A model generated the notes under the pieces. It saw only the letters and a program-made list of their open reading frames with translations, was not told where the DNA came from and made no database searches. A stretch of DNA of 64,000 nucleotides from Prosthecobacter debontii (GTDB lineage: Bacteria > Verrucomicrobiota > Verrucomicrobiia > Verrucomicrobiales > Akkermansiaceae), in the NCBI GenBank assembly GCA_945869465.1, contig CAMBPB010000007.1, forward strand, positions 1 to 64,000, read 5' to 3'. This document shows positions 1-64,000 of this stretch, piece after piece. A program made the position numbers and the translations under genes. Position 1 is the first letter of the stretch. Every line of letters starts with the position of its first letter.

Positions 1-3000
1 GAGTATCCGTTGGTGGGCGTGTAGGTGAAGCCGCCGTTGGCATTCAGCGTGACGCTGCCATGGCTGGGGCCGGTGGCGATGATGGCGGTGAGCGGATTCA
101 GATCGGCGTCCGTGTCATTGGCGAGAACGCCGTTGGCGGCAACAACCAGAGCGGTGTTTTGGTTGGTGGAGTAAGTCTCACCCACGGCGACGGGCGGAGT
201 GTTGGGGAGGCCGCCGGCAGAGGGGCCCCGCACGCTGACGCGGTCAAGCAGCAGGTCAAGACCGAAGGTGGTCGCGGAGACGTCGGTGAAGGTCAGGGTC
301 GTGGTGGAGCTGTTGGCGGTGAAGTTATAAGACTTCGCCGCCCAAATGGTGGTTCCCTGGCCGTTTCCGAAAATGGATTCGATTGTGGGGGTGATCAGCG
401 GTGCCGTTCCTGCGATATTGATCCGCATCTTTTGTTCGTTCGAGTTCAGGCCGAGAACGCCCATCTGGAAGGTTAGCTGATAAGGTTGTCCCGAGACCGT
501 GGCGAAGGACTGTGAGATCACGGCATTCGGAGGCGAGTTGCCGCCGTTGAGGATCAGCAGCTTGGTGCCATCCTGAGCGAGGTAAGGGGCGGCGGAATCG
601 TATGCGGTGCGGTTGCCCGTCATCGTCCACGAGGCTTCCCCCGATTCGAAGCTGCCGTTGAGCAGGATTTCCGGAGCAGTGACGTCAATCGACACCGTCA
701 CGACGTTGGAATCCTGAGTTCCGTCGTTCGCATGATAGGTGAACGAGTCGGTGCCGATGAAGGACGGGTTGTGAGTGTAGGTGAAGCCGCCGTTAGGACT
801 CAGGGCCAGGCTGCCATTGGAGGGGCCGGCATCCAGCACGGCGGTCAGTGCGTCCAGATTCGCATCCGTATCGTTGCCGAGAACGCCGCTGGCCGGAACG
901 ACGAGGGCGGAGCCGTAATTGGCCGGGTAACTGTCCGCCGCGGCGACTGGAGCGGCGGGCGGCACGAAGAGGCCGACCTTGATGTTGTCGAGCAGTAGGT
1001 CAAGACCGCTGGAGGTCGGAGACACATCGGTGAAGGTGAGGGTGGCCGCGGTGCTGTCAGCGATGAAGGTGTAACTTTTCAGTGTCCACACCGCATTTCC
1101 CTGACCGTTGCCCGAGAGGGATTCGGTTGTTGTCGGGATCAAGGCTGCGGTGCCGGTGAGGCTGAATCGCAGGCGTTGCGCGGAGGAATTGCCGGCGAGA
1201 ATGCCCATGTGGAACGAGAGTTGATAGACTTCTCCGGGAATGGTGGAGAAGGTTTGGGAGACCACGGCGTTAGGCGTGCTGTTGGAGTTGTTCAAGATCA
1301 GGAGCTTGCCGCCATCGATCGCGGTGTAGGGGGCGCTCGAGTCGATGACGGCGCGGTTGCCGGTGATGGTCCAGGCGGTTTCACCCGCTTCGAAACTTCC
1401 GTTGGCGAAGGCTGGTGCGGGTGGAACGGCGCCATACACCGCGGTGAGGGTGTGGTCGGCGTCCATGGTCACGCTGGCGGAGAGATTGTTCGTGAGATCC
1501 ACGCTATTTTTCCGCCACTTCACGAACGCGGAGGTGCCCGACGTGGCCGGAGCGGTGAGGGTCACGGACGTTCCCTGATTGTAGGTTCGGACGAACTGGG
1601 TGCTGCCGTTGCCGGTGGCGTTGTTGTCGGACGGAGTGACCGTGACGCTCACGCCGGAGGCGGGGGTGGAGGTGGAGGTTACCGTTAGGGAGTGCGTCGT
1701 GGGGCTGGATCCTTCGGTCGAGACACGAATTTTGTCGAGCATCAGGTCAATCTGAGTCGTCGTCGTGGAAACGTCGGTGAAGGTGAGGGTCGTCGTCGTG
1801 CTGTCGGCGGTGAAGGGAAAGGATTTGGGGATCCAGACCGAGTTGCCCTGGCCATTGCCGGTGACCATTTCCGTCTGCGAGAACAAGCTGGTGGCACCGG
1901 TGAGCGCCACTCGCAGGTGTTGGGTGCCGGTGTTGAGGGCGAGGATGCCGAGATCGAAGTCCAGCGTGTAGGATTGACCGGGAATGGTCGCGAAGCTCTG
2001 CGAGACCACCGCGTTGGGAGAGGTGTTGCCACCGTTGAAGATCATGAACTTCGAGCCCTCGCTTGGCAGATAGGGAGCCGCGGAAGTATAAACGATGTGG
2101 TTGCCGGTGATGGTCCAGGCGCTTTCACCGTCCTCGAAGCCGCCGTTTGCCAGCGCACTCGGGGCATTGACGCCGATGGTGACCGTGACGGTGGAGGAAT
2201 TCTGGGTGCCGTCATTGGCTTGGTAGGTGAAGGAATCGCTGCCGGAGAAGCCATTGGCCGGAGTGTAGGTGAAACCGCCGTTCGGATTGAGTGCAAGGGT
2301 CCCATGGGCGGGACCGGTGCCGAGTATGGCGGTGAGCGCGCCTGATTCGGGATCGGTGTCGTTTTCTAGCACGCCCGGAGCGGCGACCGCCAACTGGGTC
2401 TGATAGCTTGCGGAGTAGCTGTCTGCGGAAGCGACGGGAGGGGCGTTGGAGCCATAGACCGCGGTCATCGTCAGGTTGGCGTCCACGGTCACGGTGGTGG
2501 CGGCGCTGGTGCTGAAGTCGGCGCCGTTTTTCTGCCACTTGAGGAAGGAGGTGGCTCCATTGGTTGGCGGTGCGGTGAGGCTGACTGCGCTGCCGCTGCC
2601 ATAGTTGCGAATGAACTGAGTGGCGCCATTGCTATTTCCGCCGGCATCGGACGGACTGACCAACACATTGAGCCCGGTGACCGGCGAGGATGTGACGGTG
2701 AGGCTGCGGAGCTCGCCCACCTGCACGTTGTCCAGCAGGAGGTCGATCCCGAAGGTCAGGGTGGAAAGGTCGCTGAAGGTGACGGTGGTCGCGGCGCTGT
2801 TTGCGGTGAAGGAAAACGAACGGCGTGACCAATTGGAGTTGCCCGCGCCGTTGCCGACGAGCGTCAGCGTTTCCGCGAGCAGTGAGGAACCGCCCACGAG
2901 GCCCACACTGAGGCGCTGTTGGTTGGTGTTGATGGCCAGCGTGCCGACATCGAAGGAGAGCGCGTAGGTGAGTCCCGGAGTGGTGGCGAAGGTCTGGGAG

Positions 3001-6000
3001 GCCACGGCGTTCGGAGTGGTGTTGCCACCGTTGAAGATCATGAACTTCGAGCCCTCGCTTGGCAGATAGGGAGCCGCGGAAGTATAAACGATGTGGTTGC
3101 CGGTGATGGTCCAGGCGCTTTCCCCGTTCTCGAAGCCGCCGTTTGCCAGCGCACTGGGCGCGCCGCCGACAACCGTTAGATTCACCGTCACCACATTCGA
3201 GTTCAGCGAGCCGTCGTAGGCATGATAGGTGAACGAATCCGCTCCGGCATAACCCGCCGCCGGATTGTAGGTGAATCCGCCATTTGGATCCAATGTGAGG
3301 GTGCCGTGGATGGGGCCGGCGTTCGCAAGGGCCGTTAGGGGATTGGACTCCCCGTCGGTGTCGTTGGCGAGCACGCCCGCCGCGGCAATAACTAGGGCCG
3401 TGTCCATCGGCGTCGAATAACTTTCCGCCACGGCCACCGGAGCGGTGTTGACCCCATAGATGGCGGTAAGGGTCATGTCCGCGGCGATGGTGACGCTGGT
3501 GCTCGGGGTGTTGCTGAAATCCGCGCCGTTTTGCTGCCACTTGACGAAAGAGGAGACGCCGGACACCGGCGGGACGGTCAGGTTGACGATGGTTCCGGAG
3601 GAATAACTGCGGGTGAACCCGGTGATGCCATTGGCGTCGGAGTTGCGATCCGCCGGACTGACACCGACTAGGACTCCGGAGACGGGGGTCGAGGAAACCG
3701 TGAGCGTGCGGCTCGGGGTGCTTCCCATGACCCGCACGTTGTCCAGAAGCAGGTCGATGCCGCTGGTGACGGTGGATAGATCCCGGAAGGTCACGGTGGT
3801 TGTCGCGCTATTCGCGGTGAACGAGTAGGACTTGGTCACCCACGGGGTCATGCCGTTGCCGACGCCGGTCACCGTGGTTGTTTGCGATAGAAGATTGCCC
3901 ACGCCATCCACTGCGGCTTGCAGGCGTTGAATGCTGGTGTTGTAGGCGAGCACCGCGACATCGAAGGTGAGCTGATAGGTCTGGCCCGACACGGTGGGGA
4001 TGGTCTGTGAGATTGTTCCGTTAGGAGTTCCCTGGCCCGCGTTGAGCGCCAGCAGCAAGGTGCCGTTGGAGGCGACGTATGGAGCCGCTCCCTGCATCAG
4101 CATGCTTCCGGTGAAAGTCCAGGAGGCGAGGTAGGATTCGAAACTGCCGTTGGCGATGAGCTGGGTGGTGCCTGGATTGATGGTGAGGGAAACCGTCACC
4201 GCGTTGGAGTTTGAGACTCCGTCATAAGCACGATAGGTGAACGAGTCCGTTCCTTGGTAGCCGTTGTTCGGAGCATAGGTGAAGCTGCCGTTGGGATTCA
4301 GCACCAGCGTGCCGCGGGTTGGTGGAGTATTGAGCACCGCGGTCAGTTGGCCGCCGTCCGGATCGGTGTCATTGGTCAACACGCCGATGGCGGGGACCAC
4401 CAGTTGGGTGTCGGAAAAGCCCGAGTAGGAATCCGCCACGGCGACCGGTGGATTGTTTGTGCCGAACACCGCGTTCAGCGCGTAGTTGCCATCCATGGTG
4501 AGAGTGACGCCCGCGCCGACGCCCGGCAGGTCCACGCCGTTTTTCTGCCATTTCAGGAAACTGGCCGCGCCGAAGGTGGTTGGCGCCGTAACGGTCACCG
4601 AGGCCCCGCTGGCATAAGACCGGATCAATCCGGTGGTTCCATTGGCAAGCCCTGTGGAATCGGTCGGGGTGATCGTCATGGTCACTCCGCTGGTGGAAGT
4701 GGAAGTCACTGCCAGAGAGCGGGTGTTTTGCGCGCCGACCTGGACATTGTCCAAAAGCAAGTCGATGCCGCTGGTCGTGGTGGACAGGTCGCTGAAAGTC
4801 ACCGTGCTGGTGGTAGTGTTCGCGACAAAAGCGTAAGTCTTGTTTTGCCACGGGGTGGCTCCGTTGCGGAGGCCGGTGATAGAAACCGTTTGCGAGACCA
4901 GATTTGCGGAACCATTGACCGCCACCCCCAGGCGTTGGACGCTGGTATTGTAAGCGAGAATGGAAACATCGAACGAAAGTTGATAGGCCTGCCCCACCGT
5001 GGTGGCGAACGTCTGTGACAAAGTCGCGTTGGGGGTGAGTTCTCCGGTATTGAATGCCGCCAGTTTGGTGCCATTCGATGCGATGTATGGCGAGATCGAC
5101 CGGATCTCGCAGTGGCCGGTGGCGGTCCATCCGGTGAAATCGTTTTCAAAACTGCCATTGGTCAGGGCGCTCGGCGAGAAATTCGTCATCGAGCCTGGCG
5201 CGATCAGCAGTTGCTGGGACGTGCGGTCGCGGACGCCGCTGACCGAAAGGCGATAGACAAGGCCGGGAGTCTGGGCGCTGGTGGTTAGAGTGACGGTCCG
5301 CTTGGCGGAATCGAGCACGGCGCTGGAGACCGTGAGGCCGGGAATGGTGTAATTCGCAAGATTCACCGCGGTATCCGCCACCGGCTTGCTGAAAACCACT
5401 GAGACGTGAGTGAGATCAATGACACCGGTCCGCGAGATGACCGGTGGATTGGTGGTGCCCTGCGGGGAAATCACGCTGGCGATCGCCGGGAACCAGGCCT
5501 CGCCCATTTTGTCGAAGCCCCCGGCAGATGGATGCACGCCGTCGCCGTTGATGTCGGTGGGCGTCAGGGCCGAGTGCATGTCAACAAACGATACCTGCCG
5601 ACCGAGCGCGACTTGTTGCAGGACAATGCCGGGAATGGCGGAGTTGAATGCGACTTGCTGGGCTTCGACCGTCGGGAAGTCGTTGCGCAGCGGCAGATTG
5701 GAGACGATGATCTTGGCGAATGGCCGCTTATTGGCGATGTCCGCAATCAGGTTGGTCAGTCGCGTCTGAACGGTGGCGAGATTGTAGTTCTGCCAGAAGT
5801 CGTTGGTTCCGATGAGTAGCAGCACGACATCCGGGTCCTGCACCGCGCCCAGCCAACCTGAGAGACCGGTTTGAATGTCATCGATTCGGGCGCCGCCAAT
5901 TCCCTGATGGCTGATGTCGGCAAGTGTCGGATTGGCGGAGTCCGTGAAGGTGCCGACAAAATCCACATTGTAGCCCGCGTTGGTCAGCAGGGTGTGCAGT

Positions 6001-6179
6001 CGGTTGCGGTAGCCTCCTTGGACCGTGTAGGAACTTGTGCCGGAGGTGAGCGAGTCCCCGAGCGGCATGATTCTAACCGGGACGGCGCTCGGGGTAACGG
6101 CGGCAAACCCGTCGCTGGCGACAAGGATTGTGGCCAAGGCAACGCCACAGGCACGAAACAACCGTACAATGAATTTCAT
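1..6179 (-). CDS. Giant secreted SGNH/GDSL-hydrolase protein with tandem repeat domains; 3' end beyond the window
   Basis: Reverse-strand translation from ATG at 6179 (MKFIVRLFRACGVALATILVASDGFAA...) stays open to the window edge. N-terminal SGNH motifs: IMPLGDSLT, LLIGTNDFW, GDGVHPS. Then repeated units: NGSFE..W.ITGN (jelly-roll-like), TS.PVSGV.V.V.P.D..F.K.Y..G..V.LTAP...FLKWQKNG.D (InlB B-repeat-like), and VLANDTDPDG.LTA..GP.HGTL.LNPNGGFTYTP..G..G.DSFTY.A.DG (cadherin-like). The ORF track omits it because it has no stop in the window. Confidence 0.88.
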   Translation of the reverse strand, partial: MKFIVRLFRACGVALATILVASDGFAAVTPSAVPVRIMPLGDSLTSGTSSYTVQGGYRNRLHTLLTNAGYNVDFVGTFTDSANPTLADISHQGIGGARIDDIQTGLSGWLGAVQDPDVVLLLIGTNDFWQNYNLATVQTRLTNLIADIANKRPFAKIIVSNLPLRNDFPTVEAQQVAFNSAIPGIVLQQVALGRQVSFVDMHSALTPTDINGDGVHPSAGGFDKMGEAWFPAIASVISPQGTTNPPVISRTGVIDLTHVSVVFSKPVADTAVNLANYTIPGLTVSSAVLDSAKRTVTLTTSAQTPGLVYRLSVSGVRDRTSQQLLIAPGSMTNFSPSALTNGSFENDFTGWTATGHCEIRSISPYIASNGTKLAAFNTGELTPNATLSQTFATTVGQAYQLSFDVSILAYNTSVQRLGVAVNGSANLVSQTVSITGLRNGATPWQNKTYAFVANTTTSTVTFSDLSTTTSGIDLLLDNVQVGAQNTRSLAVTSTSTSGVTMTITPTDSTGLANGTTGLIRSYASGASVTVTAPTTFGAASFLKWQKNGVDLPGVGAGVTLTMDGNYALNAVFGTNNPPVAVADSYSGFSDTQLVVPAIGVLTNDTDPDGGQLTAVLNTPPTRGTLVLNPNGSFTYAPNNGYQGTDSFTYRAYDGVSNSNAVTVSLTINPGTTQLIANGSFESYLASWTFTGSMLMQGAAPYVASNGTLLLALNAGQGTPNGTISQTIPTVSGQTYQLTFDVAVLAYNTSIQRLQAAVDGVGNLLSQTTTVTGVGNGMTPWVTKSYSFTANSATTTVTFRDLSTVTSGIDLLLDNVRVMGSTPSRTLTVSSTPVSGVLVGVSPADRNSDANGITGFTRSYSSGTIVNLTVPPVSGVSSFVKWQQNGADFSNTPSTSVTIAADMTLTAIYGVNTAPVAVAESYSTPMDTALVIAAAGVLANDTDGESNPLTALANAGPIHGTLTLDPNGGFTYNPAAGYAGADSFTYHAYDGSLNSNVVTVNLTVVGGAPSALANGGFENGESAWTITGNHIVYTSAAPYLPSEGSKFMIFNGGNTTPNAVASQTFATTPGLTYALSFDVGTLAINTNQQRLSVGLVGGSSLLAETLTLVGNGAGNSNWSRRSFSFTANSAATTVTFSDLSTLTFGIDLLLDNVQVGELRSLTVTSSPVTGLNVLVSPSDAGGNSNGATQFIRNYGSGSAVSLTAPPTNGATSFLKWQKNGADFSTSAATTVTVDANLTMTAVYGSNAPPVASADSYSASYQTQLAVAAPGVLENDTDPESGALTAILGTGPAHGTLALNPNGGFTYTPANGFSGSDSFTYQANDGTQNSSTVTVTIGVNAPSALANGGFEDGESAWTITGNHIVYTSAAPYLPSEGSKFMIFNGGNTSPNAVVSQSFATIPGQSYTLDFDLGILALNTGTQHLRVALTGATSLFSQTEMVTGNGQGNSVWIPKSFPFTADSTTTTLTFTDVSTTTTQIDLMLDKIRVSTEGSSPTTHSLTVTSTSTPASGVSVTVTPSDNNATGNGSTQFVRTYNQGTSVTLTAPATSGTSAFVKWRKNSVDLTNNLSASVTMDADHTLTAVYGAVPPAPAFANGSFEAGETAWTITGNRAVIDSSAPYTAIDGGKLLILNNSNSTPNAVVSQTFSTIPGEVYQLSFHMGILAGNSSAQRLRFSLTGTAALIPTTTESLSGNGQGNAVWTLKSYTFIADSTAATLTFTDVSPTSSGLDLLLDNIKVGLFVPPAAPVAAADSYPANYGSALVVPASGVLGNDTDANLDALTAVLDAGPSNGSLALSPNGGFTYTHNPSFIGTDSFTYHANDGTQDSNVVTVSIDVTAPEILLNGSFESGEASWTMTGNRTAYDSAAPYLAQDGTKLLILNGGNSPPNAVISQSFATVSGQPYQLTFQMGVLGLNSNEQKMRINIAGTAPLITPTIESIFGNGQGTTIWAAKSYNFTANSSTTTLTFTDVSATTFGLDLLLDRVSVRGPSAGGLPNTPPVAVGETYSTNQNTALVVAANGVLANDTDADLNPLTAIIATGPSHGSVTLNANGGFTYTPTNGY
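2022..2159 (-). repeat. Copy A of a near-identical internal repeat in the giant protein gene
   Basis: 2022-2126 is identical to 3018-3122 (105 bp); the match extends to about 138 bp with 2 mismatches. Confidence 0.9.
3018..3155 (-). repeat. Copy B of the near-identical internal repeat (offset 996 bp)
   Basis: Same string as copy A: GTTGCCACCGTTGAAGATCATGAACTTCGAGCCCTCGCTTGGCAGATAGGGAGCC... Confidence 0.9.
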
Positions 6180-6180
6180 A

Positions 6181-6234
6181 GGGGGAGGGGGGGATCGGGT
6201 GATGTCGGGGGGGGATATCGGGGGATATTAGGGG
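6181..6234 (+). promoter_or_regulatory. G-run array in the leader of the giant gene (G-quadruplex-capable)
   Basis: ggggg-a-ggggggg-atc-ggg-tgatgtc-gggggggg-atatc-ggggg-atatta-gggg, immediately upstream of the minus-strand ATG. Confidence 0.6.
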
Positions 6235-6533
6235 TGTATATCTGACGCGAAAACCGTAGCAGTGCAACACCTTTTTTGGGTCGTTCCCGTGAGATGGGGC
6301 CCCTGGCAAACGACGCGCTTCGGTTATCCCACGTTTCCTCCGGAATGGTATCACGCGATCGCGCAGGTTCGGCTTGGAAGTGCAAAGCATTGGATATGAA
6401 AAGTTTGGAGGCTTTGCGGGTTGCGGCACTCGAATTCCCCGTTCGGTTTTTTTGAAAATCCGCGATTGCCAGTTGGATGGCGGCGGCGAACGGTTGCGGT
6501 GCCATGTTTCCCGAGATGCCAATGATTTTCTAA

Positions 6534-9500
6534 ATGACCGCATTTTCAGGTATCTGGAACTATCCCAAGGAACTCCCGGTGGTCGAACACCGGGAGGCAA
6601 TCCTTGCCGCCCTGAAAGCGCGCCAGGTGATCGTGGTGGTGAGCGACACGGGTTCCGGCAAGACCACCCAGCTCCCGAAAATGGTGGCGGAGGCGATGGG
6701 GCCGGAAGGCGGACGGATCGGTTGCACCCAGCCGCGGCGGATCGCGGCGGCAAGCGTGGCCAAACGCGTGGCCGAGGAACTCATGGTGCCGCTGGGAGGT
6801 TTCGTCGGCTATCAGGTCCGCTTCGAGGACCGGACCTCGCGCGACACCCGTATCAAGTTCATGACGGACGGAATCCTGCTGGCGGAAACGCAGGGCGATC
6901 CGGATTTGCGTCAGTATCAGGTGCTCATTCTCGATGAAGCCCACGAACGGTCGCTCAATATCGACTTTTTGCTGGGTTATTTGAAACAACTGTTGGTCAA
7001 GCGCAAGGATCTCAAACTGGTGATCTCCTCGGCGACCTTGGATGCCGGGTCGTTCGCCGCATTTTTCGCGGAGGATGGCGAGCCGGCGTTGGTGATTGAG
7101 GCGCCGGGGCGCATGTTTCCGGTGGCGGAGTTTTTTCTGCCGCCGATGGACGATGAAGATCTACCGCAACATGTGGCGCGGGCGGTGGATTGGCTGGGCG
7201 GGGTGGAACCGCGGGGCGACGTGCTGGTGTTTTTGCCGGGCGAGCGGGAGATCCGGGATTGCGCGGAGGTTCTCGAGGGGCGGCGTTTTCCGGGCACCGA
7301 GGTTCTCCCGCTGTTTGCAAGGCTCGGTCTTGCCGACCAACAGCGGGTCTTCAACCCGGGAAACCAACGGCGATTGATCCTCGCGACCAACGTGGCGGAA
7401 ACCTCGCTGACCATCCCGCGGATCGCCTGCGTGATCGATTCCGGAGTCGCGCGGGTGAATCGCTGGAGTCCGGGCAAGGGGGTGCAGCGCCTGCAGATCG
7501 AGCCGGTCAGTCAGGCCAGCGCACGCCAGCGCAAGGGACGGTGCGGACGGGTGCGGGACGGGGTCTGCGTGAGGCTCTATGAGGAAACCGCACTTGAGGA
7601 GCGCCCGGCCTTCACCGACCCGGAAATCCGCCGCAGTTCCCTGGCCGGCGTCATTCTGCGGATGAAGGCGCTCGGCTTGCCGGAAATCGGGGAGTTTCCG
7701 TTTCTCGATCCGCCCTCGCCCAAGGCGGTTGCGGAAGGTTACCGCACGCTGCGCGAGGTGAACGCGCTGGACGGCGACCGCAACCTAACTGAGTTCGGCC
7801 GGCGGATGGCGCGCCTGCCGGTGGACCCGCGGCTCGGGCGGATGCTGATCGAGGCGCGCAACCAACATTGCCTGGCGGAAATGCTGCCGATCATCGGCGC
7901 GCTGGAATCAAACGACCCGCGTGAACGCCCCTCGGAAAAGACCCGTGAGGCGGATGCGGCGCACGCGAGGTGGAAGGACGTGGACAGCGATTTCATTGGC
8001 ATTCTGCGCATGTGGGGGGATGTCTCGAAGTTCCGCGACGACCGCGGGCGCTGGAAACGCAACGCGCTGCGGAAATACGCCGGGCCGGCGTTTCTCAACG
8101 CGCGGCGGGTGATGGAATGGGCGAACGTGGTCGATGAACTCACCGATCTCATCGAACGCGAGTGGAAGCTGAAAGTGCCGCCATTGGGGGAGGCCGCGGC
8201 GTTGCCCTATGCGGCGATCCATCGTTCGCTGTTAGCGGGCGTGCCGCGGCATTTCGGCTGGTGGGATCGCGAGGCCAAGGAGTATCGCAGCGCTGCGGGC
8301 GGTTTTTTCGCGGTGTTTCCGGGCTCCGGCCTGTTCGGAATGCCAAAGCGCCCGGAGTGGGTGGTGGCGATGGAGCTGGTGGAAACCTCGCGGCTGTGGG
8401 CCAGGCGGGTGGCTCGGATCGATCCGGAATGGGTCGAAGAGGTTGCCCCGCACCTCTGCCGCAGCAAATATGGCGAGGCACATTGGGACGAGGCGCAGGG
8501 CGCGGTGTATGGCAAGGAAACGGTCATCTGCGGCGGCCTGCCGGTGATTGTCGGCCGCCGTGTGCACTATGGCCGGGTGGATCCGCAGGCGGCGCGCGGG
8601 ATTTTCCTGCGGGAAGGATTGTTAGCCGGCGGTTTGCGGAAACGCTGCCAGTTTCTCGACCATCTCACCGAGATGCGCGGCGAGATCGAGGCCATCGAAC
8701 AAAAGCTGCGGCGGCCCGGCGGTTTGTGGAGCGATGAGGCGGTGCTGAGGTTTTACGAGCGGCGGATTCCGGAGGACATCCACACGGCGGCGGCATTTCA
8801 CAAGTGGCTCGGCCAGGACGAGGAGCACTTGATGTTGGCTCTGGCGGATGTGTTGGATGAGGATCTGGATGCGCTGGGTTTGGACGAATTTCCCGACACG
8901 CTCACTCATGCGGGCGACGAGTATCAGGTTTACTATCACGCCAAGCCCGGCGAGCGGGACGACGGCGTGACGCTGGGCGTGCATGTCGATCAACTGCCGA
9001 TGCTGCCCGCGTGGCTGCCGGCCTGGGGCATGGACGGCAACCTGCGGGAGCGGGCGGAAATCCTGCTGCGCTCGTTGCCAAAGGATTTCCGGCGGGTCTG
9101 CCAGCCGATTGGCTCGGTGGCGGAAGGCTTCGCCGAGTTGTGGTCGCTGGCCCCGAAGGACATGCCGCTGGGCCATGCCCTATCAGATCATGTGCGCGAA
9201 CGCACCGGGGCGCGGGTGCCGGCCGATGCCTACGATTCCTCGAAGCTGCCGGCGCATCTGGTGACGAAGATCTGGGTGTGCGACGATGATGGCGAGGAAC
9301 TGGCGATGGGCGAGGATGTGGCGGTCTTGAAGCTCCAGCTCGCCGACCGGATGCGGACCCGTTTCGAGGCGGCTGCCAACGCCGATCTCGAACGCACCGG
9401 CATCAGCGCGTGGGACGGAGAAAAGCTTCCCGAGCGGGTGGAAACCCCGGGCGGCCCGGCGTTTCCCGCGCTGGTGGACGAAGGCAAAAGCGTCGGCGTG

Positions 9501-10274
9501 CGGGCCTTCACCAACCCCGCCGAGGCGGCGCAGTCCCAGCGTGCGGGCGGGGCGCGGTTGTTGTGGCTCGCCCACACCGCGGAGGTCGATCACCTGAGGA
9601 AGAAGTTTCCGTTAGGCCTGATGGCGAAGGTCGAACTGCCGCGGCTCGGTGTCGGCGGCACCCCGCTGGAGGACTTGATCCTGTTAGCTGCCGAAGGCGC
9701 GGCGGGTGGCGTGTTTCCCAGCTCGCCGGATGAATTCCGAGTCCTCAGCGAGCGGGCGAGGGGGCGTTGGTTTGAAGCCGCGGCGACGATCGGGAAAAGC
9801 CTCGATGATTCACTCACCATTCTGCCGGAGATCCGCGGCTGGATCACCGCGAACCGCCAGGACCGGAATCTGGGAGAAATCGCCGAGGACCTCGACGAAC
9901 AACTCGCGTGGTTGTTCCGCCACCGCTTCGCCTGGCGCGCCGGTTTTGCCGGGCTGCGCGATTACCCGCGCCGCCTGCGGGCGATCCGCTCGCGGCTCGG
10001 GCGGGTGGGTTCGCTGCCCATCGTCAAGGATCTGGAAAAAATGGAACGCCTGCGCCGCTTGTGGCTGCCATGGTTTCAACGCTGGACGGAAAAGCCCGAC
10101 GATCCCGCGCTGTGGCCGCACGGCTGGGCGGTAGAGGAACTTCGGATCTCCCTGTTCGCTCCGGATGTGCCCTGTGTCGGCAAGGTTTCCGAAAAACGCA
10201 TCGAGGAGATGTGGGCCGGCCTAGCGGTTAGTTCGCCGGGATTTCCTCAAGAATCCCTTCGCAGCCGTCGATGA
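6534..10274 (+). CDS. hrpA: ATP-dependent RNA helicase HrpA (DEAH box)
   Basis: 1246 aa; Walker A SDTGSGKTTQLPK, DEAHERS, VAETSLTIP, QRKGRCGR; long HrpA C-terminal region. Confidence 0.93.
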   Translation: MTAFSGIWNYPKELPVVEHREAILAALKARQVIVVVSDTGSGKTTQLPKMVAEAMGPEGGRIGCTQPRRIAAASVAKRVAEELMVPLGGFVGYQVRFEDRTSRDTRIKFMTDGILLAETQGDPDLRQYQVLILDEAHERSLNIDFLLGYLKQLLVKRKDLKLVISSATLDAGSFAAFFAEDGEPALVIEAPGRMFPVAEFFLPPMDDEDLPQHVARAVDWLGGVEPRGDVLVFLPGEREIRDCAEVLEGRRFPGTEVLPLFARLGLADQQRVFNPGNQRRLILATNVAETSLTIPRIACVIDSGVARVNRWSPGKGVQRLQIEPVSQASARQRKGRCGRVRDGVCVRLYEETALEERPAFTDPEIRRSSLAGVILRMKALGLPEIGEFPFLDPPSPKAVAEGYRTLREVNALDGDRNLTEFGRRMARLPVDPRLGRMLIEARNQHCLAEMLPIIGALESNDPRERPSEKTREADAAHARWKDVDSDFIGILRMWGDVSKFRDDRGRWKRNALRKYAGPAFLNARRVMEWANVVDELTDLIEREWKLKVPPLGEAAALPYAAIHRSLLAGVPRHFGWWDREAKEYRSAAGGFFAVFPGSGLFGMPKRPEWVVAMELVETSRLWARRVARIDPEWVEEVAPHLCRSKYGEAHWDEAQGAVYGKETVICGGLPVIVGRRVHYGRVDPQAARGIFLREGLLAGGLRKRCQFLDHLTEMRGEIEAIEQKLRRPGGLWSDEAVLRFYERRIPEDIHTAAAFHKWLGQDEEHLMLALADVLDEDLDALGLDEFPDTLTHAGDEYQVYYHAKPGERDDGVTLGVHVDQLPMLPAWLPAWGMDGNLRERAEILLRSLPKDFRRVCQPIGSVAEGFAELWSLAPKDMPLGHALSDHVRERTGARVPADAYDSSKLPAHLVTKIWVCDDDGEELAMGEDVAVLKLQLADRMRTRFEAAANADLERTGISAWDGEKLPERVETPGGPAFPALVDEGKSVGVRAFTNPAEAAQSQRAGGARLLWLAHTAEVDHLRKKFPLGLMAKVELPRLGVGGTPLEDLILLAAEGAAGGVFPSSPDEFRVLSERARGRWFEAAATIGKSLDDSLTILPEIRGWITANRQDRNLGEIAEDLDEQLAWLFRHRFAWRAGFAGLRDYPRRLRAIRSRLGRVGSLPIVKDLEKMERLRRLWLPWFQRWTEKPDDPALWPHGWAVEELRISLFAPDVPCVGKVSEKRIEEMWAGLAVSSPGFPQESLRSRR

Positions 10275-10713
10275 GCAACTCGATGACGTGAGCGAAGCCG
10301 CTGGGGCCGCCGTAGTATGGATCCGGGACGCGGAGATCGCTGTGACGCCGGCAAAATCCCACAAACGATCGGATTTTCGCGTGGGATTGGCCGCCCGGAT
10401 CGAGCGCCCGGACGTCGGCTAGATTGGACTCGTCCATGGTCACGATCAGCGCGAATTTCCCGAGGTCATGCGGCTCGATTCTACGGGCGCGTCCGGTGAC
10501 TTCGAAGCCCTTGCGGGTGAGGGCTTGCGCCATCCGGTGATCAGGCGGGGACCCGTGATGGTGGCCGATGGTGCCCGCGGAATCGATATGAAACTCGTGC
10601 GAGCGGCCGGCATCGGCGACTTTTTTCCGGAAGATGATCTCGGCGGCCGGCGAGCGGCAGATGTTGCCAAGGCATACAAACAGGACGTGGCAGCGGTTGC
10701 GCGAAGCGGACAT
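10228..10713 (-). CDS. Low-molecular-weight protein phosphatase
   Basis: HVLFVCLGNICRSPAAEIIF (CX5R loop) and VPDPYYGG near the C-terminus. Convergent 47-bp overlap with the hrpA 3' end. Confidence 0.9.
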   Translation of the reverse strand: MSASRNRCHVLFVCLGNICRSPAAEIIFRKKVADAGRSHEFHIDSAGTIGHHHGSPPDHRMAQALTRKGFEVTGRARRIEPHDLGKFALIVTMDESNLADVRALDPGGQSHAKIRSFVGFCRRHSDLRVPDPYYGGPSGFAHVIELLIDGCEGILEEIPAN

Positions 10714-10784
10714 CGCGGGGTTGCATGCGTGAAATCCGACCCGCGGGCAACTCAAAATCCATCACGCGATCGCGGGGGCACGGG

Positions 10785-12191
10785 TCAATCCCCGGCTTCT
10801 TCTTCGGGCAGGGGAGCGGGCATGAAGAACGTCAGGATCAGGCCGAGCACGCACAGGATCAGGGCGATGGTGCCTGCGGTGGTGGCCATTTTGCCGGGAT
10901 TCGGTGGGGAGGAGGCGGCGCAGGTGAAAAAGATCCAGGCCATGCTGGTGCCGATGACGCGGCCGCCGATGTTGGCGGCGAAACTTTCGCCGGTGCCCCG
11001 CAGATGCAGCGGGAAGACGCGGGGGATGTGGTTGCCCCAGAAGCTGAATTGGGCCACCACTAGCAGGCCGACGGTGAAGATGGCCCATTTCGTCGGTTCA
11101 AGACTGCCCGGGGTAGCGAAATTCTGGCTCATCCACCAGAACAGGCTCGGGATGATGATCACCGCCGGCACCACGAAAAGGCGGAGCAGGGTGCGGCGAC
11201 TCACGATGTAAAGGGCCGCGATGGCCAGGACCACCCGGCCAACCAAACCGCCGAGTTCCTGCCAGGTCTGGACGGATGCCGCGGCCCCTTGCTCGGTCTT
11301 GGCTTTGACCATGGCCAGCGCTTTCGGTGTGGGCGGGGTGCCGGGATCTTCGCGCGCGGCTTTTGTCTTCACTGCTTGCTGCGCGGCGGCGACGGAGGTT
11401 TTCACATCGACGAGGCTGGGAACCATTTGCGGCACGTGCTGGATGGCGCCGTAGGCGATACCATAACAACAGGCGAAGAGCGCGGTGGTGACGAGGGTGG
11501 TGCGGATAAGTGCCGGGGAGAATAGCTCCTTGATGCTGGGACGGCGCAGGGTTCCGGCCGTCTTTTTTGCCTGCCAGGCCGGGGATTCGGGCAGAAACGG
11601 CCGGATCACGATCAACGGAATCGCAGGAAGCAATCCCGAGATCAGGGTGTAGCGCCATGCTTCATTGACGCCGTGAATGGCCGGTAGGGAGGCCGTGTTT
11701 TTCACGCACCAGGCGAAGATGCCGGCGACTAGCAGCCCGCCCACCGAGGAAAAGGCCTGGGTGAAACCAAGGACTTTCTCGCGCTGTTTGGGGTCGGGGA
11801 AAATTTCCGCCAGCCAGGCGACCGCGGCGACGAACTCCACACACACCCCGACGAAGACGAAGCAGCGGCAGATCAGGAGTTGGGTGAGATTGGTGGAATA
11901 TCCAGCGGCGCAAGCGCCGAAGGCATAGATCAGAATACTCCAGGTCAAAACGCGGCGGCGGCCGAGGCGATCGGTCAGCCATCCTCCGAGCAGGCCGAAA
12001 ATCCCGCCTGCGATGGCGGGAACGAAGAACAGGATGCGGGCCCAGTGGGTGTATTCCGGGGTGCCAACCACCAGCCCGCCCAGCGATAGCAAGGCCGGCT
12101 TGATGATGAGCGGCAGCATCAGCAGCTCATACGTATCGAAGGCGAAGCCGATGGAGGCGATGATGCAGATGAGCCATTGGGTGCGGGTCAT
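10785..12191 (-). CDS. MFS transporter
   Basis: 468 aa, many hydrophobic segments, GGWLTDRLGRRRVL motif, LPESPAW. Confidence 0.87.
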   Translation of the reverse strand: MTRTQWLICIIASIGFAFDTYELLMLPLIIKPALLSLGGLVVGTPEYTHWARILFFVPAIAGGIFGLLGGWLTDRLGRRRVLTWSILIYAFGACAAGYSTNLTQLLICRCFVFVGVCVEFVAAVAWLAEIFPDPKQREKVLGFTQAFSSVGGLLVAGIFAWCVKNTASLPAIHGVNEAWRYTLISGLLPAIPLIVIRPFLPESPAWQAKKTAGTLRRPSIKELFSPALIRTTLVTTALFACCYGIAYGAIQHVPQMVPSLVDVKTSVAAAQQAVKTKAAREDPGTPPTPKALAMVKAKTEQGAAASVQTWQELGGLVGRVVLAIAALYIVSRRTLLRLFVVPAVIIIPSLFWWMSQNFATPGSLEPTKWAIFTVGLLVVAQFSFWGNHIPRVFPLHLRGTGESFAANIGGRVIGTSMAWIFFTCAASSPPNPGKMATTAGTIALILCVLGLILTFFMPAPLPEEEAGD

Positions 12192-12332
12192 GAAATGGAG
12201 ATGATGAAGGTTGAATTCGAAGGACTAAAATGGGATCCGGGGCAGGTCGCTTCTACCGCACGAGTGATTCGACTGTTTCAAGTTTCCACCGAAGCGCGAG
12301 GCTTTCCCGCGGGCATTCCACTTCACACACCC

Positions 12333-13907
12333 TCATGGGGACGGCTCTTCCACGATGATTTTGGGAAACACCGGCTTGGGTTTGCCGATCGTGTGGCCTT
12401 CGGGAATGAGGCCCCAGCGCAGGTCGGGCAGCCTGATGTTGGTTAGATTCGGGAGGTTGAGCTGGCCGGCGAGTTTCGCGGCGGCATCCGGCAGGATCGG
12501 GGAGAGCAGGACCGCGGCGTGGGCGACGCTTTCGGCAAGGTGATAGAGAACCGTGGCGAGACGGTCCTTTTTCTCCGGATCCTTGTTGAGATCCCAGGGT
12601 TGCATGCGGTCCGTGTAGCGGTTGCAGTGGACGATGTGGCGGCTGAGCGCTTCGAGGGCTTTCGAAACGTCGAACTCGTCCATCGCGGTTCGATAGGCGG
12701 TGGTCGATTGGATCAGCGAGGATTGCAGCGCGAGGTCGTCTTCGGTGAAGGATCCGCCGCGCTGCAGCATGCCTTCGGTGAATCGCTGGCTCATATTGAG
12801 CGCGCGGTTGCAGAGGTTGCCGAGTTCGTTGGCGAGCTCGGTGTTATAGAGCATGATCAGTCGCTCGACGTCGAAATCCGAGTCCTTGCCGGTGACGATA
12901 TCGCGCACCAGATAGTAGCGCAGCGCCTCGACGCCGAACCGGTCGGCGAGTTGGTTAGGATCGACGATGTTGCCGATGGACTTGCTCATTTTCTCGCCGC
13001 GGATGTTCCACCAGCCGTGGACCAACAGCCTTGGCATTTGGGCATCCGGGAAACCCATGGCATGCAGCATGCAGAGCCAGTAAATGCCGTGGGCGGGGAC
13101 GAGGATGTCCTTGCCGATGATGTGCACCGGGCGCTCGTCGCCGCCCCAGAGCCGGGTGAAATCCGGCAGCCCGGCATCGGGCGCGGCGTGATAACCGGCG
13201 AAGGAGATGTAGTTGATGAGCGCATCGAACCAGACATAGGTCACGAAGTCCGTGTCGAACGGGATTTCGATGCCCCAGCGCAGGCGTTCCTTCGGGCGGG
13301 AAATGCAGAGATCGGTGCCGGAGTTCCGTTCCAGCGCGTTGAGCAGTTCCGCTTTGCGAAAGGCGGGCGTCACGGCGTCGGGCGTGGCGTCGAGATAACT
13401 CTTGAGCCATGCGGTGTGTTCGCTGAGTTTGAAATACCAGTTATCCTCCTCGATCTCGACCACCTCACCCCACTCGGGGCCGAAATTGCCGGATTCGTCG
13501 CGGTCGCGATCGGAGAGGAATTGCTCCTGGCGCACCGAGTAGTGGCCGGAGTGTGCGTGTTTGTAGAGCTGGCCCTGCTGCTTGAGGGTCGAGAGGATGC
13601 TCTGCACACAAGCCTTGTGGCGCGGGTCGATGGTCTCCGCCCAGCCATCGTATTCCACGCCGAGTTGCTCCCAGAGATTGAGGAACTTCTTGGTCGTGCG
13701 TTTCACAAAGGTGGCGGGATTCACGCCTTCTTGTTCCGCCGTTTGCTGGACTTTTTGGCCGTGCTGGTCCACGCCGGTAAGGAAAAACGCCTCGTCGCCG
13801 CGCAGCCGGCGGTAGCGCACGATCACGTCGGCAAGCACCTTTTCGTAAGCATGGCCGATGTGCGGCGAGCCGTTGGTATAATCGATGGCGGTGGTTAGGT
13901 AGAACAT
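12333..13907 (-). CDS. metG: Methionyl-tRNA synthetase
   Basis: MFYLTTAIDYTNGSPHIGHAYEKVLADVI, KMSKSIGN. Start placed at the internal ATG rather than the ORF-track start. Confidence 0.95.
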   Translation of the reverse strand: MFYLTTAIDYTNGSPHIGHAYEKVLADVIVRYRRLRGDEAFFLTGVDQHGQKVQQTAEQEGVNPATFVKRTTKKFLNLWEQLGVEYDGWAETIDPRHKACVQSILSTLKQQGQLYKHAHSGHYSVRQEQFLSDRDRDESGNFGPEWGEVVEIEEDNWYFKLSEHTAWLKSYLDATPDAVTPAFRKAELLNALERNSGTDLCISRPKERLRWGIEIPFDTDFVTYVWFDALINYISFAGYHAAPDAGLPDFTRLWGGDERPVHIIGKDILVPAHGIYWLCMLHAMGFPDAQMPRLLVHGWWNIRGEKMSKSIGNIVDPNQLADRFGVEALRYYLVRDIVTGKDSDFDVERLIMLYNTELANELGNLCNRALNMSQRFTEGMLQRGGSFTEDDLALQSSLIQSTTAYRTAMDEFDVSKALEALSRHIVHCNRYTDRMQPWDLNKDPEKKDRLATVLYHLAESVAHAAVLLSPILPDAAAKLAGQLNLPNLTNIRLPDLRWGLIPEGHTIGKPKPVFPKIIVEEPSP

Positions 13908-14162
13908 GGGAAATGAGAGGGAAGGGAAGAGCTGGCGAAGGAAATCAGAGCGGAACGATAGGGGATCAGGCCGCCATGGGAAGTCTTTTGGCCCTCCATC
14001 CAGAACTTGCGCACGGCGCGGAACCACGGCGGCTGTGCGAGGGCTTTGGCCAGGTTCGTGCCGAAGGAGTCGCCGGCGGGCCGCGGCCGGGGATGCGGCG
14101 GCCCCAGGCCCTGGCTCCCGGATACTCGCTTCAAGGAGCTACGGTCTCCGAACTACACTGCT

Positions 14163-14205
14163 CATGGGCCTGCCATGGACCTAGGTGGTCAGGCAGCGCC
14201 CATGC
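14163..14205. repeat. Imperfect about 42-bp palindrome centred on CCTAGG, between divergent metG and the histidine kinase
   Basis: catgggcctgccatggacctaggtggtcaggcagcgcccatg; outer arms catgggcctgcc / ggcagcgcccatg pair with one bulge. Confidence 0.6.
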
Positions 14206-14260
14206 CTGAGAAAAATCCGTGCTACCGCCCGCCGTCCGATTGTGCTAGCTCATCCGCCAC

Positions 14261-16332
14261 ATGAGTCGTGTGCCAGGATTTGTCAGGTTTTCCGCCATCT
14301 GCCTCCTGCTTGTGGAAGCGGGACGGGCGGATGAGGGGCAATGGGATTTCCGCCTGGCGGAGAGATTTTCCGCACGCTTGAGGGAGATTCAGAACGATTT
14401 GGCGGAATTGACGCCGCAACTGGCCGGCTTGCCCGAGATCCCGATCGACGATCAGGGCGGCACCGGGGGGTATGCGGGGGTTTACTCGATTGCCTCGCCT
14501 GTGGGGGATGCCCGCTGCGCCGTCGAGATCCATTGGCCCGAGAGCGCGCGGGTCGATCTGGTGGCACTGGTGCCGGCGCGGCGCTACGACGAAAAGGGCT
14601 TGGCCGCCCAGCATGGGATGCCAGATGCCTTCACGGTCGAGTTGATCGATGCCGCGGGTGGGGTGGTGCGACGGATTGCCTCCGAGCGCAACGCGCGCTC
14701 TCACCCGGTGCGGCGGGGTCATCCGTTTGTCTATCAGGTGTCGCCGCCGGTCGCAGCCGCGGGGTTGAGGATTTCGGCGGATTTGCTGGCGTCGGACTCG
14801 GACGGGGAGGGGACCTTCGTTCATGCATGGGCGGAGGTGTTCGTGTTTGACGGGGAACGCAACGTGGCCGGCGGCGGTAAGGTTCGCAGTCTGGGTGGAT
14901 CCGCGCCGCCGGCTCCGTGGCGTTGGAACCCGGCGTTTCTTGTCGATCGTCAGACGCCGCTGGGATTGCCTGAGGTGCCGGCCGAAGAGCACGGCAACAT
15001 CGGCTGGATTTCCGAAGGACGGGCCAACGCGAATCAGGCCTCGTCGCTGGTGGTGGACCTCGGCGAGTCGTTATGGGCGGACGCCGTGCGCCTGCTGCCG
15101 GCCAAGCGGCCGACCTCCGATCTGCCAAGTGGATTCGGTTTTCCCCGCAAGCTTGCCATCTCGATCTCCGAAACCGGGGAGCCCGGCGATCGCGGCAAGT
15201 GGACGACCATTGCCTCGCCCGAGTTCCGCAACCCCGGACACAATCCCGTGCTGGTGCCGTTTGATGCGATCCGCGCTCGTTTTGTTAGGATCGAGGCGCG
15301 GGAGCTGTGGAAGGTCTTCGAAGGCTATCCGGCGTTCTTCGCGTTGAGCGAGGTGGAGATCCTCGCGGACAACAGGAATCTGGCCGTTGGCAAGGGCGTG
15401 CGCTCTTCGGATGGCATGATGAATCTCATCGCACAGGGCGGACGCTACTGGAGCGGGGCCGCGCTAACCGACGGTTTCGGGCCGGACGGGCGGCTGGTTT
15501 CCATCCGCGAGTGGATGACCCGGCTCGACAAGCGGCTCCAACTTGAAACCCGGATCTACCAATCGCGCGCCGCAAAACAGCGCATGGTGAACGGTTGGCG
15601 GCGTGTGGCGCAGTGGAGCATCGCGGCGCTGGTTCTGCTCGGTGCGTTCCTGCTTGTCGCGCTGCCGATCCGTTACCGCATCCACGCCAACCGCGAGCTG
15701 CTGAAGGTGCGCGAGCGCATCGCCGGCGACCTGCACGACGAGGTCGGCAGCAACCTTGGGAGCATCCAGATGTTCGCCGATCTGGCGGAAGGACGCCCGG
15801 GACCTTCGGACGACCTGAAACGCATCCAGAGGATCGCCGCGGAAACTGTTAGCGCCGTGCGCGACATCGTCTGGCTGCTGCGCCCGGAGGGCGATCACCG
15901 CATCGCCACCGTCGAGCATCTCCGGGAAACCAGTTCGATCATGTTGGAAACCCTCGACTGGAAATTCACTGCCAACGAGGACGCCTGGCAGGTGGAGCTG
16001 CCCGAAGAGGAAACCCGCCATCTGTTTCTGTTTTTCCGCGAGGCGCTGCACAACATCATGCGCCATGCCCGGGCGTCCAAGGTGGAAGTCCGCGTCGAGA
16101 GATCGGGCGGTGAGTTCCGCCTCGCGATCAGCGATGACGGCGTCGGTATTGATTCCGAGCGGCTGGAGCGTCCCGCCACGTTGCGCGCCTTGCGCCAGCG
16201 GTCCGAGGCGCTGGGTGCGGAACTCCGCATCGAAAGCCAGCCGGGAGTTGGCACCCGCCTCGAACTCGTGGTGCCGCTCGCGCGGAAACGTTCGCGCAAG
16301 AGCCGGCCATTGCTCCGCACGATCGCTCCAGG

Positions 16333-16336
<4 letters not shown>
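14261..16336 (+). CDS. Sensor histidine kinase (HisKA_3/NarX-type) with discoidin-like extracellular region
   Basis: Signal sequence; region ...SSLVVDLGESLWADAVRLLP...FVRIEARELWK...ALSEVEIL resembles F5/8 type C folds; RERIAGDLHDEVGSNLGSIQMFADLA (H box); EALHNIMRHARASKVEVRV...ISDDGVGI (HATPase). Confidence 0.85.
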
Positions 16337-16640
<304 letters not shown>

Positions 16641-16728
16641 GTTCCTTTGAACCGAGGCTCATGCCGCTTTGACCCGCGGTCGTCTTTCGTGCTTGGCAGT
16701 TCGGGCCCCACGCGGGACGCTGCCACCC

Positions 16729-17106
16729 ATGGCAGGTGCGATCCGGGAATTTGAAGGACTCCGCGTAAAGGTGGATGACGTGGTGTATATGCCTAGCCTC
16801 AATGCGCCTCCGGAGAAACCCCACCCGTTTGTTTATTTCATTTCGATCCACAACCATTCCCCGGTTCCGGTGACCATCCGTGGCCGCAAGTGGGTGGTGC
16901 GCGAGGACGATGGCGAGGTGACGGTGGTCGAGGGCGACGGAGTGGTCGGACAAACGCCGGTGATCGAACCTGGCGGGCATTTTTCCTACAACAGCTATCA
17001 CGTGGTGGCCGGGGGAGCCGCGGTTTCCGGCGCGTTTTTCGGGCAAACCGCGACCGGCGAGTGGGTGTTCACGCGGATTCCCGAATTCCGTCTGGATGTG
17101 CCTTGA
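16729..17106 (+). CDS. apaG: ApaG family protein (DUF525)
   Basis: FVYFISIHNHSPVPVTIRGRKWVV...VGQTPVIEPGGHFSYNSYHVV. Start set at ATG 16729. Confidence 0.92.
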   Translation: MAGAIREFEGLRVKVDDVVYMPSLNAPPEKPHPFVYFISIHNHSPVPVTIRGRKWVVREDDGEVTVVEGDGVVGQTPVIEPGGHFSYNSYHVVAGGAAVSGAFFGQTATGEWVFTRIPEFRLDVP

Positions 17107-17147
17107 CGCCGGCGGGAGTGGCGGGAACGGAGGGACAAAAGAACGCC

Positions 17148-17711
17148 TCAACTCCCAACTTCGTCATGCACCACGGCATCCATCCGCACGTCGTGGGGTT
17201 CCGCGAATGTGTCCTCGACGATTTGGCTGGCGAAACAGACGCCGATTTTCAGCGCGTCGATTCGCGCGGTGGCCAGTATCCGGTCATAGAACCCGCGGCC
17301 GCGTCCGAGGCGCCCGCCGTGGACATCGAAGGCGAGCCCCGGACAGAGAAACGCGTCGATGCGGTCGATGGCGATTTCCGCAACGGCGGGGGAGGGCTCG
17401 CGGAGGCCGAACATGCCTGAAACAAGCTCCGCGGCGGGGTTTTGCACGGCATGAAAGGTCAGCGAGTCCCCGCCGATGCGCGGATAGACCCAGATCCGGT
17501 CGTGGTGCCGCGCGATGAACGCCAACAGATCGACTTCACCCGGCAGCGCGGCAAACACGGCGATCCGCCGCAAGCCGGGTTGGGTCCCCAGCCAGTGCTC
17601 CAAGGCGTCATGAACGGCCCGTGAATCCGGCATCGTCTCAAGCAGGATCCGCCGCATGCGGGTGCGGAGTTGGGATTTCGGATCGTTGGCTGCGGGAATT
17701 GCCACTTGCAA
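17148..17711 (-). CDS. 5-formyltetrahydrofolate cyclo-ligase
   Basis: K(S/Q)LR.RM..ILL start region; PGLAFDVHGGRLGRGRGFYDRIL motif. Confidence 0.88.
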   Translation of the reverse strand: MQVAIPAANDPKSQLRTRMRRILLETMPDSRAVHDALEHWLGTQPGLRRIAVFAALPGEVDLLAFIARHHDRIWVYPRIGGDSLTFHAVQNPAAELVSGMFGLREPSPAVAEIAIDRIDAFLCPGLAFDVHGGRLGRGRGFYDRILATARIDALKIGVCFASQIVEDTFAEPHDVRMDAVVHDEVGS

Positions 17712-17744
17712 AGACGCTGACTTTTCCCATCGTTATCTTTAGCG

Positions 17745-18305
17745 ATGGGCGTCCGGCAAGCAGCAACGTTTTTTTTCCTCAGTGTGGCAATCCTCGCTGC
17801 CGCGGAGTCACCGCAATCTTTCACCTGGATTCCACTGAAGATGGTCCAAAGCGGGTTCACGCCCGATCTGGGAATGCTCGATTCGGAACGCGAGGAATAC
17901 GCCACCAACCTGGCGTGTCACGCGGTGAACCAAGTGATCGCCGACAAGGCCTCGCCCCAATCGATGGCGGATGCCCGCCGCATGTTATCGCTGGCGCTTC
18001 ACCTCTCGCCGCGCAACAAACGGGCGATCGTGGTGAATTTCCAACTCTCGAAAGGGATTCTGCCGGAAGTTTCCGCCAGCAACTACAGCTCGCAGGTGTT
18101 CGCCCGCCTGCTGCTCACCCGCGGCCAACTGCTCGAAAAACAGGGGGGCGATGAAAACAAACGACTCGCCCGCATTTTCGTGCAACTCGCCGCCGGGATG
18201 GACCCGAAAAACGAGGACGCCGTCTATGCCAGCGAGGTCCACCGACTGGATCATGGGGCGGTCGATTGGTCCTCCATCACGGATGCTCCTGACAAGAAAC
18301 CCTGA
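17745..18305 (+). CDS. Exported hypothetical protein
   Basis: 186 aa; signal-like MGVRQAATFFFLSVAILAAAES; helical repeat-like body; fits the gene spacing. Confidence 0.65.
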   Translation: MGVRQAATFFFLSVAILAAAESPQSFTWIPLKMVQSGFTPDLGMLDSEREEYATNLACHAVNQVIADKASPQSMADARRMLSLALHLSPRNKRAIVVNFQLSKGILPEVSASNYSSQVFARLLLTRGQLLEKQGGDENKRLARIFVQLAAGMDPKNEDAVYASEVHRLDHGAVDWSSITDAPDKKP

Positions 18306-18364
18306 TCTTCCATCTTCCGCTTGCCACCGGCGATCATCCACCTAGCCTTGGCGGGGAATCACTC

Positions 18365-19234
18365 ATGAAAATCTGGCTCGACGGCAATCTGGTGGACGAA
18401 TCTGCAGCGAAGGTATCGGTCTTTGACCACGGCCTTCTCTACGGGGATGGCGTTTTTGAAGGCATTCGGTTTTATAACGGGCGCATCTTCCGGTTGGAGG
18501 AACACATCCGCAGGCTCTTCGATTCCGCTCGCGCGATCATTCTCAACTTGCCGTGGACGCCTGAGGAAGTCTGCCGGTTCACTTGTGAGACCGTCGCCGC
18601 GAACGGCCTCACCGACGGTTACATCCGCCTCGTCGTGACGCGCGGCGCCGGCGAACTCGGCCTCAATCCCTACCTCTGCCTGCGGCCCTCGATGTTCATC
18701 ATCGCCTCGACCATCAAACTCTATCCGGACGAGCATTATCAGAACGGCCTCTCGATCATCACCTGCGCCACCCGCCGCCCCGCACCGGGTGCCCTGATGC
18801 CACAGGTGAAGTCACTCAATTACCTGAACAACATCATGGCCACGGTCGAGGCGATCCAGGCAAACGCCCTGGAAGCCGTGATGCTCAACGAGCAGGGCTA
18901 CGTCGCCGAGTGTACTGGCGACAACCTGTTCCTGATGAAAAACGGCAGGCTGCTGACCCCGCTCATCTGCGACGGCGCGCTCGACGGGATCACCCGCTCG
19001 GTGATCATCGAACTCGCCGCAACACTCGGGGTGCCTTTCGTGGAGAAATCACTCACCCGCTACGATATTTTCACCGCGGACGAATGTTTCCTAACGGGAA
19101 CCGCGGCCGAAGTCATCCCGGTGGTCGCGCTCGACCGGCGGGTGATCGGTTCCGGCAAGCCCGGGCCTTTTACCGGGCGTTTTCTCAAGGCGTATCACGA
19201 GCTCGTCATGAGCACCGGCACTCCCTTCCGCTGA
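18365..19234 (+). CDS. ilvE: Branched-chain amino acid aminotransferase (class IV)
   Basis: VFDHGLLYGDGVFEGIRFYNGRIFRLEEH; KSLNYLNNIMA; ECFLTGTAAEVIPV. Confidence 0.88.
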   Translation: MKIWLDGNLVDESAAKVSVFDHGLLYGDGVFEGIRFYNGRIFRLEEHIRRLFDSARAIILNLPWTPEEVCRFTCETVAANGLTDGYIRLVVTRGAGELGLNPYLCLRPSMFIIASTIKLYPDEHYQNGLSIITCATRRPAPGALMPQVKSLNYLNNIMATVEAIQANALEAVMLNEQGYVAECTGDNLFLMKNGRLLTPLICDGALDGITRSVIIELAATLGVPFVEKSLTRYDIFTADECFLTGTAAEVIPVVALDRRVIGSGKPGPFTGRFLKAYHELVMSTGTPFR

Positions 19235-19291
19235 ATTGATGAAAAACAAATTCGCTTCCCTCCAAACTACAGGCACCTTGGATTATCAGGC

Positions 19292-19804
19292 ATGAAATGT
19301 GACTTCTGCGATAAAAAAGCCAGCGTCTTCCTCACGCAGCTCGTTGAAGGGCAGATGAAGAAGGTGTGCCTTTGCGACCATTGCGCCAAGGAGCGCGGGG
19401 TCACCGATCCCACCGGGTTTTCACTCGCCGACGTGCTGTTGGGCGGGGTTGCGGCCGGGGCCGGCCCCTTTTCAGCGGCAAAACCTCCGCATGCCACCCC
19501 GGGAGGCGGCCGCAAGTGCCCCAACTGCGGGTTTACCCTAGATGATCTCCGCCGCGTGCGCCGTTTCGGTTGCAGCGATTGTTACACCACGTTCGGCGAG
19601 GAAGTCGGCCAAATGGTCCGCGGCATGCACAAGGGCACCTCGCACGTCGGCAAGGTTCCCGCCGGTCTCATGGCTTTGCATTTCCGCCACCAACGCATCG
19701 AAGAACTCCGTTCGCGCCTCGATCAAGCCGTCGCGTCGGAAAGCTACGAGGAGGCCGCCGGCATCCGCGACGAAATCCTCCAACTCAACGAGACGAAACC
19801 ATGA
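19292..19804 (+). CDS. mcsA: McsA-like arginine kinase activator
   Basis: Zinc motifs CDFCDKKAS..CLCDHC and CPNCG..CSDCY, plus UvrB/C motif RIEELRSRLDQAVASESYEEAAGIRDEI; followed directly by mcsB. Confidence 0.87.
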   Translation: MKCDFCDKKASVFLTQLVEGQMKKVCLCDHCAKERGVTDPTGFSLADVLLGGVAAGAGPFSAAKPPHATPGGGRKCPNCGFTLDDLRRVRRFGCSDCYTTFGEEVGQMVRGMHKGTSHVGKVPAGLMALHFRHQRIEELRSRLDQAVASESYEEAAGIRDEILQLNETKP

Positions 19805-19859
19805 CTTTCTCCTCGATTTCAGCTTCCCGCGGTTTCAGAATCCCAACTCCCGCCGACCC

Positions 19860-20987
19860 ATGATGCGTTTTTCCACCCTCGTCAAGCACCCTGCCGATTG
19901 GATGACCGGCGGGCAAGGGGAGCATGGTGCCGTGCTGACCTCGCGCATCCGCCTTGCGCGCAACCTCCGCCGCCAGCCGTTTCCCGGTTGGGCGAAACGT
20001 GAGCAACGCACCGCCGCGCTCGACTTGATGCGGCCCGCCGTCGAAGCCCTGCCGGCGATGAAGGACGGGTTCTCTCAGGAACTCGGCGATCTCAGCTCGG
20101 TCCAGAAACAAGTGCTGGTCGAGCGCCACCTGATTTCCCGCGAACACGCCGCACGCGGCGATGGATCCGCCGCCGTGATCGAACGCCGCCAGTCCTTCAG
20201 CCTCATGCTCAACGAGGAGGATCACCTCCGGATGCAGGCCATCCGCCCCGGATTGCAACTCACCGCCGCGTTCACCGCACTCTCGGAACTCGACTCCGAA
20301 TTGGAAAAATCGCTCGAATTCGCCTTCGATCCCACGCTCGGCTATCTCACCACCTGCCCGACCAATCTCGGCACCGGCCTGCGCGCCTCCGCCATGTTGC
20401 ACCTGCCCGGCCTCGTGCTCAGCGATCAAATCGGACAAGTCCTCCAAGCGGTCAATAAAATCGGCCTGGCCGTCCGCGGCCTCTATGGGGAAGGCACCGA
20501 GTCGCTGGGAAATCTGTATCAGATCTCCAACCAATCCACCCTTGGCGAAAGTGAGGAAACCATCATCCGCCGCCTCGAGCGCGTGATCGCCCAAGTCGCC
20601 AATCACGAACGAAATGCCCGCGAAAAACTCCTCGATGACGATCCGGAGATGGTCGCCGACAAAATCGGCCGTGCCTATGGAGTGCTGCGCCATGCCCACA
20701 TCATCGATTCCAAAGAGGCGCTCAATCACCTCTCGCTGCTGCGCCTCGGCGGAACCCTCGGGTTTTTCCCGCCGGAAACCGTGATTCTCTGCGACACACT
20801 GCTGATGGATATCCAGCCCGCCCACCTGCAACTCCACTCCGGCCGCAAACTCTCGCCGGAAGAAAGAGATGCGATTCGTGCGGAAATCGTGCGCTCCCGT
20901 TTGCTTTCTCTCGAATCCCCTGATAATCGTTCTACAACCCGCGATATCAAACCACTTCCCGACCCCAACAACCCCGGCGACGCATGA
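19860..20987 (+). CDS. mcsB: Protein arginine kinase McsB
   Basis: ATP:guanido phosphotransferase signatures: [52 protein letters not shown]-terminal RDAIRA. Start set at ATG 19860. Confidence 0.92.
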
Positions 20988-23521
20988 ACAACTTCACCCC
21001 ACGCGCCCAACAAGTCCTGGCCCTCGCCCGCAAGGAAGCGGACCGCTTCAACCATTCCTACGTCGGCACCGAACACCTGCTGCTCGGCCTGATCAAACTC
21101 GGCCAGGGCGTCGCAGTCAACGTGCTCGAACGCATGGGACTCGAACTCGAAGCCGTCCGCATGGAAGTCGAAAAGGAAGTCGGCTCCGGCCCGCCGCAAA
21201 AATCCGCGGGCAATATCCCCTACACGCCACGGGTGAAAAAAGTGCTCGCCCTTGCCAATAAGGAAGCCAAGGCACTCAACCACTCCTACGTCGGCACCGA
21301 ACACCTGCTGCTCGGTCTCCTGCGGGAAGGCGAGGGCGTCGCCGCCCGCGTGCTCAAGCGCCTCGACGTGGACATCCAACGCACCCGCAACGAAATCCTC
21401 GCCGAAATCGATCCCAACTTCTCGCCTGAGGATCAGGACGACGATGACGACGATGACGGCCTCGAAGATGGCGACGGCCCCTTCGAAGAAGAAACCCCAC
21501 CGCAGCAGGCCGCTCCGGAGGGCGAGGGAAAAACCAAAACTCCGGCCCTCAAGGCTTTCGGTCGAGATCTCACCAAAGTCGCCAAGGAAGGTGGCCTGGA
21601 TCCCGTGATCGGCCGCGAAGCGGAGATCGAACGTGTCATTCAGATCCTCTGCCGCCGCACCAAAAATAACCCGGTGCTCATCGGTGAAGCCGGCGTTGGC
21701 AAAACCGCCATCGTCGAAGGACTCGCCCAGGAAATCGCCAATGGCAACGTTCCGGAAATCCTCCGCGACCGCAAGGTGATCACCCTCGACCTCGCCCTGA
21801 TGGTCGCCGGCACGAAATACCGCGGCCAGTTCGAGGAACGCATCAAGGCCGTCATGGACGAGATCCGCAAGGTGAAGAACGTGATCCTCTTCATCGACGA
21901 ACTCCACACGATCGTCGGTGCCGGTTCCGCCGAGGGGGCAATGGATGCTTCTAACATCATCAAGCCGGCACTCAGCCGCGCCGAACTCCAATGCGTCGGC
22001 GCCACCACGCTCAACGAATACCGCAAATACATCGAAAAGGACTCCGCTCTCGAGCGCCGTTTCCAACAGGTGAAAGTCGAGGAACCTTCCATCGCGGACG
22101 CCATCAAGATCCTGCAGGGCTTGCAGGAGAAATATGAGTCCCACCACAAGGCGAAGTTCACCCCCGAGGCCATCGAGGCGGCGGTGAAACTCACCTCGCG
22201 CTACCTAACCGCCCGGTTCCTGCCGGACAAGGCGATCGACGTGCTCGACGAAGCCGGTGCCCGCGCCCGCATCGGCACCATGACCCGCCCGCCCGCGATC
22301 AAACAACTCGAAGCCGAAATCGAGCGCATCAACCGCGCCAAGCTCGCCGCCATCGGCGAGCAGAATTTCGAAACCGCCGCCTCCCTGCGCGACGACGAAA
22401 AACACGCCAAGAAAAACCTCGAGGACACGCTCAAGAACTGGCGCTCCACCTCGGAGGAAACCATCGTCACCGTTACCGATGACGACATCATGGGCGTCGT
22501 TTCCAAGTGGACCGGCGTTCCGCTCCGCCGCTTGGAGGAGAAGGAAACCGAAAAGCTCCTCAAAATGGAGGATGAACTCAAGGTCCGTGTGATCGGCCAG
22601 AACGAGGCGGTCATCGCCATTTCCAAAGCGCTGCGCCGTTCCCGCGCCGACCTCAAGGACCCGCGCCGCCCGATCGGCTCATTCCTCTTCCTCGGCCCCA
22701 CCGGCGTCGGCAAGACCTACCTTGCCCGGAATCTGGCGGAATTCATGTTCGGTGATGCGGATTCGCTCATCCAGATCGACATGTCGGAATACATGGAGAA
22801 ATTCACCGCCAGCCGCCTGATCGGTTCGCCTCCGGGATATGTCGGGTATGAGGAAGGTGGCCAGCTTTCCGAAGCCGTGCGCCGCCGCCCGTATTCGGTG
22901 GTGCTCTTCGACGAAGTCGAAAAAGCCCACCCGGATGTGATGAACCTGCTGCTCCAAATCCTCGAGGAAGGCACCATCACCGATTCGTTAGGCCGCAAGA
23001 TCGATTTCCGCAACACGATCATCATCATGACCTCCAATGTCGGAGCCTCCTCCATCAAACGCCAGACCACCCTCGGTTTCGGTGCCATGTCCGAAGACCA
23101 GGCCGATCACGAAGGCATGAAGGAAAAGATCCTCGAGGAATCGAAACGTTACTTCAAACCCGAGTTCCTTAACCGTCTCGATGATCTGGTGGTCTTCCAC
23201 ATGCTGGAAAAAGTGGACCTCAACCAAATCGTCGATCTCGAGGTTTCCAAACTCGTCAAGCGCCTCGCCGACAAGGAGATCGCCCTCACCCTCACCCAGG
23301 AAGCCCGCGATTTCCTCTCCACCAAGGGCTTCGATCCCGCCTACGGCGCACGTCCGATGCGCCGCGCCGTCGAGCGTTTCCTCGAAGACCCGCTCGCCGA
23401 GGCCCTGCTTCGCGGCGACGTCAAACCGGGCGATGCCGTCAACGTCGTCAAAAAAGACGACGCCGAGGAACTGACCTTCGTCTCCACCCGCCCCGAGCCC
23501 CAGGAAGAGGCCAAAGTGTGA
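20984..23521 (+). CDS. clpC: ATP-dependent Clp protease ATP-binding subunit ClpC
   Basis: Two ClpN repeats, [25 protein letters not shown], UvrB/C-like M domain; 4-bp overlap with mcsB. Confidence 0.95.
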
Positions 23522-26001
23522 GCTCGTTTTCCACCATGCCACTCCTCCCTTCTGTTCGCTCATCAGCGGCGCTGGTGTCTTTTACGCTGGTCCTGTTTCA
23601 CGCCGGAAACCGCATTCTTCAGGCGGCGCCAGCGCCTCCAATAGTGGACTTGACCAAGGACTCCCCGGCCAAGTCGGACAACAGCTACAATCTCGGTCCG
23701 ACGGGCGCGATGGGCTGGATGCATGTGGCGAGCGGAATGACCGAAAAGAGCCGCCAGATCCTCATCACCGCCATCGACAAGGGCTCGCCCGCCGATGGCA
23801 AACTCGAAACGGGCGATGTGATTCTCGGCGTTTTCGGCAAGCCTTTCACCACCGACGCGCGCCGGACCTTTGGGTTGGCAATCGGCCAGGCGGAGACTGA
23901 AGAGGCCCGTGGCAGCCTGCCCCTAACTGTTTGGCGCAAGGGAAAAACGCAAAATGTGGAGCTCAAGCTGCAAGTCATGGGAACCTACAGCGAGACATCT
24001 CCCTACAACTGTCCCAAGGCGGAAAAAATCCTCAACCAAGGCCTCGCCCTCATCGCCAAGGACTTCAAAAAGGAAAACCGTTTCCTGATCAATGAACTCG
24101 CCCTGCTCGCCTCGGGCAAACCCGAATACCTTGAGTTAGTGCGCAAGAGCGCGCAAGCCGTCGCGGCTGGAACACCCGATGTTGAAACGCTGTGGAAGGA
24201 CTCCAGCAAAGGCGGCATGCGCACCTGGGGTCACGGCTACAACAATCTTTTCCTCTGTGAGTATTACCTGGTCACCGGTGACAAATCCGTACTGCCCGCG
24301 ATCCGTTCCTATTCGACCACAATGGCCCGCGGCCAAGGGCACTTCGGTACCTGGGGACATGGTTATGTGCCGCCCGCGGAAACCGGCGGATTGCACGGTC
24401 CGGTGCCGCCCTATGGGCCGGTTAACGCCGCCGGGCTGCCATGCTTTGTCTCGATGGTGCTGGCCGAAAAGTGCGGCATCGTGGAACCTGAACTCAAACC
24501 CGCCATCGAACGATCTAACCGGTTTTTCGGCTACTACGTCGGCAAGGGCTCCATTCCCTATGGCGAGCACCGCCCTGGCCCCGTGCATGACGACAACGGC
24601 AAGACCAGCATGACTGCAATGGCCTTCGCCTTGCAGGGCAAACAGACCGAGTCGCGCTTTTTCTCCAAGATGGTCACCGCATCCTACGAGTCCCGCGAAT
24701 GGGGGCACGGTGGAAATGGTTTCAGTTATGTCTGGGGACCGATCGCCGCCAACTGCGGCGGACCTAAAGCCATGGCCGCTTTCATGAAGGAACTCCGGTG
24801 GTTCTACGATCTGGCGCGGCGTGCGGATGGATCGTTTGTTTATACCGCGACCGGTGGGGGCGGCGTCGCCAGCAGCTATCGCGGCGTCTTCAACTCGACC
24901 GCCTCATATATGTTAGGCTATGCCGTGCCGCTGAAAAAAATCGCCCTCACCGGTCGCGATTTCCAGCCCGCCTCATGGCTCACCGACGCCGACGTTGCCG
25001 AAGCCATCGCCGCCGAACGATGGGTCGGCGAAAACTCCCACGAAAATCGCACGGTGAAACAATTGCTCGCCGGCTTGGAGTCATGGTCGCCGCTCGAAAG
25101 GACCCGCTCGGCGGAGGAACTCGGCAAGCGTGAGGATGACGTGCTCCCGCAATTGCTGGAACTGACCCGCAGCAGGAATCCCAACGCCCGGCTCGGCGCG
25201 GTCGGCGCGCTCGGCTACTTGAAATCGCGCGCTGTGCCAGCGCTCGATGCCCTTGCCAGCCTGCTCAGTGACGACGACCGCTGGCTGCGTGTCCAGACGG
25301 CCGAGGCGCTTCGCACCATCGGCCAGGATGCGAAGCCGGTCCTGCCCCAGATGCTCAAGGCCGCTACTGTTAGAGATGATGCCGATGCGATGCAATTCGG
25401 TGTCGGCGCGCTGGCCTACGCCTTGTTTTATCCCGGCGGCGCATACGGTCCGAGAGGGATCCTGGCAGGCAACATCGCGGATATTCCCAAGGAGCAGATC
25501 TATCCGGTGATCCGCTCCGTAGCCGCCAACCCGGACTCCGCCGCGCGCGGATGTCTGCGTTCCACCTACGAAATCCTCACTCTTGAGGACACACAAGCCC
25601 TCGCCTCGGAGATCGTGGACAGCATCGAAAGCATGGCCCCGGCAAACACGATGTTCTCCAAAGGCGTCCGCCTCGCCGGCATCAAGGCGCTGGCCCGCCT
25701 GCGGATTGAAGAGGGGATTCCTCTAACCATCATGATGATGCGGCTCACGGATTGGGGGAAGGCCTACATCATCGGTGAGTCACTCGATGTCTTGAAACAA
25801 TATCGCGGAGCCGCCAAATCCGCGCTGCCTGAGTTGAGAAAAATGGAAGTCGAATTTCGCACGATGAAGAAGGAACACGACAAGCTCGTGGAGGTGATCG
25901 CGATCATCGAGAAGGACACTCATCCACCCGAACTCGTCAGCCTGAAAGATTATCTCAAAAACGGCAAGGCAGGCAGAGCGGGTCCGCAGCCATTGCGGTG
26001 A
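23518..26001 (+). CDS. DUF6288-type secreted protein with PDZ-like N-terminus and HEAT-like C-terminus
   Basis: GTG start overlapping the clpC stop (ATG at 23536 is an alternative); [40 protein letters not shown]-like repeats near the C-terminus. Confidence 0.75.
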
Positions 26002-26168
26002 GATGCCGATCGCAAGCTCCTGCCGGTGTCGCGGTCCGGGGTTTTTTCGGAAAGATTGCTCTGGATTTGTAAGGATCGCGCTTGATTCAAGGTATGATTT
26101 CACTCTGTTGCATGAGGGCGAATCCATTCTTCCCATCTGCAAGAACCCTTTGAAATAGGAGACCATTC

Positions 26169-27866
26169 ATGAAAACCAAGCATTCATTCACCTTGAAGTC
26201 ATTCATCACCTGCACCGTTCTGTGCTCGCTTCCCGCAATGCTTGATGCATGGGAACCCGGCGCGGCGGTCGTGGAGAAATCCGTGGCGTCCGGTGACTTC
26301 GCCAGCTACCTGAACGACGCCACCGCATGGCTAAGACAACAGGCCCCCGCCGGCGACAAACTCAATGAAGCCGCGCTCGTCGCCCTTCTCAAGGATCCGG
26401 TTTTCGCCAATACGCTCAACCAGAGGCAACTCATCTTTAAGACCGGCGCGGACAAATTGGCTGCCTTCGCCAAGGCGGATCCGGCCAACCAGGCGTTTCT
26501 GACCTACCTGCTGAAGAACACGCAGGCGTTGGACTTGTATCTCGAGGCCTGCATCCCGATCGGACTCGCCGCCCGGGAGCAGAATGGATACACGCTCTCG
26601 ACAGCGCCTCTGGAAACTTGGAGGAAGATCCACACTGCAGACTCGGACGCCAAGGACGGACTCTATCAGCGGCTGGCCATCGCCGCTTCGATCGCTCCTC
26701 CCGGCAGCGGCGCTCCGGGTGCGGGTCAGGCAAAAACGCAATCCGATCCGGTCGAACGCTACAAGCATTTCAAGACGGCTCACAAAAACAAGGAACTCTT
26801 TCCAAGTTTCGACAATCTGAGCGTTTGGGAACTTTCCAAGGTGACCCAGTCCGGCGCGTCTAACGAGGATCTGGCATGGGGTCGCCAAATGATCAACGCC
26901 TGGCGTCCGGACCTGCGAGTCAATGAGATGGTGGTGAACTCGACGAGCGAAGTCTGGCGCAGAAACTCACCGATCGATTTTGCCGGCACCTTCAAGAACG
27001 TGCTCGCGGGTGGTGGCAAATGCGGCCCCCGTTCCTCGTGGTCCGTCTTCATCTGCCAGGCTTTCGGCGTTCCAGCCATCGGTGTGGGCCAGCCAGCCCA
27101 CGCCTGCGTGGCCTACAAGGCCGCCAATCCGATGACCGAACCACAGCCCGGCAGCGCTTGGAAAGTGGGCTACGGCCGCGGTTGGCCGTTTTCAAAACTT
27201 GAAGGCATGAGCGGCCCCGATTTTCTAGCAGGAGTCGGGGAGCGGGCGCACGCGGCGGAGTTTTCCCAAGTGGAGCGCCTGCGTTGGTTCGCCTCGGCGC
27301 TTCCCGCGCCTGATCCAGCATCCGCAGTCATGGCCGTCGCCCACAAGATCCAGAAGGGCCTAACGGAAGTCAAGACGGACATCACCGCCTCGCTCAAGGC
27401 GGATGAAGCCGAGAAGGAACTGACTCCGGAAGCGAAGGCCGCGAAGGCCTCGGCGGAATCCTCGAAAGGACCGATCAAGGTCGCGGCAGGCACGACACGC
27501 ATCGAGGCGGTTGCCTTTTCCAGTATGCTGGCCGCGCGCGTCCTGAAGAGTTTCCCGGAGGGCAGGCAGGTCAATTTTGACAAGAGCATCGATGAAAGCT
27601 GGGTGGAATACCCCCTCGATGTGGCGAATGCGGGAACCTATTCGCTTCAAATCAAAGGGGCTGCCGCAAATGTCGATCAGGTCCTGAACGTCAAGGCCGG
27701 TGCCGGTGAAGTCGTGAATATCAAGCTTCCGCACTCCACCGGTCTGTGGGACATGACTCCGGCGGTGGAGATCAAACTTGATAAGGGCCAGCAGACCCTG
27801 AGGGTTTCCGCTCCCTTACAACGGGGCGTCGCCATTCAATCCCTTGAGCTCAAATCAAAGAACTAA
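26169..27866 (+). CDS. Secreted transglutaminase-like fold protein
   Basis: Signal peptide; LAGGGKCGPRSSWSVFICQAFGVPAIGVGQPAHACVAYKA has Cys..His transglutaminase-like arrangement. Confidence 0.6.
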   Translation: MKTKHSFTLKSFITCTVLCSLPAMLDAWEPGAAVVEKSVASGDFASYLNDATAWLRQQAPAGDKLNEAALVALLKDPVFANTLNQRQLIFKTGADKLAAFAKADPANQAFLTYLLKNTQALDLYLEACIPIGLAAREQNGYTLSTAPLETWRKIHTADSDAKDGLYQRLAIAASIAPPGSGAPGAGQAKTQSDPVERYKHFKTAHKNKELFPSFDNLSVWELSKVTQSGASNEDLAWGRQMINAWRPDLRVNEMVVNSTSEVWRRNSPIDFAGTFKNVLAGGGKCGPRSSWSVFICQAFGVPAIGVGQPAHACVAYKAANPMTEPQPGSAWKVGYGRGWPFSKLEGMSGPDFLAGVGERAHAAEFSQVERLRWFASALPAPDPASAVMAVAHKIQKGLTEVKTDITASLKADEAEKELTPEAKAAKASAESSKGPIKVAAGTTRIEAVAFSSMLAARVLKSFPEGRQVNFDKSIDESWVEYPLDVANAGTYSLQIKGAAANVDQVLNVKAGAGEVVNIKLPHSTGLWDMTPAVEIKLDKGQQTLRVSAPLQRGVAIQSLELKSKN

Positions 27867-27871
27867 CTTAC

Positions 27872-29245
27872 ATGATTCCCCCTCGTTTTTCTGCCCTCCT
27901 GGGCTTGACCGCCCTATCGTTGCTGCCATCCAACCCTCTGGCTGCCGCGGAGAAGCCGGCGGCCAAGCCTAACATTGTTCTCTGCATGACGGATGACCAG
28001 GGCTGGGGCGATGTCAGTTACAACGGACTCAAGAAGATCCAGACTCCCAATCTCGACGCCATGGCCGCGTCCGGTTTGCGTTTCGACCGTTTTTACTCCC
28101 AACATCCGAGTTGCTCGCCGACGCGCGCCAGTGTGATGACCGGCCGCCATCCCTATCGAATGAAGTGCGATTGGCCGGGCATGACGCTGCGCGAGGGGGA
28201 GATCACCATCGCCCAGGCACTGAAACACGTCGGCTACACCACCGGCCATTTCGGCAAGTGGCATTTGGCCGGGGGCAAGTCGGGCGGCGGCCGGGTGATG
28301 CCCAATACCGAGCAATTCTCGCCGGTGAATGTAGGCTTCGACGAATCGTTCTCGGTTTCTAACTACTTCGAGCCCGACTGGACTTTCGGCCACAACGGTG
28401 TGCCGGAAAAGACCACCGGGGAAGGGTCGGACGTGATTGTTGACAGGGCGCTCAAGTTCATGGCCAGCGCGGTGGATCAGAAAAAGCCGTTCTTGGCGGT
28501 GATTTGGTACGGCAGCCCGCACGTGCCGCTCAAGCCGGCCGAAGAGGACCTCAAGGCAGCCGGCGGCCAACCGTTTTACGGCGAGATCATCGGGGTCGAC
28601 CGCAGCATGGGCACGCTGCGCGCCGGCCTGCGCAAGCTCGGCGTCGCCGACAACACCCTGCTGATGTTCTGCAGCGACAACGGCGCGTGGATGGACGGAA
28701 ACCCGCCGTCGGACCAATTCGGTTCGAATGGAATCCTGCGGGGCCACAAGGGTGAACTGTGGGAGGGCGGCATCCGCGTGCCCGGCATCATCGAATGGCC
28801 GGCCAGGATCAAGAAGCCCTTCCGGACCGATGTTCCCGCCGTCACCAGCGACATCTATCCAACCGTGATGGACATCGTCAAGCTGCAGGTGCCCAACCAA
28901 GTCAAGCCGCTCGACGGCATCAGCCTGCTGCCATTGATCGACGGAGAGATGAAGCAGCGACCGCAGCCGATCGGGTTCTGGCATCACGGTGAAACCGGCC
29001 TCGAGGACGGCCCGGTCGTTTGGAGTGACAACCAGTATAAACTCCACAGGCGCGCCCCGGACAAATTCGAGTTGTATGATCTGACCACCGACATTTCGGA
29101 AAAAACCGACCTTGCGGACAAACATCCGGAGATCGTGACCCGGATGAAAACCGAAATGCAGGAATGGCTGAAGTCCGTTGAGCGCAGCCGCCAAGGACTG
29201 GATTATCCGGACAAGAAGGTGATCAAAGCGGCAAAATCCAAGTGA
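27872..29245 (+). CDS. Secreted sulfatase (type I, Cys motif)
   Basis: PNIVLCMTDDQGWGDVSYNG; CSPTRASVMTGRHPYR formylglycine motif. Confidence 0.92.
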   Translation: MIPPRFSALLGLTALSLLPSNPLAAAEKPAAKPNIVLCMTDDQGWGDVSYNGLKKIQTPNLDAMAASGLRFDRFYSQHPSCSPTRASVMTGRHPYRMKCDWPGMTLREGEITIAQALKHVGYTTGHFGKWHLAGGKSGGGRVMPNTEQFSPVNVGFDESFSVSNYFEPDWTFGHNGVPEKTTGEGSDVIVDRALKFMASAVDQKKPFLAVIWYGSPHVPLKPAEEDLKAAGGQPFYGEIIGVDRSMGTLRAGLRKLGVADNTLLMFCSDNGAWMDGNPPSDQFGSNGILRGHKGELWEGGIRVPGIIEWPARIKKPFRTDVPAVTSDIYPTVMDIVKLQVPNQVKPLDGISLLPLIDGEMKQRPQPIGFWHHGETGLEDGPVVWSDNQYKLHRRAPDKFELYDLTTDISEKTDLADKHPEIVTRMKTEMQEWLKSVERSRQGLDYPDKKVIKAAKSK

Positions 29246-29314
29246 GCATGGCTGTCTCTCGACCCGGGAATTGAGGAAAGATTCCCGGCTGCCAAGCCAT
29301 AAACCTTACGCTGC

Positions 29315-31699
29315 ATGGGATTTCTAACGACCTATGCCTGTGGAAGCGCAGCCCCGACAGTCGCGATCGCGGCAGCGTTTGTTGTGTTAGCACCGACCGG
29401 TGCCCGGAGCGCGCCGGCGGACGAGGGGCACATGCAGGCCGAGGCCGAGCGGATCGTTTCGCAATACAAGACCGTGTTCGACGCGCCGCCTGGCGGAGTG
29501 CCGTCGCGGGATTCGGCCCGGGGGCCGCTTCTGGGAAACGGTGATTTAGGAGCGGTTATCAGCGGCGCCCCGGAGGCTCAGTGCTTTTGGCTCAGCAAAA
29601 ACAATTTCTGGTGCATGAAGGATGGCCACCGGCAGGGCGGCCCGCGGCTTTTCGGCGGCTTGGAAATCAACATCCCGGCGCTTGCCGGTGCCACCTATCA
29701 GCTCGAACAACAGCTTCACCCGGCGATTACGACCTCCAGGTTCTCCAAGGACGGAACCACCGTCACGATGCGCTCGCTGGTCGCCGCGACGGCACCGTTC
29801 CTGCTGGTCGAACTCGCCGTCGATGGCAAACCGGTCGAAGTGGACACCCGTTTGTGGGCGGCCCCCGGCCGCGGTTCCAAGGAGGATCTCGGCCGCAAGG
29901 ACGCGGTGCTATGGGCGACCAAGGCATTCGCCGAAGAGGTGAAAATCCCCACCTCCGCAGCCTGTGCGCTGACAGTGATCGGTGCCAAGACCACCATGCC
30001 CGCCCTGGAGCCGGTGGTTGAGCAGGTCATTGCCGATCCGCCGCCCAAACGGCCGCCGCCGCGCAAGTCGAAATCCCAGCCGGGGCCGAAGTTTACACTC
30101 CAACCGGGCGAAAAAGTCACGGTCGCGGTGGCGCTCCAAAGTTCCTACGATGGCAAGGATCCGCTGGCCGCGGCGCAGCAGATGGCCAACGGACTCAACC
30201 ATGACAAGGTGAAACGGCTCGTTACGAATCACCTCCAGTGGTGGCGGGAATTCTGGGCGCATTCGCTGGTGGAAATCGGAGACCCGTTGATCGAACAACG
30301 CTACTATCTATCCAACTACCTCATGGGCAGCGGCAGCCGTGACAAGGAATTCCCCCAGGGTTTGTTCGGAGTCTGGGTCACCGATGACGATCCGCGCTGG
30401 GCCGGCGACTACCACCTCAACTACAACTATCAGGCTCCGTTTTACGGACTGTATTCTTCCAACCACATCGAGCAGGCCGCCCCCTACCATGCTCCGATCC
30501 TCGATTTCATGGAGCGCGGCCGCTATTATGCGGAAAAACTGCTCGGCACCCGCGGAGTCTATTACTCGGTGGGGATCGGCCCCAAGGGGATCGAGACCTG
30601 CCTTAAGGGGAACCTGACGGACAAGAACTATCAGGAGGGAGGTTTCTTCTCGGGTCAGAAGTGCAACGCCGCCTATTCCGTCGTGCCTATGTCCATGCAT
30701 TGGTATCACACGTATGACAAGGACTACGCGAAGATGGTCTATCCATTCGTGCTGGAAGTGGCGAACTTCTGGGAAGACTACCTGAAGTTCGAAAATGGCC
30801 GCTACGTGATCTACAATGACTGTATCGTCGAGGCCATGGACACCCCTGGAGGAATCGGTGACAAGGATTTCAATTCGATCATGTCGCTGGGCTTGGTGCG
30901 CAACGCGTTTGAGACGGCCTTGGACATGGGCAGGGAGCTGGGTATCGATGCCCACCGGCATCAGAAGTGGCAGCACATCCTGAAGCACCTAAGTGACTTT
31001 CCGACGTTCGAGAAGGACGGCAAGACGGTGTTTCGCTACACGGAGAAGGGTATCGACTGGTGGCCGAACAACACCTGCGGTATTCAGCATATCTATCCGG
31101 CCGGAGCCATTGGCCTGGACAGCGATCCGAAGCTGCTCGGCATCTCGCGCAACACGATTGCCGCGCACAACCGGTGGATCGACAACAATGGAATGAACAG
31201 TTTCTACCCGGCGGCGGTTAGGGTGGCCTATGATCCGGCGATCATCCTCAAGGAACTGCGCGGGATGATCGAGACCAAAGGCGGCGCCAACGGATTGACC
31301 ATCGGCATCGTCGAGGGTATCGAGAATTGCAGCATCGTGCCTAACACCATCAACGAGATGTTGTGCATGGGCCACGGCCACGTCCTGCGCATGTTCCCCG
31401 TGTGGCCGAAAGACAAGGACGCGCGCTTCCAAAACCTTCGGACGTGGGGCGCATTCCTCGTCTCCAGCGAACTCAAGGGCGGCGAGGTGAAATTCGTGGA
31501 AATCCTCAGCGAGAAGGGGCGCGCTTGCACGCTCGTGAATCCGTGGCCGGCCAAGTCGGTGGACGTCTATCGAAATGGAAAGAAAGTCGAAACACTCAAG
31601 GGCGAGCGGATCACTCTGAAGACCGAAGCCGGTGCGACGGTCCTGCTGGGTCCGGAAGGCGCGGCTCCGCCTGTCGAGAGATTTATAAGGGCTAATTGA
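29315..31699 (+). CDS. GH95-like (alpha,alpha)6 glycoside hydrolase
   Basis: LGNGDLGAVISGAPEAQCFWLSKNNFW; YHLNYNYQAPFYGLYSSNHIEQAAPY; GGANGLTIGIVEGIENCSIVPNTINEMLCMGHG. Confidence 0.65.
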   Translation: MGFLTTYACGSAAPTVAIAAAFVVLAPTGARSAPADEGHMQAEAERIVSQYKTVFDAPPGGVPSRDSARGPLLGNGDLGAVISGAPEAQCFWLSKNNFWCMKDGHRQGGPRLFGGLEINIPALAGATYQLEQQLHPAITTSRFSKDGTTVTMRSLVAATAPFLLVELAVDGKPVEVDTRLWAAPGRGSKEDLGRKDAVLWATKAFAEEVKIPTSAACALTVIGAKTTMPALEPVVEQVIADPPPKRPPPRKSKSQPGPKFTLQPGEKVTVAVALQSSYDGKDPLAAAQQMANGLNHDKVKRLVTNHLQWWREFWAHSLVEIGDPLIEQRYYLSNYLMGSGSRDKEFPQGLFGVWVTDDDPRWAGDYHLNYNYQAPFYGLYSSNHIEQAAPYHAPILDFMERGRYYAEKLLGTRGVYYSVGIGPKGIETCLKGNLTDKNYQEGGFFSGQKCNAAYSVVPMSMHWYHTYDKDYAKMVYPFVLEVANFWEDYLKFENGRYVIYNDCIVEAMDTPGGIGDKDFNSIMSLGLVRNAFETALDMGRELGIDAHRHQKWQHILKHLSDFPTFEKDGKTVFRYTEKGIDWWPNNTCGIQHIYPAGAIGLDSDPKLLGISRNTIAAHNRWIDNNGMNSFYPAAVRVAYDPAIILKELRGMIETKGGANGLTIGIVEGIENCSIVPNTINEMLCMGHGHVLRMFPVWPKDKDARFQNLRTWGAFLVSSELKGGEVKFVEILSEKGRACTLVNPWPAKSVDVYRNGKKVETLKGERITLKTEAGATVLLGPEGAAPPVERFIRAN

Positions 31700-31715
31700 T
31701 TGGACAGCGCGGGGC

Positions 31716-31997
31716 TTACGTGAAGCGGAATTCCAGGTGGAAAACATAGAGCCAAGGGATGCGCGGATCAATGCTCTGCTGCCGCACTTTCTCGGCAAAA
31801 TCCTCAGAGTGGGTGCGCAGCAACTCGGCGTTTGAGGCGTTGTAATAGGTGGCTAGAACGGTTTCGTGGCAAGAAGTGCTGCAGCCCGTGATGGCTCCAT
31901 GTTCCGGGTCGACGAGAGGAAGCGTGACGGCCGATCTTGCCGCCCGCGGCAACCTGTTGGTTGCCGCGCTGGCGGACGATGTCTGGTTCGCCCACAA
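31716..31997 (-). pseudogene. Possible gene remnant
   Basis: Protein-like ITGCSTSCHETVLATYYNASNAELLRTHSEDFAEKVRQQSIDPRIPWLYVFHLEFRFT without a convincing upstream half. Confidence 0.22.
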
Positions 31998-32184
31998 GGA
32001 TCCCGGTGGGCAGATGGAACAAGTTGCCCGCAGGATTGAGGAATGGGGGCGCTAATTCTTGTCGCGTTCCGAGTCCTTCAGAATCCCATACAGCGGACGG
32101 CCTGAGACTCGCAGGTCGAAGCTTGAAACGTTTCAGTCTGAGCGCGCTGCCAAAGCTTGATCTATCAAAAGCTATTTTGCTTTC

Positions 32185-32457
32185 ATGCCAACGACTCTTC
32201 GTATATATGATCCTCTTTACCGGGAGGCCAGAGCCGAAGCCGCGAGGGCGGGTGTGAGCCTGACCCGTTTTCTCGAAGAGGGCTTGCGCTTGCGCTTGGA
32301 GAAAAAGATGACCCTGCCCACCGCTCCCCATTCGTTCCGGGCTTACGCTGCCGTGAAACCCGATACCCGGACCTGGGAGGAAATTCGCCAGGTGGCCGAC
32401 GAGGAGCAGGAAGCGCACGATCTGGCCAAACTGAGCCTTCACGCCCGCCAATCCTGA
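32185..32457 (+). CDS. VapB-like ribbon-helix-helix antitoxin
   Basis: TTLRIYDPLYREARAEAARAGVSLTRFLEEGLRLRL; overlaps the next ORF by ATGA-type coupling. Confidence 0.75.
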   Translation: MPTTLRIYDPLYREARAEAARAGVSLTRFLEEGLRLRLEKKMTLPTAPHSFRAYAAVKPDTRTWEEIRQVADEEQEAHDLAKLSLHARQS

Positions 32458-32726
32458 TGGCGCTATTGCTTCCCGATGCAAGCGTTCTGATCCATGCCCT
32501 GCTTGCGGATTCCGCGGAACAGGATTCCTGCCGTCTCGCTGCCGGCACCCGCCATTCCGGGATATTTTCTGATTTTGTCACCGCCCTGGGCCTGTGTGGC
32601 AATGATATCAACGATGTCTGGCTCGCGGCACTCGCCATCGAGCACCGTGCCACACTGGTCAGCACCGATCAAGGATTCGCCCGTTTTCCCTGCCTCAGCT
32701 GGATCAACCCGGAGAATCCCTTGTGA
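32457..32726 (+). CDS. VapC-like PIN toxin, apparently shortened internally
   Basis: N-terminal PIN strand LLPDASVLIHALLADSAEQ and C-terminal NDINDVWLAALAIEHRATLVSTDQGFARFPCLSWINP are present, but total length is only 89 aa. Confidence 0.7.
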   Translation: MALLLPDASVLIHALLADSAEQDSCRLAAGTRHSGIFSDFVTALGLCGNDINDVWLAALAIEHRATLVSTDQGFARFPCLSWINPENPL

Positions 32727-32922
32727 ACTTCCAGAACCGGCGGGATCGGGCCGGCCTCCCCGCGATACCACCGCCGCGACATGATTTCCCATCGCTGCTG
32801 CTGCCATGGGCAAACAGAACCAACCCGGACGCCCCGGCCGGCACTTCGAGTTCCCCATCGAGATTCCCGTCTCCGGTGGCAATGCTCACCAAGGGTTTTT
32901 GCAGGGGCATTTCGCTGGTCAT
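32704..32922 (-). pseudogene. N-terminal fragment of a dienelactone-hydrolase/alpha-beta hydrolase gene
   Basis: VSIATGDGNLDGELEVPAGASGLVLFAHGSSSD matches the usual N-terminus; the rest is absent. Confidence 0.5.
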
Positions 32923-33036
32923 TATAATAATTTCGTTAGATTGAACGTGATAGCCAGTCCCGCCTCGCCGGCCAGATCGCGGATGCCGTCCTCGCGACGG
33001 TGGCGGGCGGCCTCTCGTGAAATCGGTTGGTCCGCC

Positions 33037-33510
33037 TCAGGTTCCGGAGCCTCCGCCAGTCCTCGCCAGTCCCCCTGATGCCGCGCCCTGCAACGAGGCG
33101 ACGGCACTCAGGTGCGGGCGTCCCACCAGCCACAGGCGCTCCAATCGTTCGAGCGCCTCCTTGGTGTAGCGAGTCCATGGGACGACTCGCAAACGGACGT
33201 CGGGGATCGGCTTCCCGGTGATTTCACAGAAGGCATAACTCCCGTCGTGAATGCGCTGGATCGCCGCATTCACCTCGAACAAGGCATCCTCCTCATGGGC
33301 CAGAATTCCAAGTGCCAGATTGTGATCGAATTCGTCGGTGGCGCTGTCGGCGGTGACAATGCCGGGCGGTTCCAGCGGTGCGGAACTCGCCGCGGTGTGG
33401 GAGGCATGCTTTGCCAGCAATCTCTCACGCATCGCTTGAAGCTTTTGATAATGCCAAATCCATTGCGATGGCACATGCGAGGCGATTGAATTCGTATTCC
33501 TGGTTTTCAT
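33037..33510 (-). CDS. TraR/DksA family protein with degenerate zinc finger
   Basis: NAAIQRIHDGSYAFCEITGKPIPDVRLRVVPWTRYTKEALERLE; only one Cys where four are canonical. Confidence 0.7.
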   Translation of the reverse strand: MKTRNTNSIASHVPSQWIWHYQKLQAMRERLLAKHASHTAASSAPLEPPGIVTADSATDEFDHNLALGILAHEEDALFEVNAAIQRIHDGSYAFCEITGKPIPDVRLRVVPWTRYTKEALERLERLWLVGRPHLSAVASLQGAASGGLARTGGGSGT

Positions 33511-33808
33511 GATGATGATGGCATTCCTCTGGTCCAGTCTCCGCCTGCTGCGGCCGGGTGATCTTCATTCATCCGCTGCCGAAGGGGTGGAACTGGCTAT
33601 CAGTTGAGCTTGCCATCATCCGCTCGTTGGCAAGCGCTGTCTATTCGCAGCCTTGCAGTTCCAACCCTTGCATTTTCAACCTCCGGCACTAGGTAAATGC
33701 CCTTAGGTGATTGCAGTACGCCGTTGGCCGCCCGGCGGACCACTCGCTTCCCGGACAGGTGAATTCACTCCTCAAGCAGATGAGATAGGCGATGCGAAAA
33801 GCCAGCGG

Positions 33809-34645
33809 TCACGGGAGCAAGGGCAGCTCGCCAGCCGCGCGATCCGCGTCCGCAGCCACCCGTTCACGGGCGGTTTCCAGATAGTGGGAGTCCAGTTCGA
33901 TGCCGGTGAAGGAGGCGAGTTGCTGCCGGCGGGCGGCGATGGCGGAGGTGCCGATGCCAAGAAATGGGTCAAGCAGGCGTGTGGCGGTCCCCTTGCCGTG
34001 GAGCCGGATGCATTGTTCGGCCAGCGCGACGGGGAAGGTGGCGGGATGCGGGCGCTCCTTGTCACGCGAGTTGATCGTCTCGTAGGGGATGAACCAGTTG
34101 TTACCACGGCACCGGAGATCAGCCCCGCCGGTGTGGCCCCAGCGGGCGATGTTGGACTTGTGCACATAGGGCACCCCGGCGGCGCGGCGGTCGAGCTCGA
34201 CGGTGCCGGCTTTCGTCAGGTGAAAGACATACTCATGGCAATCGTTGACGTAGCGCTTCGAGTTGATCGGCTTGAAATGGCCGGCGCTGACCTGTTCTCC
34301 GGCGCGCGTTTCGATGGTGACCGATTTGATCCAGTGAAAGGTGTTTTGCAGCACGAACAACGGGTCGTTGCCATCGGTGAGCGCGAGGATCAACTGATGC
34401 GGCATGAGCGGATTCGCGGGTGCCGCACCGACGTTGAGGAAAAACGAGGCATCGTCCGCCATCACGCGTTTCACCTCGGTGGCCCAGGCCTTGCACCAAT
34501 TGAGGAATACCTCGCGCGGCGCGGTGTCCTTGAAACTCTTGTAGGCGATCCCGAGATTGTAGGGCGGCGAGGTGACGATGAGATCGAATGATGAGGCGTC
34601 GAGCGTCGGAAGGGTCGCGAGACAATCACCGTGAAGCAGGGTCAT
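33809..34645 (-). CDS. Site-specific DNA methyltransferase (DNA_methylase_N4/N6, orphan)
   Basis: FDLIVTSPPYNLGIAYKSFKD (catalytic motif) and C-terminal LLDPFLGIGTSAIAARRQQLASFTGIELD (SAM-binding). Confidence 0.88.
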   Translation of the reverse strand: MTLLHGDCLATLPTLDASSFDLIVTSPPYNLGIAYKSFKDTAPREVFLNWCKAWATEVKRVMADDASFFLNVGAAPANPLMPHQLILALTDGNDPLFVLQNTFHWIKSVTIETRAGEQVSAGHFKPINSKRYVNDCHEYVFHLTKAGTVELDRRAAGVPYVHKSNIARWGHTGGADLRCRGNNWFIPYETINSRDKERPHPATFPVALAEQCIRLHGKGTATRLLDPFLGIGTSAIAARRQQLASFTGIELDSHYLETARERVAADADRAAGELPLLP

Positions 34646-34805
34646 GGCTGGGGATATGCGCAGGGATCACGTGGCGTGTCAAATTCTGGAGAGGGGCGGT
34701 TTTGGCCCCCGCGATTTCCCGGAGCGAATCCTTCATCCACGGGAAGCACTGCCGGAAATTGTGTCTTGAACGCCACCCGGCGTGCAATCAGGGTGTTGCC
34801 AGTCC

Positions 34806-36572
34806 ATGGGAAAAACCGGAGCCGAACCTGAAATCATTTACGAGGGGATCCCCGCGTCTCCAGGCATTGCCATCGCTCCGCTGCACGTCGTCGCCCGCGG
34901 TTTTTCCGCACCCGAGGTCTATGAAATCGACGAGTGCGAGGTCGGGCGTGAGCAGGATCGTTTCCGGTTGGCCGTGGAGATCACCACACGGCAGTTGATC
35001 GAACTCCAAAGCCGGCTGGAGGATCTTTCGGGCGAAAACGAAAGCGGGATTTTCGAGGCGCACGTGATGATGATCGAGGACCGGGCGGTGGTCGAACGGG
35101 TGCTTGGGGCGATCGCCAGCCGCCTGCAAAATGCGGAATTCGCGTTCTACGCGGTGATGCAGAACTTCCTGGAGGCGATGCGCCGGATTCCCGACCCCTA
35201 CCTCCGCGAACGCACGGTGGACATCGAGGACGTCGCCCAGCGGGTGCTGCGGAATTTCTCACTCGACAGCGAGGCCCGCCACTTGGGTCCCGATGACCGG
35301 CACATTCTTGTGGCATACGATCTCGCGCCTTCGGACACCGCCTCGATGAACCGCAGGCACGTGCTGGGATTCGCCACCGAGCAAGGCAGCGTGAATTCCC
35401 ACACCGCCATTCTGGCGCGGGCCTTCGGCGTGCCCGCCGTGGTCGGACTCGAGGGTGCCGTCATTGACGTGATGGCGCTCGCTCCCGCGATTCTGGACGG
35501 CTACACGGGAAAACTCATCCTCCATCCCGCGCCCGACACGCTCGAGCGCTATCGCAAACTCAGCGATGCCAAGGCGATTGTCCGCAGTTCCCTCGATGCG
35601 AAGCGGGGAGCGGCCACCGAGACCATCGATGGCAGGGCGATCACGGTTTCCGCGAACATCGAGATCGTCGATGAACTGCCGCTGGTGAAACGCAGCGGCG
35701 CCAAGGGCATCGGGCTCTATCGGACCGAGTTCCTGCTGCTCAACGGTGAGGAGATGCCCGACGAAAAACAACAGGTTGAAATCTATTCGAAGGTGGCCCG
35801 CGCGATGGCACCCCATCTGGTGATCATCCGGACGCTGGATGCCGGCGGCGACAAGATCCCGGTGGAGCCACTAACCGATCCCGAGCCCAACCCGTTTCTC
35901 GGCTGGCGCGGAGTGCGCGTCTCACTGGCGCGTCCGGCGATGTTCCGCGAACAAATCCGGGCGATCCTGCGGGCCAGTGCCTGCGGCAAGGTTGCGGTGA
36001 TGTTTCCCATGATCTCGGGTCTGTCCGAGGTCTGGCGCTGCAAGGAAATGGTGCGCCGCTGCATGGACGAGCTAACCAAAGAGGGGATTCCCTTCGACCC
36101 GGATCTTCCCGTCGGCATCATGATCGAGGTGCCTGCCGCCGCCCTCTGCGCCGATATGCTCGCGCCCGAGGTCGATTTTTTCTCGATCGGCACCAACGAT
36201 CTCATCCAATACACCGTCGCCGTGGACCGCGTGAACCCGCACGTCGCGGATCTTTACCGGCCGACCCACCCGGCGGTCATCCGCCTGATCAAGCGCACCA
36301 TCGACGCCGCGAACGACAACGGCATCTGGACTGGAATCTGCGGGGAAATGGCCAGTGACATCCGCCTCACCCCGTTGCTCATCGGCCTTGGCGTCGAGGA
36401 ATTGTCTGTCGGTCCCCAACAAGTGGCGAGTGTCGGGCAGGCGATCCGTTCGCTGAGCTACGCCGAGTGCGCCGCGGTGGCCGACGAAGCCCTGCGCCAC
36501 ACCCGCAGCCAGGGGATTCTGGATCTTTCCATGGTCCTCGCCCGCAAACATTACGGTGAGTTGCTGGATTGA
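34806..36572 (+). CDS. ptsI: Phosphoenolpyruvate-protein phosphotransferase (enzyme I)
   Basis: GIPASPGIAIAPL, TEQGSVNSHTAILARAFGVPAVVG, GIGLYRTEFL, FFSIGTNDLIQYTVAVDR. Confidence 0.94.
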   Translation: MGKTGAEPEIIYEGIPASPGIAIAPLHVVARGFSAPEVYEIDECEVGREQDRFRLAVEITTRQLIELQSRLEDLSGENESGIFEAHVMMIEDRAVVERVLGAIASRLQNAEFAFYAVMQNFLEAMRRIPDPYLRERTVDIEDVAQRVLRNFSLDSEARHLGPDDRHILVAYDLAPSDTASMNRRHVLGFATEQGSVNSHTAILARAFGVPAVVGLEGAVIDVMALAPAILDGYTGKLILHPAPDTLERYRKLSDAKAIVRSSLDAKRGAATETIDGRAITVSANIEIVDELPLVKRSGAKGIGLYRTEFLLLNGEEMPDEKQQVEIYSKVARAMAPHLVIIRTLDAGGDKIPVEPLTDPEPNPFLGWRGVRVSLARPAMFREQIRAILRASACGKVAVMFPMISGLSEVWRCKEMVRRCMDELTKEGIPFDPDLPVGIMIEVPAAALCADMLAPEVDFFSIGTNDLIQYTVAVDRVNPHVADLYRPTHPAVIRLIKRTIDAANDNGIWTGICGEMASDIRLTPLLIGLGVEELSVGPQQVASVGQAIRSLSYAECAAVADEALRHTRSQGILDLSMVLARKHYGELLD

Positions 36573-36841
36573 CCGGGAAGGAGCGAAACCCATGTCGCCA
36601 CTCCCTGAAATCAATTGACTTCCATCCGACTGTTTCACCCATGACCCGGCCATCTGGAACGGACTCAGGAGCTGATGATGAAATACAACCGCATGGATGC
36701 CGCAGACGCATCGCTGGTCGTGTTGTCCGAATCCATCGCCGTGTGAAAATCATCACTACCGATCATCGTGACTTCTCCCAGCTTTGGTGCCGGCACCGTG
36801 GCACCAGCGTCGTAAGCGTCCCCGGACCTTGGCGGCACGTT

Positions 36842-37618
36842 TCAAAACCGCAACGAGAGTCCGATCACGGGACCATGGGCGACGGTATCGACGAGGAAAC
36901 CGCCATCGGTGTAATCCACGCCAAGTCCACGGTAGCCGACAAGGGCGGAGACCGAGTCGGTGAAACGGTAGCCAATGGCGGCGTTGACCTGCCAGATCAG
37001 ATCCGAACTCACACCAAAGCCGCCGATGTCGCCGCCGCCATGGAGAAACCAGCGGTCGTTGATTACCCAGACTCCGTGCAGGCCGATGACGGGATCGATC
37101 CATGATTTGCTACCATCCACCGCAAGCGTTGGGGCAGCGCCAGATAAGACAATCTCCGTGGATAGATAACTGTAACGTGCGCCGACAAACGCGGTGAGAG
37201 TGGCGTTGTCGTCCTTGACGATCTGATAACCGGCATGGACTCGGCCGAAAAACTGGTCGAAATCCACCGTTGCTTTCGTGTATAATCCGAAGGGCGCTGG
37301 CAGGTCGGCACTGGAGGAAAATGCGCCGTAGATGCCATCGAAGCCGAACACCCAGCGGTCGATGCCGCCCTCGGCGGCGAGCATAAAGGCGAGTTCGAGA
37401 TCCTCCAAGGTGTCTTGGAACGAGATGTCCACGGGCGCCACGCGCCCGGCCACGCCCATGTCGCCATCGGTGGCGGTGACCCATCCGTAGGGCGTGATCG
37501 TGAGCCACCAGTCGGATGAGGTTTGCGTTGGCTGGATGTCGATATTTTCGGGCGACGAGGTGCCTGCAAACGATGAGGCCGAAGCGAGGGCGAGGATCAG
37601 TGCGAGTTTGGTTTTCAT
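36842..37618 (-). CDS. Outer-membrane beta-barrel protein
   Basis: MKTKLALILALASASSFAG signal; alternating aromatic/hydrophobic strands; C-terminal GLSLRF. Confidence 0.7.
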   Translation of the reverse strand: MKTKLALILALASASSFAGTSSPENIDIQPTQTSSDWWLTITPYGWVTATDGDMGVAGRVAPVDISFQDTLEDLELAFMLAAEGGIDRWVFGFDGIYGAFSSSADLPAPFGLYTKATVDFDQFFGRVHAGYQIVKDDNATLTAFVGARYSYLSTEIVLSGAAPTLAVDGSKSWIDPVIGLHGVWVINDRWFLHGGGDIGGFGVSSDLIWQVNAAIGYRFTDSVSALVGYRGLGVDYTDGGFLVDTVAHGPVIGLSLRF

Positions 37619-37644
37619 GATGGATTGATGGGTTGTGGCGTGGA

Positions 37645-38424
37645 TTATTGCGGGAACAGGAAAGTGATGCCGAAGCGCAGTCCCCACTCGGGTCCGCCGT
37701 CGGGCGTTTCGAGGTAGTAGCGTGCGCCGGCGAAGATCTGCACCGGTTGGTCGCCGATTTTCAAGAGCTGGCTGACAACGAAATTGACCGGCACGTTGGA
37801 TTGTTCGTTCGTCCAATCATAGGTCATTTCGGTATTGAGAGTGAACGTGGTTTTGGTGGGGGTGATGTAGGAGACGAATGGCTGAAAAAACGTGGCGTTC
37901 ACATCATCGCGGCCATCGTCACCGGCGAAACTCCAAAGATGGTTGGCGAGGGCGCCGAAGGTCCACGGGCCGTTTTGTTTCAGCACCACCGCCGTGGGCC
38001 CCGCACCCCACTTTTTAGAGCCTAACAGAGAGTCGGTGGCGGTGGGGATAAGAAACGCAGGACCGATGCCCCAGATCGGAGAACTGGATTTCGGCGAGAA
38101 GAAAAAGCTTTGAACGGTGTCGCCGAGGCCGAATTCATCGAGGGAGTTGCCAGTAACAGCGAGGCCTTCCTGATCGATGATCGGCAGGATGGTGCGGGAG
38201 ATGACATTCCATTCGTCGTTGATGCCGAAGGGGATGACCGGCTGGATGTTGGTGGTCCATCTCGTGCCGTCGCCGGGGCCGATGCCGAATTCATAGTTGC
38301 TCTGGATGGGAGCACTGATCAGGTCGGAGATCGGGTTGGCGAGCTTTTTGGCGAGGTCGGTGTCTTGCGCATGAAGCGCGGATGCGGAAAGGAAGAAGAG
38401 AAGAATAGGTGATGGGTTTTTCAT
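37645..38424 (-). CDS. Outer-membrane transporter-like beta-barrel protein
   Basis: Signal peptide; LANPISDLISAPIQSNYEFGIGPGDGTRWTTNIQPVIPFGI. Confidence 0.7.
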   Translation of the reverse strand: MKNPSPILLFFLSASALHAQDTDLAKKLANPISDLISAPIQSNYEFGIGPGDGTRWTTNIQPVIPFGINDEWNVISRTILPIIDQEGLAVTGNSLDEFGLGDTVQSFFFSPKSSSPIWGIGPAFLIPTATDSLLGSKKWGAGPTAVVLKQNGPWTFGALANHLWSFAGDDGRDDVNATFFQPFVSYITPTKTTFTLNTEMTYDWTNEQSNVPVNFVVSQLLKIGDQPVQIFAGARYYLETPDGGPEWGLRFGITFLFPQ

Positions 38425-38501
38425 GGTGGATTGTTTTTTATTACCGACTCGTCAAAAGGAGTCATCGAATGTGGCGGGGCGGCATCATCCGGTGGAAGAT
38501 T

Positions 38502-38531
38502 CGCGGGCCGCACCTTGCGGTGCGGCCCGCG
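38502..38531 (-). terminator. Hairpin downstream of the aquaporin gene
   Basis: CGCGGGCCGCAC-CTTGCG-GTGCGGCCCGCG, perfect 12-bp stem. Confidence 0.65.
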
Positions 38532-38557
38532 TGTTTCACCGCCGATAGCGGGCAGGA

Positions 38558-39289
38558 TCAGGATTCCTGCTCCGCTGCATTACCCGCCATGATCGGATAG
38601 ACCACACCGGCGAGAATCGCGCCGAGGATCGGAGCGAGCCAGAACAGCCAGAGCTGGTGGATGGCCCAGCCACCGGCGAAGATCGCGGGACCGGTGCTGC
38701 GGGCGGGATTGACGGATAGATTGGTGACCGGAATACCGATGAGGTGGATCAGCGTCAGCCCGAGACCGATGGCGAGCGGCGCGAAGCCCTGCGGAGCCCG
38801 TTTGTCGGTGGCACCTAGAATAATCATTAGAAAGAAGAACGTGAGAACCACTTCCGCGATTAAGGCGGCCATCATCGTGTAGCCGCCGGGAGAGTGCTCG
38901 CCGAAACCGTTGGACGCGAAACCGCCGGCGGTGGAGAATTCTGCCTTGCCGCTGGCAATCAGATAGAGCACACCCGCACCGGCGATGCCGCCGACGACCT
39001 GTGCGACGATGTAGGGAAGCATCTCGGACTTTGAATGACGGCCAGCGACGACCAATCCCACGGTGACGGCCGGATTGAGATGGCAGCCGGAGATGTGGCC
39101 GATGGCGTAAGCCATGGTCATCACCGTGAGACCGAAGGCGAGCGAGACGCCGACGAAGCCAATGCCGAGGTTCACCGGAGTGTCATGGCCGGCCATGTAG
39201 ATGGCTGCGAGGACCGCGCTGCCGCAGCCGCCGAAGACGAGCCAGAAGGTGCCGAAAAATTCGGCGATGAGTTTGTTTTTAAGTGTCAT
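38558..39289 (-). CDS. aqpZ: Aquaporin Z
   Basis: [46 protein letters not shown]. Confidence 0.95.
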
Positions 39290-39324
39290 GGTATAGATAG
39301 GTGTTGGGTTAGGGGAGAAATATT

Positions 39325-39352
39325 GCGGGCCGTCCATCTCTGGAAGGCCCGC
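39325..39352 (-). terminator. Hairpin downstream of the sulfatase gene
   Basis: GCGGGCCGTCC-ATCTCT-GGAAGGCCCGC, one mismatch. Confidence 0.6.
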
Positions 39353-39377
39353 GCGTTTCATAGCCAAAACGGTCGGC

Positions 39378-40964
<1,587 letters not shown>

Positions 40965-41394
40965 GGGATTGAGTGTGGCGTTCAGGGAGAGGAAAGGCTG
41001 GCGAGGCGAGCGCGAGTGATGTGATGCGGCCTGGATGTGGCGGCGAACCGCTTCGATCAGTTGGACGGAGGGAAACGGCTTGGTGAGGTAACAGGCTCCG
41101 ATACTTTGCGCCCGCTTCCGGAACACGGGCCGGTCGTGCGCTGTGATGAAAATGACCGGAAAATGGCCGCCAACGGTGGCCAGATGGGCATGGAGATCCA
41201 GACCAAACATGCCGGGAAGTTCGATCTCGAGGACAAGGCCACCGGCATCCGTCAGCGCAACGGATTCCAACGCGATTTCCGCGCTGGCAAACATGCGCGC
41301 CTCCAAAACCGACGGCCGTCAGCAGGTGCGTGATCGCCTGCCCTATGCCCGGGTGGTCATCGAGAATAATGATATGGGCACGGCGGGCGAGCAT
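40965..41394 (-). pseudogene. Response-regulator receiver domain, frameshifted, open into the sulfatase
   Basis: MLARRAHIIILDDHPGIGQAITHLLTAVGF in one frame and EARMFASAEIALES...LVLEIELPGMFGLDL...PVIFITAHDRPVFRKRAQSIGACYLTKPF in another; the frames join at about 41305. Confidence 0.75.
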
Positions 41395-41482
41395 CCGGGA
41401 AGCATGGGCAATCCGGCGGGTTTATGAAATGGTCTCTTGGGGCGGATTTTCTGCCCTTAGGTGAGGTGTTCAAGAGAGCGCT

Positions 41483-42142
41483 TCATCCGTCGTGACAGGA
41501 AGCGGGGCGGTGCATTTCCGCAGCCATGCCAACGAGTTCAGGAAGAGATGAGGCCGCCATCTTGAGCATCACTCGGGAACGGTGGGCCTTGACCGTGCGC
41601 TCCGCGCAGCCGAGATCCGCGGCGATTTGTTTGTTCGGATGGCCTGCGGTCACGCGTTGGAAAACCTCCCGTTGGGCGGCAGTGAGCGAGGCTTCGCGGC
41701 GTGCGAGTTCCCGGTGTCGCGTGCCCGCCTGCCACGAGATTTTCTCGTTTTCCATCGCGGCGGTCACGGTTTTTAACAAGTCCTCGCTCCGCACCGGCTT
41801 GGTTAGGAAATCAAAGGCGCCGTTCTTGACCGCTTGCACGCTCATCGGGATGTCACCGCGGCCGGTGAGGAAGATCACGGGCAGCGTTTCCCCTTGCCGG
41901 ACGAGCGCCTGGTGGAGTTCTAGTCCGGTGGGTCCGCCGGGCATCCACACATCGAGCAGCAGGCAGCCGCGCAACGGGCCGTTGCGGTCCATTAGGAAAT
42001 CGGCGGCGGACGCGTAAGCTCTGACCTCGTGGCCGGCCGCCTGCAACAGGCGGGTAAGGGAGGTGCGCAACGACTGGTGGTCGTCCACCAGATAGACGGC
42101 GGGCGTTCCGGCACCCGGCGGGTTTTGCAATTCACGACTCAT
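41483..42142 (-). CDS. FixJ/LuxR-type response regulator
   Basis: VYLVDDHQSLRTSLTRLL, LLLDVWMPG, FLTKPV; LTAAQREVFQRVTAGHPNKQIAADLGCAERTVKAHRSRVMLKM. Confidence 0.9.
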   Translation of the reverse strand: MSRELQNPPGAGTPAVYLVDDHQSLRTSLTRLLQAAGHEVRAYASAADFLMDRNGPLRGCLLLDVWMPGGPTGLELHQALVRQGETLPVIFLTGRGDIPMSVQAVKNGAFDFLTKPVRSEDLLKTVTAAMENEKISWQAGTRHRELARREASLTAAQREVFQRVTAGHPNKQIAADLGCAERTVKAHRSRVMLKMAASSLPELVGMAAEMHRPASCHDG

Positions 42143-42810
42143 GGCATGGGGGGGATCAAATGAAACCGGGCGCCGCCATCCTCGGTGTTCTCCACGCGCA
42201 GATGACCTCAGTCATCTTCAGCGATCGAGCGCGAAAACGCAAGCCCGTGCCCCATCCCGCCGGTTTTGGTCGTGAAGAAATTCTCGAAAACCTTGGGAAG
42301 GAGATTCGGCGGGATGCCGGGTCCGGAGTCTCTGACAGAGATATCCACCCAGGCGTCTGTCGTCACATCCACCGCAGGGTGGATCGTCCTCCCTGCATTT
42401 GCCGGTTGCAAGGCATTCGAGAAACCAATCGCTCGACGAACTCTCGAATTCAAAACCCGCTTCCAAGTGAGTGCTGCCGATCGCTTCGTCCCCGGAAACA
42501 TGGGTCGTGCGTTCCCATGCCGGGTTGACGTCGAGAACGCGGCTGTCCGACTGGCGGACGATGCTGATCGACACCGGACTGCCCTCGAACACGCCGGTGA
42601 ATCGTGATTCCGAATGGAGAGGTTCCTTTTCCGCGATTCGCTGGCGAGCGCGGGCGGCGAAGAGGCCGATGATGAGAGCCGACTGGAGGACCAAGGCTAC
42701 GCTGCCGATGTAGGTGTCATACACGCAGACCACCGGCACGCCGAGGAAGAGCGAATCGCGCCGCTTCATCAGGAAATCCAGCGCCTGCGGGCCGATGGAG
42801 ATGCAGACCG
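42139..42810 (-). pseudogene. Collapsed sensor histidine kinase
   Basis: Collinear pieces: ISIGPQALDFLMKRRDSLFLGVPVV; GSVALVLQSALIIGLFAARARQR; PAS-like VFEGSPVSISIVRQSDSRVLDVNPAWE; then, frameshifted, VDISVRDSGPGIPPNLLPKVFENFFTTKTGGMGHGLAFSRSIAEDD followed by a stop and GHLRVENTEDGGARFHL. The HisKA region is missing. Confidence 0.8.
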
Positions 42811-43065
42811 CAGGTGGCTGGCTGTGGTGGCGGGCACTTAGTAGAGTTTCCGTACGCCCGGCTTCTCAAATCCCCTATGAGGAACGATGGATTTGACGGA
42901 TTCACAGGATTTTCCAAATCAGATATCTTGCGATTGAGTTTACCGCCAACGTCCATGTTTTTCAATACCTGCAGAATCGACGATCGCCCTCATGGGATTT
43001 GGATGCCCGGGCAGGTGGCGTCATGCGATTCAGCCTGGTTGAGCGGCCCCCCCCGGAAAAAGTCT

Positions 43066-43131
43066 GAACCGGGATAAGTTGGCACCGGTTCAGGAACTCT
43101 GCGCTTGCGGCGGCATCCCCGCCGCAAGCGC
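43066..43131 (+). promoter_or_regulatory. Two consecutive hairpins upstream of glgA
   Basis: GAACCGG-N12-CCGGTTC (43066-43091, with its loop) and GCGCTTGCGGCGG-CATCC-CCGCCGCAAGCGC (43101-43131, perfect 13-bp stem). Confidence 0.55.
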
Positions 43132-43302
43132 AATCCGGAAGGGTTCCTCCCGGTCCACTCTATTCGAAGGCCGGAGCCATCGATTCGAACCCATGCCAGC
43201 AAGCCCCCCATGTCCGCAGGATCACCGCCGTTCGGTCCCGCTAGGGATTCGGAAATCCGGGGACAGCTCTTCCGCCGGGAAACTTCCAACAGACCAAGCC
43301 GG

Positions 43303-44871
43303 ATGAACGGTGGCTTTGAACGCCGGAGTCCCCGGATCCTTTTGGTTACTCCGGAAATCAGCTATCTGCCGGAGGGAATGGGCGGCGCGGCGCAATGCGT
43401 GGCCGCCAAGGCCGGAGGTCTGGCGGATGTCTCGGCCGCGCTGATTTCCGCGCTGGTCGCCCGCGGCGCGGATGTGCATGTGGCGCTGCCGAACTACCGG
43501 CAAATGTTCAACGGCAATATCTTCCATCTGCATGAGAACGAGCTGAGGAAATACCACGAGGTGTTGCCGGACCGGCGCATTCATCTCGCCCAGGACCGCA
43601 TCTTTTACTATCGGGATCAGGTCTATAGCGACTATCATGACGAGGCCATGCACCTCGCCCTTGCCTTCCAGCGCGAGGTGATCAACCACATCATCCCGAT
43701 GGTGTGCCCGGACCTGATCCATTGCAACGATTGGATGACCGGCTTGATTCCAGCGATGGCCCGGCGGCGCGGAATCAAGAGTCTGTTCACCATCCACAGC
43801 ATCCACACCCGCGAAGTGCCGCTGAGGCGGATTGAGGAAACCGGAATTGATGCGGCGGAGTTTTGGATGAACCTTTTTTACAACGGCATGCCCTCCAACG
43901 GATATGAACAAGCCCGGTCCGATCTGGCGGTCGACTTGCTTGCTTCCGGGATTTTTTCCGCACACTTCATCAATACGGTGTGTCCGCAATTCCAGCGGGA
44001 AATCGTTGCTGGCCACCACTCGGTGGTGCCGGACGCGGTGCGGGCCGAGATTCGCAACAAGTTCGCGACTGGCTGCGCGTCGGGCATTCTGAATGCGCCC
44101 GACCCATCCTATGATCCCGCCACGGATCGCTCGCTTGCCATGATTTACGGTGCTGCGGATCTGGCAAACGGAAAGGCTGCGAACAAACAGGCGTTGCAAC
44201 AGCAGTTGGGTCTGGCCGTCGATCCGGCGGCGCCGGTCTTTTTCTGGCCGTCCCGTCTGGATCCCGTTCAGATGGGTCCGCAGGTGTTCACCGATATTCT
44301 TCAGCGGACGCTGATGGACTATCAGAAATGCGGGTTGCAGGTGGTGGTGGTGGCGGATGGCCCCCATCAAGTGTGGTTTCACAAGATCGTGCACGAGTCC
44401 GGTCTTCAGCAACGGGTGGCGGTGAGGAACTTCGATGAAAAACTCTCCCGTCTGGCATACGCCGGCTCGGACTTCATGGTGATGCCTTCCCTGTTCGAAC
44501 CTTGCGGACTGCCGCAGATGGTCGCACCCATCTACGGAACCCTGGCCGTCGCGCGTGCCACGGGTGGCATTCATGACACGGTCCGTCCGCTCGATGTGGA
44601 TGTTTCCACGGGAAATGGATTTCCCTTCGAGGACTACGATTCGGGCGCGCTCCGCTGGGCGATCGACCGCGCCATGAACTTCTTCGCGCTCCCCTGGGAA
44701 ATCCGCCAACGCGAAACCCAAAGGGTCATGCTGGAAAGCAAACGGGATTTCTGTCACGATCAGGTGGCTGGAAATTACATGGACCGTTATGAAACCATGC
44801 TTGCCCGCCCGCTCGTCAATCAGAAACTCCCCGCCGAACTGGCGAGTCCGGCGGAAACTCCGGCTGGCTAA
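43303..44871 (+). CDS. glgA: Glycogen/starch synthase
   Basis: ILLVTPEISYLPEG..AAKAGGLADVSAAL; LIHCNDWMTGLIP; FMVMPSLFEPCGLPQM; ATGGIHDTV. Confidence 0.88.
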   Translation: MNGGFERRSPRILLVTPEISYLPEGMGGAAQCVAAKAGGLADVSAALISALVARGADVHVALPNYRQMFNGNIFHLHENELRKYHEVLPDRRIHLAQDRIFYYRDQVYSDYHDEAMHLALAFQREVINHIIPMVCPDLIHCNDWMTGLIPAMARRRGIKSLFTIHSIHTREVPLRRIEETGIDAAEFWMNLFYNGMPSNGYEQARSDLAVDLLASGIFSAHFINTVCPQFQREIVAGHHSVVPDAVRAEIRNKFATGCASGILNAPDPSYDPATDRSLAMIYGAADLANGKAANKQALQQQLGLAVDPAAPVFFWPSRLDPVQMGPQVFTDILQRTLMDYQKCGLQVVVVADGPHQVWFHKIVHESGLQQRVAVRNFDEKLSRLAYAGSDFMVMPSLFEPCGLPQMVAPIYGTLAVARATGGIHDTVRPLDVDVSTGNGFPFEDYDSGALRWAIDRAMNFFALPWEIRQRETQRVMLESKRDFCHDQVAGNYMDRYETMLARPLVNQKLPAELASPAETPAG

Positions 44872-44885
44872 CAAAACCAAAAGGT

Positions 44886-44911
44886 GGCCGCCGGCGCTGT
44901 CACCGGCGGCC
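44886..44911. terminator. Hairpin between convergent glgA and hsp20
   Basis: GGCCGCCGG-CGCTGTCA-CCGGCGGCC. Confidence 0.6.
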
Positions 44912-44966
44912 GCCCATGGATTTCGCGCGCACCGTTGTTATGACGAGGGTGACCGCGCAATTTGAA

Positions 44967-45467
44967 TCAACCCACTGGAATCAGGTGAGAGGCGGGTTTC
45001 GCGCTCGGATTTTTCGGCACGTGAACCGTGAGGATCCCTTCCTTGTATTCCGAGGTGATCTTGTCCGCGTCAGCTTGGTCAGGAAGACTGAAGGAGCGTT
45101 CGAAGCGGCCGTAAGTCCGTTCGATCCGATGGAACTTCATGTCCTTTTCCTCTTTCACCGCCCTGCGCTCGCCGCTGATGCAGAGAGTGCCGTCCTCGAC
45201 GTTCACCTTGATGTCCTCTTTCTTGACATCCGGCAGCTCGGCTTTGACGAGAAACTCCTTGTCATTTTCGCCAATGTCCACCGAGGGCGACCATTCCGCC
45301 AGGGTCATGGATTCATCGGTCGTCCTTGCAGGCCATGTGGCGAAGGCGCGTTGCATTCCCCGCATCATTTCCTCCAATTCACGCACTGGATCCCAACGCG
45401 TGGCCGGACGCCAAACATCGAGTTCGTTGGTTTTGTTCAATGGATTCCATTTGGTTAATAGGCTCAT
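44967..45467 (-). CDS. Hsp20/alpha-crystallin small heat shock protein
   Basis: FLVKAELPDVKKEDIKVNVEDGTLCISGERR; GRFERSFSLPDQADADKI. Confidence 0.92.
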   Translation of the reverse strand: MSLLTKWNPLNKTNELDVWRPATRWDPVRELEEMMRGMQRAFATWPARTTDESMTLAEWSPSVDIGENDKEFLVKAELPDVKKEDIKVNVEDGTLCISGERRAVKEEKDMKFHRIERTYGRFERSFSLPDQADADKITSEYKEGILTVHVPKNPSAKPASHLIPVG

Positions 45468-45821
45468 GGTGGTTCTTTCTGCGCCGGTGTAGGTTGATGA
45501 TCCGCCAGCCCAGCCCGCCGACTTTGCGGGGCTGCCGGAATAATCCAGAAACCCGGGAGGGCTTCCATGTCTGGATTGCACTCACAACATACCCGGCATC
45601 GGAGTTTTGTGAATTGGTGGTCTTCCTCATCGTTCGTAGGAAGCCCTGCGTTCCAGGCATAAGTAGATTCACTACATGCTCCCGGGTGCTTCCCACGGAG
45701 CGGCGGGCCGGTCCATTCACGTGCGACTGCCATGGCGGAAACGCGTGGTCCGGATTGCCATGGCAGCGAGCATACAAATCGCCATGACATGGGATGCATA
45801 AAATGAGAAAGGGGAGGCAAC

Positions 45822-46476
45822 ATGAAGGAAATGATTTTCAGGGACCGGGTGCATGCCGGCCAATTGCTCGCCGAGGCCCTCGCCAGGTATGCGAACCGCA
45901 ACGACGTGATCGTGCTTGGACTGCCACGCGGCGGCGTTCCCGTCGCGTATGAAGTGGCGAAGGAACTTCACGCGCCGCTTGATGTGATCGTGGTGAGCAA
46001 GCTCGGCATGCCGGGCTGGGAGGAGCTTGCCATGGGTGCCATGGCAAGTGGCGGCATCCGGGTGATCAACGAGGACGCTGTGCGGGGATCGCACATTCCG
46101 CCTGCGTAAATCGAGCGGGCCGCCGCCAGGGAGTTGGAAGAGTTGCAGCGCCGGGAGATGGCCTTTCGCGGCCACACCGGTGCTCCGGAAGTCAGGGACA
46201 AGACCGTCATTCTGGTGGATGATGGCATCGCCACAGGTTTCACCATGCGCGCGGCCCCTGCTGGCGCTCCGCCAGCAGGGGCCGGCACGCATCGTGGTGG
46301 CCGTGCCGACCGCCGCCACGGATTCCTGTGAGATGATCGAGCCCCTGGCCGACGAACTCGTCACGCTCATCCAGCCGGTGTATTTCCGCGCGGTGGGTCA
46401 ATGGTATCAGGATTTCTCCCAGACCACGGACGGAGAGGTCAAAAGAAGGTTGGATCGGGCGCGGCTGCTTCATTAG
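45822..46476 (+). pseudogene. Phosphoribosyltransferase, nonsense plus frameshift
   Basis: [40 protein letters not shown]...SHIPPA, then TAA at 46107, then IERAAARELEELQRREMAFRG...VILVDDGIATGFTMRAA, then +1 shift into LLALRQQGPARIVVAVPTAATDSCEMIEPLADE. Confidence 0.85.
46253..46283. repeat. Perfect inverted repeat at the pseudogene frameshift
   Basis: GGCCCCTGCTGGCG-CTC-CGCCAGCAGGGGCC. Confidence 0.9.
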
Positions 46477-46528
46477 GCGCGGAGCGCCGGATTGTGAGGA
46501 TCCTTCGCGGATTGCCCGCACAAGCCAC

Positions 46529-47839
46529 TCAGGGTTCCATCGGATAGGCGTTCTCGCCGTGTTCCGAACGGTCCATGCCTTCGTATTCCTGTTCCTCGCG
46601 CACCCGCAGGCCCAAGGTTGCCTTGACCAACAGCGCGATTGCCACGGTGGCCACCGCCGACCAGATGATGACGACCGCAAGCCCGGTGGCCTGGATTCCT
46701 AACTGAGTGCCGATCGCCTTCACCGAGCCCAGGCCGCCAAGCGAGGATTGGCCGAAAAACGCCAGCAGCAGCGTGCCAAGGATGCCGCCCACGCCATGGA
46801 CGGCGAACACGTCGAGCGAATCGTCGATGTGCAGTTTCTCGCGGATCAGGCTGACCGAAAAATAACAGACCAGCGCCGCCAGCGAGCCGATGACGATGGC
46901 TCCCAGCGGACCGACATCGCCCGCTGCGGGGGTGATGGTGGCCAGGCCGGCGACGAGGCCGGTGACCATGCCGATCAAGCCGGCCTTGCCATTGCGGATG
47001 CGTTCCAGCAGGCACCAGACCATTGCCGCGGCGCTGGCGGATAGATGGGTCACCAGCAGCGTCATGCCGGCGCCGCCGCCGGCCGTGAGCTGGCTGCCCG
47101 CGTTGAAGCCGAACCAGCCGACCCACAGCATCGCTGCACCCACGAACACCATGCCGGGATTGTGGGGCGGGTGCGGGTGCTCGGGGAAACCGCGGCGTTT
47201 TCCCAGCAGAATCGCCAGCACCAGGGCGGTCACCCCGGCGGTGGCGTGGACCACGATGCCGCCGGCGAGGTCCTTGATTCCCATGTCCTGCAACCAGCCG
47301 CCGCCCCACACCCAGTGGGCCACCGGCGTGTAAACGAACACCAGCCACAAGGCGGAAAACATCATGATGGCTCCGAATTTCATCCGCTCCACCACCGCCC
47401 CGACATAGAGCGCTGGCGTGATGATCGCAAAGGTCATCTGGAACATCACGAACAGGGTCTCCGGCAACTGAGTGTTCGGCGCGACGGTGGCCGTGGTGAT
47501 CCCCTTGAGGAAAACCGCGTCCAGATTGCCGATCCAGCCGCCGTCACCCTTGAACGCGAGGCTGTATAGCCCCGCGACCCACAGCAGCGACGCCATGCAG
47601 GCGATGCCGGCGCATTGAGCCATCACCGATAGCACGTTGCGCCCCCGGACCAGCCCCCCGTAAAACAGTGCCAGGCCCGGCATGCTCATGAATAATACTA
47701 ATGCCGTGGCGGTCAGGAGCCATGCCGTGTGACCGGAATCCACTGTGGGATGGGCCTCCTGAGCTTGGCAAACCAACACCCCAAGGGCACTCAAAGCCAA
47801 CACGCAGTGACTCGTTTTCAATGATTTGGATCGAAACAT
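46529..47839 (-). CDS. amtB: Ammonium transporter
   Basis: ALVLFMSMPGLALFYGGLVRGRNVLSVM; DLAGGIVVHATAGVTALVLA; FNAGSQL; AVHGVGGILGTLL. Confidence 0.95.
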   Translation of the reverse strand: MFRSKSLKTSHCVLALSALGVLVCQAQEAHPTVDSGHTAWLLTATALVLFMSMPGLALFYGGLVRGRNVLSVMAQCAGIACMASLLWVAGLYSLAFKGDGGWIGNLDAVFLKGITTATVAPNTQLPETLFVMFQMTFAIITPALYVGAVVERMKFGAIMMFSALWLVFVYTPVAHWVWGGGWLQDMGIKDLAGGIVVHATAGVTALVLAILLGKRRGFPEHPHPPHNPGMVFVGAAMLWVGWFGFNAGSQLTAGGGAGMTLLVTHLSASAAAMVWCLLERIRNGKAGLIGMVTGLVAGLATITPAAGDVGPLGAIVIGSLAALVCYFSVSLIREKLHIDDSLDVFAVHGVGGILGTLLLAFFGQSSLGGLGSVKAIGTQLGIQATGLAVVIIWSAVATVAIALLVKATLGLRVREEQEYEGMDRSEHGENAYPMEP

Positions 47840-48250
47840 GGATCGCAATGAAGCAGTTGGCATTCCATGGGTGAAGGAAATCCATGATGTCTGGAGTGTG
47901 GAGGGAAAGAGAAACCCGTCTGACGGTGGACAAGGCCCGGTCACGGTATTTTGCGGCAAGCGCAGGGCCGGGCGGCGGTGGTTCCCTGGCGACCTCTGAC
48001 GCTGGTTGTGATGCGGATACGGAGGATTTCCAAATCCAGGCCAAGCTGGTAGGGGTGGATCCCATTGGGGCAAAATCATGCGATTCCTGCTTGCGCTTCG
48101 GGCCGGTGTCCCGCTTCTGGGCGCGTCCCCGAACCGATGCCATGGCCGAGTTGAACCAGCAGTTTTGTCTTGATTCCTCATTTTGAGGGGCTTATGATGG
48201 AAGGCCCCGGTACGAAGCAACCGCCTATGCACCGACTCCAAACGACAAGA

Positions 48251-48691
48251 ATGATGAAACTCCCCCCGAACATCAAATCCCTGACCTTGGCAATCGCCGG
48301 GGTCGTTCTTTTTCCCAGTTGCACTGCCACAGGGAATACGAAACCCAGCCAGCTTGCCGCTTCTGACATGGCCGTGCAGGCCATCCAACATGGCAAGGCC
48401 TCGTGGTATTCGGTCCGGACGAACTCCGGGACCCGCACGGCAAGTGGTCAGCGGCTTTCGAATGAGGCCGCCACCGCCGCCCACAAGACGCTTCCGATGG
48501 GAACCCAGGTGCGCGTGACCAACCAGTCCAACGGAAAGTCTGAAGTGGTGACGATCACCGATCGCGGTCCCTACGTCCGCGGACGGATTATCGATCTGAC
48601 CATTGGTTGCGCGGAACGTCTGGGTTTCCGGCAGCGTGGCGTGGCTCCGGTCAAAGTTGAGGTTCTCGGGCACGTCAAGCCTAACCAGTGA
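48251..48691 (+). CDS. rlpA: RlpA-like double-psi beta-barrel lipoprotein
   Basis: Lipobox-like LFPSC; GKASWYSVRTNSGTRTASGQRLSNEAATAAHKTLPMGTQVRVTN...ITDRGPYVRGRIIDLT. Confidence 0.88.
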   Translation: MMKLPPNIKSLTLAIAGVVLFPSCTATGNTKPSQLAASDMAVQAIQHGKASWYSVRTNSGTRTASGQRLSNEAATAAHKTLPMGTQVRVTNQSNGKSEVVTITDRGPYVRGRIIDLTIGCAERLGFRQRGVAPVKVEVLGHVKPNQ

Positions 48692-48718
48692 TCCCGCGCC
48701 GCTGGGATTGTTACCGAA

Positions 48719-49411
48719 TCACTCCAGCAGGCGCCGTTCGAGGTCCGCGAGCAGCGCATCAGAGGTGAGCATCAGCGGGTGCAACAGCACCGGGTATTCC
48801 AGATTGACGGCGCGGTCCCACACCGAACTCACCGGCGGCAGGATGATGAGATCCATCGGCGTGCGGTAGGAAACCACTGGCATTTCCCCGAGACGGCCTT
48901 GGGATTCCGCCAGATCGGCGAGGAATTGGCTGCCGGGACGCATTTGTCCGGCACCCTTGGTCGGATAGATCCAGGCGGCCTGCGTGCCGTGGTGCGGGGA
49001 GGAAATGGTGAACAGTTTCTGACAGCGTGAGGCACCGCCTAGAGTTTGAAGATAATGGCGGCTGACGATGCCGCCCATGCTGAAAGCGATGATGCAAATC
49101 GGTTGCTCGGGTCCGTAGTTTGAGTCGATGTCCCGCTTGAGACGCTCCGCGAGACCTTCCAAGCCGCCGCGTCCGTCGCTGGGATTGAGTTTGGGAATCA
49201 GGCACTCGACGCCGAGTTTTTCCAAGCGTTTTTGCAGTATCCTGAAAGCCGAGCCGGTTTCCAGAAACCCATGCACCAACACCACCCGACGGGTGGGGTT
49301 TGGTGGGGCGGTTCCGAGGCTGCGAAGCTGGAGGGTTTCCGGGTTGCGCGCGTGGGAGGAGGCGGCGGCCAGCAGGCTGGCGAAGAAACAGCGAAGTTTT
49401 TGTTTCATCAT
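48719..49411 (-). CDS. Lipase-like alpha/beta hydrolase
   Basis: VVLVHGFLETGSAFRIL; IIAFSMGGIVSRHYL; TISSPHHGTQAAW. Confidence 0.8.
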   Translation of the reverse strand: MMKQKLRCFFASLLAAASSHARNPETLQLRSLGTAPPNPTRRVVLVHGFLETGSAFRILQKRLEKLGVECLIPKLNPSDGRGGLEGLAERLKRDIDSNYGPEQPICIIAFSMGGIVSRHYLQTLGGASRCQKLFTISSPHHGTQAAWIYPTKGAGQMRPGSQFLADLAESQGRLGEMPVVSYRTPMDLIILPPVSSVWDRAVNLEYPVLLHPLMLTSDALLADLERRLLE

Positions 49412-49418
49412 GGGGGAT

Positions 49419-49766
49419 TCAGCCGGGTGGCCAGTCGAGGGTTCGTCCGCCTAGCAGGTGGACATGCAGATGTGGGACGGCTTCGCCGCCGTCGCGGCCG
49501 TTGTTGATCACCAGTCGGTAGCCGGAGTCCGCGACACCTTGGCGGCGGGCGACATCCGCGGCGGTGAGCAGCAGATGGCCGAGCACCGATTCGTCGCCAG
49601 CCTCCGCCAAGCCAATGCGCGTGATGGGCTTGCGTGGCACGATCAGGATGTGAAGCGGCGCCTGGGGGGAAATATCGTGGAACGCCACGCATTGTTCGTC
49701 CTCGTGGACGAGGCTCGCCGGGATTTCCTTGGCGCAGATTTTTTCGAAAAGCGTTTTGTCAGCCAT
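49419..49766 (-). CDS. HIT family protein
   Basis: TLFEKICAKEIPASLVHEDE; GEAVPHLHVHLLGGR. Confidence 0.93.
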   Translation of the reverse strand: MADKTLFEKICAKEIPASLVHEDEQCVAFHDISPQAPLHILIVPRKPITRIGLAEAGDESVLGHLLLTAADVARRQGVADSGYRLVINNGRDGGEAVPHLHVHLLGGRTLDWPPG

Positions 49767-49972
49767 GGTGGTGAATGAAGGTAAAGCAAGGAGTGCGGAC
49801 ATCCTATCCGCAAATTCTGACCACATCATTGACCTTTCCTGACGCAATGACAACCCCGAGCAGCAAACCGCTGCCCAGTGCCCCGGCGACGATGCCGACC
49901 AAAGTGATGCCGATTAGAACGGGCGCTGGGAAGAGCGTCGTTCCTTACCGCGTAGGGGGGGCGCCGTTCCGG

Positions 49973-51067
49973 TCACTCGCTTGCGGAGGGTTTGATCTCG
50001 CTGAGTAGGGCTTCGGCGGTTAATTCGGCGAAGGAACCCAAGGCCCCGGCGTAGTGGATTTTGCGTTCGCCATCGAGCACGTAAACCAGCGGCCAGGAGC
50101 CGACGCGGAATTCTCCGGCGAGTTGGTTATCCGGATCGGAGAAGTTCTGCCAGGTGACCGTGCCGTCGGCTTGCAAGGCGCGCAGTTTTTCGAGAGGATC
50201 GTGGTTCACTCCGATCACCGTGAAAGGCCGGCCGTGGAATTTTTTGACCATTTCCGCGGTGATTTGCACCACTTTGGCAGCGTCCTGAATCGCGCTTCCC
50301 CAGAACAGGAGGACGATGACTTTTCCTTTGTGAGCGGAGAGTTTGAGCGGCTGTCCGGTGGAATCGAGTCCGCTGAGATCGGGTGCCACCCGGCCTTTGG
50401 AGAGGAAGCGGATGATGTAAAGTTCGTCCTCGGCCAGCTTGGCCACCGTGATGCCCTCGAGATCGATTTCGGAACTCTCGATGATCGCCTTGCGCAGATA
50501 GGTCAGGCGTTTGCGCATGAGTTCCTTGTCGTCACCGAGGGTCTTGAGAATCATGGCGGCGGCAAGAGCGGCGACGCCTTGGGTCTTTTTGTCCGGGTGT
50601 TTGGCTTGGATTTTTTCGAGCACTGCAAGAGAACGGGGATCTTGGGTGGTGACCAAGGCCATGCACATCGGGATCAGCTTTAGGCTCTTGAAATGGCGGG
50701 TTTCGACGGCTTTCCGGATGGCCTCGATTTCCTTGGCAAAAGCGGGCGTGGTCGAGCCATCGGCGCGGGTCATGAGTAAACCGGGCGCGATTCGCAGGAA
50801 CCATGCGGCGGGTTCGATCGACCATTCCTCGTCAAGTTCGGAGCCGATCGCTTCCCACATTTGTGTGGCAAAGAGAGTGGGATCCGGGCGGCGGCTTGAG
50901 ATTTTGGCCCTTGCTTCGGGGGTGGCCGCCGCGCGGCTTTCCACGGTCCATTGATCGATGGCGACCTGCCATTTTTTCTGAATCTGCTGGGCATCGGCGG
51001 GCGAGGCCGCGGCGCTTGCGGCGGCCAGCAGAAACACAACGGCGATGCGGCGGCTCAGGCGGTTCAT
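49973..51067 (-). CDS. Secreted TlpA/thioredoxin-fold protein
   Basis: Signal peptide; DLSGLDSTGQPLKLSAHKGKVIVLLFWGSAIQDA; lacks the CxxC pair. Confidence 0.72.
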   Translation of the reverse strand: MNRLSRRIAVVFLLAAASAAASPADAQQIQKKWQVAIDQWTVESRAAATPEARAKISSRRPDPTLFATQMWEAIGSELDEEWSIEPAAWFLRIAPGLLMTRADGSTTPAFAKEIEAIRKAVETRHFKSLKLIPMCMALVTTQDPRSLAVLEKIQAKHPDKKTQGVAALAAAMILKTLGDDKELMRKRLTYLRKAIIESSEIDLEGITVAKLAEDELYIIRFLSKGRVAPDLSGLDSTGQPLKLSAHKGKVIVLLFWGSAIQDAAKVVQITAEMVKKFHGRPFTVIGVNHDPLEKLRALQADGTVTWQNFSDPDNQLAGEFRVGSWPLVYVLDGERKIHYAGALGSFAELTAEALLSEIKPSASE

Positions 51068-51159
51068 GAGGGGAGGTTAATCGTTGCGGGCGGGCGGATG
51101 GAATCCGAAAATGCCGGGGTGGGAAGCAACAGGACAGAGGTCAGAGGTCAGAAGCTAGG

Positions 51160-52332
51160 TCAGGGATTTGGCAACCACTCCGCCGCGGCTTGGCGCGCCC
51201 ATTGATCGGCGGACACCACGGCTTCCAGGCTTGACGATGGCTGGAGGTGGTGTCCGTCCATGACGGCGGCGACGCATTGCCAGATGCCGGGGAAGGGGAT
51301 TTGGCTGGCGCGAAAGGCCTCGACGGCGACTTCGTTGGCGGCATTGAAAACCGCGGGCAGGGTGCCGCCTGCCAAGCCAGCCCTCCGAGCCAGCCCGAGG
51401 GCCGGAAAATCCGCATCGCGCGGGGCTTCAAATTCAAGTTTGGCCAGGGCCGGAAAATCCAGCGGTTTCAATGTGCCACGGACCCGGCTCGGCCAAGTGA
51501 GCGCATATTGAATCGGAAAACACATGTCGGTGCGGCTGAGTTGCGCGAGCACCGAACCATCGGTGAACTCAACCATCGAGTGGATGATGCTCTGGGGATG
51601 GACCACCACGTCGATGCGCTCCATGCCGATGTTGAAAAGCCAGCGGGCTTCGATCATTTCGAGGCCCTTGTTAAAAAGCGTGGCGGAATCGATGGTGATT
51701 TTCGGGCCCATGTCCCAAGTCGGGTGATTCAGCGCCTGCCGCGGAGTGACGTTTGTGAGCTGGTCTGCGGGCAGAGTGCGGAAAGGGCCGCCGGAAGCCG
51801 TTAGGATGAGCCGGGAGACCCCGGCCTCGCCATCGCGGTGGCCGTCGAGGCATTGGAAAATCGCGTTGTGTTCGCTGTCCACCGGCAGGAGATTCACGCC
51901 GTTGCGGCGCGCTGCGGAGGTGATAATTTCGCCGGCCATCACTAGGATTTCCTTGGAGGCGATGGCAAGGTCCTTGCCAGCTTCGATCGCCGCGAGCGCC
52001 GGATGCAGGCCGGCGGTGCCAACGATAGCGATGAGCACGATGTCGGCCTCGGCCAGCGTGGCGATTTCAGTGAGTCCGGCGGCACCGGTGTGAATGGTGA
52101 CCTTTGCCGGCAGCAACGCCCGCAGTGCGGCTTCTTTGGAAGCATCGTGGATCGCGACATGGCGGACCCCGGTTTCACGGGCCTGCGCGGCGAGTTTTTC
52201 GATATTGGAGGATGCCGCGAGGGCGATAATTTCGATCTGTCCGGGCAGTTCGCGGGCGACCTTGAGGGTGGAGGTGCCGATGGAGCCGGTGGATCCTAAC
52301 AATACGACGCGGCGTTTGCGGAGAGCGCTCAT
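51160..52332 (-). CDS. dxr: 1-deoxy-D-xylulose 5-phosphate reductoisomerase
   Basis: VVLLGSTGSIGTSTLKVAREL; ASKEILVMAGEII; LPVDSEHNAIFQCL; LTASGGPFR. Confidence 0.95.
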   Translation of the reverse strand: MSALRKRRVVLLGSTGSIGTSTLKVARELPGQIEIIALAASSNIEKLAAQARETGVRHVAIHDASKEAALRALLPAKVTIHTGAAGLTEIATLAEADIVLIAIVGTAGLHPALAAIEAGKDLAIASKEILVMAGEIITSAARRNGVNLLPVDSEHNAIFQCLDGHRDGEAGVSRLILTASGGPFRTLPADQLTNVTPRQALNHPTWDMGPKITIDSATLFNKGLEMIEARWLFNIGMERIDVVVHPQSIIHSMVEFTDGSVLAQLSRTDMCFPIQYALTWPSRVRGTLKPLDFPALAKLEFEAPRDADFPALGLARRAGLAGGTLPAVFNAANEVAVEAFRASQIPFPGIWQCVAAVMDGHHLQPSSSLEAVVSADQWARQAAAEWLPNP

Positions 52333-53255
52333 GCGGTGGGAAGCAGCAACCATTTCAGATAGAAATACAGCGCGGGCGCGGTGAAGCAGATACTGTCGAT
52401 CAGGTCGAGCGAGCCGCCGATGCCCGGCAGCATGCGTCCGGAATCCTTGGCGTGGAGGGCGCGTTTGACGATGCTTTCCGCGAGGTCGCCGACCACCGCG
52501 AGCAGGGCTAGCAGAAACCCGAGGGCGATCACGTGGCCGTAGTTTCCGAACACTTCAAGCTGGGTGGGAAAGGCCGCGTATAGCCCGCAGCCGGCGAGTT
52601 GTGAGAAGATCAGGGCTCCGCCGAGGCCCTCCCAGGTTTTTCCGGGGCTGACGTGGGGGATCATCTTGCGGCGGCCGATCAACGAACCGGTCACGTAGGC
52701 CCCCATGTCGGTGAACTTGGTAACCGCCAGCAGCCAGAGCAGCAGAAAGGCGCCGGGTTCGGCGACGGTGCCGGGACTGGCATTCCAGCCGGGAACCATG
52801 AAGGTGATGCGGGCCGCGAAGTTGAAAAGAAACGCGATGTAGATGAAGCCCAGAACATTGGCCGCCACCGCCAGCAGGGATTCGACGCCGCGGATTTCAT
52901 GCCGGAGTTGCAGCGTGAAAGCCCCGGCGATGGCGATGAAGAGGGTTAGCGCGTCGAGGTCCGGATGGGGCGCCAGTCCCTTGATGAAGTAAGCATGCAG
53001 GGTGCCGCAATAACCGAGTGCGAGGAGAATCCCGAAGCGCGGAAAACACCGCACTTCCGCCGCACGGAGCATGCGGAAATATTCGACAGTCGCAATGACC
53101 GCGAGCACGCCGATGAGCCCAAGGCAGGCCCACGACCAACGGCTGATGAAAATGCCCGAAACCAAGCCCCAGAGAGCGACCGTGCTGGCGGACCGCCGCG
53201 CGAAGACGATCGCTTTGGAGGTGGCGGGAGGCGTCGGGGTGGCGGCCATTTGCAT
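52329..53255 (-). CDS. cdsA: Phosphatidate cytidylyltransferase
   Basis: FTDMGAYVTGSLIGRRKMIPHVSPGKTWEGLGGAL; VGDLAESIVKRALHAKDSGRMLPGIGGSLDLIDS; 4-bp overlap with dxr. Confidence 0.92.
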   Translation of the reverse strand: MQMAATPTPPATSKAIVFARRSASTVALWGLVSGIFISRWSWACLGLIGVLAVIATVEYFRMLRAAEVRCFPRFGILLALGYCGTLHAYFIKGLAPHPDLDALTLFIAIAGAFTLQLRHEIRGVESLLAVAANVLGFIYIAFLFNFAARITFMVPGWNASPGTVAEPGAFLLLWLLAVTKFTDMGAYVTGSLIGRRKMIPHVSPGKTWEGLGGALIFSQLAGCGLYAAFPTQLEVFGNYGHVIALGFLLALLAVVGDLAESIVKRALHAKDSGRMLPGIGGSLDLIDSICFTAPALYFYLKWLLLPTA

Positions 53256-53387
53256 TGGAATCCAAGACGGCCTTGGCGGACGTGGCAACTCATTCCGGCA
53301 AGCGCCGCGCAACCTTTTTTTGTAGCGCGGGTTCCATGCCGCGATGAGACCGTTGGTAGGTCTCCCACATCCAAACCATAACGAATC

Positions 53388-53903
53388 ATGAAAACCACCC
53401 GATTGATCACCTTGGGCGCTCTGGCTGGCACTTGCCTGTTTGCGACCGCTCAAGACGAAAAACAGCGCCCCGCACGCCCTGACCGTCCTGACCGTCCCCA
53501 TGGTCCGCCTCCCGCCGAGGTGCTGAAGGAATACGACGTTGACGGCGATGGCAAACTCTCTGAAGCCGAGCGCAAGACCCTGCACGAAGCCATGCAGGCC
53601 AAAATGGAAGAGCGGAAGAAAGCGATGCTCGCCAAGTATGACGCGAATGGCGACGGCACGTTTGATGAAGCGGAAAAGACCAAGATGATGGAAGACCGCA
53701 AGGCCGAAATGATCAAAAAATACGACACGGACGGCGACGGCGTGCTGAGCGACGAAGAAAAAGCCAAAATGCCAAGACCTCCCAGAGGCCCGGGAGGCCC
53801 GGGAGGCCCGGGAGGTCCGGGAGGTCCGGGAGGCAAACGCGGCCCTGGGGGTCCTGGCGGTCCTGGGGGTCCGGCCAAACCTGAAGCTCCTCCGGCTGAA
53901 TAA
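53388..53903 (+). CDS. Secreted EF-hand protein with Gly-Gly-Pro tail
   Basis: [36 protein letters not shown]; tail [28 protein letters not shown]. Confidence 0.85.
53787..53833 (+). repeat. 9-bp tandem repeat (gcccgggag/gtccgggag) within the EF-hand gene
   Basis: ggcccgggaggcccgggaggcccgggaggtccgggaggtccgggagg. Confidence 0.85.
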
Positions 53904-53927
53904 GCCCGGCTTCTCCAATCAATTCAA

Positions 53928-54393
53928 CAACCGCAGTCCGGCTTTCCGGTCTGCGGTTGATCGTTTTGAGGGCTTGGCTTTCCCCGCGAAATCCGCGGAG
54001 CGCTGCGTTCCAGATAGACGGATGGCTTTCGCAGCACCTTCGGCATTGATTGGGCATGAGTCGAAATCGTCGTGTGCGCCAAGGCCTACGTAGACTTCGA
54101 CGGCTTGGTTCATTGCAGGGAAACGGGTTTCCAGATCGGCGAACTTCGCAGCATCCTTGGGACCAAGCGAGGAATTTTCAGCGGGAGGAGGGATAGACTG
54201 TATCTGATGGGCGAGGAAAAAGTAGTAATCCCCGTAACGATCCTATAACAGGGGCAGTTGATCCCACCCGGAAACCATGGACGGAGGAATCGGAAGCCGG
54301 GAGGGTTCCTAACCGGCGCTCCGGGAGCAAATCGCGGTAGAAGGCGGTGGCAATCAGGTTGAGACCAATTGCAAGACCAAGCACGGTTTTCAT
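53928..54393 (-). pseudogene. Probable decayed secreted-protein gene
   Basis: MKTVLGLAIGLNLIATAF start; a shifted frame reads GDYYFFLAHQIQSIPPPAENSSLGPKDAAKFADLETRFPAMNQAVEVYVGLGAHDDFDSCPINAEGAAKAIRLSGT with an in-frame TAG upstream. Confidence 0.35.
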
Positions 54394-54470
54394 GAGTTGG
54401 GAAGGTTTGGGAAAGTCCTTCTAGGTCTGGCTTGCACCCGCGCCGCCGGCCCATTAAGCATCCGCTCACG

Positions 54471-56453
54471 ATGACTCACGATCCGGACCAACATGCCTCG
54501 CTTGGCGCGATGTATTCCGACTATTTCCTCGATTATGCCAGCTACGTGATCCTCGAGCGGGCGGTGCCGCACCTTTATGACGGGCTGAAACCCGTGCAGC
54601 GCCGGATTCTCCATGCCATGGATGAGCTGGACGACGGCCGCTACAACAAGGTGGCCGGAATCGTCGGCAACACGATGAATTACCACCCGCACGGCGACCA
54701 GTCGATCGGGGCCGCCATGGTGGGACTCGGGCAGAAGGAACTGCTCATCGACACCCAGGGCAACTGGGGCAACACGCTCACCGGCGACGGCGCGGCCGCC
54801 CCCCGTTACATCGAGGCCCGGCTGACCAAGTTCGCCATCGACGTCGTGTTCAACCCGAAAACCACCCACTGGCTGGCGAGTTACGACGGCCGGCGGAAGG
54901 AGCCGGACACCCTGCCGGTGAAATTCCCGTTGCTGCTCGCCCAAGGCGTCGAGGGCATCGCCGTGGGCCTGGCCTGCAAGGTATTGCCGCACAATTTCAT
55001 GGAACTGATCGAGGCCTCCATCGCCGTGTTGCGCGGCGAGTCGTTCACGCTGCTGCCGGATTTCCCGACCGGCGGCATCATGGACGCCTCCGAATACCGG
55101 GACGGACTGCGCGGCGGCAAGGTGCGGGTCCGGGCGCGGATCTCGCTCGAGAAAAAAGGCATGCTGCGCATCACGGAAATCCCCTTCGGCACCACCACCG
55201 GCGCGCTGATGGAGTCGATCGTCGCCGCGGCCGACAAGGGCAAGATCAAGATCGCCAAGATCGAGGACAACACCGCCGCCAATGCCGATATCCTCGTCCA
55301 CCTGCCGCCCGGCGCGGATCCCGAGCAGACGCGCAACGCGCTGTTCGCGTTCTCCGATTGCGAGCTGCCAATCTCGCCGAACGGTTGCGTCATCGTCGAT
55401 GGCAAGCCGCAGTTTCTCGGCGTCTCGGATATTCTCCGCCGCACCGCTCAGCGGACCAAGGAACTGCTCGGGACCGAGCTGGAGATCAAACTTGGCGAAC
55501 TGGCAGAGAAGTGGCACTTCAGTTCGTTGGAAAAAATCTTCATCGAAAACCGCATCTATCGGGACATCGAGGAGTGCGAAACCTGGGAGGCCGTGCTCAA
55601 GGCCATCGACGACGGACTCAAACCCTTCAAGAAACTCCTCAAACGCGAGGTCACCGCAGAGGACTTGGCCCGTCTAACGGAAATTAAGATCAAGCGCATT
55701 TCAAAATTCGACTCGTTCAAGGCCGACGAGGAAATCAAAGGCCTCGAAAAAACCATCGACGAGACCGAGAAAAACCTTCGCAACCTCACCAAATTCGCCA
55801 TCCGCTGGTATGAGGAGCTCGGGAAAAAATATGGCAAGGGCCGCGAGCGCCGGACCGAAATCGCCTCGTTCGATCGCGTGGACCGGATGCAGGTCGTCGC
55901 CGCCACCGAGACGCTCTATCTGGATACGAAAAACGGTTTTGCCGGATACGGACTCAAGAAGGACGGCGAGCCGGTCGAAAAATGCTCGACCATCGACGAC
56001 ATCATTTCCTTCACGCAGGACGGGAAGATGCGGGTCGTGAAGGTGGCGGAGAAGGTCTTCGTCGGCCAGAGGCCGCTGCGGGTCTCCATCTTCCGCAAGG
56101 ATGAGGACCTGATCTACTCGACGATCTATCGGGACGGCCGCGACGGGGCGATCCTTGCGAAACGGTTCACCGTCGGCGGAGTCACCCGCGACAAGGAATA
56201 TGATCTCACCAAAGGCACGCCCGGCACCCGGGTGCTGTATTTCGCCGTTCACAAGACCAACGAGGAAAGCTCGGCGCAGATGTTGTTGGTCCACCTCAAG
56301 GCCGCCCTGCGGATGCGCAATTTGATCATCAAGGTCCACTTCGCGGACTACGGCATCAAGGGCCGCTCGTCGGGCGGCAATCTGGTGACCAAACACGGCA
56401 TCGAAAAAATCGTTAGGGCGCCCAAGGACTACGACCCGAATCTCGGTGCCTGA
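54471..56453 (+). CDS. Type IIA topoisomerase subunit A (GyrA/ParC-like)
   Basis: YASYVILERAVPHLYDGLKPVQRRILHAM; YHPHGDQSI; GNWGNTLTGDGAAAPRYIEARLTKFA (catalytic Tyr). Confidence 0.92.
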   Translation: MTHDPDQHASLGAMYSDYFLDYASYVILERAVPHLYDGLKPVQRRILHAMDELDDGRYNKVAGIVGNTMNYHPHGDQSIGAAMVGLGQKELLIDTQGNWGNTLTGDGAAAPRYIEARLTKFAIDVVFNPKTTHWLASYDGRRKEPDTLPVKFPLLLAQGVEGIAVGLACKVLPHNFMELIEASIAVLRGESFTLLPDFPTGGIMDASEYRDGLRGGKVRVRARISLEKKGMLRITEIPFGTTTGALMESIVAAADKGKIKIAKIEDNTAANADILVHLPPGADPEQTRNALFAFSDCELPISPNGCVIVDGKPQFLGVSDILRRTAQRTKELLGTELEIKLGELAEKWHFSSLEKIFIENRIYRDIEECETWEAVLKAIDDGLKPFKKLLKREVTAEDLARLTEIKIKRISKFDSFKADEEIKGLEKTIDETEKNLRNLTKFAIRWYEELGKKYGKGRERRTEIASFDRVDRMQVVAATETLYLDTKNGFAGYGLKKDGEPVEKCSTIDDIISFTQDGKMRVVKVAEKVFVGQRPLRVSIFRKDEDLIYSTIYRDGRDGAILAKRFTVGGVTRDKEYDLTKGTPGTRVLYFAVHKTNEESSAQMLLVHLKAALRMRNLIIKVHFADYGIKGRSSGGNLVTKHGIEKIVRAPKDYDPNLGA

Positions 56454-56507
56454 AGGCGCGGGTTTTCCCGGCGATGCTTCTCGAGGAACCACGAACCCAC
56501 ACCAGCC

Positions 56508-56680
56508 ATGGAAGAACCACGACGCTATTTCCCCGAGATCCAGCTCACGTTCGCGGAGTGCCGCGTGCTGGGCTGCCTAATGGAGAAGGAGGGCACGACT
56601 CCGGCCTATTATCCCCTCACGCTGAACAGTCTGCAGTCCGCCTGCAATCAGACTTCCAACCGCCACCCGGTGAGCGATGT
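56508..56680 (+). pseudogene. 5' fragment of a DUF480/YceH gene
   Basis: [46 protein letters not shown], then family similarity stops where antisense sdhA sequence begins. Confidence 0.8.
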
Positions 56681-58653
56681 TACGCGTAGCTGCGGATGGA
56701 AACATGCACGTCTTCATAAACGAGCGGTTCCTTGTGCAGCACCGGCGGGCTATCGCCTTGGTATTCCCAGCAAGCGACGTGTGAGAACTGGTCGTCATGG
56801 CGTTTCGCCTCACCGGCCTGGGTGCTGCCGGCGATGACTTCCGGGTCGTTTTCGAAGAACTGATGTTCGGTGCGGAAGTGACCGCCGCAGGATTCCTCGC
56901 GTTCGAGGGCGTCGTAACACATCATCTCGCCGAATTCGAGGAAGTCGGCGACGCGGCCGGCCTTTTCGAGTTCCATGTTGACGCTTTCTCCGGAGCCGGG
57001 GATGAGCACGTTGTTCCAGAATTCCTCGCGGATTTGCGGGATTTTCTCCAGCGCTTCGGTGAGACCCTCGCGGGAACGGGCCATGCCGCATTTGTCCCAC
57101 ATGGTCATGCCGAGTTCGCGGTGGAAGGAATCGACAGTGCGCTTGCCCTGAATCGTAAACATTTTGGAAATGCGCTCGCGGGTTTCCGTTTCGGTTTGTT
57201 TGAACTCGGGCATGTCGGTGGTGACGGTGCCGGGTTTCTGGGTGACGAGATAGTTCGCGATGGTGGTGGGAATGACGAAATAACCATCGGCCAGCCCCTG
57301 CATCAGGGCGGACGCGCCGAGGCGGTTCGCGCCGTGGTCGGAGAAGTTAGCCTCGCCTAATACATGGAGGCCGGGAACGTTGGACATCAGGTTGTAGTCC
57401 ACCCACAGGCCGCCCATGGTGTAGTGAACGGCCGGATAGATCATCATCGGGCCCTTGTAGGGGTCTTCGCCGGCGATCTTCTCATACATTTGGAACAGGT
57501 TGCCGTAGCGGGAGCGGATGGTGGCCTCGCCGAGGCGCTCGGTGGCGTCGCGGAAATCCAGATAGACGCCGAGTCCGGTGGGTGCCACGCCGCGGCCGTC
57601 ATCGCAGACTTCCTTGGCTGCGCGGGAGGAAATATCGCGCGGCGAGAGATTGCCGAACGACGGGTATTTGCGCTCCAGAAAGTAGTCGCGCTGGTCTTCG
57701 GGCACGTCGTTGGGGCTGATCTGCTTGTTGCGGAGTTTTGCGGCGGCCTCCTTGGATTTCGGCACCCAGATGCGGCCGTCGTTGCGGAGCGACTCGGACA
57801 TCAGGGTGAGTTTGGATTGGTAATCTCCGCTGACCGGGATGCAGGTCGGGTGGATCTGGGTGTAGCAGGGGTTGGCGAAGAGGGCGCCGCGTCTGGCGGC
57901 GCGCCAGGCGGCGGTGACGTTGCAGCCCATCGCGTTGGTGGAGAGGAAAAAGACATTGCCATAGCCACCGGTGGCGAGAATCACGGCGTCCGCCGCATGG
58001 GTGCTGATCTTGCCGTTGGTGAGATCGCGCGTGACGATGCCCTTGGCGTGGCCGTTGACCAGCACGAGGTCGAGCATCTCGGTGCGCGCAAACATCTTCA
58101 CGCCGCCCTTGTGGATTTCCTTCTCAAGCGCCTGATAACAGCCGATGAGAAGCTGCTGGCCGGTTTGGCCGCGGGCGTAGAAGGTGCGGGAAACCTGCGA
58201 GCCGCCAAACGAGCGGTTGTCGAGCAAGCCGCCGTATTCTCGGGCGAAGGGCACGCCCTGCGCAACGCACTGGTCGATGATCGAGTTGGAAACCTCCGCA
58301 AGGCGATAGACGTTGCCTTCCCGGGCGCGGAAGTCGCCGCCTTTGATCGTGTCATAGAACAGGCGGCGCACCGAATCGCCGTCGTTCTGATAGTTCTTGG
58401 TGGCGTTGATGCCGCCCTGCGCGGCGATCGAGTGGGCGCGGCGCGGGCTGTCCTGATAGCAGAAGCACTTCACCTGATAGCCAAGCTCGGCGAGCGAGGC
58501 GGCGGCGGCTCCGCCGGCGAGGCCGGACCCGACGACGATGACGGAGAATTTCCGCTTGTTAGCCGGGTTGATGAGTTTCGAGTCCATCTTGTGTTTGGAC
58601 CACTTCTGTTCAAGGGGGCCGGACGGGATCTTGCTGTCGAGGACGATGGACAT
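56680..58653 (-). CDS. sdhA: Succinate dehydrogenase/fumarate reductase flavoprotein subunit
   Basis: [75 protein letters not shown]. Confidence 0.95.
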
Positions 58654-58661
58654 GGCGCTTG

Positions 58662-58696
58662 GGATTGGAAATTGATGATTGGAGATTGATTATTGG
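58662..58696. repeat. Inverted repeat, sdhA side of the four-helix-bundle cassette
   Basis: ggattggaaattgatgattggagattgattattgg; 28/35 match to the reverse complement of 59077-59111. Confidence 0.85.
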
Positions 58697-58708
58697 AAGA
58701 GGATTGGC

Positions 58709-59065
58709 TCAATCGGCGTTTTGGCGGCTGGTTTTGATGGAGGCGCAGAAGATGGCGGTGAGTTCGGTGGCTTCCTGCCACAGGGGAGTGACTTTTTCCG
58801 GAGCAAGAATGCTGTCTTCGATGATGAGCTCCATCCAGAGGGCGGATTCGTCCGCTTCTTCGGCGGCGGTGCCGGCTTTGGAGGCGAAATCGGCGCGGGA
58901 TTTTGCAAGGCAGGCGGCACGGTAGTTGGCCGTGACCGAGGTTCCCGACCGGATGAGCTGGTTAGCAATGGTGCGTCCCACCTTGTCATCAGGGAGGGCG
59001 CGCACCAAGTGGATCACCCGCAATGAAAACTGCTTGCAGCGCGCCTTGAGTTCGTCCGGTGTCAT
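58709..59065 (-). CDS. Four-helix-bundle protein (23S rRNA IVS / S23 / bAvd-like family)
   Basis: FSLRVIHLVRALPDDKVGRTIANQLIRSGTSVTANYRAACLAKSRADFASKAGTAAEEADESALWMELI. Confidence 0.85.
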   Translation of the reverse strand: MTPDELKARCKQFSLRVIHLVRALPDDKVGRTIANQLIRSGTSVTANYRAACLAKSRADFASKAGTAAEEADESALWMELIIEDSILAPEKVTPLWQEATELTAIFCASIKTSRQNAD

Positions 59066-59076
59066 GATCGCAATAT

Positions 59077-59111
59077 CCAATTTACAATAATCAATAATCA
59101 ATTTCCAATCC
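59077..59111. repeat. Inverted repeat, sdhC side of the four-helix-bundle cassette
   Basis: ccaatttacaataatcaataatcaatttccaatcc; includes the sdhC stop codon. Confidence 0.85.
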
Positions 59112-59817
59112 ATCCGATGAGAATGGCCACGGGGATGGAAACGAAGCCTGCCCAGATGAAGAGGCTTAAGCCGATGGAAACCTGCCGGATGAGCGTGGAG
59201 GCTTTTTTGGAGCGGAAACCCAGCGTTTGGAAGATCGAACCGACGCCGTGCATCAGGTGCGAGCAGAGCAGGGTCATCGCGATGACGTAGAAGAGTGAGA
59301 CATACCAGCAGCCGGGGCTGAAGCCGTCGATCACCATTTTCCATGCGTCGTGGCGTTCGAGGCCGGTTTTGGCGAGGTGCTCGGGGTCAACGTAGGAATC
59401 GTAGGTGTTGCCAGCGCGGACGGTGAAATGGAGGAGGTGATAGATGACGAAGGCCAGGATGGTCAGGCCGGAAAGGATCATCGTGCGCGACGATTTGGAG
59501 GCCTGGATGGTGGTTTGGCACTCGTAGGCCTTGCGGGCCGCGCGATTCTGGCGGGTCAGCGAGACGGTGGCGGCGATGTGGGCGCCGACCATTGCCAGCA
59601 TCACGATGCGAAACACCCAGATGCCCGCGCCGTGGAGCAGGTGATGGAGGAAGTAAGCGTAATCGTTGAACGCCTCCCGTCCTGCGAAGACGGCCAGGTT
59701 TCCGACGAGGTGCCCCACCACGAAAAGGACCAGAACAATTCCGGTGAGGGCGACGATGAGCTTTTTCCCGATGGAGGAGGACCAATAGGAATCGAGGCAA
59801 CGGGTGAGGGCATTCAT
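59098..59817 (-). CDS. sdhC: Succinate dehydrogenase cytochrome b subunit
   Basis: SIGKKLIVALTGIVLVLFVVGHLVGNLAVF; five hydrophobic segments; HLMHGVGSIFQTLG. Confidence 0.9.
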   Translation of the reverse strand: MNALTRCLDSYWSSSIGKKLIVALTGIVLVLFVVGHLVGNLAVFAGREAFNDYAYFLHHLLHGAGIWVFRIVMLAMVGAHIAATVSLTRQNRAARKAYECQTTIQASKSSRTMILSGLTILAFVIYHLLHFTVRAGNTYDSYVDPEHLAKTGLERHDAWKMVIDGFSPGCWYVSLFYVIAMTLLCSHLMHGVGSIFQTLGFRSKKASTLIRQVSIGLSLFIWAGFVSIPVAILIGWIGN

Positions 59818-60068
59818 GACAATGAGGAAGGTGGCGGCGGCCGAGCGAGAAATAGACGGGCGATCCGGGGTTTTCAAGTGGAGAGTCGGGCAGGGACGGA
59901 ATCCTTGGCATGAATGGCAGGATTTGCGGAGTGGTGCGGAGTTCACGCTGCGTTGCAGGGGCATTGCCTCCGGACGGCGTTTGGCTGGAACTCACGGGAA
60001 CGTCCCTGCTTCTCCGCGCTTCGCCCGGGACTTGGCCCGCGGTCTGCTAAATTGGCGGCACAAACCCC

Positions 60069-61505
60069 ATGGAAATGTTCAAGGGCTACGATCCCGGAAA
60101 GTTTTACGACGAGATGTTCGCTGCGGATAGCGCCGTTCGCGGCCATTGCGCTCCGCTGCTGCGGAGATTCGGCCAGCTCGAGCAGCAGGACTTCCTCACC
60201 CGCAAGGCGAATTCCGAACTCTATTTCCTCCGTCAGGGCATCACCTTCAATGTCTATCACGACAAGCGCGGAACCGAGCGGATTTTTCCCTTCGATCCGG
60301 TTCCGCGGGTGATGCCGGCCGACGAGTGGGAGCATCTGGAAGCGGGACTCACCCAGCGCATCGTCGCGCTCAACCTGTTCCTGCATGACATCTATCACGA
60401 CCAGCGGATCCTCAAGGACGAGGTGATCCCGCGGGCCTATATCGAGCAGGCCAAACACTACCGACCGGAGTTCCGCGGGGTGGATGTGCCGGCGGATATC
60501 TACATCCACATTTGCGGCAGCGACCTGATCCGCGGCGCGGACGGCCAATACTTCGTGCTGGAGGACAACGGCCGCTGCCCGTCCGGCGCTTCGTATCTCC
60601 TGGAAAACCGCAACGCCTTGAAACGGGCGTTTCCGGGTATTTTTGATGACATGGGCGTGCGGCCGGTGGATTCCTATCCGCGCGACCTCCTCAACATGCT
60701 CCATCACATCGCACCGCGCCGCGACGGGGATCCGGTGTGCGTGCTGCTCACTCCGGGTTGCCACAACAGCGCCTACTTCGAGCATTGTTATCTCGCCCGC
60801 GAAATGGGCATCGACATCGTGGAAGGCGGCGATCTCGTGGTGGTGGACAAGTTCGTTTACATGCGGACCACGCGCGGCTTGAAGCGGGTGGACGTGATCT
60901 ATCGGCGCATCGACGACGATTTCATCGATCCGGTGGTGTTTCGGAAAGACTCGGTGCTCGGGGTGCCGGGGCTGATGAACGCCTATTGTTCCGGCAACGT
61001 GGCGCTCGCCAATGCCGTGGGAACGGGCGTGGCCGATGACAAGGTGATCTATTACTTCGTGCCGCGGATGATCGAGTATTACCTCGGCCAGAAACCGATC
61101 CTGCCGAACGTGCCGACTTATCTGGCGTCCGAGGAGGCGGATTTGAAATTCATCCTCGGCCACCTGCCGGAACTGGTGGTCAAGGCGGCCAACGAATCCG
61201 GCGGCTACGGCATGCTGATGGGACCGACGGCGAGCAGGGACCAGATCGCCACATTTCGCGAAAGGATTCTGGCGGATCCGCGGAACTACATCGCGCAGCC
61301 GATCGTTGCGCTCTCGCGCTCGCCGACGTGGTGCGACGGGGCGATGGAAGGCCGGCACATCGATCTGCGGCCGTATATCATTTATGGTAATGAGGTGAAA
61401 ATCGTTCCCGGCGGGCTGACCCGCGTGGCCCTCACCAAAGACTCGCTCATCGTCAACTCCTCCCAGGGCGGAGGGAGCAAGGACACCTGGGTTCTCCGCC
61501 ATTGA
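60069..61505 (+). CDS. Circularly permuted ATP-grasp protein (COG2308-like)
   Basis: YDEMFAADSAVRGHCAPL; FVLEDNGRCPSGASYLLENR; YVDVIYRR-type; VVKAANESGGYGMLMGP. Confidence 0.9.
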   Translation: MEMFKGYDPGKFYDEMFAADSAVRGHCAPLLRRFGQLEQQDFLTRKANSELYFLRQGITFNVYHDKRGTERIFPFDPVPRVMPADEWEHLEAGLTQRIVALNLFLHDIYHDQRILKDEVIPRAYIEQAKHYRPEFRGVDVPADIYIHICGSDLIRGADGQYFVLEDNGRCPSGASYLLENRNALKRAFPGIFDDMGVRPVDSYPRDLLNMLHHIAPRRDGDPVCVLLTPGCHNSAYFEHCYLAREMGIDIVEGGDLVVVDKFVYMRTTRGLKRVDVIYRRIDDDFIDPVVFRKDSVLGVPGLMNAYCSGNVALANAVGTGVADDKVIYYFVPRMIEYYLGQKPILPNVPTYLASEEADLKFILGHLPELVVKAANESGGYGMLMGPTASRDQIATFRERILADPRNYIAQPIVALSRSPTWCDGAMEGRHIDLRPYIIYGNEVKIVPGGLTRVALTKDSLIVNSSQGGGSKDTWVLRH

Positions 61506-61512
61506 AACCGCC

Positions 61513-62559
61513 ATGCTTTCCCGTGTCGCCAATACCTTCTACTGGATGGTCCGCTATGTCGAGCGGGCCGACAATCTCGCGCGCCTGATCGATGTGATCC
61601 AGCAGTTGCTGCTGGATTCCGAGCGGCTCGACAGCGAACGGCTGCGCGGGTTCTGGCAGCCGATCATTCTCAGCACGGGCGACGACGAGGTTTTCAGCTC
61701 GCTCTATGACAAGGCCGGCAGCGCGGAGGTGATCCGTTTCCTCACCGACGACCTGCGCAATTCTAACAGCATCACATCCTGCATCGGGCTGGCCCGCGAG
61801 AACGCCCGGACGGTGCGGGACCAGTTGTCCGACGAGCTGTGGGAGGAAATCAACGCGCTCTATCTGTTCACCCGCTCCGAGGAGGCCAACCGGTTGATCG
61901 CATCCGATCCGCCGCGCTATTACGCAAACATCCGGCGCTCGGCCGAGACCTTCCTTGGCATCGCATCGTCCACGATATCCCGCAACGAGGCGTGGGATTT
62001 CATGGATCTCGGGAGGCATCTCGAACGTGCGGACAAGACCACGCGATTTCTCGATGTGGCGAGTTATCTGCCGGGTGGAGCGGAAGGAGTGGAGATGGCG
62101 GCGCCGGGGATTCTTCATTGGACGGCGATTCTGCGCTCCTGCGGCGCGCTGGGCGCGTTCCGTGCCTTCAAAGGCGGCATCCATGCCCGGGGGGTGGTCG
62201 ATTTCCTGGTGTTTTCGAAGGATTTCCCCCGCTCCGTGCGCTTTTGCATCGAGAAGGCGGATGTCAGCCTGCACCGGATTTCCGGCACCCCGCGCGGCAC
62301 GTTTTCCAACGATGCGGAGCGCGAGACCGGACGCTTGCTGGCGGATCTCAATTTCGGATCCACTGAAGACGCGTTTGCCGGCGGGCTTCACGAATATCTC
62401 GATTCGCTTCAGGGAAGGTTCAACCGGATCGGCGAGGCGATTTTTGAAAGCTATGTTTTGATGCCGGAGCGGATTGAGCTTTGCGATGTGGATGGATCCC
62501 GGTCACCCTCGGCCTTGGCAGCATGGCAGATGCAACAACAACAACAGCAGCAGCAGTGA
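61513..62559 (+). CDS. Alpha-E domain protein (COG2307-like)
   Basis: MLSRVANTFYWMVRYVERADNLARLIDV; DLGRHLERADKTTRFLDV; C-terminal Q8. Confidence 0.92.
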   Translation: MLSRVANTFYWMVRYVERADNLARLIDVIQQLLLDSERLDSERLRGFWQPIILSTGDDEVFSSLYDKAGSAEVIRFLTDDLRNSNSITSCIGLARENARTVRDQLSDELWEEINALYLFTRSEEANRLIASDPPRYYANIRRSAETFLGIASSTISRNEAWDFMDLGRHLERADKTTRFLDVASYLPGGAEGVEMAAPGILHWTAILRSCGALGAFRAFKGGIHARGVVDFLVFSKDFPRSVRFCIEKADVSLHRISGTPRGTFSNDAERETGRLLADLNFGSTEDAFAGGLHEYLDSLQGRFNRIGEAIFESYVLMPERIELCDVDGSRSPSALAAWQMQQQQQQQQ

Positions 62560-63437
62560 GCGGGGAGTCCGAAGCAAACACTGCCTCAGGGGGAGCGCGA
62601 CTTTCGGTATTGCACCGGACGACCTTTCGCTATGGAGCGCCGGTGATTCTCAGTCTGAACACGCTGCACCTAGAGCCGCGGACGTTTCCCTATCAGAAAA
62701 CCCTGTCCACGCTGATCCGGGTGATTCCCGCCACGCGGTTGCGCCGTTTCACGGACTTGTTTCAGAACATCAGTCATCACTTCGAGTTGCCGGAACCCCA
62801 CGCCAAGCTGGAAATCGAGAGCCGGATCCGGGTTCACAATCTGGCGCTCGATATTTCGGATGCGAGTCGCTCGGCCACTCTGAAGGACTATCAGGAGTCG
62901 TCCGTCCGCGAGCGAATCTGGCCCTATGTGCAGGAGAGCAACCGGGTCTCGATCTCGCCGGAGATCTGGCGGCAGTCGGTCGATCTTGTTTCCGGAATGC
63001 CATCGATCTACGGACAGGCGTGCGCCATGATGGAATGGATTCACCGGGAGTTCCGCTATGCGCCGGGGGCGACGGGGGTGAACACCCCGCTTGAGGAAAC
63101 CTTTGGAATGAAATGTGGCGTCTGCCAGGATTTCACGCACGTGATGCTCGGCATGTGCCGTTCGGTGGGGGTGGCGGCGCGTTATGCATCCGGCTATCTT
63201 TACAACGGGCCGCGGGATTCATTGGTCGGAGCGCAGGCCTCCCATGCCTGGTGCGAGGTCTATCTGCCAGATGCGGGCTGGATCGGCTTCGATCCGACCA
63301 ACAACACCTTGGCGGATGAACGCTATGTGAAAATCGCGGTGGGTCGGGATTACGACGATGTCGCGCCGGTGGTGGGAAGCTACCAAGGCACCGGACACTG
63401 CCGGATGGAGGTGTGCGTGGAGGTGGAGAAGCTTTGA
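62523..63437 (+). CDS. Bacterial transglutaminase-like protein
   Basis: LHRTTFRYGAPVILSLNTLHLEPR; GVCQDFTHVMLGMCRSVGVAARYASGYL; ASHAWCEVYLPDAGWIGFDPTNN. Confidence 0.92.
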   Translation: MADATTTTAAAVSGESEANTASGGARLSVLHRTTFRYGAPVILSLNTLHLEPRTFPYQKTLSTLIRVIPATRLRRFTDLFQNISHHFELPEPHAKLEIESRIRVHNLALDISDASRSATLKDYQESSVRERIWPYVQESNRVSISPEIWRQSVDLVSGMPSIYGQACAMMEWIHREFRYAPGATGVNTPLEETFGMKCGVCQDFTHVMLGMCRSVGVAARYASGYLYNGPRDSLVGAQASHAWCEVYLPDAGWIGFDPTNNTLADERYVKIAVGRDYDDVAPVVGSYQGTGHCRMEVCVEVEKL

Positions 63438-63459
63438 TTGCCGCAACTCCCGCCGAGCC

Positions 63460-64000
63460 TCACTTCAGATTGAAATCCGGGCCGATCAGAAGGATTTGGG
63501 TTTTCTGAAAGGCGGCCACCCGCGAGGCGAGGCGCGAAACCGCGGATCTTGCGGGCTCCGGCAGGGTTTCCGTCACTCCGGCGCGGAGCATCGCGGCTTG
63601 CAGTCTGGTGGCAGCGCTTGGCGCCACTGACGCGCGGATGACTTCGTCGTCTTTCATCTTGTCGGGTTGTGCGAAAAGTCCTTCGAGTCCGCTCTTGGGT
63701 TCGGGCACCAGCCTGACCTCGGGGTTCTCTAACTTCGCCTCGCGCGTGACATGGGCGACGGCCTCGTGCAGGCCGCCGATCTCATCGATCAAGCCGATTT
63801 CAAGCGCCTGTTTCCCGCTGTAAACCCGACCTCCGGCGAGTGGTTCGAGTTCGCCTTTCAATGCTTTGCCGCGTCCGTCGGTCACCCGCTTTTTGAAGGT
63901 GGCATAAACTTCCGCCATCGAGTCTCTAACCAGCTTCGCCTCTTCGTCGGAGAAGCCGCGCGTCATGGTCATGGCACCCGCGTTCTTGCCGCGCTGGATG
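63460..64000 (-). CDS. sppA: Signal peptide peptidase SppA (S49), 5' end beyond the window
   Basis: MTRGFSDEEAKLVRDSMAEVYATFKKRVTDGRG...LAGGRVYSGKQALEIGLIDEIGGL. Confidence 0.88.
   Translation of the reverse strand, partial: IQRGKNAGAMTMTRGFSDEEAKLVRDSMAEVYATFKKRVTDGRGKALKGELEPLAGGRVYSGKQALEIGLIDEIGGLHEAVAHVTREAKLENPEVRLVPEPKSGLEGLFAQPDKMKDDEVIRASVAPSAATRLQAAMLRAGVTETLPEPARSAVSRLASRVAAFQKTQILLIGPDFNLK

Follow-up and report, generated by a model that had tools for sequence, protein, structure and literature searches.

The known systems closest to the element analysed here include the intervening sequences (IVSs) of 23S rRNA genes in Leptospira and Coxiella, which measure about 430 to 460 bp and carry an open reading frame (ORF) for the S23p protein within a hairpin of inverted ends. 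In Coxiella, tandem GACAGAT heptamers stand directly before this ORF in a strain-variable number (PMC4990558), and S23p is reported to be decaying and not made. The S23/IVS protein family has no known function, and heptamer arrays have been reported repeatedly with no known origin (PMC4990558, PMC4692102, PMC4679880, PMC2700814). Such orphan arrays, among them TAACTGA (PMC4679880), GGGAATC and GGGGA(C/T)T (PMC4692102) and the heptamers of Geobacter (PMC2700814), have a period of 7 bp and are mostly intergenic between aligned genes, although some lie within genes; the reports deal for the most part with arrays that stand singly, and they make no connection to the four-helix-bundle (4HB) family to which S23p belongs. 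Two further systems invite comparison. Avd of diversity-generating retroelements (DGRs) is a pentameric four-helix bundle that works with RNA and a reverse transcriptase (RT), and MITEs and other transposase-less units are short, have inverted ends and encode no transposase of their own.

The window, the whole stretch of 64,000 nucleotides that was analysed, contains a member of this protein family in a respiratory operon. The features of the locus, in the order of transcription, are as follows.

59098 to 59964, minus strand: sdhC, cytochrome b558 subunit, the upstream operon neighbour (TIGR02046, 8.7e-45); the coordinates are those of the longest ORF, and the real start is possibly further in.
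59071 to 59109, minus strand: 5' arm, before the gene, inverted repeat and heptamer array, (ATTGNNN)n on the coding strand; it holds the sdhC stop codon.
58709 to 59065, minus strand: 4HB protein gene, 118 aa, S23/IVS family (TIGR02436 / PF05635).
58664 to 58695, minus strand: 3' arm, after the gene, inverted repeat and heptamer array, (CAATNNN)n on the coding strand.
56680 to 58653, minus strand: sdhA, flavoprotein subunit, the downstream operon neighbour (NF005749 / TIGR01811).

The initial annotation had described the ORF as an IVS/S23-type four-helix bundle, and profile searches bear this out: it matches TIGR02436 (3.6e-21; 75.4 bits against a curated cut-off of 24) and PF05635 (2e-12; 47.7 bits against 33.8). 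It had also placed the ORF in an interval that is normally short. The sdhC-sdhA gap is indeed 444 bp in the window, whereas it is 11 to 77 bp in the 26 relatives, among 30 loci, that lack the gene. As described, the right arm contains the stop codon of sdhC (59098-59100). The unit has its protein family and a size of about 430-460 bp in common with the rRNA IVS, from which it differs in lying between the protein genes of an operon, outside any 23S rRNA gene, and in having a heptamer array as each of its arms. The element matched no known RNA family and no defence system in PADLOC.

The same annotation had bounded the ORF with 35-bp imperfect inverted repeats. The inverted pair is real (58662-58697 and 59076-59111, 36 nt, 81% complementary) and stands nearly symmetrically, 10-11 bp from the two ends of the ORF, but the repeats are not fixed termini: they are heptamer arrays, with (CAATNNN)n at 58664-58695 on the minus strand and at 59071-59109 on the plus strand, so that much of the mismatch between the arms sits in the NNN positions. 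The layout of the window element is 5'-(ATTGNNN)n-gene-(CAATNNN)n-3', and its right arm is the sole period-7 run scoring at least 13 across the 64 kb.

The predicted structure of the window protein (monomer model, pLDDT 97.3) consists of four helices, and its nearest solved structures are 2RLD (TM 0.82-0.86) and 2GSC (TM 0.68-0.82); the solved relatives contain five chains. Avd (4DWL) and a DGR complex (8UB7) are more distant, at TM 0.70-0.73. This common fold, together with a sibling protein that matches the PHROG family 'Avd protein of DGR', would be expected if the gene were the relic of a DGR in which the Avd accessory protein had outlasted the RT and the repeats. We regard such an origin as very improbable, since the closest structures and families are those of S23/TIGR02436 rather than of Avd, the window protein itself has no PHROG match, no RT was found among the ORFs beside the gene and none exceeded the cut-off in the 3.6-Mb genome, which is 93.5% complete and comprises 161 contigs. 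The window unit differs from Avd in containing no RT and in encoding a protein structurally nearer to S23 proteins. One RT-like fragment with a YADD motif reaches a contig end elsewhere in this genome, where it is truncated and adjoins a recombinase-like ORF (L259, G000:C34), so that the genome may yet encode an RT.

The genome holds one further PF05635 gene (L004, G000:C3:65325-65630), whose arms are (AGACAGA)n on one side and (TCTGTCT)n on the other. Since the two elements differ in their heptamer, what they have in common is the architecture and not the sequence. The neighbours of the second gene, read from their ORFs, are presumably metK-like and ahcY-like genes, and its heptamers are similar to the GACAGAT units found in the IVS of Coxiella.

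To see how general this architecture is, we compared the flanks of 4HB genes from many genomes with several controls. Among 59 elements of the same family and genus, identity at a lag of 7 was 0.385 for one flank and 0.395 for the other, while controls gave 0.253. In 48 of the 59, the complementarity of an element's own arms exceeded the 99th percentile of control pairs, compared with 6.6% when arms were swapped between elements. A broader set of 90 elements from 89 loci gave lag-7 identities of 0.425 and 0.398 against 0.264, with own arms complementary in 61 of the 90 and in 2.2% after swapping. This set spans Bacillota, Bacteroidota, Pseudomonadota, Planctomycetota, Chloroflexota, Patescibacteria, cyanobacterial plasmids, one archaeal MAG and others; it combines the 80 best matches from a single motif scan with selected plasmid copies and is therefore no unbiased census. 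The flanks of other ORFs in the same loci are a fairer control: arm-to-arm inverted complementarity was found for 73.9% of 203 4HB genes and 2.5% of 160 other ORFs, and period-7 runs on both sides for 41.9% and 1.3%, respectively. Overall, 272 of 432 flanks of 4HB genes contained period-7 runs, compared with 24 of 1189 control stretches, and a further 20 flanks appear to be 8-bp periodic. The 272 flanks fall into 161 heptamer classes; the heptamer varies between elements and agrees within one. Where both neighbouring genes are co-directional, 120 4HB genes lie in sense and 8 in antisense. Because elements within a genus are related to one another, the true number of independent events is smaller than these counts suggest.

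The array-flanked 4HB architecture is thus well supported. Of the expectation that the ends would recur beside such genes, the arrays hold true for most of the loci examined, while a fixed end sequence does not: a 35-bp terminal repeat common to the copies is ruled out by the variability of the arrays. Fixed terminal repeats of the kind found in IS-derived MITEs are absent, given that the two elements of the window's genome already differ and that there are 161 heptamer classes overall; further differences from MITEs are that the ends are drifting arrays, that a protein gene is retained and that neither a parent transposase nor a target duplication is known. Spread by phages was also considered: one query gave no match in annotated phage records, and uncultivated viral contigs yielded 32 loci, many with period-7 flanks. 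On cyanobacterial plasmids, a 4HB gene separates cas6 from cas4 in a type I-D CRISPR operon, and another lies in antisense between the two ribonucleotide reductase genes (L193 and L194). In Flavobacterium succinicans (L407, G220), TCAGTTA-class arrays border the gene on either side but run in the same direction instead of being inverted, and TCAGTTA is the complement of the published TAACTGA repeat.

Single arrays also occur on their own. Of 30 loci with the CAATNNN-array pattern, several of which are overlapping hits to one array, 27 had no 4HB gene within 1.5 kb. Arrays are thus more widespread than the cassettes. They may be debris of cassettes; alternatively, they may form an independent repeat class, growing by slippage and fold-back copying, in which the 4HB gene merely inserts or survives without causing the arrays. 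The abundance of solitary arrays, mostly without the gene, fits this account, as do the 430 TAACTGA-array matches in one cyanobacterium, none of them beside an inspected 4HB gene, and the heptamer arrays reported without such a gene in Geobacter, Xanthomonas and Nostoc (PMC2700814, PMC4692102). It sits poorly with the agreement of arms within but not between elements, with the absence of such pairs around other ORFs in the same loci, and with the position of the arms at the edges of the one unit that two unrelated contexts have in common (L109 and L258, below). On this balance we judge it a rather unlikely explanation. The cyanobacterium in question (Microcoleaceae, G213, the genome of L172) has about ten PF05635 matches, several with internal stop codons; its TAACTGA arrays were considered as 4HB ends and rejected, as the 4HB genes inspected there bear other flanking repeats.

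That the unit moves is suggested most directly by two elements from different species of the genus, L109 and L258, whose units of 456/457 bp agree at 90% of positions. Beyond the unit, most stretches are 50-61% identical, which is about chance for a gapped alignment, although the 20 bp immediately to the left score 70%; tblastx found no homology between the flanking sequences. As the high identity is confined between the outer array edges and the flanks are unrelated, what moves appears to be the cassette together with its bounding arrays. Neither a target duplication nor polymorphism between strains was seen. The initial annotation's compact cassette with no recognised transposase is upheld in this respect, and mobility is supported by this clean pair together with patterns of presence and absence. 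L109 and L258, the only clean pair showing movement, belong to another subfamily of the genus than the window's, so that one unit with sharp ends in unrelated contexts is seen in a sister subfamily and not for the window copy itself. Several members of that subfamily (L109, L199, L206, L221 and L258) lie in or beside putative recombinase genes at differing points, the recombinase gene often being partly missing; from their ORFs, we take these genes to be tyrosine-recombinase-like, of the integron or Xer type. Copies on two plasmids of one Calothrix strain were rejected as a case of cassette movement because they also share their neighbouring genes.

At sdhC-sdhA, the history appears to be a long one. 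The gene occupies this site in eight genomes of the genus, intact in G000 (the window's genome), G074, G189, G011, G207 and G002 and damaged in G125 and G008, some copies being frameshifted or deleted. A recent landing, which the initial annotation had implied, is contradicted by the seven other genomes that share the gene at this place and by a synonymous divergence of the 4HB gene similar to that of sdhC among genomes of the genus, a pattern that the annotation had itself listed among the observations that would count against its reading. Empty sites, which it had proposed to look for, do exist in the 26 relatives without the gene, and in the clade of the window's genome they often retain CAATNNN-like units that point the same way as the 3' arm; empty and filled spacers are too diverged for base-by-base alignment. 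On a tree of sdhC plus sdhA with 31 rows, presence of the gene needs 8 changes, no fewer than with shuffled labels. Between intact copies dN/dS is 0.05-0.22 (simple counting, with dS partly saturated), which distinguishes the window protein, under purifying selection, from the decaying S23p of Coxiella. Our reading of these sequences is that the insertion is probably old and was inherited within the genus, that selection acted on the protein for as long as it was there, and that it has been lost several times; species may also have exchanged the gene by recombination, or it may have inserted at this site more than once. Horizontal homing into the site is not borne out by G189 and G011, which are close in the 4HB gene and in sdhA alike.

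Purifying selection could also mean that the gene serves its host, the protein controlling or stabilising the operon mRNA autogenously through the array hairpin, with mobility ancient or irrelevant. The sense orientation within operons and the persistence of the gene at the pyrR-pyrB, ABC-transporter and sdhC-sdhA sites would also agree with a host function. Its patchy presence, with the 8 changes on the tree, and the frameshifted and deleted copies argue the other way, and the host operons (metK-ahcY, sdh, nrd, cas) are unrelated and have no common theme; we consider a host-useful operon gene unlikely.

A second site, upstream of an ABC-transporter ATPase gene, illustrates how varied these states can be. 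Relatives have either empty spacers of 12-48 bp or full elements with differing array types; others carry shortened elements with intact arms (L336 and L337) or inverted arrays with no gene (L326 and L328), which form strong predicted hairpins (z -7.9 and -4.4) and recall gene-less MITEs. Full, decayed, gene-less and empty states have thus been shown to exist at fixed sites. In the orthologues at this site, both arms are of the same unit type, either TAAA-type or CAA-type. Such co-change of the arms is clear here only, mixed at pyrR-pyrB and liv and undetectable between orthologues at sdh, and as a general property it was therefore discarded. Some arms of L326 and L328, and likewise of L098, L106 and L107, look 8-bp rather than 7-bp periodic, for example with CAGCTTTT units.

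The initial annotation had also asked whether the RNA folds via the inverted repeats. In the predicted fold of the window unit (461 nt, z -2.28), the arms do close a terminal stem of 15 + 11 bp. Because of the sense bias, this hairpin and the kinship with the rRNA IVS and Avd, we favour an IVS-like element acting at the RNA level, whose pentameric product, we infer, binds the element's own arms. The operon transcript would fold with the arms as stem and the ORF as loop, as in the 23S rRNA IVS; the protein, a pentamer in solved relatives, would bind these arms, and the complex would protect or spread the unit. Our guess is that movement proceeds through an RNA, cDNA or single-stranded DNA intermediate, with the enzymes supplied in trans.

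Taken as a class, these elements are probably widespread and compact IVS-like cassettes, in which a 4HB gene lies between inverted, variable 7-bp arrays and is inserted in sense between operon genes. More tentatively, and with more doubt than confidence, they might constitute a categorically new class of mobile element, with members in bacteria and in at least one archaeal MAG. Each would be a cassette of one gene, whose 4HB protein recognises a 7-bp-periodic inverted array instead of a fixed sequence, so that the ends may drift to almost any heptamer while the arms stay matched. Some, at least, of the orphan heptamer arrays in bacterial genomes would be debris of such cassettes, and the 23S rRNA IVS would be a special case that landed in rRNA. 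The open-access literature, to which our search was confined (subscription papers and preprints lay outside it), contained no report connecting heptamer arrays to the 4HB family in general; the cassette is thus apparently an undescribed kind of element, and its novelty is provisional. With the S23/IVS family now tied to paired heptamer arrays under strong controls, with the unit and its ends specified, and with the element's own arms as the candidate binding partner of the protein, the function of the family and the origin of the arrays become directly testable in culturable hosts.

Arrays without a cassette are also found in the window's own genome, where some adjoin operon genes. Two CAATNNN arrays lie within the coding sequence of uvrA (L018, G000:C47), both in coding orientation, and add, for example, PNLQSPIPNLQS repeats.
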